Below are positions 1 to 36,528 of a stretch of DNA of 36,528 nucleotides, piece after piece. The stretch comes from an uncultured Bacilli bacterium (GTDB taxonomy: Bacteria > Bacillota_I > Bacilli_A > RF39 > UBA660). The position numbers were made by a program, and so were the translations under genes. Under the pieces are notes generated by a model. The model did not search any database, was not told the origin of the DNA, and saw only the letters and a program-made list of their open reading frames with translations. The stretch lies in NCBI GenBank assembly GCA_947591455.1, contig CANQDC010000006.1, forward strand, positions 1 through 36,528. The letters are read 5' to 3'. Within the stretch, counting starts at the first letter, position 1; every line of letters starts with the position of its first letter.

Positions 1-39
1 TCTTGCAAACCCTTTATTTATAAGGGTTTCAACAAAAAT

Positions 40-57
40 GGAGCGCTATTGCGCTCC
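40..57 (-). terminator. putative intrinsic terminator hairpin
   Basis: ggagcgc-tatt-gcgctcc (7-bp perfect stem); on the minus strand followed by attttt. Confidence 0.5.
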
Positions 58-114
58 TTCAGGGGGTTTTGGTTGATTCACTCTCACCTATAATCGTAAG
101 AGTGTTTCGAAAGG

Positions 115-138
115 TTAGCATGATATCTATCATGCTAA
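115..138. repeat. perfect 11-bp inverted repeat (24-bp palindromic element)
   Basis: ttagcatgata-tc-tatcatgctaa. Confidence 0.95.
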
Positions 139-213
139 TAAAATGATATAATGAATTCGATTCTTTGTCAAATAAATTCTATACTATTTTACAAAAATTT
201 ATAAAGAATTTTT

Positions 214-828
214 TTAATTATTGTTACTTTTTAATTTTTTTAATTCATCATAATATATTACTTCTGCGGTCATATAATATGGGATCGTCCAAATTAATGG
301 AAAAATAAATATTGATAAAAGTATCCACCCAAAAAAACTTAGACAAAAAACAAAGTAATCGGCTTTATATCCTTTTAGCATTTCTTTACTTTTTGTTAAA
401 TATTCCATAGGGGATAAACTGTTATCATCCGCATAAATTAAATACGCAAAAGAATAACTAATTGCCGCTATAATTCCAGGAATAATAAATAAGATGCTCC
501 AGAAAAAGCAAAAAACTGCTATCAATATGGATATAGCAATAATTGGTAAAACTTGTCCAATATATTTAAAAATATCCTCTCTCGATGGTTGTTCATTTCG
601 AACTATTTTTAAAAGATATGAATAAAATCCTACACTTAAGGTCATTGAAAAACAAGAAACTACTAAAGTTAAAACATTATAAATCATGGAATCTGGAGAA
701 AATAATAAATCAATTCCAAAACTTAATAAACACGTAATAGCCAGTATAATTCCATATCCTGCCCAAAAAGTTTTTAAATTTTCTTGCACAATTTTTTTGG
801 CTTTTTCTTTTATTTCTACTCTATTCAT
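214..828 (-). CDS. DUF975-like polytopic membrane protein
   Basis: 204-aa ORF with several hydrophobic segments; 'MEYLTKSKEMLKGYKADYFVFCLSFFGWILLS' resembles the DUF975 family core; AGGAGG-type SD upstream of the start (about 832-839). Confidence 0.75.
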   Translation of the reverse strand: MNRVEIKEKAKKIVQENLKTFWAGYGIILAITCLLSFGIDLLFSPDSMIYNVLTLVVSCFSMTLSVGFYSYLLKIVRNEQPSREDIFKYIGQVLPIIAISILIAVFCFFWSILFIIPGIIAAISYSFAYLIYADDNSLSPMEYLTKSKEMLKGYKADYFVFCLSFFGWILLSIFIFPLIWTIPYYMTAEVIYYDELKKLKSNNN

Positions 829-868
829 AAACTGCCTCCTTTATTTCATTATATTTTATTCATTTCAA

Positions 869-2860
869 TTAATCAAGATTAGTAATCGGTTCTAATATCT
901 TTTGATATTTTTCGTCTTTTATCTCTAAAGTATTTACAAAGTGCTCACTATCTTTTTTCGCTTGTAATAAAATTTTAAAGTCTCTCCGTAAATCGGCTAG
1001 TTGGAAAATCATATCACCACTTTGTTTGGTTCCAAATAAGTCTCCTCCTTTACGCATTAAAAAATCTTGTTCACTTATATAGAAACCATCATTGCTTTTT
1101 TCTAATACTTTTAAGCGTTCTGTATCTTTGTCGCTTATTAAATAGCAATAGGAATCTAAATCATTTCTACCTACTCTACCTCTTAATTGATGTAATGTAG
1201 CTAAGCCATAAGTTTCTGCATTAAAAATTACAATCGTTGTAGCATTTTTTACATCCACTCCTACTTCAATGACAGTTGTTGCAATTAATATTTTAATCTC
1301 TCCTTTTTGGAATGATTCCATAATTTCGGCTTTTTCTTTGGATTTTATTTTTCCATGTAAAATAGCAGTAGGTACTTTTTTATGAAACGCTTCATCAAAT
1401 TTTCTTTTAAGACTGGCTACATCGTAAATAGAATTTTCTTCATTCTCTTGAATAGAGGGAGCAACAACATAAATTTGGTGTCCTTTTTTTATTTCTTCTA
1501 AAATCTCTTTTAAAACATTTTTTAATTCACTTTCCTTTTTCACAAATGTTTTAATTTCTTTACGACCATTTGGTTTGGTTTTTATAATACTAGCATCCAT
1601 ATCATTATAGATTGTAAGTGCATACGTTCTAGGAATCGGAGTCGCACTCATATAAATAACATCAGGTTTGTACCCCTTATTTTGTAGATTCCCTCTTTGA
1701 TTTACTCCAAAACGATGCTGTTCATCGGTAATTACTAACCCTAAATTAGCAAAATAAACATTTTCATTTATTAAAGCATGAGTTCCAATTAAAATATCGA
1801 TTTCGTTTTTTTGTAATTGATCTAAAATATGTTCTTTTTCACTCTTCTTTAAACTACCTACTAATAATTCTACTTTTACATGAAATGGTTCCATCATTTC
1901 TTTTATATTCCGATAATGTTGCTCCGCTAAAATTTCTGTAGGAGCCATTAGCGTACTCTGATATCCACTTAAGGTATTGGCATACATAGCAATGGTTGCC
2001 ACAATGGTTTTTCCACTGCCAACATCTCCTTGAATTAAACGATTCATTTTTTTGGTACTACGTAAATCGTTTAAACATTCTTGCGTGGCTAGTTGTTGAT
2101 CTTTAGTTAAAGCAAATGGTAATTTTTCAATAAATTCATTTACTTTTTCTTCATCAAAATTTCGAGAAATACCTAATATTTTTTTATTTTTCGCTTTTAA
2201 GAAATTGATTTTTAACATAAATATAAATAATTCTTCATAGATTAATTTTAATTTTGCTTGTTTTAATGAAGATAAGTTTTGAGGATTATGGATAATTTCT
2301 ATAGCATTTTTTTTATTTACAAAATGATATTTTTGATTCAAGTTTTCTGGTATGTAATCTTCGACTTGATTTTCTTTTTCTAAAGCTTCTTTTATATAGT
2401 TTGACATATTGGTATTTTTGAGTCCTTTTACAATATGATATACAGGTTCAATTTTCATTTCTTTAAGCCATCCAAATTTTAAATCACTGGCCACAAAGCA
2501 ATTTTTTTCACGATTATATTTACCTACCAAAGTAATATTTTTTCCTACTTCAAGATGTGGGCTTAAAAAAGCACGATTAAAAATTGTTATTTGTATGATC
2601 AGATTACTTGTTAAAGCTTTAAATAAAATACGATTTAAATTTCTTTTGATATAAGAAAGTTTAGGAGTGGATTCAATTGTTGCATTAATGGTTATGGTAT
2701 CGGTTGTATCACATTCATTTATATTTACCGGTTTATAAATATTGTAACGATAGGGATAATAAAATAACAAGTCTTCAACCGTAAATATATTTAATTTATG
2801 TAGAAGATCTGTTGTCTTGGGGCCAACTTTTTTTAATTGTTGTAATTCCATACTATCCAC
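869..2860 (-). CDS. recG: ATP-dependent DNA helicase RecG
   Basis: 663 aa; Walker A 'RLIQGDVGSGKTIVA', 'ITDEQHRFGVNQR', 'MSATPIPRT', 'QLRGRVGR'; full-length RecG layout. Confidence 0.97.
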   Translation of the reverse strand: MDSMELQQLKKVGPKTTDLLHKLNIFTVEDLLFYYPYRYNIYKPVNINECDTTDTITINATIESTPKLSYIKRNLNRILFKALTSNLIIQITIFNRAFLSPHLEVGKNITLVGKYNREKNCFVASDLKFGWLKEMKIEPVYHIVKGLKNTNMSNYIKEALEKENQVEDYIPENLNQKYHFVNKKNAIEIIHNPQNLSSLKQAKLKLIYEELFIFMLKINFLKAKNKKILGISRNFDEEKVNEFIEKLPFALTKDQQLATQECLNDLRSTKKMNRLIQGDVGSGKTIVATIAMYANTLSGYQSTLMAPTEILAEQHYRNIKEMMEPFHVKVELLVGSLKKSEKEHILDQLQKNEIDILIGTHALINENVYFANLGLVITDEQHRFGVNQRGNLQNKGYKPDVIYMSATPIPRTYALTIYNDMDASIIKTKPNGRKEIKTFVKKESELKNVLKEILEEIKKGHQIYVVAPSIQENEENSIYDVASLKRKFDEAFHKKVPTAILHGKIKSKEKAEIMESFQKGEIKILIATTVIEVGVDVKNATTIVIFNAETYGLATLHQLRGRVGRNDLDSYCYLISDKDTERLKVLEKSNDGFYISEQDFLMRKGGDLFGTKQSGDMIFQLADLRRDFKILLQAKKDSEHFVNTLEIKDEKYQKILEPITNLD

Positions 2861-2960
2861 CTTATTCGTATTTTTATTATAACAAATATGTGAACAAATG
2901 TACAGATTTTGTCTTAGCTTTTATTTTTAAAAATTTTTTTAAAATTTTGATAAAAAAATG

Positions 2961-2989
2961 TTGACAAAAATAAGCTTATCAATTAGTAT
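2961..2989 (+). promoter_or_regulatory. sigma-A/70-type promoter facing right in the recG-nifJ gap
   Basis: TTGACA (2961-2966), 17-bp spacer, tagtat (2984-2989). Confidence 0.6.
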
Positions 2990-2995
2990 ATATAT

Positions 2996-3022
2996 CACCA
3001 ATTCACTTAATGCGAATTGGTG
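2996..3022. repeat. 9-bp inverted repeat just downstream of the promoter
   Basis: caccaattc (2996-3004) / gaattggtg (3014-3022). Confidence 0.95.
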
Positions 3023-3106
3023 CTAGTATCACACTAGTCAACCCCTTTTTATTCTTTTAGAAGCAGTCTTTCAGGGGGCTGCTTCCATTGTGGAATTTAA
3101 AAAGTA

Positions 3107-6100
3107 CTAACTGTTTTGTTTAGTACTTTTTTCTTTATAAAATTGATATCTTTTGATCGCATGTTGTTTGTTTAATTCTAATAAATTTTTGGCTAATTTT
3201 TCGTCTTTAATTTTTAAGGCATTATAGCGAGTTTCGTTTTGTAAGAATTCATCATATACATCAAAATCTGGTTCTTTACTATCTAAAAATAATTGTTCAG
3301 TATTTGGTTGATATCTCATTAATAATTGATATCCAGATCGAACGGCTAGATCTTGTTGTTTTAGGGAGCAAGAAAGTCCTCCTTTAATTCCATGTTCAAC
3401 ACAGGTAGCATAAGCAATGATTAGTGCTGGGCCATTGTGTTGCTCTGCTTCTTTTATGGCCTGAATGGTTTGATTAAAATTCCCACCTAAGGAAATACTA
3501 GCTACATAACAGTTTGGATAAGATAAAGCAATACGAAATAAATCTTTTTTATAATTCCGTTTCCCAAAATCAGCAAATTCAGCTACTTGACCAATTTTGG
3601 ACGCTTTAGACATTTGGCCTCCTGTATTTGAATAGCTTTCCGTATCGAGGACAAGAATTTTTACAGGATAATTGGTAGATAAAATATGATCTATTCCTCC
3701 AAACCCTATGTCATAGGCCCAACCATCTCCTCCCACAGCCCATATACTTCTGGAAGGAATATAATCTAATAAATTTTGTAAATCTTTAGGTATTTCTAGA
3801 TCTTTTAAGTCATTTTTGATTTGATATGTCATGGCAAAATCTTCTTTATTGTCTAGCCATAATTGAAATTTTTCTTTTACTTCATCATTTACTGCTTCTA
3901 AGGAAGTTTTCATAATATTTTCAATTTGCTCTCTTTTTTGTTTGTTCGATAAATACATACCTAAAGCAAATTCTGCATTATCTTCAAATAAAGAGTTGGC
4001 CCAAGGAATACTATACGGAGTTGATGGGGCACTGCCTCCATAAATACTTGAACACCCAGTTGCATTAGCAATCATTAATTTTTTTCCTACTATTTGACTT
4101 AATAAGCGAATATACGCGGCTTCTCCACATCCTGCACAGGCACCACTGAATTCAAAAAGTGGTTTTACGAAACTTAAATCTTTGACTTCGTTTTTGGTTT
4201 TTACTATAGAATTTTCATATTCATTAAAATAATAATTACTTATTTTTTGTTTTTCTTCATCAAATTGACCAAATTCTAAAGCTTTTTTTCCTTTTAAACC
4301 TGGACATGTATCTATACAAAGACCACAACTGGTACAATCTGCTTCGCTAATAGAAACGTAGAAATCATAATCTAGATCTCCTAGAAAAGGTTTTTTCGTA
4401 GTACTTTGTTTGGTTTTAAAGCAACGGATGACTGCATGAGGACAAACAAAACTGCATCGCCCACATTGAATACAATTTTCGGGTATCCATTTCACTACTT
4501 TATCGGCAATATTACGCTTTTCTTCCTTAGCAAGCCCTCCTGGAAAACTACCATCCATTAAAGGCATGATTTCACTTATGGGTATTGTATTTCCTAAACG
4601 AGCATTAATTTTCTCAAAAAGATTCGTTGCTTCTTTTTTTGGGTAGCTCACTTGACTTAATTCTATTTGATAAAGTTCACTAAAGGCCTTATGAATTGCT
4701 TGTTTATTCTTTTCAATTACCTCATTTCCTTTTGTTTTATATTGTGAGGTAATGGTTTCTTTCACTAACTCAAGGGCATTTTTAATTCCCAATAAACGTA
4801 AAATAATCACTTCCATAATTTTATTTATTTTCCCATGCATGCCATATTCTTCAGCTATTGTACTTGCGGGAATACCTAAAACCATAATGTGATGATCAAC
4901 AATAAATTTTTTATCTGTTTCATTTATTTTCATATCTAAAGTTTTGGCATTAAGGGTATTTACTAATAAAATTCCATTGGGTTTTACTTTTGTTACAATA
5001 TCAAATTTTTTAAAATATTCATCTTTTGTAACTACTACTATATCGCCATGAGTTACATAAAAGGGTGCATAGATTTTTTTATTCTTGATTCGGAGATTAC
5101 TTACGGTCACTCCGCCACTTTTTTTGGAATCATATTCAAAGTATCCATCGACTTCTTTTTCTAATTTTTGGGAAGCAATTTTTAGTAAATCCTTACTAGC
5201 ACTCACCATACCATCGCTACCGAAACCATAAATTAAAATTTCTTTATCGTTCAAATCTAATTCATAAGGCTCTTTTTTTAAGCTTAAGTTTGTCACATCA
5301 TCACAAATGCCAATTGTAAAGCTATTTTGTAAATGATTTTCTAACATTTTGTAAACACTGTAAATATCACTTGGCGTTGTATTTTTACTTGATAAGCCAA
5401 ACCGTCCTCCGACAATTTTTATCTCTGTATTTTTTAAGGCCGCTACTACATCTAAATATAGAGGTTCTCCAACACTTCCAGCTTCTTTTGTTCGATCTAA
5501 TACAGCAATTTTTTTTACGGATTTTGGTAAAACTTCTAATAAATATTTCACACTAAATGGTCGATATAAATGAACGGCAATACAACCAATTTTATGGCCT
5601 TTTTTATTTTCATTTTCTACAACTAGTTTAATTGTATCAACAACACTTCCCATCGCTATAATAATATTTTCAGCATTACTATCTCCATAGTAATTAAAAG
5701 GTTTACAGTCTGTATTGGTAATTTTATTTACTTTTTGCATGATTTCATTTACGATATCCGGCATTTTTTCATAATAGCTATTTCTTGCTTCCATCGACTG
5801 AAAATAAATATCTTCGTTTTCTGCTAACCCTTTTTCAATATTATGATCTATATTTAGCGTTCTTTTTTTAAATTCGGCTATTTTGTCATAATTCACTAAT
5901 TTTAAGAATTCGGTATCCTCTATAGGCTCAATCGTATTCAATTCATGACTGGTTCGAAACCCATCAAAAAAATGTAAGAATGGTAGAGATCCTTCGATAC
6001 TTGCTAAATGGGCTACTACCGCATTCGTTCTTACTTCCTCAATATTGTTGGATGCTAATAGGCAAAAACCAGTTTCGCGGGTTGAATAAACATCACTATG

Positions 6101-6469
6101 ATCACCAAATATAGATAAAGCATGGGTAGCCACTGTTCTTGATGCAACATGAATTACACCAGGTAACATTTCTCCGGCTATTTTATACATATTGGGAATC
6201 ATTAATAAAAGCCCTTGGCTCGCTGTAAACGTTGTAGCTAAAGAACCAGTTATTAAGGCACCATGCATCGCTCCGGCCGCTCCTGCCTCACTTTGCATTT
6301 CAATTAATTCAACTTGATGATTAAATAAATTTCTTTTCGATGTATGATTAATAAAATCAATATTCGAAGCCATAGGACTTGATGGCGTAATTGGATAAAT
6401 GGCAGCTACTTCACTAAATAGATAGGCCATATCAGAACATATTTTATTCGCATCTGCTACTTGTTTCAT
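3107..6469 (-). CDS. nifJ: pyruvate:ferredoxin (flavodoxin) oxidoreductase
   Basis: 1120 aa; N-terminal 'AYLFSEVAAIYPITPSSPMA', two 4Fe-4S motifs ('CIQCGRCSFVCPHAVIRC', 'CTSCGLCIDTCP'), TPP-binding 'GGDGWAYDIGFGGIDH' and 'NTGGQMSK'. Confidence 0.97.
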   Translation of the reverse strand: MKQVADANKICSDMAYLFSEVAAIYPITPSSPMASNIDFINHTSKRNLFNHQVELIEMQSEAGAAGAMHGALITGSLATTFTASQGLLLMIPNMYKIAGEMLPGVIHVASRTVATHALSIFGDHSDVYSTRETGFCLLASNNIEEVRTNAVVAHLASIEGSLPFLHFFDGFRTSHELNTIEPIEDTEFLKLVNYDKIAEFKKRTLNIDHNIEKGLAENEDIYFQSMEARNSYYEKMPDIVNEIMQKVNKITNTDCKPFNYYGDSNAENIIIAMGSVVDTIKLVVENENKKGHKIGCIAVHLYRPFSVKYLLEVLPKSVKKIAVLDRTKEAGSVGEPLYLDVVAALKNTEIKIVGGRFGLSSKNTTPSDIYSVYKMLENHLQNSFTIGICDDVTNLSLKKEPYELDLNDKEILIYGFGSDGMVSASKDLLKIASQKLEKEVDGYFEYDSKKSGGVTVSNLRIKNKKIYAPFYVTHGDIVVVTKDEYFKKFDIVTKVKPNGILLVNTLNAKTLDMKINETDKKFIVDHHIMVLGIPASTIAEEYGMHGKINKIMEVIILRLLGIKNALELVKETITSQYKTKGNEVIEKNKQAIHKAFSELYQIELSQVSYPKKEATNLFEKINARLGNTIPISEIMPLMDGSFPGGLAKEEKRNIADKVVKWIPENCIQCGRCSFVCPHAVIRCFKTKQSTTKKPFLGDLDYDFYVSISEADCTSCGLCIDTCPGLKGKKALEFGQFDEEKQKISNYYFNEYENSIVKTKNEVKDLSFVKPLFEFSGACAGCGEAAYIRLLSQIVGKKLMIANATGCSSIYGGSAPSTPYSIPWANSLFEDNAEFALGMYLSNKQKREQIENIMKTSLEAVNDEVKEKFQLWLDNKEDFAMTYQIKNDLKDLEIPKDLQNLLDYIPSRSIWAVGGDGWAYDIGFGGIDHILSTNYPVKILVLDTESYSNTGGQMSKASKIGQVAEFADFGKRNYKKDLFRIALSYPNCYVASISLGGNFNQTIQAIKEAEQHNGPALIIAYATCVEHGIKGGLSCSLKQQDLAVRSGYQLLMRYQPNTEQLFLDSKEPDFDVYDEFLQNETRYNALKIKDEKLAKNLLELNKQHAIKRYQFYKEKSTKQNS

Positions 6470-6503
6470 TTGTATCCCTCCTAGTATCTAGTATATCACA
6501 AAA

Positions 6504-6547
6504 AAACAAACTCTTATTGAAGATTTTTTCTCCTTAAGAATTTGTTT
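6504..6547 (-). terminator. putative intrinsic terminator at the 3' end of the glycan locus
   Basis: aaacaaactctt (6504-6515) / aagaatttgttt (6536-6547), 12-bp stem with one mismatch, followed on the minus strand by a T-rich run (gtttgttttttt); sits between the 6568-7539 CDS and nifJ. Confidence 0.6.
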
Positions 6548-6567
6548 CATTTCTTTTTTCTTTTTTG

Positions 6568-7539
6568 TTAATTTTTTATATTTTTACTCGTTTCTTTTAT
6601 GATATAAATAGGTCGTTTTTTGGTTTCTAAATACGTTTTTGATAAGTATTCCCCAATAATTCCCAAACAGAATAATTGAACCCCACTTACTAAAAAAATT
6701 ACACATATCATTGAGGGCCAGCCACTCGTTGGATCGCCAAAAATAATCGTTTTCATAATAATTACTATAATCATAATAAAAGCGATCAAGCAAAAAATCA
6801 TTCCAAGTAAAGCAGCTATCGTTAAAGGAGCTGTGGTAAAGGCCACAATCCCTTCAATCGCATATTTAAATAATTTCCAAAAGGACCATTTCGTTTCTCC
6901 AGCCACTCTTTCGATGTTTTTATATTCTAACCATTTTGTTTTAAATCCTACAAAACCAAACAAGCCTTTAGAAAAACGATTATATTCTTTTAATTGTAAA
7001 ATTGCATCCACCATCTTTCGAGTCATTAAACGGTAATCTCTTGCTCCATCTACTAATTCAACATCTGACATTTTATTAATTACTTTATAAAAGATTCTGG
7101 CAAAAAAACTGCGAATTGGTGGTTCTCTCTCTCTCGTTACTCTTCTCGTTGCTACACAATCATAATCGAAAGAATCATCATTTAATAAATCTAACATTTT
7201 AGGGAGTAAAGAAGGTGGATCTTGTAAATCAGCATCCATAAGGCCCACATACTCTCCTGTTGCTTTTTCTAATCCAGCATACATCGCAGCTTCTTTTCCA
7301 AAGTTCCGAGAAAAAGATATATATTTTACTCGTTCATCTTCTTTTTGTAATTCTTTCATAATTTTTATAGTATTATCATGACTTCCATCATCTACTAAAA
7401 TTAGTTCTAAATTGACTTTTAAAGAGTCGAATACTTTACAAATTTCTTTATAAAATAAAGGCAAAGATTTCTCTTCATTATAACAAGACACAATAATACT
7501 TAACGTTTCTTTTGCCATTTTTACACCTCTTTTTTCCAT
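6568..7539 (-). CDS. GT2 polyprenyl-phosphate glycosyltransferase (GtrB/DPM1-like)
   Basis: 323 aa; 'LSIIVSCYNEEKSLPLFYKEI', 'LVDDGSHDNT', 'YVGLMDADLQDPP', two C-terminal TM helices. Confidence 0.9.
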   Translation of the reverse strand: MEKRGVKMAKETLSIIVSCYNEEKSLPLFYKEICKVFDSLKVNLELILVDDGSHDNTIKIMKELQKEDERVKYISFSRNFGKEAAMYAGLEKATGEYVGLMDADLQDPPSLLPKMLDLLNDDSFDYDCVATRRVTREREPPIRSFFARIFYKVINKMSDVELVDGARDYRLMTRKMVDAILQLKEYNRFSKGLFGFVGFKTKWLEYKNIERVAGETKWSFWKLFKYAIEGIVAFTTAPLTIAALLGMIFCLIAFIMIIVIIMKTIIFGDPTSGWPSMICVIFLVSGVQLFCLGIIGEYLSKTYLETKKRPIYIIKETSKNIKN

Positions 7540-9179
7540 ATTAATACAGCAACAAATAAACAGACAGTTATCACACTAATTTTATTGGAAAGTTGATCAT
7601 AAATTGTTCCTGTATAATTCATTTCAATTATAGCACTCTTTTTTACTTTTATCTCTATAAAACCTTTTTTATTTTCATAATAAGGGATTTCTTCTTCACT
7701 ATGATCATAAATAGCTTTTATTTGATACCCTAAATAATAAAGACGTGGTAATTCTAAGGTGACTTGTTCTTTTGTATTTACTTGAAATTTTAAATAAGGT
7801 GTTTTATTTTCTATTAATTTGATTTGACCTGTTCCTTCTTCAAGGATTATTTCTTCACTTCTAGTATTTAAATAGTCACTATTTTCTTTTGCTTTATTTG
7901 GTAAATATTCTTCTTGCCAACCCATTCCAATTTGAGACAAATCATATTCATTTTTGGATATCGTTCGATAATTTTGTGTGAATAAGCAAAATAGTGAAAC
8001 GCATATACAAGATAGGATACTAAGCACTATTATTTTCTTTTGTTTGATTTCTTGTAAAGCATAGGAACACAATATACTGACTCCAAAAGCTGTAAGTGTT
8101 CCTAACCGATAGGGAAATTGAATCATTAATAAAAAATTAGGTAATATCATCCAAGGGAAAGCAAGTGAAGACATCCATATTCCTAAAAAGGTACAGATCA
8201 TTCCGGTGGCAAAAAGAAAATCTTTTTTTATTTTTTGTCTCACTTTCTTAAAGCTTTTGATTTGAAAAAATAAATAAATAATTAAAAAAATGGCCACAAT
8301 ATTTATAAAATGATACCCTATATTACGTGACCCAATAAAAAATTGATATGGTTTCAATCCATTCCAATAAACTCCGAAAGGATTCGCCATAGAGTTCTTT
8401 TGAAAAGCTACATAATTATGGGTTAACATGTGTTCTACTAATGGAATTAAAAAAGGTGAAGAAATTCCTAAAACCAAAATCGTAGCGAGTAAAAAATGTT
8501 TTATTTTCTTTTCTGTTTTTAGTTTATTAAAATAGATCAATAATATAATTCCTAAAAATAAGGTAACATAAATTGTCATGACTAAATGCGAAGAAATTAA
8601 ACCGACATACCCTAAAACAAAATATAGATAGAATTTTTTATATTGATTATTTAGTAAATAATACACACTATTAAAAACAATAGGCAAAAAAATAAATACC
8701 AGAGATTCAGCTTCGGCATCTCTTACTATATAATCATATATTTTATAAGGAGCAGTCATATAAAAAATAGTTGATACAAAAGATATGGTTTTATTTTTTG
8801 TAACACATTTCATAAAATGATACATAAATAAACCAGAGAAAGCTATTGAAATAAAATCAGTTATTTTTATCGCTGTAAATACATTTATATTTGGAATCAT
8901 TTTATAAAAAATGACAGCTAGTATATGGACAAGTTGAGGATAAAAAATTCCGGCCCCATACCCAAAATTATGGGCAATCATCGGAAATATTTTTAAAGTA
9001 AATAAATTCTTATAACTCAAATTATAAGATAAAGATAGAATATTTGCTATATGATATCCTGTATCATGCCCTTCAAAATAATTATTATTTAAAATAGGGA
9101 TTAATAAGAATAGAGATATTAATAAAATAATAAAGTAAAATTTATCTAACCATTTCCAAACTTTTTTTAATTTATCCAT
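7521..9179 (-). CDS. large polytopic membrane protein, GT-C/YfhO-like (6-pyruvoyl-tetrahydropterin-synthase-related membrane family)
   Basis: 552 aa with about 12 hydrophobic segments; 'YFEGHDTGYHIANILSL' and 'YDYIVRDAEAESLVFIFLPIVF' typical of this family; overlaps the GT2 start. Confidence 0.65.
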   Translation of the reverse strand: MDKLKKVWKWLDKFYFIILLISLFLLIPILNNNYFEGHDTGYHIANILSLSYNLSYKNLFTLKIFPMIAHNFGYGAGIFYPQLVHILAVIFYKMIPNINVFTAIKITDFISIAFSGLFMYHFMKCVTKNKTISFVSTIFYMTAPYKIYDYIVRDAEAESLVFIFLPIVFNSVYYLLNNQYKKFYLYFVLGYVGLISSHLVMTIYVTLFLGIILLIYFNKLKTEKKIKHFLLATILVLGISSPFLIPLVEHMLTHNYVAFQKNSMANPFGVYWNGLKPYQFFIGSRNIGYHFINIVAIFLIIYLFFQIKSFKKVRQKIKKDFLFATGMICTFLGIWMSSLAFPWMILPNFLLMIQFPYRLGTLTAFGVSILCSYALQEIKQKKIIVLSILSCICVSLFCLFTQNYRTISKNEYDLSQIGMGWQEEYLPNKAKENSDYLNTRSEEIILEEGTGQIKLIENKTPYLKFQVNTKEQVTLELPRLYYLGYQIKAIYDHSEEEIPYYENKKGFIEIKVKKSAIIEMNYTGTIYDQLSNKISVITVCLFVAVLIWKKEV

Positions 9180-9221
9180 TTTATATCACTTCTTAAATTA
9201 TAATATATCAAAAAATGAATT

Positions 9222-10016
9222 TTAATTCTTTAATTGATTATTTTTTTCAGAAACAGCATACAATTTTACAAGAATTTTGGCTATACAATTTGGCCAAAAT
9301 TTTTTAAACATAATATAATCCTCTTCTATTCTAATATTATTATTTATAATTTCAGTAGTAGTTGAATTTTCGTGAATTCTATGTCCCATTAAATACTTAT
9401 TTATATATATAAATTTACCTTTTAATTTAGATAATCTTTCCCAAGCCAACCAATCTACGTCACATTTCATTTCACTTGCAAATATCTCTTTAGGACAACT
9501 TTTTTTCACAAAAGTTACAGATGGGCATCCTATTGCATCTCCAAAACAAATTGCACTTCTTTTCATTATTTTTAAACCGGCAAAACTATGTAAACGCAAA
9601 GGCAATAATAATATTTTTTTTAATTTTAAATTAAGGTTTTTATATTCTTTTTGAGCGCCTTTTATTTCATAATAATTAGGAAATAATATAATTGCATTTT
9701 TATTTTTTTTATATGCATTTACTATTTCTTCAGCATAATTTTCATCGTAAATATCATCTTGATGAGCAATAGTAACTAAATCTGTTTTGGCAGCAGATAC
9801 AGCAAAATCAAAGTCATAACCAATTCCTTTTTTTACTTTATTTATAATTACTTGTAATTTATATTTTTTGGCAATTTTTTTTATAAAATCATTAGGAGTT
9901 GAGGTGGCTATTACAATATATGATTTTATTGTTTGGTTTACAACCGATTTAATACATTCTTCTAAATAATTTGATTCTTTATAAGCTAACACTACAAAAG
10001 TATGAGATGGTTTCAA
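9222..10016 (-). CDS. GT2 family glycosyltransferase
   Basis: 264 aa; 'FVVLAYKESNYLEECIKSVVNQT', 'DLVTIAHQDDIYDENY'. Confidence 0.85.
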   Translation of the reverse strand: MKPSHTFVVLAYKESNYLEECIKSVVNQTIKSYIVIATSTPNDFIKKIAKKYKLQVIINKVKKGIGYDFDFAVSAAKTDLVTIAHQDDIYDENYAEEIVNAYKKNKNAIILFPNYYEIKGAQKEYKNLNLKLKKILLLPLRLHSFAGLKIMKRSAICFGDAIGCPSVTFVKKSCPKEIFASEMKCDVDWLAWERLSKLKGKFIYINKYLMGHRIHENSTTTEIINNNIRIEEDYIMFKKFWPNCIAKILVKLYAVSEKNNQLKN

Positions 10017-10020
10017 TATA

Positions 10021-11014
10021 TCACTTCCTAGTTAATTTGTTTGTAATTTTGTTTAATATATAAGCCATAATTAATGTTGGTATTATCGATAGACTAAAAT
10101 TTAAATATGGATTATTACTAGGAACAAGTTCATAAATAATTTGTTGAATTAAAAAGCCCCATAAATAAATTTCATAAGAAAGTTTTAATATATTTTCTTT
10201 AGTAAATACTTTCTTACACTCAAATGATAACCAAAGACATAAATATGGTATCGTTATTATTTTAACATATAAAAAAATATTAAGGAATAAACTAATAATA
10301 GTAATTAAAAATAAAATACATGCATATCTATTTTTTAAAGGAATTTTATCAAAATAAATATAAGTAATCATTCCCATATAAAATAGAAAAAATAATGGAA
10401 GAACTGATTCTAATGTAGGAAAATACATATATAATATCTTTTGAAATAATAAACAACCTAAGAAAAGAATAAAAGTATATTTAAAATTTTTTTTATTTAT
10501 AATTTTTATTTTATAAGCTATAAAACAGAAAATATAACATAAAAATTCTACTGGTAGTGTCCATAAAGACCCATTCGTGGATAAAGAATAAATATGATTT
10601 GTCCATAAACCTATTATTTTATGCGTTGTTATTAACAAAGAATTTTTTATTAAATATAGATAGGGAGAAGAATCCATAAAGTATTCTTTTAATGATACAT
10701 TTGTAAATAATGGTCCAACGATAAAAACGGTACATAGAAGAACTAAAAATAAAGATGGGAAAATACGCTTTATTCTTTTCTTAAAAAATGTAAACCCCCC
10801 CCCCTGAGGAGATTAACGACTTAGTTATTAAAAAACCACTAAAAAATAAGAAAATACATACACTTAAATTTCCTAAATCCAGTTGTCCATGAGTAAGTCT
10901 ATTAACAGGATCAAAAAAATTGGGACCATTCGTAATGGGAAAAGCATGCGAAAAAATTACCAAAATTGCTGATACAAATTTTATTAATGAAATATTATTA
11001 TTTTTTGTATTCAT
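10021..11014 (-). pseudogene. acyltransferase-3 family membrane O-acyltransferase, split by a +1 frameshift at a G10 tract (probably phase-variable OFF state)
   Basis: ORFs 10781-11014 (77 aa, 'LIKFVSAILVIFSHAFPI...GFLITKSLISSGGG') and 10021-10677 ('NGSLWTLPVEFLCY...') are the two halves of one acyltransferase-3. Reading through with nine Gs gives SSGGGFTFFKKRIKRIFPSLFLVLLCTVFIVGPLFTNVSLKEYFMDSSPY with no stop; composite 993 nt, 330 aa. Confidence 0.92.
10795..10804 (-). repeat. C10 (G10 on coding strand) homopolymer tract inside the acyltransferase gene
   Basis: gtaaaCCCCCCCCCCtgagga read directly. Confidence 0.98.
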
Positions 11015-11016
11015 TT

Positions 11017-11802
11017 TTAACTTTTTTGATGAATAATACGTTTATATGATTTTTTTAAAATCGTTTTTAAAGAATCTTTTTCTAATGATAAAATTTGTAC
11101 ATTTCCAACTTTTAAATTATTATGATAATTTACCCACACATTCATTAATCTTTCACTTAAAAATCCATATATTCTTTTTTGGAGAACGGAATAATTTTTT
11201 ATATTAGTTTGTTTTTCAACTTCAAATAAAATATTGAAAAGCCATTCGCAATATTCATTAAATAATTTTTTAGGCATAATAAACATATTGCAAATAAACA
11301 TTTTATGTTTTTTCATAGTTTGCTTATAGCATTCTAAATATTCAGGATATAATTTTTCAATAACGCTTTCTGTTACTTTTAAATCAGAAATATAATGTTG
11401 TTGCTTATACTTGGATTCAATATTTTTAGTATATAAATTTATATATTGACTCACAATAATATCATATTGATTTAATAAATCCTCTATTTCTTTTCTATTT
11501 AATATAAGTTCATATTTGTTTTTACATTTTTTTATTTCTTTTTTACTTTTTAAAGTAAAATATCTCCTATAATGATTTAAACCTATATAGTCACAATTTA
11601 AATTTTTCCAAGCCCAATATAAAGCTGTTAATTCACAATAATTAGGATTTTTTATAGAAATATTATCGTTGGTATTATCTTGTAAATATCCTAAATTTGG
11701 TTTCCCTTCTGCTCCTACTTGAATTGGCATATAAATATCATCACTTGGCATTTGATATTTTTTATGAGTTGCCACTAAAATTTTTATATCTTTCTTTTTC
11801 AT
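11017..11802 (-). CDS. DUF4422 family (capsular polysaccharide glycosyltransferase-like)
   Basis: 261 aa; 'ILVATHKKYQMPSDDIYMPIQVG', 'NYCELTALYWAWKNLNCDYIGLNHYRRYF' typical of DUF4422. Confidence 0.9.
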   Translation of the reverse strand: MKKKDIKILVATHKKYQMPSDDIYMPIQVGAEGKPNLGYLQDNTNDNISIKNPNYCELTALYWAWKNLNCDYIGLNHYRRYFTLKSKKEIKKCKNKYELILNRKEIEDLLNQYDIIVSQYINLYTKNIESKYKQQHYISDLKVTESVIEKLYPEYLECYKQTMKKHKMFICNMFIMPKKLFNEYCEWLFNILFEVEKQTNIKNYSVLQKRIYGFLSERLMNVWVNYHNNLKVGNVQILSLEKDSLKTILKKSYKRIIHQKS

Positions 11803-11807
11803 AAATA

Positions 11808-12914
11808 TTATCCTTCTAATTTTGCAAATAAATTTAATGATGATTCTATTACATCATCCATATCATAATACTTGTATTCAGCCAGTCTTCCTCCAAAAAT
11901 TACTTTATTTTCTTTTTGAGCAAGTTTTCGATAATCATCTGCTAATTTATTATTTCGATCATCATTCATTACATAATATGCTTCTTTTTCTGGATTCCAA
12001 TCGTCTGGATACTCATACGTTACAACAGTTTTTTCTTGATTGCCATATTCGAAATGTTTATGTTCAATTACTCTTGTATATGGAATTTCTCTTTCTGTAT
12101 AATTAACAACTGCATTCCCTTGATAATTTTTTTCATTAATTATTTTTGTTTCAAATCTTAACGATCTATATTCTAATCTTCCCAGTTGAAAATTAAAATA
12201 CTCATCTAACATACCCGTAAAAATTACTTTTTCACACATATTATCAAATTTATCTTTATTGTCAAAATAATTAGTATTTAATTTAACTTCTATTCCTTCT
12301 AACATATTTTCTACTAATTTGGTATATCCTCCTATAGGAATACCTTGATATAAATCATTAAAGTAATTATTATCATAAATAAAACGAACAGGTAATCTTT
12401 TAATAATAAAAGCTGGCAATTCTGTACAACTTCTACCCCATTGTTTTTCTGTATATCCTTTTACTAATTTTTCATAAATACTTCTTCCTACTAAAGATAT
12501 GGCTTGCTCTTCTAAATTCCTAGGTTCTCCTTTAATTTCAGCTTTTTCTTTTTCTATTTTATTCATTGCATCTTGTGGAGTAAAAACATCTGGCCAAATT
12601 TTTGAAAAAGTATTCATATTAAATGGCATATTATATACTTCATTTTTATATCGAGCTATTGGAGAATTTGTATATCTATTAAACTCAGCAAATTGATTAA
12701 CAAATTGCCATACTTCTTTATTATCTGTATGAAATATATGAGCTCCATATTTATGTACATTTATTCCCTCAATATTTTCGGTATAAACGTTTCCTGCAAT
12801 GTGATTTCTTTTATCTATTACTAAAACTTTTTTCCCTTTTTCCTTTGCTTTATATGCAAAAGTTGCTCCAAATAGTCCTGCGCCTACTATAACATAATCA
12901 TATTCTCTATTCAT
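11808..12914 (-). CDS. glf: UDP-galactopyranose mutase
   Basis: 368 aa; 'DYVIVGAGLFGATFAYKAKEKGKKVLVIDKRNHIAGNVYTE', 'YGAHIFHTDNKEVWQFVNQF', 'FGGRLAEYKYYDMDDVI'; SD aggag upstream. Confidence 0.97.
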   Translation of the reverse strand: MNREYDYVIVGAGLFGATFAYKAKEKGKKVLVIDKRNHIAGNVYTENIEGINVHKYGAHIFHTDNKEVWQFVNQFAEFNRYTNSPIARYKNEVYNMPFNMNTFSKIWPDVFTPQDAMNKIEKEKAEIKGEPRNLEEQAISLVGRSIYEKLVKGYTEKQWGRSCTELPAFIIKRLPVRFIYDNNYFNDLYQGIPIGGYTKLVENMLEGIEVKLNTNYFDNKDKFDNMCEKVIFTGMLDEYFNFQLGRLEYRSLRFETKIINEKNYQGNAVVNYTEREIPYTRVIEHKHFEYGNQEKTVVTYEYPDDWNPEKEAYYVMNDDRNNKLADDYRKLAQKENKVIFGGRLAEYKYYDMDDVIESSLNLFAKLEG

Positions 12915-13108
12915 CTTTATTTCTCCTGTCTTCTCATAAAAATTGTTTATATCCTGCTATAATAATACAAAATGATTTATTATTCTTATTTCGATTAATA
13001 AATTGATATTTTCCTTTTATTCTTTTCTTTTTTTTATTTTTCACATATGCACTATGTTTACACACATAGAATTTTTAGCTAAGTTATATATATACTTATT
13101 TTTTTCTC

Positions 13109-13882
13109 CTATATATTTATTATTTTAACATTTATTCCGCTTATTTTAAAAATTTTATATACTTTTTCTAGCATTTCATCTGATACTTCGGTTAATTCTT
13201 CCGGTTCAATCCCTATCGATTGATATTTACTTAAAGCCAAATTATGAATTTTAAAAATTTCGACATTTTTATAATTATATTTTTTCAAGGCCTTAATCAA
13301 AAGTTCAATATTATTATCTTTTAAAGTATATTCATTACTAAAAGGTATTCGAAAAATATCAATAGTTATATTTTTATATTTTAAAAAATCTAAATTTTTA
13401 AAATATAATTCTATATCTCCATTTAGGATGTTTTTGCATTCATCCGCATCTAATATTTTCATATCAATAATCCATTCATTTACATAGTCAACTGCCTCTT
13501 GAATTAATTCTGTTTGAACTTGTAATGCCGTTTCAAAACATATATTTATCTTTTTTTCTTTTAATTTTTTTAATAAAGGAAGCATTGCTTTTATTTGAAG
13601 TAAGGGTTCTCCTCCTGAGAATGTTACTCCACCATTATCTAACGTATAATAATCATAATCTTTCATGATTTCATTAAATAATTCATCACAAGTATAATCT
13701 TTTCCAAAAATGCCTTTTTCTTTTGTATTCTGATTGTAATATTCAGTAAAATTATAACTTTTATTTTCTGGATTCGCACACCAAGGGCAATTTAAGTTGC
13801 AACCTTTTAAAAAAATTGTAGTACGAATCCCTGGGCCATCATGTAAACTAAATCTTTGAATATTAGATACTCTTACCTTCAT
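13109..13882 (-). CDS. glycyl-radical enzyme activase (radical SAM, PFL-AE-like)
   Basis: 257 aa; 'FSLHDGPGIRTTIFLKGCNLNCPWCANPENK' with CX3CX2C, 'GGVTFSGGEPLLQ'; overlaps the upstream GRE gene by 20 bp. Confidence 0.95.
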   Translation of the reverse strand: MKVRVSNIQRFSLHDGPGIRTTIFLKGCNLNCPWCANPENKSYNFTEYYNQNTKEKGIFGKDYTCDELFNEIMKDYDYYTLDNGGVTFSGGEPLLQIKAMLPLLKKLKEKKINICFETALQVQTELIQEAVDYVNEWIIDMKILDADECKNILNGDIELYFKNLDFLKYKNITIDIFRIPFSNEYTLKDNNIELLIKALKKYNYKNVEIFKIHNLALSKYQSIGIEPEELTEVSDEMLEKVYKIFKISGINVKIINI

Positions 13883-15893
13883 TTTTCAAAGCTCTTTCTA
13901 TTAATAAATTTTTATAATTTTCTGGTAAATCATTAAAATAAGCACTGAATCCCCAAACTCGCACAATTAAATTTTCATATTGTTTTGGATTTGCTTTTGC
14001 TTTTATCAATGTGTCACTACTAGTTACATTCATTTGCATTTGAAAAAATCCTAAAGAAATACTTAATATTAAAAAATTAACCATTTTATCAAAATTATTT
14101 TCAATAAATGAAGGAGTAATCATAAAATCTATTACGTTTCCATTAAATCGGCTACTTGAATAATCTAATTTTGAAGCAAACTGTATTAATTCTGTATAGG
14201 CTACGGAAGCTTTATCTGAAGAAATATGTACTCCAAATGGGTCATCATTTTTACGTCCATCAAATGAAGCAGCTACATGCATTGATTTTGTAATATAAGA
14301 TGGAGCACTTAAACCAAATTTAAATTTTCCACCTAATTTATTTACATGATTATTTAATATATCATTTACTTTTTTAGTTATTGTATTTGTTAATTCAATA
14401 ATTTCTTTTGAATCTGTACCATATCGTATAGGCTGTTTTTTTAAATCTATTATAATATTTTCGTTTTCAAAATAATTATTTTGACGTAATGTATTTATTT
14501 GCGATAATTGATAAGTTTTTTTATCAAATACAAAATGTTTAATATTATATAAACTATTTACCACATTACTTAATGAAACAGAAGTAAAACCGTAATGATT
14601 ATACTTTGCTCCTCCATAAGCAATATCTTTCGCATTTTTATTACAATTCTCAGTAAATAAGGATAATAATGGAGATTCTTCCCATTCAATGCTATTTATT
14701 TTTTCAATATATTCTAAAATATAATCTTGTAAAAATTGTATATATGTTTCTAAAAATTGTTCAAAAGTTTCTACATTATCTAGTTCTATACTATCTATCA
14801 TTTTCAAGAAAGGTTCCATGTAAACAATGGAATCAATATTATTTTGATCAAACGATTTCCCTGGTATAAATGGTTCCCAACAAGCTGAAGTAGCATAATT
14901 ATAAGCATCTTTTTTGTCATATCCATAGTCAATAAGTTTTGGAATAATGACATCATCATTCGAAAATAATGGACACCCTATTCCTGTTTGAATACATTTT
15001 AATGATACTTCCATTAAATCTTTCGGAATATTTTTAGCTACTCGCAATAATATTTTTGGATCAGGCAAAGATAAATCATGTAGAACTTCAATAAATAAAT
15101 ATGTAAGATCATTATAAAAATATTTTCCATTAGGTTCTAAACCACCAAGTATTATTATTTGTCCTGTATCTCCTAATAAAGAATTACTTTTAAACCAGAA
15201 ATTTTGATGTAATGTTTCTATAAAGTCTTTTATTAATTTTTTAGCTTTTTCAACTGTTAAATTTTTTTCTTTTATATCTTGCTTATAAAGTTTGTCTAAA
15301 ATTTTATCTAAACGTCCTAACCCATTTAAACATAATCCTGATTGCCATATTAATTGATTAAAAAATAAAATACGTTGTAATGCTTCTTCAAATGAAGTTG
15401 CTTCTTTGGTTTTTATATTTTGAAAATAATTAATCAATTTCTTTTTATCTTTACGCGTACTTTTTGTGATTTTATCACATATACGATTAATATATTCTTC
15501 TATTCCTAATATCAGTTGTTCCTGACTATCTTTAAATTTCCCTGAAGTGATTTTTAAATTGTCTTTTTTTAAATTTATTAAAGAGTTATGAATCACTTTT
15601 GAATAATCAATAGTCAAATTATCTATCATACGATTTTCACGAGGAACAATTTTAAACACATCTAAAGTATAAATAAAATGATTATTCGTATCGATATTTA
15701 TTTTGGCTTTGTTAAAAACTTTTCTAATTTGTTCTCCTTTTAATAATTTTTTACTTGGAGTATAAAAATTAAAAATAGATTGAATACTAAATATCAAAGT
15801 TTTCCATATATTTTTATATTTACGGTGAAATAAATAAATTAATCGAATTCGTGCAATATTTGTTTTCCCAATAATTTTTTTTATTGTTTCCAT
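13863..15893 (-). CDS. glycyl-radical enzyme, pyruvate formate-lyase/dehydratase superfamily, substrate unknown
   Basis: 676 aa; 'GGLEPNGKYFYNDLTYLFIEVLHDLSLPDPKILLRVAKN', 'GIGCPLFSNDDVIIPKLIDYGYDKKDAYNYATSACWEP' (C-x-E; Cys codon 14880-14882), C-terminal glycyl motif 'RVWGFSAYF' (Gly codon 13950-13952). Confidence 0.93.
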   Translation of the reverse strand: METIKKIIGKTNIARIRLIYLFHRKYKNIWKTLIFSIQSIFNFYTPSKKLLKGEQIRKVFNKAKINIDTNNHFIYTLDVFKIVPRENRMIDNLTIDYSKVIHNSLINLKKDNLKITSGKFKDSQEQLILGIEEYINRICDKITKSTRKDKKKLINYFQNIKTKEATSFEEALQRILFFNQLIWQSGLCLNGLGRLDKILDKLYKQDIKEKNLTVEKAKKLIKDFIETLHQNFWFKSNSLLGDTGQIIILGGLEPNGKYFYNDLTYLFIEVLHDLSLPDPKILLRVAKNIPKDLMEVSLKCIQTGIGCPLFSNDDVIIPKLIDYGYDKKDAYNYATSACWEPFIPGKSFDQNNIDSIVYMEPFLKMIDSIELDNVETFEQFLETYIQFLQDYILEYIEKINSIEWEESPLLSLFTENCNKNAKDIAYGGAKYNHYGFTSVSLSNVVNSLYNIKHFVFDKKTYQLSQINTLRQNNYFENENIIIDLKKQPIRYGTDSKEIIELTNTITKKVNDILNNHVNKLGGKFKFGLSAPSYITKSMHVAASFDGRKNDDPFGVHISSDKASVAYTELIQFASKLDYSSSRFNGNVIDFMITPSFIENNFDKMVNFLILSISLGFFQMQMNVTSSDTLIKAKANPKQYENLIVRVWGFSAYFNDLPENYKNLLIERALKNEGKSI

Positions 15894-15896
15894 AAA

Positions 15897-17345
15897 TTAA
15901 CCTCTTTTTCTTTTTATACCTACCAATATTTGCCTTAAAATATCTACAAAAAAACTTTCTTTTAATATGAATAACATCAAAAAATAAGTTAACATTCCAA
16001 TAAAAATTTCTATCATTGTATTTAATATACTCACTTTTAAATATGTAACAACATAACTTACAACTAATAACATAATTACTCCGCTAATTATATTTTTTAC
16101 TCCAAATTTAAGTATATCTCTAAATAAAAATTGATCTTTAAAAAAATGTAATTGATAGATAAGAATAACACTTTCTGCTGCTACTGAAGCTATTGCTGCA
16201 CCAGCACCTCCATATTTTGGAATTAAAATCATATTAAATAAAACATTTGTAAATGCTCCTATTATAACTGATACTGTAAAAATATTTTGTTTACCAGTCT
16301 GAACCAAATATTGAATACCAGTTATTCCATTTAATCCTATAGCTATTAAAATTGGAGTGGTAAAAATTAAAATATTGGTTACTCCATCAAAACCATCTCC
16401 ATAGAACCAAGGTACAAATTTAGAGGCGATTGCAATCAACCCTAAAGCTAACGGGATTCCTAAAAACCACACAAATTGAAAAGATTTTTTTAAACAATTT
16501 TTTACTTCGTCATAATTCTTTTCCATGTATGCTGCAGCAATTCGTGAATTCATGACAGTTTGTAAAGCACTTATTAAAACTAAAGCTGCTCTAACAACTT
16601 TCTGTGCTTGTTCATAAAATCCTACTTCTGCCATATTATTAGTTAATAATCCTATCATTGTTTTATCTAAAACAGTATAAATTTGAATTGCAATTTGTGG
16701 TAAAAATAATAAAATTGTTGGTTTTATATGCTTTTTTAATTGTAAATCCTTTATAGGTATTTTTATTATATATTTCGGTAAATATAAAAATAAAGATAAA
16801 TTTCCTATTAATTCTGAACCAACTGAAATTGCAAAATACTTCCATAAATCAGTAGGATTTTTGACTAAGACAAAAATTAATATTAAACTCATCACTTTTA
16901 CAATCAAGTTACGAATAACTGTTTTATCAAATTCTTCTAAACCTTGAAAAAACCAACTAATATCAAACATTGAAGCAACTAACTGTATAATTAATATTCT
17001 ATAATAAAATGCATAATTTCCTTCTCTACCGTAAATAAAATAAAATAAACCTATAGTTACTAAAAGTGATATAAAACGCAATAACAGAAGTTCAAGAAAA
17101 GATTTGCTAAATTCTTTTTTATTATTTTGATGATATGCAATTTCTCGTTGACCATACATTGCAATACCAAGAGACCCAAATAAAACAAAATAAGTTACAA
17201 TTGACATCGTATATCCAAAAATGCCAATAGGTTCTGCTTGTAAAACTCTTGACAAATATGGAGTGGTAATTAATGGTAACAAAATAGTTAACATTTGGTA
17301 AATCAAATTAAATAGATAATTTTTAGCTATACTTTTCTTTTTCAT
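15897..17345 (-). CDS. Wzx-type oligosaccharide flippase (MATE/MOP superfamily)
   Basis: 482 aa; 'NYLFNLIYQMLTILLPLITTPYLSRVLQAEPIGIFGYTMSIVTYFVLFGSLGIAMYGQREIAYHQ' typical of RfbX/Wzx. Confidence 0.93.
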   Translation of the reverse strand: MKKKSIAKNYLFNLIYQMLTILLPLITTPYLSRVLQAEPIGIFGYTMSIVTYFVLFGSLGIAMYGQREIAYHQNNKKEFSKSFLELLLLRFISLLVTIGLFYFIYGREGNYAFYYRILIIQLVASMFDISWFFQGLEEFDKTVIRNLIVKVMSLILIFVLVKNPTDLWKYFAISVGSELIGNLSLFLYLPKYIIKIPIKDLQLKKHIKPTILLFLPQIAIQIYTVLDKTMIGLLTNNMAEVGFYEQAQKVVRAALVLISALQTVMNSRIAAAYMEKNYDEVKNCLKKSFQFVWFLGIPLALGLIAIASKFVPWFYGDGFDGVTNILIFTTPILIAIGLNGITGIQYLVQTGKQNIFTVSVIIGAFTNVLFNMILIPKYGGAGAAIASVAAESVILIYQLHFFKDQFLFRDILKFGVKNIISGVIMLLVVSYVVTYLKVSILNTMIEIFIGMLTYFLMLFILKESFFVDILRQILVGIKRKRG

Positions 17346-17365
17346 GCATAACTCCTTTCAAAATA

Positions 17366-17701
17366 TTACTTTTTTTGACTTTTCAAGAGTGATATTTCTT
17401 GGATAATTAAAGTAAGTCTTTTCTTTTGCTCTGCTACAATTATTGTTAAAATCATTGTTATAAAAATCATTAAAGTTAAAATTACTCCCACAACAAAACT
17501 TGCCAAAACTTGAAATCCACAAAATTCACTAATAGAGACTAATATATTTGGAAAAGCTCCCAAAATTAGCATAATTAGAATAATAGCATACCATACTAAA
17601 GAATATTTTACTGGTAATTTTTGTTTTTTTAGAAAATAACTTGTTATGATAAACCAAAATATAGCAAATATAATTAAGAATAATCTTAAATTAGTATCCA
17701 T
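17366..17701 (-). CDS. DUF2304 family small membrane protein
   Basis: Start trimmed from the track ORF (17770) to the ATG at 17701, which overlaps the upstream GT2 stop (taATG); 'LVWYAIILIMLILGAFPNILVSISEFCGFQVLASFVVGVI' fits DUF2304. Confidence 0.85.
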   Translation of the reverse strand: MDTNLRLFLIIFAIFWFIITSYFLKKQKLPVKYSLVWYAIILIMLILGAFPNILVSISEFCGFQVLASFVVGVILTLMIFITMILTIIVAEQKKRLTLIIQEISLLKSQKK

Positions 17702-18411
17702 TACTTCACTCTCTTTCCAATTATTAATATTGATAGAAATACATTGATCATATAATATGCTTGTTTCCAAGATGTAATAGAAGATTTTCCTTTTGTTCTT
17801 TCTTTCATACTAACTGGTACTTCTTCTACTTTTAAATGATGACGTAAAACTTCTACAGTAGATATTGGTTCCGGATATTCTGTTGGATAAGTTAAAGCAA
17901 ATAGTGATATAACATTCTTATCTGCAGCTCTAAATCCACTTGTAGTATCATATATTTTTTTATTAGTTTTTAATTTTATTACAAAAGAAATCATTTTAAT
18001 TCCAATTCTTCTTGCAAAAGAAGATTGAAATTCACTACTATCTTTCTTTATAAACCGAGAACCTATTACCATATTGGCTTTGTTATTTACTATTGGATCT
18101 ATAATATTTTTTACATAGCCAACATCATGTTGTCCATCACCATCATATTGAACCGCTATATCATAATTATTTTCTAATGCATATTTATATCCAGTTTGTA
18201 CTGCACCACCAATTCCTAAATTACGAATCAAATCAATAACAGGTATGTTATTTTCATGACATATTTTTGATGTCTCATCTGTTGATCCATCATTAATAAC
18301 TATCACATCATATTTTGTTTTATTTTTCTTATTAAAATCTATTATTTTTTGATAAGTTTTTAAAATATTTTCTTCTTCATTATAAGCTGGAATAATTAAC
18401 AATATCTTCAT
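17701..18411 (-). CDS. GT2 polyprenyl-phosphate glycosyltransferase (DPM1-like)
   Basis: 236 aa; 'LLIIPAYNEEENILKTYQKI', 'VINDGSTDET', 'AVQYDGDGQHD', 'GSRF'. Confidence 0.93.
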   Translation of the reverse strand: MKILLIIPAYNEEENILKTYQKIIDFNKKNKTKYDVIVINDGSTDETSKICHENNIPVIDLIRNLGIGGAVQTGYKYALENNYDIAVQYDGDGQHDVGYVKNIIDPIVNNKANMVIGSRFIKKDSSEFQSSFARRIGIKMISFVIKLKTNKKIYDTTSGFRAADKNVISLFALTYPTEYPEPISTVEVLRHHLKVEEVPVSMKERTKGKSSITSWKQAYYMINVFLSILIIGKRVK

Positions 18412-18468
18412 AAATTAAATCTCCTACTTCTTTTTAGTTTAGACCCAATTAATAATAAATTCTTTTAG

Positions 18469-20559
18469 TTAATTACAACTTAATCTATAAATGTTAGAAT
18501 AATCATAATTATATATTTCATCAAATGTTAAGTCTTTATCATTATAAATACTTAAATCTAAACCATTAGTAACTAAATATTTTGCTTTTATATCACATAA
18601 ATCATATTTATTAATATTTAATATTAAAGCATCTTCATATAATAATTCAACATTTGTTGTCTCATCAATAATATTAACATTTATATGAGCATATCGATTA
18701 TATATATTATCATATTTTCTTTCTTTATCTAAAATATCCCAAAGTTCATAATTAGGATAATTATTTGTTGAATTTATAACTTTTGCTCCATTTGCAAGTA
18801 TATAGTTTTGTAAATAATAAACAGTCCCTATCGTCAGCCATTTTCCATCATTATCATGATTTACTATTTCTCGAACTTTTTCTGCAAAAGGCTTATCATA
18901 TATAACACTTAATCCTTTCGATACTGGATGAATAGTCATACCTACTATACAAGAAAGTAAAAACAATAAACAAACTAAATACTTGTCAGCTTTTATATAA
19001 TTAATTAAAAATAAAGTCATTATTGGTATAAAAATTAACATAGAAATAACAAACATTTTACTTGTAAAATACGAAGTATATAAATTATTTACAATTTTGA
19101 AGCTAATCATAAAAAGAATAACACTTAATAAACAAGATATTAAAATTTTCTTTATAGAAACAGTATTAATTGCATAATTTGCTAATATATATATTAAAAG
19201 AACAACATTTAGAAAGCCAACTGTAACTTGCGTTCTTATAGGCGTAGACATATACAACAATGTTATTTTTGCAAAAAAATCATTTATTTCAATAAAATTC
19301 CATAAATTTAGAAATAAAGTAAACACAACTAATAAAATTAATAATAAATCTTTCTTTTTATTTTTAATATTGGATATTACAGTACAAATTGCAACTAATA
19401 ACGGAAGTGGATACAATGAAATAAACTGAGACGATTCACTAGCATTAGGATGATTTACAAACGGTGTAAAAATTGAAGTAATATAATTAAATAAATGTTG
19501 CCAATCAGAGCCACCAGTAGAAAAACGTGCTCCTGGATAAACAGTATTATTTACCAAATTAAGAACATCAGTTGAAGTTATAAAAGATGGAGCTATTATT
19601 ATTGCACAAATTAACAAAACATTCAAAATAAGTATTAAAAAATTTTTAATATTTATTTCGTTTTTATGAGTTGCTATTTGCCATATAACTAATGCCAAGA
19701 AAAAATATCCATAAGAAATCTGCCATGCAGGATAAAGACACATAATATAGCAACTACCAAAAAAACCAATTAAAAAACTATATAAAACCTTTTTCTTGAA
19801 AATTTTATTTTCAAGAAATTTATTAAACATTAAAATAGCTAAACATCCATACGTAATAATATTATAACTTTCCCACCATTGGGTTGCAGGTGCAAATGTA
19901 ATCATTACGGCACCTAGTAATGAATACTTTTTATTTTGCTTTGTCATTAACATAAAAAGTTCAAATGTTGCAAAAAACATTGCAAAATATCCTAAATACC
20001 AGTATGCAGAAAAAGCATGATTTACATCTAAAAATAAAAATGGAATTAATGTAGGATTAGATAAAATTGTTATTGACTTTACAGGTAATTTTGGATAAAG
20101 TGTTACAATATTATTAGTTCCCCTTATTGTTTTATTGATTGTTGATAAATTATTAATTTTTGATTTTTGTGATAATATGAAAGGAGTAGTAACTGCCCAT
20201 TCATCCCCGCGAATCAATTGAGGTTTAAAAAGAAATGGATTACTATTTTTTACATAAATATTCGGCTGTACTACTTCATTATACATAGAAATAGATGATC
20301 CATGATAACCATTTATTACACAATAAGAAAAAATAATTAAGCCAAGAATATATCTTTTCCGATAAATAAAATCCCATAATTTATTTCGATCAATATAAAT
20401 ATTCAGTCTACAAAATAAAAATATAGTCGCAAAAATAATATATCTATCAATAGAAATGCCTTCATTAGGAAACACAAATTTTTCAATAAGCAAAGGTAAA
20501 ATTAAACATCCTAAGAATGAAAAATATTTAATTATTTTATTATTTAAAAATTTTTTCAT
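18469..20559 (-). CDS. large polytopic membrane protein, putative GT-C-like glycosyltransferase
   Basis: 696 aa, many TM segments; motif 'LIRGDEWAVTTPFILSQ'; adjacent to the DPM1-like GT2 and DUF2304 protein. Confidence 0.6.
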   Translation of the reverse strand: MKKFLNNKIIKYFSFLGCLILPLLIEKFVFPNEGISIDRYIIFATIFLFCRLNIYIDRNKLWDFIYRKRYILGLIIFSYCVINGYHGSSISMYNEVVQPNIYVKNSNPFLFKPQLIRGDEWAVTTPFILSQKSKINNLSTINKTIRGTNNIVTLYPKLPVKSITILSNPTLIPFLFLDVNHAFSAYWYLGYFAMFFATFELFMLMTKQNKKYSLLGAVMITFAPATQWWESYNIITYGCLAILMFNKFLENKIFKKKVLYSFLIGFFGSCYIMCLYPAWQISYGYFFLALVIWQIATHKNEINIKNFLILILNVLLICAIIIAPSFITSTDVLNLVNNTVYPGARFSTGGSDWQHLFNYITSIFTPFVNHPNASESSQFISLYPLPLLVAICTVISNIKNKKKDLLLILLVVFTLFLNLWNFIEINDFFAKITLLYMSTPIRTQVTVGFLNVVLLIYILANYAINTVSIKKILISCLLSVILFMISFKIVNNLYTSYFTSKMFVISMLIFIPIMTLFLINYIKADKYLVCLLFLLSCIVGMTIHPVSKGLSVIYDKPFAEKVREIVNHDNDGKWLTIGTVYYLQNYILANGAKVINSTNNYPNYELWDILDKERKYDNIYNRYAHINVNIIDETTNVELLYEDALILNINKYDLCDIKAKYLVTNGLDLSIYNDKDLTFDEIYNYDYSNIYRLSCN

Positions 20560-21418
20560 TTTTTTCTCCTTTTATTCCCTTTTTATAATCTAAATATCCT
20601 TGTAGCATCGCAAAAGTTTTTTTACATTTTTGTTTTTCATAAAGCCATATTTTTATTAATTCTTTTTTAGTCATTTTTTTTTCAGCATTGCAAAAATCAG
20701 GATATCTAGATTGATACATATCTAAGAAATAATGTCTATTTCTAACAATATAATACCTTCTCATAGCATTATGATTGGAAACATAAAACACTTTATCACC
20801 TATTTTTTTTCTTACTGTATTTCCTAAATTATGAATTAATTTAGCATCATTTACTTGAACAATTTCATAGCCATGATCTCTAAGATTTAAACAATAATCA
20901 AAATCTACAGCATCAATAAAAAGCCAATCTTTAAAACCACCAATTTTTTTATAAGCTGCTAAATTTATAATATTACCAGAAGTCATAACCATTAATGGTG
21001 TTTCTATACCTGTTGGTTTCATCCCTTCTCTTTGAGGAATCATATGAAACGGAGATATTAATCCTATTTTACTTATTTCAATATTTAAATCATTATTTTT
21101 TCGATATTGTTTTAAATAATTAACTAATATTGAAAAAGAATTTTTTGAAAATTTACTATCTTGATCCATTGTTAACAACCAATTATATTTTTCTTTTATA
21201 GCTTTTTTAGCAGCAATATTCAAGGCAGTAGCAATACCTAAATTTTTCATATTAGAAATGTATTCTACTTTTTTCATATGAAAAAGACAAGAATTATCTT
21301 TGTTTGGTGTATTATCTATTAAATATAATTTATCTAATTCTTGAATGTATGTTTTAATATTATTTATTACTTCTTTTGTAGGATTGTATAATACAATAAC
21401 TCCTGCTAATTTAATCAT
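20540..21418 (-). CDS. GT2 glycosyltransferase, rhamnosyltransferase-like
   Basis: 292 aa; 'AGVIVLYNPTKEVINNIKTYIQELDKLYLIDNTP', 'NLGIATALNIAAKKA', 'LTMDQDSKF' typical of RfbF-like enzymes. Confidence 0.88.
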   Translation of the reverse strand: MIKLAGVIVLYNPTKEVINNIKTYIQELDKLYLIDNTPNKDNSCLFHMKKVEYISNMKNLGIATALNIAAKKAIKEKYNWLLTMDQDSKFSKNSFSILVNYLKQYRKNNDLNIEISKIGLISPFHMIPQREGMKPTGIETPLMVMTSGNIINLAAYKKIGGFKDWLFIDAVDFDYCLNLRDHGYEIVQVNDAKLIHNLGNTVRKKIGDKVFYVSNHNAMRRYYIVRNRHYFLDMYQSRYPDFCNAEKKMTKKELIKIWLYEKQKCKKTFAMLQGYLDYKKGIKGEKNEKIFK

Positions 21419-21422
21419 TCTT

Positions 21423-23612
21423 CTACCTCATTGCCTTTTTTATTATATTTTTTATAGTTTGTGGTACTTTAATTTTAGAAATAAGTTTCCATCTCAAAGA
21501 GTTAACAATCAAATTATATTCAGCCGCATTAGTTGTTTGTACCGTTCCAAAGCTTTGTTTTACTAATTTGCCTAATACTGTATAGTTAGCTTCTTTAACA
21601 TTTAATTCATAAATTTTTTCATATTCTTTAGCCATTTCTTTACAAGTCTTTATTTTATATTTTTCAATATTTTTTATTACTTCATCATATTCTTTTGAAT
21701 TTTTGAAGATATCTTCTATTTTTTTAATAATATCTTTAAAATTAGTTTCTAAAGGGATTACCCAACCAATATGATTTAAATTAATTCTCTCACCTACTGC
21801 ACCAATATCATAAGCAAGTACTGGTATTTTAGAGGCAATTTCTTCTGTTAAAGTATAGGAATATGTTTCTGGCCATATTGAAAATGAACATATTAAATCA
21901 ATATCATTTTGTTCCAATAAGTCTGGCAACTCTTCTCTATTATATCGATCATGATAAACATAATTTTTTTTATTTTTTCTTAATTCTTCGATTTCAGAAT
22001 ACCCAAATAAATGGTAAGTTATATTTTCTTTTTTATTCTTATTAACTAAATCTCTTAATATATAAGCACCTTTATGAATAGCCATAACGCCCACAAAAGC
22101 CACATTAAAATGATCTTTACCTTTAATGCTTTTAATTTTATTAGATTTTTTAATATCAATACCATGTTCAATTACTTTAATATTTAATTCAGGATAAGTT
22201 CTTAAAAATCTTTCTTTTGTATCTTTACTAGGAACTATAACATTGGTAAATGCTTTCAAAAATTCTGACAAATCTTTTTGCCATTCGCCTATAACATCAT
22301 TTTGCAAACCTGATTTATATTTTAAACATTCAGCACAATTTTTATTTTCAACATTTTCACAAAATTTTTCCATTTTATATAGCATATTTATAGAAGGACA
22401 AATAGCGTAAAAATCATGTAAAGTTATTGAGGATTTAATTTTTTTATCATTAATTACATCAGCAATATCAAAAAAATGATTCAATAGGTGATGTACATGA
22501 ATATAATCTATGCCCAGAGCATCTATAACATTTTCTAGCATAATTTTATAATTGTGATTATATTTTGGTATTAAGTTAAAATATTCAATACGATAATTTA
22601 AATCTAAAGTTTCTTCACTATTTTCAAAATAAGAATATACTTTATAAATACCATTTTCAGGGGTCAAAACATGAAAATTATATTTTTTCCTTAAGTTAAA
22701 AATTAAATCTCTAACGTGTAATGTTGTTCCACCAACATTATTCATAACATCTTTCCAATCATGAATAATTATTAATATATTTTTTCTTTTATATAAACCT
22801 AAAGCATATCGAATGTTTTTACAAATATAATTAATTGGAAAATTTCCACACCATAATTCAATTCTTTTTGTATAAACGGGATACTTATTATTTAATATCT
22901 CACCATGCTTCTTGACTAACTCTTCTCTTTGTGAAGAAAAAGATTGCTTTTCTTTATGATAAATAATTACACTATCACATAAAACATTTTTATATCCATA
23001 ATCTAAACACCGAAATGAAAAATCATTTTCTTCTCCATAGCCTTTTTCAAAAGTAACATCATCAAAATAACCTACCAACTCAATTACTTCTCTTTTTATA
23101 AACATGCAAAAACCATGAGCAGTTGGTAATTCGTTATTATCGTGATAACTACATTTTTCGACAATTTTTGCATAATTAGCAAACGAAATATTAGAAGGTA
23201 ATTCATTTCTTTGTAAACCTACAGGTACTGAGACCAACGTGGCATTATTTGACAAAGGCGTTACGGTAGCTATTTTCTTTTCACTATAAGCGCATTGAAT
23301 AATTTTATCTAACCAATTTTTTGAAACCTCTGTATCACTATTTAAAAGTATTACATCATTGGTAGAATATTTCATTCCTTTGTTTACTGTCCCCACAAAG
23401 CCTAAATTTTTTTCATTTTCAAGTACAACAACAAATGAATATTTTTCTTTATACTTATTTAATAAATCCTGCATTCTTTCATCTGAGCTTTTATCATTAA
23501 TACATATAATTCTATAGTTAGTCATATTAGTATTTTCAATAATAGAATCTAAACATTTGATTACACAATCATATGCATTGTAAATAGGAATTATGATATC
23601 ACATTTTTTCAT
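21423..23612 (-). CDS. bifunctional GT2-GT4 glycosyltransferase
   Basis: 729 aa; N-terminal GT2 ('CDIIIPIYNAYDCVIKCLDSI', 'NKGMKYSTNDVILLNSDTEV') and C-terminal GT4-like half ('NVAFVGVMAIHKGAYILRDLV', 'SYTLTEEIASKIPVLAYDIGAVGERI'). Confidence 0.88.
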   Translation of the reverse strand: MKKCDIIIPIYNAYDCVIKCLDSIIENTNMTNYRIICINDKSSDERMQDLLNKYKEKYSFVVVLENEKNLGFVGTVNKGMKYSTNDVILLNSDTEVSKNWLDKIIQCAYSEKKIATVTPLSNNATLVSVPVGLQRNELPSNISFANYAKIVEKCSYHDNNELPTAHGFCMFIKREVIELVGYFDDVTFEKGYGEENDFSFRCLDYGYKNVLCDSVIIYHKEKQSFSSQREELVKKHGEILNNKYPVYTKRIELWCGNFPINYICKNIRYALGLYKRKNILIIIHDWKDVMNNVGGTTLHVRDLIFNLRKKYNFHVLTPENGIYKVYSYFENSEETLDLNYRIEYFNLIPKYNHNYKIMLENVIDALGIDYIHVHHLLNHFFDIADVINDKKIKSSITLHDFYAICPSINMLYKMEKFCENVENKNCAECLKYKSGLQNDVIGEWQKDLSEFLKAFTNVIVPSKDTKERFLRTYPELNIKVIEHGIDIKKSNKIKSIKGKDHFNVAFVGVMAIHKGAYILRDLVNKNKKENITYHLFGYSEIEELRKNKKNYVYHDRYNREELPDLLEQNDIDLICSFSIWPETYSYTLTEEIASKIPVLAYDIGAVGERINLNHIGWVIPLETNFKDIIKKIEDIFKNSKEYDEVIKNIEKYKIKTCKEMAKEYEKIYELNVKEANYTVLGKLVKQSFGTVQTTNAAEYNLIVNSLRWKLISKIKVPQTIKNIIKKAMR

Positions 23613-23614
23613 TA

Positions 23615-24406
23615 TTATACCTCCTCAGCAAAACCCCTTTGTAATCTATTAAATATTATAAAACCAATCAGTAATAAAAAAATACAGCCAAATAGTGTGA
23701 TTAAAAGTGATTTTAATTCTGGAATTGTTTGATAAAATAGTATATTACGATAACTATTTATAATACTAGACATTGGATTTAAACGTATCAGCCAAGCTAT
23801 TTTAGTATTTTCAAACATATTAGCTGAATAAATTATTGGAGTGGCATAAAACACCATATTTATTAAAAAACTTATTATATATTCAGCATCACGAACATAA
23901 ATTTCAATGGAACTAGTAATTAATATTATTCCTAATTGAAATAGAAATTGTACTAAAATAATTAATGGCAAAAACAAAATATATTTGCTAAATCCTATGC
24001 CACTGAAAATTAAAAAAATAAAAATAATTATACAGGAAATCAAAAAATTAATTAATCCGCTTATATTAATAGAAATGGGTAATATTTCTCTTGGAAAATA
24101 AACTTTTTTTATAATACCTGCATTAGATAAAATACAAGTAGTTCCTTGTATTATTGTATTTACAAAATAAGTCCAAGGTAATATTCCGATAATAACAAAA
24201 GTAACATAATGTTGCTCTGTATTTTTTAAAATAAAAGGAAAAACTATAGCATAAATTAGCGCAGTTAATAATGGATTAATAAAAGACCATAAAATTCCTA
24301 AAAATGAAGCTTTATATTTACCTCTAATATCTTTTTTGACATTGCTTTTTAATAATAAACGATAATTGTAAAGGTTATTTATTAAATTTTTCATAATTAT
24401 CCACAC
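23615..24406 (-). CDS. ABC-2 type polysaccharide export permease (Wzm/TagG-like)
   Basis: 263 aa; 'LLKSNVKKDIRGKYKASFLGILWSFINPLLTALIYAIVFPFI'. Confidence 0.94.
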   Translation of the reverse strand: MWIIMKNLINNLYNYRLLLKSNVKKDIRGKYKASFLGILWSFINPLLTALIYAIVFPFILKNTEQHYVTFVIIGILPWTYFVNTIIQGTTCILSNAGIIKKVYFPREILPISINISGLINFLISCIIIFIFLIFSGIGFSKYILFLPLIILVQFLFQLGIILITSSIEIYVRDAEYIISFLINMVFYATPIIYSANMFENTKIAWLIRLNPMSSIINSYRNILFYQTIPELKSLLITLFGCIFLLLIGFIIFNRLQRGFAEEV

Positions 24407-25137
24407 ACCTTTTTATATTCTTCCATAACTTCTCTGGTGTTACCATCTTTTTCAATCTTACCATTATTTATCCAAATTGTTCTATTACATAATTTTTTTA
24501 TAGAATCTAAACTGTGACTTACAATAACAATAGTTTTTTTATTATTTTTAAGCTCTTCTAATTTTTCAAAACATTTATCTTGAAAATGTTGATCTCCTAC
24601 CGCTAAAATCTCGTCTATCAATAAAATATCGGCATCTACATTAATAGCAATAGAAAAAGCCAACCGCATATATTGTCCACTTGAATAAGTTCTTACAGGA
24701 CTGTCAATTAATTCACCTAATTCTGAAAAATCAATAATACTTTGTAATCTTTGATTGATTGCTTTCTCTGTTAAGCCAAAAATTGATGCATTAAAATAAA
24801 TATTTTCTCTTCCTGTAAAATCCGGATGAAATCCAGCACCTAATTCAAGTAAAGATGTTAATTTTCCATAGGTTTTTATAGTTCCTTTCGTAGGATAAAT
24901 AATTTTGGTCATCAACTTTAAAAGAGTAGATTTGCCACTTCCATTAACTCCTATTAACGCAACTGTTTCACCTTTACTAATTTCTAAGGAAATATTATTC
25001 AATATTATTCTTTCCTCTGCTTTTTTTTTATTCCAAAAAACCAATCTTTCTTTTAATGTTGAAGGTTTATCATAATATAATTTGTAAACTTTAGTAACAT
25101 CTTGAATATCTATTGCTTTTGAATTATTTGCTTTCAT
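24397..25137 (-). CDS. ABC polysaccharide export ATPase (Wzt/TagH-like, short form)
   Basis: 246 aa; 'ALIGVNGSGKSTLLKLM', 'TSLLELGAGFHPDFTGRENIY', 'YSSGQYMRLAFSIAINVDADILLIDEILAVGD'; no C-terminal carbohydrate-binding extension. Confidence 0.95.
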   Translation of the reverse strand: MKANNSKAIDIQDVTKVYKLYYDKPSTLKERLVFWNKKKAEERIILNNISLEISKGETVALIGVNGSGKSTLLKLMTKIIYPTKGTIKTYGKLTSLLELGAGFHPDFTGRENIYFNASIFGLTEKAINQRLQSIIDFSELGELIDSPVRTYSSGQYMRLAFSIAINVDADILLIDEILAVGDQHFQDKCFEKLEELKNNKKTIVIVSHSLDSIKKLCNRTIWINNGKIEKDGNTREVMEEYKKVCG

Positions 25138-25194
25138 TTTATAACTCCTTGTCTTATATAAAATTATAATATAAATATTATAATTTTAAAAGTT

Positions 25195-27087
25195 CTATTT
25201 CTTACGATGTAGTATATTATCTATTTTAGTTTTCAATTTCCAAGTTTTAGAATTTAATATTTCATTGTAGTTATTAACTATATTATTAAGGTCTGCTTTT
25301 GATTTATCTAAATTTAATCTTAAATCTATAATATTTCTTTTTAAATCTCCTAACTCACTTTCTAAAACTTTAATATATTCATTTTGTTTGCTATTGTTTT
25401 TTTCTAAATCTTCATATTGTCCCCAAATAATATTGATTTCTTCTTCTGAATTTTCATATCTAGTATATTTATTAAATATTTGACTGCCAATATCATTTTT
25501 TACTATTTTATTTATAATTTTTTCTTCAAGCTTATCAAATAATTCTATATAATCTCTCATTTTAATACATAAATTATCTAAAATATAATTATATATTTTT
25601 TCTATATATACATTATATTCCATATTAGATAAATTATAAAAAATAAACATTCTTATTGCACGGTAAACTATATATTCTAATGGTACAAATTTTTCTAACC
25701 ATTCTTGATCAAAAGCAATATAATTACCGGATTTATTAACTAAAATATTTTGGAAAATTAAGTCTATAAATCCATCTTTTATAAAATAAAGGTTATCCTT
25801 GATTTCATTAGAAACTTCAATATTATACTTTTCAAAAATAGTATTTACATCCTCGTTTATTTTTTCTTTGCAAAAATGTTTCTTTAAATATAACACATAA
25901 TTATTTATGGTTTCTTTTAATAAAACTAAATTGCCCTTTTTGCATAAATCAATTAAATAATCAGAAAGACTTTGGAAATCAGTGTAATTTGTATAAATTC
26001 CAATTTCATCTTTATAAATTTCTAATGTGTTAATTCCATACTTATTTAATAATTTATCATACTCTAATATATTTTCTATATGTTCTTTTCCTTGTTCAAA
26101 TTTAGCTTTTTTATAAAATTTCCCATTTTTTTCAAATGTTTCAATTGCATATTTTTTATTTCTAGAATCATTATATTTAGCAAATAATACTTCTTTATCT
26201 GTTTTTATCAAAGATAATTCAATAAAATATGAATTAGCAAAAAAATCCAATACATTATTCATCAAAATATCCTTAAATATTTTCTTTTCATCCCCAAACA
26301 TTTTAAAAGTTCGCCAATAATATGGCGTATAACATATATTTTTTTCATTTTGCACAAATTCATCAGTTAGCACAATTTCTGGAAATTTATAGTCGGGTAA
26401 AAGATAATAAAAATTATAATTTAAATTTAATTTATTAAATAAATATTCTAAATCATTTTTACTAAATGTTTTAATTTTACTATTATTTTTATAATTATTA
26501 ATTCCATCAAAAATTCTATTTGTATGATCCTCACATGCCCCACACCAATACTTTAGACCAAAACGATTTTCAATCGCAATTAATATTTTTCCGTTATCTC
26601 TAAGATTTTTTTTGAGTTGATTTATAAAATCTTCATAAGGATTTTCAGAATCAATATACAAGGCACTGTATTCTAATACTCCATTTAACAAAATATAATC
26701 ATATTTTTCTTTTAAAACAATATCCTTAAAATTACCCACAATAATTTCTAAATTTTTAGCATTTTTATTTCTTTCTAAAATAGCGGTGGCTCTTTTTTTA
26801 GATAATTCAATACTTGTTACTTTTTTACATTTTTGACACAATTCGCTCGTAATTGCGCCCATACCTCCGCCAACTTCTAATATACTTGCATTTTTTTTGA
26901 AAGGATACCAACGAATTACATTTTTTCTTCTATCAGCTAAATGATAAAAGACAGGCCATGAAGAATCTTCTTCAAAAGCTTTTTCATAATTATCAGGATA
27001 CTTTTTTATAAATTCAATTATTTTATCTTCAATATCACCATCACTATATTCATCTTTTCCTTTATAAAACTTTAAATTTAATTTCAT
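25195..27087 (-). CDS. class I SAM methyltransferase with kinase-like middle domain and C-terminal coiled coil (WbdD-like architecture)
   Basis: 630 aa; 'ASILEVGGGMGAITSELCQKCKKVTSIELSKKRA'; 'DGFIDLIFQNILVNKSGNYIAFDQEWL' resembles the catalytic D-x4-N and metal-binding D of APH/choline-kinase-like folds; heptad-rich tail 'LESELGDLKRNIIDLRLNLDKSKADLNNIVNNYNEIL'. Confidence 0.75.
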   Translation of the reverse strand: MKLNLKFYKGKDEYSDGDIEDKIIEFIKKYPDNYEKAFEEDSSWPVFYHLADRRKNVIRWYPFKKNASILEVGGGMGAITSELCQKCKKVTSIELSKKRATAILERNKNAKNLEIIVGNFKDIVLKEKYDYILLNGVLEYSALYIDSENPYEDFINQLKKNLRDNGKILIAIENRFGLKYWCGACEDHTNRIFDGINNYKNNSKIKTFSKNDLEYLFNKLNLNYNFYYLLPDYKFPEIVLTDEFVQNEKNICYTPYYWRTFKMFGDEKKIFKDILMNNVLDFFANSYFIELSLIKTDKEVLFAKYNDSRNKKYAIETFEKNGKFYKKAKFEQGKEHIENILEYDKLLNKYGINTLEIYKDEIGIYTNYTDFQSLSDYLIDLCKKGNLVLLKETINNYVLYLKKHFCKEKINEDVNTIFEKYNIEVSNEIKDNLYFIKDGFIDLIFQNILVNKSGNYIAFDQEWLEKFVPLEYIVYRAIRMFIFYNLSNMEYNVYIEKIYNYILDNLCIKMRDYIELFDKLEEKIINKIVKNDIGSQIFNKYTRYENSEEEINIIWGQYEDLEKNNSKQNEYIKVLESELGDLKRNIIDLRLNLDKSKADLNNIVNNYNEILNSKTWKLKTKIDNILHRKK

Positions 27088-27113
27088 AATGATTTATTTC
27101 TCCTTTCAATTTA

Positions 27114-28355
27114 TTATTCTTTATTTATTCCCACTCCTGTTAATAATTCTATAAAATATTTTTTGGTTGTATCTTGATCATATTTATATAAATATTTTGA
27201 ATTATAAATAAAGTCCTTTTCATTAACAATACTATCATATTGCGTATGCCAACCGAACAATTTTCTTTCTTTTTCAAATCTTGGTAAGCGATCTATAAAT
27301 ATTTTTTGTTTTGCTTGTTTTATACTACGCATTGGATAATGCTTTAAAATGATCTTTAATGGAAACACTTTTTGACCAACAAAGTTGCAATTATGCCCTC
27401 CTCCCGTAGCAATATCCACTTCATTTTGTTTTTTAAATGTTTTTATTTGTACAAAATGCCCTGGACGTCTCCCAAATTCAAAATAAGTATTTTTATTAAA
27501 AATATTTTCTTTTTTCGTATTACTTACTAATCGAAAATCAATTACTGTATTGCTAATAGCATTATATCCTAAAGCATCTACATGACTAATATATTCTTGT
27601 AAAGTCATTTGAGGATATGGTGCAATTCTAATTTCATCTGAATCATAATGAATAAACCAATCATAATCCATTTCTTTAGAAACCTTTTCCACATTTTTCA
27701 AGCAACCATACCAATCATAATTATTTTCCTTAGGTTGTTTAGTAGGATATTTATCTATAAAAATACGATTGGGATATTCATTTGCTAATTTTGTAAGAAT
27801 ATTCCATGTCTCATCTGTTGACCAATTATCAAATATTTTTACATCTATTCCTTGTTTTAATAAATGTTTAATTGTTATTTCTATACAATCAGCTTCATTA
27901 TAAGTATGGATTATTGCTAAAACTTTTTTTAGTTTGACTTTCTTTAAAAAACTATCATATATTCTTCCAGAAAGGACAATAATTTTTCTTTCTTTTGAAT
28001 CATAATTAATATATCCATAAAGATTTTTATTCGATAATTTTAAAAATTTTTTTATCATATTTATATTTATTTTAGAAGAAAACTGAATAACCAGACAATC
28101 CATCATTTTTTGTAATTTTTTTATTTGGCTATATGTATTTTTGTTTATTTGTTCTATATTATAAAAGAAAACACTGTGCTTATTTTTTTTTAATAATTTC
28201 CAATCTTTAAAAGAAAAATTATTTATAATAATATGATTTTCATGAGGTTCATTAGAAAAAATATTAACATTTTCTGTATTTATATAATTTAAAAATTCAT
28301 ATATATTATTTTTATCATTATTCAATTGTTTCTTATTTATCATAATCCCTACCAA
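27114..28355 (-). CDS. GT2 family glycosyltransferase with an uncharacterised N-terminal region of about 165 aa
   Basis: 413 aa; 'VLAIIHTYNEADCIEITIKHLLKQGIDVKIFDNWSTDETW', 'WFIHYDSDEI'. Confidence 0.85.
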   Translation of the reverse strand: MVGIMINKKQLNNDKNNIYEFLNYINTENVNIFSNEPHENHIIINNFSFKDWKLLKKNKHSVFFYNIEQINKNTYSQIKKLQKMMDCLVIQFSSKININMIKKFLKLSNKNLYGYINYDSKERKIIVLSGRIYDSFLKKVKLKKVLAIIHTYNEADCIEITIKHLLKQGIDVKIFDNWSTDETWNILTKLANEYPNRIFIDKYPTKQPKENNYDWYGCLKNVEKVSKEMDYDWFIHYDSDEIRIAPYPQMTLQEYISHVDALGYNAISNTVIDFRLVSNTKKENIFNKNTYFEFGRRPGHFVQIKTFKKQNEVDIATGGGHNCNFVGQKVFPLKIILKHYPMRSIKQAKQKIFIDRLPRFEKERKLFGWHTQYDSIVNEKDFIYNSKYLYKYDQDTTKKYFIELLTGVGINKE

Positions 28356-28397
28356 CCATTTCTTTTATTTTAACAAATTTAACATTTAAAGTCTATT

Positions 28398-29552
28398 TCA
28401 CCATATTTTTTTATATTGCTCTACTATATAATTCCAAGTATATTCACTTTTAATTCTATCTTTTGCCATTTTTTCATATTTTTTTATTGTTTTTTCATCA
28501 AATTGATCAGCCATTTCAATGATTCTTTTTAAATCATTTTCTTTTTTACTAAAATATAAACTGGATAATTTACCAACTTCCACATTATATATCGCATTAT
28601 ATAAAATATTTATTTTAGTATTCGCAAGAGCTTCTAAAAGACTAGGATTCGTTCCTCCAGCACTATGTCCATGAATATAAGCATAAGCATTCTGTCTTAA
28701 ATAAATGATTGACTCTTTTTCATAAACACTCCCAATAAATTTAATACGTTTATCTTTTAAAAAATTGGTTTTCACTTTTAAATCATGGTAAAACTTATTT
28801 TCTTCCACATTCGATACAATGACTAAATCTCTATTCGTATTTGATTTCATAAATTCTTCAATAATAAGTTCATAATTATTTTCTGGTACAAATCTTCCTA
28901 CGATTAAATAATAATTATTTTCTTGTATTTTAAATTTTTTAAAAAGTTCCTCTACATGCTTATTTTTTAAAACTTTTTTTTGCAAATAAGCACCATAAGC
29001 TATAAAATAAGTTTTCTTTTTATATTTTTCATATTTGGTATCTACATAGTCTTTGATCGCTCTAGAATCACAAATAATTCCATTACTATATTTTACCATA
29101 AATCTTTCACTAATTTTAAAACATTGTTTAATCCACCATGACCATTTTTCTCTTTTCCATTCTAATCCATCGGGATTTAAATAGATTGGTATTTTTCTTT
29201 TCCGTAAAGGATGTACTAAAAATGGATAAAGTGGACCCATACGACATCCTAAAATATAAATGGTTACGTTTTCTAACTTTTGCTTTTTTATATATTTATT
29301 TATTTTAAATAAAGCTTTTATTGCATAAATAAACATAGTAGCAAAACCCATATTCGGAGAATATATTTGTAAACATGAAACCTTGTCTTTTTCAATAATT
29401 TGATTTTTTTCTTGTTTCTTCTTTGTTAATTCTGGCACATGAAATTGAACATTTTGATCTTGATAATTCTGAATTAAATTTGTTACAAATGTTTCCCATC
29501 CTCCATAATTTGCTTTGTATCCACGTGCTCCAATGATAATTATATTTTTCAT
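28398..29552 (-). CDS. GT4 family glycosyltransferase with DUF1972-type N-terminus (rhamnosyltransferase-like)
   Basis: 384 aa; 'IIIIGARGYKANYGGWETFVTNLIQNY', 'YLIVGRFVPENNYELIIEEF'. Confidence 0.9.
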   Translation of the reverse strand: MKNIIIIGARGYKANYGGWETFVTNLIQNYQDQNVQFHVPELTKKKQEKNQIIEKDKVSCLQIYSPNMGFATMFIYAIKALFKINKYIKKQKLENVTIYILGCRMGPLYPFLVHPLRKRKIPIYLNPDGLEWKREKWSWWIKQCFKISERFMVKYSNGIICDSRAIKDYVDTKYEKYKKKTYFIAYGAYLQKKVLKNKHVEELFKKFKIQENNYYLIVGRFVPENNYELIIEEFMKSNTNRDLVIVSNVEENKFYHDLKVKTNFLKDKRIKFIGSVYEKESIIYLRQNAYAYIHGHSAGGTNPSLLEALANTKINILYNAIYNVEVGKLSSLYFSKKENDLKRIIEMADQFDEKTIKKYEKMAKDRIKSEYTWNYIVEQYKKIW

Positions 29553-29556
29553 ATCA

Positions 29557-30417
29557 TCACTTCCTAAATATGTTGATTATATATGATACTGTTAAATTCA
29601 CATAATAAGAAAAACGTATTAAAATTAATTTAAATATATCTAATTTATTTATATATTTTTCATAATAATATTGACTTTCTTTTAATATTTTAAATTTATT
29701 TATACGATTGATACTTTTATCCACACTTTGACTTAATGCATGAATAATGGTTACATCATTATCAATGTACGTTTTATATCCTAAATCTTTCAGCTTTTTG
29801 CCAATAATAATTTCTTCATAATATAAAAAAGTATTCTCATCAAAAAAATGAATCTTTTTAAAAATATCTTTTTTTATGATAAAAAAACAGCCTTTCACTA
29901 CATCAACTTGTGTTAAATGGGTTTGATACTCTTCTTCTTTATAACTTAGTATTTTATTTTCTAAAAAATGAAAAAAAGGAATATTGGCGACTATTTCTGA
30001 TTGAAAAGTTGGTAATTTCCATCCTCTAGAGATTCCTAGGGGTTCTTGTATCGTTGGAGCAATCACAGCTACTTCTTTATTTTTTAAATTAGCTACTAAC
30101 TTATCAATGTCTTCTTCTTTTACAATTATATCAGGATTCGATATGATAATATTATCAATCTCATAATTCTTTAGTAAATAATTTATACCAATATTATTTC
30201 CAGCTCCATAGCCACGGTTTTCGTCTGCTACAACGATTTTAATTTTTTTATTTTCATAAGCTTTTAATTTTTGGACTGAATTATCTGTACTATGATTATC
30301 AACAACAATAATCGCATCTAAATTTTTAAATTTTTTAATATCTTCTAACATTAAAATTGTATTTTCACTATCATTGTAATTTAATATTACGATTCCATTT
30401 TTCATATTTACCCTCAA
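29557..30417 (-). CDS. GT2 family glycosyltransferase
   Basis: 286 aa; 'GIVILNYNDSENTILMLEDIK', 'VVDNHSTDNSVQKL', 'NRGYGAGNNIGINYLLKN'. Confidence 0.9.
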   Translation of the reverse strand: MRVNMKNGIVILNYNDSENTILMLEDIKKFKNLDAIIVVDNHSTDNSVQKLKAYENKKIKIVVADENRGYGAGNNIGINYLLKNYEIDNIIISNPDIIVKEEDIDKLVANLKNKEVAVIAPTIQEPLGISRGWKLPTFQSEIVANIPFFHFLENKILSYKEEEYQTHLTQVDVVKGCFFIIKKDIFKKIHFFDENTFLYYEEIIIGKKLKDLGYKTYIDNDVTIIHALSQSVDKSINRINKFKILKESQYYYEKYINKLDIFKLILIRFSYYVNLTVSYIINIFRK

Positions 30418-30469
30418 TATAATTCTATCATGTCTATTCAGAAAAACCTATAAATTTTTAATTATAGAC

Positions 30470-32749
30470 TTATTTTTTAAAAACTTTTAAAAGAATAGAT
30501 TTCGTATTTTCATAGTTATATTCATTACTTTTTTCTTTAGCAGCAGCAATTAATTTATTTTTTTCTTTCTTTTTCATATTCAGTTCAGAAATTATTTTTT
30601 CTGCTAATTGTTTATAATCTGTTGGATCAAAAGTTATACTATTTACTTGATCGATTAAATAATCACTTGGACCATATTTATTGCTGCCAATGATTAAAGT
30701 TTCACAAGCCATTGCTTCTAATCCTGTAAGTCCTAAAGATTCACTTTTTCTTCTTGTTGGATAGATATATGCTTCTAAGGAATTATAAACATCTACTAAT
30801 TCTGATTGAGAAACAAGTGGTCTTCTTTCTACATAGGAAGATACTTTATACTTTTTAATCATTTCATCTAATCTATCTTCTTCGCTGCCATTTCCGACAA
30901 TTAAGAATTTTATCTTTTTTAACTTCTCCGCTTTTTTTAATTCGTTGATTGCCAATATGAGTGTATCATATCCTTTATCTTTTTCAATCCGCGCTATAAA
31001 ACCAAAATATTTTATATCTTCTTTTAATCCTATCTTTTGCTTAGCTATCTTCATATTTTCTTTTTTAAATATTTGGACATTTACTCCACCCGATGGATAA
31101 ACAACAACTTTATTTTTTGCAATTTTGAAATTTTTAATTACAATATTTTTAAAATAAGTAGAAGGAACAATGATACTATCCGCACTTTTTATAAATATGT
31201 TACTTAATTTTAAATATCTTTCATCTACTTTGGTATCCCCTACTAGATCATTTCCATGTCCATTTAAAACTAATTGAGTATTTCTAGATAAAATATAAGG
31301 TAAATAAACTCCCACAGCGGAATGAGAAATAAAATGAACATATATATAGTCATAATTCTCAAACGTTGCTTTTATAAACGATACACCACATAATTTTATA
31401 TAAGCAATTAGTTTTTTTATTTTATTTGTCGTTTTTGTCATAACCACTAAATCTATACTATATCCTGCTTCTTTTAATAATTGGTAAGTATTCAATACAA
31501 AAGAACCATAGGAAGGATTTTTACTGCTTGGATACATATTTGAAACGAATAGAATGTTTTTCTTCTCTTTTCCATGGTCGTTTTTTGATATTAAAAATAC
31601 TAAAGCTAGATAAGTTGTCACCATAGGACTTAGTAATACATGTCCAGAAAAACAAGAGATTACTACCATTAAAATAAAGCTTAATTTATATACAGGTTTT
31701 AACTTTGTTTGCTTTAGGGAATAGACAAAAAAGAATAAATAAAAAGCGAATCCAATTATTCCGATACTATAAAAAATATCAAAAATATCTATTTCAATAT
31801 TTTTCTTTGCCAGTATTTTTTCTTGTCCTAACCCTAACATTTTTTCTAAAGGAGTACTTTTTACATAGTCTTGATTTATATTTTCTAAAAAAGTAAGGCG
31901 ATTACTATAGACAATATGATCTATATTTTCTAACGTAAATAGCTCACTTATATGATCAATTTGATAATAATTTAACGAAGTTTCTACATTATGATATAAA
32001 TCCATTTTTGGTATATAAACAATACCTGCTAATAAAATAGCTCCAATAAATAGTAAAACTTTTAATTGATTTTGAAAAAAATATTTTTTGATATTGTCTT
32101 TTCGGCGCACTATAAAATAGAAAATAATGATCCCTACACTTGCATAGTACGTCTTTGTTCCTAATAAATAAGTGGTCATTACTAATAAGAAAATAAAAAT
32201 GATTTGCAATAAATAGCTATTACTTTCTAATAAATATAAAATTACTATGGGAAGTAATGTAATAAAAATGTTAATTAATTCATTTCCAATATAAAAATAA
32301 GAAAAATACATGGATTTATTTGGATATATTTCATTCATATTATGCCCCAGTCCAAAACAAAAAGGCACTAAATACAAAAGTAAGTAAAAAAGAAAAATAT
32401 ACATAATTGTTTTTTTGGTTATTTTGCTATTTTCGTAAATTGAGAAAAAGAGAATTAAGAGTGGCAGATAAAATATTTTTACCATATTCGTTAATTCAAC
32501 CATTACATTATGAGGATATAGGATTAAATAAAGAAAATAGATAATAAAATAAAAGCCCATGAATAGAAAGATTTTTTTATTTGGATAATACTTTACTAAA
32601 TAAAGAATAACGATTATTAAAAAAAGGCCCTTTATCCAAATTCCGAAACTATAATTCATATTTTCCCATGATAAAATTCCTGTTAAGAAATCAATAAAAG
32701 GAAATAAAAGGAATATATATGGAAGTATAAAATCTAATTTTTTTTTCAT
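30470..32749 (-). CDS. O-antigen ligase/polymerase-like membrane domain fused to a C-terminal GT4 glycosyltransferase
   Basis: 759 aa; N-terminal half of about 395 aa polytopic (Wzy/WaaL-like), then 'NILFVSNMYPSSKNPSYGSFVLNTYQLLKEAGYSIDLV' and 'YFGFIARIEKDKGYDTLILAINEL...SESLGLTGLEAMACETLIIGSN'. Confidence 0.82.
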   Translation of the reverse strand: MKKKLDFILPYIFLLFPFIDFLTGILSWENMNYSFGIWIKGLFLIIVILYLVKYYPNKKIFLFMGFYFIIYFLYLILYPHNVMVELTNMVKIFYLPLLILFFSIYENSKITKKTIMYIFLFYLLLYLVPFCFGLGHNMNEIYPNKSMYFSYFYIGNELINIFITLLPIVILYLLESNSYLLQIIFIFLLVMTTYLLGTKTYYASVGIIIFYFIVRRKDNIKKYFFQNQLKVLLFIGAILLAGIVYIPKMDLYHNVETSLNYYQIDHISELFTLENIDHIVYSNRLTFLENINQDYVKSTPLEKMLGLGQEKILAKKNIEIDIFDIFYSIGIIGFAFYLFFFVYSLKQTKLKPVYKLSFILMVVISCFSGHVLLSPMVTTYLALVFLISKNDHGKEKKNILFVSNMYPSSKNPSYGSFVLNTYQLLKEAGYSIDLVVMTKTTNKIKKLIAYIKLCGVSFIKATFENYDYIYVHFISHSAVGVYLPYILSRNTQLVLNGHGNDLVGDTKVDERYLKLSNIFIKSADSIIVPSTYFKNIVIKNFKIAKNKVVVYPSGGVNVQIFKKENMKIAKQKIGLKEDIKYFGFIARIEKDKGYDTLILAINELKKAEKLKKIKFLIVGNGSEEDRLDEMIKKYKVSSYVERRPLVSQSELVDVYNSLEAYIYPTRRKSESLGLTGLEAMACETLIIGSNKYGPSDYLIDQVNSITFDPTDYKQLAEKIISELNMKKKEKNKLIAAAKEKSNEYNYENTKSILLKVFKK

Positions 32750-33183
32750 TATTCCTCACCATTTCTTTCTTTTTTAAAAACAAATAATTTACTAAATATA
32801 TAATTTAAGATTGTTACAATTACCTGTGAAATTAGTTTAGCAATTGTATCACTTAAAGAAAATATAGTTACTGCAATAAACATTGTTCCCATATCTAAAA
32901 AAAGAGTTAAAAGACGCGAGGTGAAAAAGGAAATCATTTCTTTTCCATATTTTTTCGTTTTGCTTTTAAAAACAAATCTTTTATTTGTAATAAAAGCAAA
33001 TAAAACAGCTAAAATCCAGGAAATCACATTCGCTACTTGTAATTCCAAAGGATTGGTAGCAGTTAAAAATGTATGAACACATATAAAATATGTAGCCATG
33101 CTAACAACGGTTGTTAAAATACCAACAATTAAATAATTAATAATTTCTGCATATTTTTTATATATTCTTTTTATTTTTTTCAT
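32749..33183 (-). CDS. GtrA family membrane protein
   Basis: 144 aa, four TM segments; 'INYLIVGILTTVVSMATYFICVH', 'ISWILAVLFAFITNKRFVFKS', 'NYIFSKLFVFKK'. Confidence 0.93.
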   Translation of the reverse strand: MKKIKRIYKKYAEIINYLIVGILTTVVSMATYFICVHTFLTATNPLELQVANVISWILAVLFAFITNKRFVFKSKTKKYGKEMISFFTSRLLTLFLDMGTMFIAVTIFSLSDTIAKLISQVIVTILNYIFSKLFVFKKERNGEE

Positions 33184-34231
33184 ATTTTTTTCCTTTACTT
33201 CGTTTAAATAAAATATCTGTTTTTAATACGATAAATAAAAATATTACCATTAATCCCATATAAATAAAAATCGCATTTGTGGTATCTCCTAAAGTATAGA
33301 AAATAGAGATTCCCGCAAATAAAATATCAATGGCATATATAATTAACAAAGATGTGCGTGTCGAAAATTGCATTTTTAATAATTGATGATGAAGATGTTG
33401 TTTATCTGGACTATTAAATGGATTTTGACCTTTTAAAATTCTTCTTATAATCGAAAAAGCTACATCAATAATTGGAGTTGCTAAAATTATTAAAGGTATT
33501 AATAAAGATGTAAATGTGGCAGTCTTATAGCCAAGTAAAGCCGTTACTGCAATAATAAAACCAAGTAAATTGCTTCCGGTATCTCCTAAATAAACTTGAG
33601 CTGGTGGAAAATTATAAACTAAAAAGCCTAAAGTAGATCCAAGCATGATTAAAGCTAAGGTAGTATCTAGCCCTTCTTTCATATTCATAATGAATGCTAT
33701 AATCGCAATCGTAAAAAAGTATATAGAACATACCCCAGAACATAATCCATCTAAACCATCCGATAAATTAATAGCATTTATTATAGCTACAATTAAAATT
33801 ATAGTAAGAATATAATTCCATGGCGCAACAAAATTTAGGTTTAAGCCTAAAATAGAAAGATAATCTATTGTAATATTGCCATAAAAAACAATAATTCCAG
33901 CAGCAAGAATTTGTACTAATAATTGATACTTGGCTTTAATAGGATTAATATCATCAATCATACCCATTAAAACTAAAATAAAACTTCCCATTAAAATGGA
34001 TAACATTTGAATACTACTTCGTGCATATAACATATATCCTAATAAAAAAGAGAAAAAAATAGCTAATCCTCCTAATGTCGGCATGGGAACTTTATTTAAT
34101 CTTCTTGCATTAGGATAATCTAAAGCATTTATATGAATCGCAATTTTTTTTACGATAGGTGTTGCTATCATACTACAAAGAAAAGTTATAAAAACGATTA
34201 TAAAAACATTGTGTCCGTTTACAAAATACAT
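33158..34231 (-). CDS. undecaprenyl-phosphate N-acetylhexosamine-1-phosphate transferase (WecA/TagO/MraY superfamily)
   Basis: 'PNARRLNKVPMPTLGGLAIFFSF', 'GMIDDINPIKAKYQLLVQI', 'NAINLSDGLDGLCSGV', 'YLGDTGSNLLGF', 'PFNSPDKQHLHHQLL'. Track ORF starts at GTG 34240; the ATG at 34231 is better spaced from the SD aggag. Confidence 0.95.
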   Translation of the reverse strand: MYFVNGHNVFIIVFITFLCSMIATPIVKKIAIHINALDYPNARRLNKVPMPTLGGLAIFFSFLLGYMLYARSSIQMLSILMGSFILVLMGMIDDINPIKAKYQLLVQILAAGIIVFYGNITIDYLSILGLNLNFVAPWNYILTIILIVAIINAINLSDGLDGLCSGVCSIYFFTIAIIAFIMNMKEGLDTTLALIMLGSTLGFLVYNFPPAQVYLGDTGSNLLGFIIAVTALLGYKTATFTSLLIPLIILATPIIDVAFSIIRRILKGQNPFNSPDKQHLHHQLLKMQFSTRTSLLIIYAIDILFAGISIFYTLGDTTNAIFIYMGLMVIFLFIVLKTDILFKRSKGKKYEKNKKNI

Positions 34232-34359
34232 ATAATACACTCCTAAAATGTATTATACCTTAATTCCGTAAAAAAATGAAGAAAAAGAAATTTTTCGTAA
34301 AATAAAACTGGTCTATTTTATAAATTTATTTTTTCATAAAACAAGGAAAAGATAAATTT

Positions 34360-35256
34360 ATGTTGTATATGAAAAGTAGAGGTGATCATAAATTGAAAGT
34401 AGAAATAAAAAAATTAGAGAATATTAATATGTTAAATGATGCTATGTTTAAAGCCGTGTTTCGAAGTGTAGAAGCCAGAAAAATGGTAGCTACATTTTTA
34501 AGTAGAATCACTGGTATTGAAGAAAGTATTTTAGAAAAAGCTGAGTATCAAGGAGGAGAATTAGTAAAAAATAATATTAAAGAAAAAGGAAAAGTATCTG
34601 ATATCATTGTTAAGATTCAAGATGATAACAAGATCATTTTGGAAATGAATCAATTTGTAAGTAATTATATATTTGAAAAAAATATGAGTTATGCATTTAC
34701 CATGTTTGCAGAGACCATACCTTTAAGAGCGAAAAGATATCCATATGTGTATTTAATAAATTTGGATAATTTTAATAAGTTTAAAACAAAAGAAGGAATA
34801 TTACATTTTAAAATACGAGATGAATATGGTCATATAGAAACAGAACACTATCAATCAATTCACTTAATTCTTGAAAATATAATAGATGAAAAGTATAATG
34901 GGGATAAAGAAATAAAAAAGACAGTTGAGTTTTTAAAGAAGAATAATCTAGAAGAAATGAAGAAAGAATATGGGAGTGATGAGAAATATATGGCAGCAGT
35001 AAGAAGAGTGGAAGATTTATCAACCGATCCAAACTTTATCGGGTATTATGATGAAAAAGAAGCGATACAACAAGATTTAGATGACATGTGGGAGACCGGG
35101 TATGATGAAGGAGAGAAAAAAGGTCTTGAACAAGGAATTAAAACAGAAAAAATAGAAATAGCTAAGAAACTCATAGAAATGGATGGAATTGAAAAAGCAA
35201 GCTTAATTACTGGACTATCTATAGAAGAACTTCAAAAAATAAAAGAAGATAAATAA
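34360..35256 (+). CDS. Rpn family recombination-promoting nuclease / putative PD-(D/E)XK transposase
   Basis: 298 aa; 'MLNDAMFKAVFRSVEARKMVATFLSRITGI', 'GKVSDIIVKIQDDNKIILEMNQFVSNYIFEKNMSYAFTMFA' (D...ExN core). Alternative TTG start at 34393 has a good SD (aggtgat). Confidence 0.9.
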   Translation: MLYMKSRGDHKLKVEIKKLENINMLNDAMFKAVFRSVEARKMVATFLSRITGIEESILEKAEYQGGELVKNNIKEKGKVSDIIVKIQDDNKIILEMNQFVSNYIFEKNMSYAFTMFAETIPLRAKRYPYVYLINLDNFNKFKTKEGILHFKIRDEYGHIETEHYQSIHLILENIIDEKYNGDKEIKKTVEFLKKNNLEEMKKEYGSDEKYMAAVRRVEDLSTDPNFIGYYDEKEAIQQDLDDMWETGYDEGEKKGLEQGIKTEKIEIAKKLIEMDGIEKASLITGLSIEELQKIKEDK

Positions 35257-35280
35257 TTAACTTATTTCATAAAAAATATG

Positions 35281-35320
35281 AAAATCTTTCCATGATAGAA
35301 TAAAAGAATGGAAAGATTTT
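35281..35320 (+). terminator. putative intrinsic terminator downstream of the Rpn-family gene
   Basis: perfect 12-bp stem aaaatctttcca (35281-35292) / tggaaagatttt (35309-35320), followed by t. Confidence 0.75.
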
Positions 35321-35450
35321 TGATTATAAAAGAAAACTTACTCAATAATCGTAATTCAAATAACATAAAAAAAATTAATATTCGATGTTACTCCATCTGA
35401 ACATTAATTCTTATTATTTTTATATAGTTTCTCTAGAACTAAGTCCTATT

Positions 35451-36521
35451 TTAATCAATCAAAAACCGAGGGCGAACGCCAAGTGATTTAGACGCATTGG
35501 TGACATGGGAATCACCGGTGTCCATGGCAGAAGCAAAAGCAGCCGAAAACGATACATCTTTTAACCAATAATGAAATCTAGTAGTTCCGTAACCATTAAT
35601 GAATTCAGGCTTTAGTTGAAAAATCGCATACTGACGATTATCTATTCCTGTATCATACATACTTGATGATGTTACAGTAGTACCATATACATTTACTTCA
35701 CTCATTAAATCTAGTTTTCTACTATACCAATCCCATGCATTACTAGCACCTGATACATTAATATATTTATTTAAAGCTTCTGTATTTACTGACTTACTTA
35801 ATAAATTTCGATATTCTATTATATGTTCTCCAAAAACTGGTTGAATATATGTGTTTAATACATTTGGCAATGTTATTTCAACCATATCACTATTTGCATA
35901 GCCACCTTCTGTTGTATCACTTTCATTCATTGCAGCACTTTCCAATGGGGTTGCAGGTATAATGGTTACATGATGTTTGGTTAATTCTGATCTTCCAGAA
36001 TGTAAATAATTATCTAGATCTGCTATTAACCATTTAATAGATTTCCCATCAATATTTGTTGTTATATAATCTCCTACATAGATATCATCGAATGTTCCAT
36101 CACTAATTTGTTTATAAAACTCATCTGGTTTTGTTTGAAAAAAATTTGTTAAGTCTTTCCCTCGATATGTATTTCTTCTTAATGCGGCTCCGGCATCAAT
36201 ATAGTTTTGATATTCTTCTTTACTTAGATTACTTGCAAAGGCTATATTACATTTACTATCACTCGTTATATTATCTATCTTTAAATTCCAAGCATTATAA
36301 TCCCATTCACCTTCTGTTTCATTATTACATGTTACACTTACTCGATAGTATTTATCATTACTTGCTTTTCTACCTGGTACTTTATCTTCTTTATTTTGAT
36401 CTACTGTAATGGCTACTTTTACATCATAACCAAAATCAGGTATTGTTCCCCTTATTACATTATAGCTTTTGTTCTCCTGGTAACTAGCATAACTTCTATA
36501 AATTATACCCCCCCCCCAGGA
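35451..36521 (-). CDS. C-terminal part of a DUF6273-like protein (N-terminus beyond the window, across a G10 tract)
   Basis: The track ORF begins at an internal TTG (35945), but the frame stays open to 36521 (357 codons). 'WLIADLDNYLHSGRSELTKHHVTIIPATPLESAAMNESDTTEGGYANSDM' and C-terminal 'YWLKDVSFSAAFASAMDTGDSHVTNASKSLGVRPRFLID' match DUF6273-type patterns. Confidence 0.75.
   Translation of the reverse strand, partial: SWGGGIIYRSYASYQENKSYNVIRGTIPDFGYDVKVAITVDQNKEDKVPGRKASNDKYYRVSVTCNNETEGEWDYNAWNLKIDNITSDSKCNIAFASNLSKEEYQNYIDAGAALRRNTYRGKDLTNFFQTKPDEFYKQISDGTFDDIYVGDYITTNIDGKSIKWLIADLDNYLHSGRSELTKHHVTIIPATPLESAAMNESDTTEGGYANSDMVEITLPNVLNTYIQPVFGEHIIEYRNLLSKSVNTEALNKYINVSGASNAWDWYSRKLDLMSEVNVYGTTVTSSSMYDTGIDNRQYAIFQLKPEFINGYGTTRFHYWLKDVSFSAAFASAMDTGDSHVTNASKSLGVRPRFLID
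36508..36517 (-). repeat. C10 (G10 on coding strand) homopolymer tract at the upstream edge of the DUF6273-like ORF
   Basis: aattataCCCCCCCCCCaggatcacact read directly. Confidence 0.98.
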
Positions 36522-36528
36522 TCACACT

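Follow-up and report, generated by a model that had tools for sequence, protein, structure and literature searches.

Does a protein that combines methyltransferase and kinase-like domains, coded by a gene of a Bacilli bacterium next to an ABC exporter devoid of a cap-reading domain, act as a polysaccharide chain terminator? The question is raised by a 36,528-nucleotide stretch of DNA with a GC content of 25.5% (hereafter called the window). The gene of interest (25195..27087, minus strand, stop codon included) codes for a 630-residue protein; the ORF calls give it an ATG start, preceded by the ribosome-binding site AAAGGAG. We confirmed that it lies 57 bp upstream of the exporter genes, as stated in the original prediction, and found that all of them are on the minus strand, a detail absent from that prediction. 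Profile searches identified an ATPase of the Wzt/TagH/RgpD type (246 residues, 24397..25137, minus strand) and a permease of the Wzm/RgpC type (263 residues, 23615..24406, minus strand), whose genes overlap by 10 bp. In published terminated O-antigen systems, a carbohydrate-binding module (CBM) on the exporter ATPase (Wzt) recognises the cap (PMC11231755). The short ATPase of the window was correctly predicted to lack this C-terminal domain, as it has no Wzt_C match. The contrast with the described terminated O-antigen systems, all of which have a CBM, means that the putative terminator could have another role.

The N-terminal third of the protein matches the Pfam Methyltransf_11 profile (E 1.4e-8, residues 70-170). 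Together with homology, this match defines a class I SAM methyltransferase module (residues 1-262, 26302..27087, minus strand) and bears out the claim of such an enzyme. It is followed by a kinase-like module (residues 263-525, 25513..26301, minus strand) and by a coiled coil, and the proposed order of these three segments beside an ABC exporter is thus supported. The kinase-like signature is present in the middle region as it had been read, in the form D442-x4-N447-x12-D460-Q461-E462-W463 (25699..25764, minus strand), with LIFQ between D442 and N447, and QEW after D460. The spacing of D442, N447 and D460 is that of a kinase catalytic loop and a metal-binding Asp. In an alignment of 28 kinase modules, whose divergence extends down to ~15% identity, every sequence has D442, N447, E462, W463 and a conserved T residue, and 27 have D460. 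The full motif, D-x4-N-x(10-15)-D-x-E-W, is found in 29 of the 893 ORFs of the collected loci. Because all 29 are members of the terminator family, the match is not a chance occurrence.

A profile search of the middle region against kinase families, suggested along with the original prediction, gave no Pfam or PDB match: with queries of 1, 6, 18 and 28 sequences, nothing significant was obtained from Pfam, NCBIfam or the PDB. An isolated split-kinase relative has a sub-threshold match to TCAD9 (E 0.0028). Two AlphaFold runs with two-sequence alignments (the window protein and its L008 relative, see below) yielded models with pLDDT values of 37 and 41, in which, at this low confidence, the order of strands and helices is kinase-like. 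A Foldseek search with the low-confidence domain model returned the choline kinase LicA first (E 0.029), and most of the first 50 matches are kinases, which may weakly corroborate a kinase fold. Because of the low confidence of the models, the fold assignment of the middle domain rests on homology, namely with O7-type terminator kinases and not with the WbdD kinase.

ORF6(O7) of K. pneumoniae adds phosphate and methyl-phosphate in vitro to O-3 of the terminal Rha, which the D441A substitution abolishes (PMC11231755). Its previously unannotated kinase was recognised only through a model resembling AmiN, and according to the authors it differs from the WbdD kinase in both sequence and structure (PMC11231755). 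The O7-type orthologs published so far belong to alpha- and gammaproteobacteria and to cyanobacteria. Our plasmid searches yielded two gammaproteobacterial relatives, one in P. asturiensis and the other in C. braakii. At the sensitivity used, E. coli genomes gave no DNA match to the Citrobacter gene. Our comparison with ORF6(O7) runs via these two relatives, together with the architecture and residue numbers published for ORF6(O7). In P. asturiensis, the protein (1457 residues) harbours Tyr28, Tyr66, Gly91, Gly93, Glu112 and Tyr158 at the exact published ORF6(O7) numbers, with D443 in the place of ORF6(O7) D441, and, like ORF6, it has two GT2 domains at its C-terminal end. In the window protein, D442 corresponds to D441 of ORF6(O7), and Y48, G73, G75, E94 and Y140 are equivalent to its SAM-site residues Y66, G91, G93, E112 and Y158, respectively. 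In hhalign, a Bacillota profile headed by the window protein aligns end to end with the gammaproteobacterial relatives over 437 columns (E 2.5e-75), and the kinase module alone matches those of the gammaproteobacterial O7-type relatives with an E value of 3.6e-11 and a probability of 97.2%. We assign the window protein to the O7 type because of this homology over the whole profile and over the kinase module, the ORF6 residue numbers and the conserved catalytic residues. It is likely that it represents a Gram-positive-side member of the ORF6-type chain terminators, with a methyl-phosphate cap, a ruler and export without a CBM.

The heptad-rich C-terminal tail was confirmed by prediction as a coiled coil, at residues 548-611 (25255..25446, minus strand), with high-scoring segments reaching residue 619. 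Residues 548-619 score above the 99.5th percentile of globular segments, and only 2 of 2000 shuffled tails reach that score; WbdD, used as the positive control, gave a coiled coil at 472-599. Approximately 20 residues separate the kinase module from the coiled coil, and this spacing leaves too little room for the Ig-like module of O7 ORF6, which we therefore rejected for the window protein. The protein ends in a basic tail, NSKTWKLKTKIDNILHRKK (residues 612-630, 25198..25254, minus strand), for which a function in contacting the membrane or a partner is putative. This end resembles the SRSWRMTK motif of WbdD (WbdD residue 592).

We initially found four relatives among 145 genomes of the taxonomic family of the window's genome and one in a MAG from the Oscillospiraceae (L008). 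Extending the profile searches to the order, class and phylum, and to the order and phylum of the L008 genome, yielded more relatives. Their distribution is patchy: they occur in 8 of the 385 genomes sampled from the order, and the samples around L008 gave 7 of 345 and 14 of 399 genomes. Scans of viral contigs for further relatives found none. The architectures vary: the window protein is stand-alone, others are fused to RgpF (L007/L025), and the L008 protein is fused to two GT2 domains, which is the layout of K. pneumoniae O7. In L076, L077, L079, L080 and L047, the methyltransferase and the kinase are coded by separate, adjacent ORFs. Some split versions are fused to glycosyltransferases (L077, L047), and the split kinase of L080 carries a canonical-looking motif, DLHPNN...IDYEW. 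Three proteins of 753-792 residues (L087, L088 and L089) match the kinase module and are devoid of the D-N-D-x-E-W motif, and that of L087 has a cytidylyltransferase domain (PF01467) at its C-terminal end; they possibly constitute a related family with a different activity.

In seven of the nine loci of the window's taxonomic family, and in most other loci, the exporter genes are part of the terminator's cluster; no exporter was found near the terminator gene in the other two loci of that family. Apart from the adjoining exporter, the window's genome has no clear ABC2-type exporter. A search for Wzt_C domains anywhere in the nine terminator-bearing genomes of the family found none (eight are 71-95% complete, and the window's is 67% complete), and we thus rejected the hypothesis of a Wzt_C-type cap reader encoded elsewhere in the window's genome, at that 67% completeness. 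Because Wzt_C is absent in 9/9 genomes, capping seems to be uncoupled in this family from the known cap-reading step. Outside it, the ATPase usually has a Wzt_C domain, as in 13 further loci, which include one ATPase split into two ORFs and one weak match, and in both gammaproteobacterial loci. L042 and L085 have short ATPases without Wzt_C. A 361-residue ATPase encoded beside the L043 terminator (L043:11011-12096) has a tail of ~125 residues that does not match the Wzt_C profile and possibly represents a different kind of cap reader. A phylogenetic tree places the ATPases of the window's family in a clade separate from those bearing Wzt_C (support 99/98 and 98/96), with some uncertainty in the deep branching order because of long branches. 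The terminator therefore pairs with a different exporter lineage in this family, and the separate clades contradict a recent loss of the CBM inside one exporter lineage, within the uncertainty of the deep order. Of note, the CBM-less exporter of K. pneumoniae O1/O2 can export the capped O3a antigen (PMC11231755).

In this cluster, the glycan genes are on the minus strand. One codes for a Cps2T-like beta-1,4-rhamnosyltransferase (28398..29552, minus strand; 467.9 bits for a curated cut-off of 500), suggesting a rhamnose-containing polymer. A Glycos_transf_4 protein identified by profile match (PF00953; 33158..34240, minus strand) is a TagO/WecA-like candidate for the initiation of the lipid-linked chain. 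The cluster also encodes several GT2/GT4 enzymes and a UDP-galactopyranose mutase. Because a Wzx-type flippase (15897-17345, minus strand) and a GT4 enzyme with a fused O-antigen-ligase-like membrane domain (30470-32749, minus strand) share the cluster with the ABC exporter, there are two possible export routes, which may build one composite wall glycan. Between the flippase and the mutase genes are those for a glycyl radical enzyme and its radical-SAM activase (13109-15893, minus strand). The former is a 676-residue protein with PF02901 and PF01228 domains and the motifs SACWEP and RVWGFSAYF, and we found no counterpart of either in the related clusters L022-L030 and L039-L047. A large membrane protein with DUF7657 and DUF7654 domains is also encoded in the cluster (18469-20559, minus strand). 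In the window's assembly and ten other genomes, we found LytR-CpsA-Psr (LCP) ligases in 11/11 and LpxC in 0/11; these are therefore bacteria without LPS. Rather than LPS, the cluster most likely makes a wall polymer that contains rhamnose.

By analogy with the O7 and O9a systems, from which we derive the cap chemistry, the terminal sugar and the ruler role, we propose that the kinase domain would phosphorylate the sugar at the non-reducing end of an envelope polymer that is lipid-linked and ABC-exported. This sugar would most likely be rhamnose, with galactofuranose as another possibility. The methyltransferase domain would then methylate the terminal phosphate, and the resulting methyl-phosphate cap would stop chain extension. 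The coiled coil of ~70 residues and the basic end might keep the catalytic domains a fixed distance away from the membrane-bound polymerase, such that only chains long enough would be capped. The capped chain would leave via the CBM-less Wzm/Wzt exporter, the cap setting its length without being read through the usual C-terminal module. More tentatively, capping and export might be decoupled in this lineage, a reading that we regard as plausible but somewhat short of an even chance, with the cap serving as a pure length stop signal or being read by something else, such as the terminator itself docking on the exporter, or an LCP ligase after export.

The protein was initially taken to be a WbdD-like terminator. 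The likeness holds for the domain order and as a functional analogy, but not for membership in the WbdD family: in profile-profile comparisons the kinase module aligns with that of WbdD with a probability of 0.05%, and the whole profile has only 73 columns in common with WbdD, which correspond to the generic SAM-binding fold. The suggested comparison of both catalytic domains with those of WbdD thus indicated an unrelated kinase and a methyltransferase sharing no more than that fold. The WbdD kinase matches both APH and Pkinase in Pfam, and none of 18 terminator-family members does. For all these reasons, it is very improbable that the protein is a true orthologue of WbdD of the O9a/O3 type with a eukaryotic-like kinase domain, even though the domain order and the presumed product are alike and both proteins end in a basic S-x-[ST]-W stretch after the coiled coil. 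The lack of kinase profile matches might also suggest that the middle domain lacks activity or has a structural role and that the protein terminates chains by methylation only, like E. coli O8 WbdD or Geobacillus WsaE, and methyl-only termination is indeed known for a Gram-positive S-layer glycan (PMC2943079). However, a dead domain would hardly have retained the D/N/D-x-E-W residues nearly invariant in 28 sequences down to ~15% identity, and the residue homologous to D442, D441, is essential for the kinase activity of ORF6(O7) (PMC11231755), which makes this explanation improbable.

A further possibility is that the enzyme adds phosphate or methyl-phosphate along the polymer or on its side chains, or modifies another envelope molecule. 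An exporter without a cap reader would fit such non-terminal decoration, as would the two family loci without an exporter found near the gene, and streptococcal rhamnans bear non-terminal phosphate decorations. Homology to a demonstrated terminator, ORF6(O7), nevertheless argues against this, as do the coiled-coil ending, the fusions to polymerising GT2 (L008) or RgpF (L007/L025) modules and the pairing of terminator relatives elsewhere with Wzt_C exporters, and we consider decoration unlikely.

An O7-type chain terminator thus remains our preferred reading. Like ORF6(O7)-N of K. pneumoniae O7, the window protein comprises a methyltransferase, a kinase without sequence similarity to that of WbdD and a coiled coil, and it is encoded in an ABC-exporter cluster. 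Unlike ORF6(O7), it has no C-terminal GT2 polymerase modules, which are separate genes here and fused in some relatives, and it is found in a setting with LCP, no LpxC and a CBM-less ATPase. Relative to the WbdD systems of E. coli O9a and K. pneumoniae O3, its coiled coil is about half as long (~70 versus ~130 residues), the exporter has no CBM and the kinase is unrelated by sequence. WsaE of Geobacillus stearothermophilus, which caps an ABC-exported rhamnan in a Gram-positive bacterium, similarly starts with a methyltransferase, but it is described as a three-domain protein that adds a 2-O-methyl group, has no kinase and is fused to rhamnosyltransferases (PMC2943079). The S-layer glycan of C. 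difficile Ox247, also ABC-exported in a Gram-positive bacterium, carries a phosphate on its terminal rhamnose (PMC6254364). It thereby sets a precedent in Gram-positive bacteria for a terminal rhamnose modified with phosphate, although this cap is described as probably a cyclic phosphate and not the methyl-phosphate proposed here (PMC6254364). The cluster also resembles the streptococcal and lactococcal Rgp rhamnan pathway in its Cps2T-like rhamnosyltransferase, its CBM-less exporter of TagH/RgpD size and its LCP ligases, but no methyltransferase-kinase terminator is described for Rgp clusters in the literature searched.

We found no report of this terminator type in Bacillota in that literature, which excludes most subscription journals. 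What is new here is an O7-type terminator family in genomes with LCP ligases and no LpxC, and the absence of the cap-reader domain Wzt_C in the window's family, by search of nine terminator-bearing genomes. These observations extend the range of the O7-type kinase to bacteria without LPS. Length control of ABC-exported wall polysaccharides is poorly understood in Gram-positive bacteria, and a capping family that occurs in Bacillota with and without Wzt_C offers a natural comparison for the role of the cap in export, length and attachment. If capping and export are indeed decoupled, this would represent a mode of length control as yet undescribed for Gram-positive wall polysaccharides.

Follow-up and report, generated by a model that had tools for sequence, protein, structure and literature searches.

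The gene at the end of the analysed DNA is likely to be phase-varied by a contingency tract of ten guanines located near its start, and its family also appears to include present or former targets of a diversity-generating retroelement (DGR) encoded elsewhere in the same genome. The tract and its reading frames were observed directly; the switching of tract length is inferred, as no reads were available. The stretch analysed, called the window here, is the entire contig C6 (36,528 bases) of a 1.03 Mb genome assembled in 74 contigs and 67% complete. The contig itself ends at 36528, at the onset of a repeated module, and this sets the limit of the window. The features at this edge are as follows.

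36508-36517, minus strand (ten Cs on the plus strand): G10 tract within the hydrophobic portion of the leader, the presumed frame switch
36518-36528, minus strand: final 11 bases of the leader, in the SVIL frame; the start codon lies past the contig end, as placed from paralogues
35451-36506, minus strand: gene body, 351 codons (35454-36506) plus stop, out of the leader frame at G10; C-terminal part DUF6273/C-lectin-like
36432-36506, minus strand: part of the 5' module downstream of the tract, nearly invariant among own-genome paralogues

The length of the run was confirmed as exactly ten (C on the plus strand, G on the minus strand). The only other C/G run of at least 8 in the window, at 10795-10804, is likewise ten bases long, and six overlapping C/G 8-mers were observed in the window against 0.06 expected from dinucleotide-preserving shuffles. 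A preliminary description, made from the sequence alone, had claimed a ten-G run directly upstream of an open frame of more than 350 codons, one of only two C/G runs of such length in the window, and had given three readings for the frames entering the tract at G10: SVILGGGYNL followed by a stop, CDPGGGV followed by a stop, and the long frame with a TGA at 36522-36524. All of these claims held.

A DNA search of the genome with the last 1.1 kb of the window returned 42 matches. In paralogues that continue past the tract, it is preceded by an SD (GGAGGA) and an ATG that opens a leader of about 26 codons (MKIERYRENKKVRNTLLTLGIASVIL), and the 5' module shared by about 34 paralogues, made up of MKIERYRENKKVRNTLLTLGIASVIL, the tract and IIYRSYASYQENKSYNVIKG, is nearly invariant. 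Following the tract, GGG and then IIYRSYATYQENKSYNVIKG are in frame with the leader only at G9; at G10, the predicted product stops after SVILGGGYNL. Because the paralogues show SVIL as the coding upstream frame, the ON length is G9 (or G12) and not G11. The preliminary description, which had G9 or G11 joining the frames, was therefore right about G9 and wrong about G11, and its unseen "N-terminal half" amounts to only about 26 codons. The CDP frame, which G11 would join, was rejected, as no paralogue has a coding leader in it. A TATAAT just past the tract was considered as the -10 box of the window gene and set aside, given the SD, start and leader upstream and the lack of a TTGACA in the module. 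At G9, the run would encode glycines within a short leader, positively charged and then hydrophobic, that resembles a signal anchor. The earlier claim of probable surface association also holds up, with surface display itself being inferred.

Whole-genome counts gave 37 runs of G10 and one of G9. The shared module accounts for 33 of the G10 runs and for the sole G9; the remaining four G10 runs are on contigs C4 (two) and C5 and at window position 10795. In the G9 copy (C71, L057) leader and body are in frame (ON), and the 33 module copies at G10 are OFF. Thirty module copies had enough context for a survey of their bodies, 22 of them with a complete body, and all 22 are open over 333-394 codons. 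For bodies of the VRPRFLI class the median dN/dS was 0.38, and for the remaining bodies 0.59, both below 1. Identity among copies, measured in 15-base blocks, was 89-99.7% over about 75 bases on either side of the tract and 60-70% in the outer flanks, and this conserved core between divergent flanks suggested homogenising exchange among copies. Per-copy tract lengths were taken from an assembly that breaks at the module, without reads or expression data, and may be collapsed because the copies share an almost identical core. A 298-aa ORF adjoins the window gene (34360-35256, plus strand), with relatives or fragments beside or near copies in L039, L050, L072 and L077; judged by its sequence alone, we take it to be an Rpn/PD-(D/E)XK-type gene.

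A search with the family profile found matches in all 21 sister genomes, up to 51 in each, and rarely outside the genus. Runs of at least 9 were present in 22/22 genomes of the genus, where exact lengths summed to 72 for G9, 386 for G10 and 29 for G11 (79% of G9-G11 runs are exactly G10); in other genera of the taxonomic family, any G10 was found in 16/58. Among paralogues and sister species the tract varies between G8 and G11, with G10 dominant. Tracts were classified from 121 distinct contexts in fetched loci. Coding tracts were ON in 12 cases and OFF in 5 at G9, ON in 4 and OFF in 47 at G10, and OFF in all 9 at G11; for 66 of the 76 coding tracts classified, G9 is the length that reads in frame. 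The binomial p=6e-22 for this bias overstates the case because the loci are a non-random sample and paralogues are not independent. Twenty further tracts lie within -35/-10 promoter-like spacers. The tract of sister species G001 is found 13 codons past the start, within an additional leader (MKKINKNLPTRLT) that is followed by a membrane segment without a tract, which indicates that the switch was acquired at two different positions in this family. The earlier claim of a contingency tract is thus supported by 34 paralogues sharing the tract, with one G9 in frame and every complete body intact, and by genus-wide tract lengths of 8-11, some in promoter spacers.

The other G10 tract of the window splits an unrelated gene in the same manner, an acyltransferase gene of a polysaccharide-type locus, and this counts in favour of phase variation.

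10795-10804, minus strand: G10 tract inside the acyltransferase gene; G9 would be in frame
10021-11014, minus strand: Acyl_transf_3 gene split by the tract; both parts have ordered matches to a single Pfam family

The window protein itself had no match in a Pfam search. A paralogue with 66% identity to it matched PF19789 (DUF6273) at 24.0 bits, against a gathering cut-off of 23.5, and this paralogue match is the support for the earlier assignment as DUF6273-like. No match for the family was obtained in a sequence search against solved structures. A structure model of the window family built from 38 sequences (mean pLDDT 78; an earlier model with pLDDT 48 was discarded) matched predicted viral proteins with E-values as low as 4e-23, several of which are labelled DUF6273 or receptor-binding, and its best match among solved structures, a C-type lectin domain, was not significant (E=0.73, prob 0.33). 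The shared core was not found in IMG/VR. In phages, DUF6273 is reported to be a C-lectin-like DGR target domain (PMC10743442, PMC11792537); a ligand for the present family is inferred only.

A search of the genome for the reverse-transcriptase (RT) family located the DGR on contig C10. This retroelement (RT, Avd and template repeat), which matches variable 3' ends of the family, was absent from the preliminary description. Its RT (L055:1386-2543) matches RVT_1 (54 bits), phrog_1423 (2e-64) and, as best PDB entry, 8ub7 (2e-21), which is labelled in the database only as "Reverse transcriptase" and which we take to be the BPP-1 RT. It carries the motifs IGSQISQ and YMDD, the former fitting the pattern [LIV]GxxxSQ of DGR RTs. 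The 179-aa ORF of the cassette matches phrog_3206, "Avd protein of DGR" (E=1.6e-7), and the template repeat (TR) lies at L055:1167-1248. The cassette target is a family member truncated by the contig start before the tract position, with its variable region (VR) at L055:426-507, and the VR keeps 58/59 non-adenines and 9/23 adenines of the TR.

TR-like 3' ends were identified in 12 more family members, the window gene among them. In four (L047:14647, L044:7385, L050:18680 and L048:1937), the TR is matched at 96/108 codon third positions, compared with 205/320 third positions over the 240 upstream bases set against the cassette target (p=2e-7, an optimistic value because the four members were picked after seeing the data). 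The last three of these are complete G10-tract genes, and adenine-directed rewriting has probably occurred in at least three G10-tract genes; that rewriting of dispersed copies is ongoing is an inference. The corresponding end of the window gene is given below.

35468-35549, minus strand: VR-like 3' end, 82 nt; 48/59 template non-adenines and 10/23 template adenines kept

Its adenine bias is supported (p=2e-4), and its third positions agree no better than the upstream sequence (p=0.44). This end is most readily regarded as VR-like and drifted, with no sign of recent homing or rewriting.

RTs with 67-70% identity to the C10 RT were found in G009, G011 and G021, and adenine-limited TR/VR pairs like that of C10 in G009 and G021. 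The cassette-adjacent targets of G009 and G011 have no poly-G tract. Tandem template-repeat copies occur on the minus strand of L186 (G009:C19) at 3087 and 3367, the second differing mostly at adenines, and this second copy might itself have been rewritten. Another RT of the genome, L079 (C13:20616-21017), is cut by the contig end and was rejected as a DGR; its closest models are retron RT-TIR/RT-Toprim.

In the mechanism we propose, slipped-strand mispairing in DNA replication would alter the run by one or two bases. At G9 (or G12), the 26-residue membrane-anchor leader would be fused to the DUF6273/C-lectin-like body, and G10 or G11 would truncate the product; the modal length, G10, would be OFF, with slippage to G9 turning the gene ON. 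With about 34 genes usually at G10 (OFF), each cell would show only a few family members at a time, and these would change. Members ending in GVRPRFLI would be targets or former targets of the C10 retroelement, which may rewrite template-adenine positions in the variable end and in doing so refresh some members. A bolder reading, for which we find the case nearly as strong as the doubt, is a working two-layer system in which the retroelement rewrites the lectin-like binding face and the default-OFF poly-G tract picks the variants displayed, so that a stored repertoire of dispersed copies would be sampled stochastically. Against the proposed mechanism, 33/34 copies have the same OFF length and, in the absence of reads, no length change was seen at one locus. 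The VR of the window gene, without recent rewriting, and the tract-free cassette-adjacent targets in G009 and G011 also stand against it.

Three rival explanations were considered. Under programmed slippage, the DNA would be fixed at G10; slippage by RNA polymerase, or a +1 frameshift by the ribosome, would yield a small, constant share of full-length product from every copy. The dominance of G10 (79% of G9-G11 runs in the genus and 33/34 family copies) and the maintenance of bodies although OFF favour it. However, tracts in promoter spacers would gain nothing from such a process, G9 and G11 runs do occur, in-frame G9 family members included, and the message would need a -1 nt change (or the ribosome a +1 shift). 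We consider it unlikely. Less likely still is that the module serves mainly as a recombination handle, with most copies acting as silent stores whose bodies gene conversion brings behind an expressed leader. The 89-99.7% identity over about 75 bases flanking the tract, against 60-70% in the outer flanks, and the Rpn-like gene adjoining several copies are in its favour. However, each copy whose upstream side is visible carries an SD, start and leader of its own, none of the copies seen stands out as a single expression site, and G10 tracts with in-frame G9 in unrelated genes are left unexplained; recombination of this kind could nonetheless act in addition to phase variation. Finally, an assembly effect, in which copies truly differ in length and short-read assembly imposed one length on the shared core, is suggested by a core common to 34 copies at which many contigs end and by named sister records being NODE-style assemblies, but is all but ruled out, since four unrelated own-genome tracts are also G10, sister species have the same mode, and only per-copy lengths, not the existence of the tract, could be wrong.

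Phase variation through the tract, our preferred reading, resembles the poly-G/poly-C loci of Campylobacter jejuni, which likewise have many G8-G11 runs with G10 commonest, in surface-related genes; tract lengths in C. jejuni colonies were G8 257, G9 214, G10 431, G11 77 and G12 9 (PMC4965091). Unlike in C. jejuni, the runs here are the hallmark of a single large family of lectin-like paralogues in a genus of Bacilli, G9 is almost always the length that reads in frame, and some members are targets or former targets of a retroelement. Phage DUF6273/C-lectin DGR targets (tentaclins, PMC10743442; Faecalibacterium prophages, PMC11792537) carry the variable region at the C-terminus of the DUF6273 domain, where RT, Avd and TR change it, an arrangement that the present family appears to share. 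The present family differs in being chromosome-scale, with dozens of members that are membrane-anchored and mostly carry the putative frame switch, and no recognisable phage was found around the C10 cassette or within the window. The DGR of Bordetella phage BPP-1 shares a related RT, Avd, TR and a VR at the target 3' end, but has one or few targets as opposed to many dispersed VR-like paralogues. In Mycoplasma vlhA and Neisseria opa, many paralogues are switched by simple repeats and few are expressed at once; the present family would share such switching of many paralogues and differs in repeat unit and protein fold, and neither system is known to include a retroelement.

Hypermutation by retroelements is usually considered separately from phase variation by poly-G tracts, and here both bear on one family; a switch gating DGR targets on one gene was not found in the limited literature searched. 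The pairing hints at a way for a bacterium to hold a large stock of mutated binding proteins while displaying few of them. The findings also single out a genus of uncultured Bacilli that seems to rely heavily on poly-G switching, for which G10 OFF and G9 ON is a testable rule.

Other G runs were observed outside the family. At L070:4905 (C5:40904), L132, L151, L246, L284 and others, G9-G11 lies between TTGACA and TATAAT-like hexamers with spacers of about 17-20 nt, and these runs at unrelated genes may be candidate transcriptional switches. A very long G run in G018 (G018:C10:10508-10555 and similar; about 48 bases by overlapping matches) is probably a sequencing artefact. On the minus strand of L069 (C4:38000-47806), G10 runs at 6196 and 9680 share the context TATAGTT-G10-TCT and precede genes whose products are similar to tail-fibre or collar proteins of phages, and it is conceivable that a prophage uses a similar poly-G switch.
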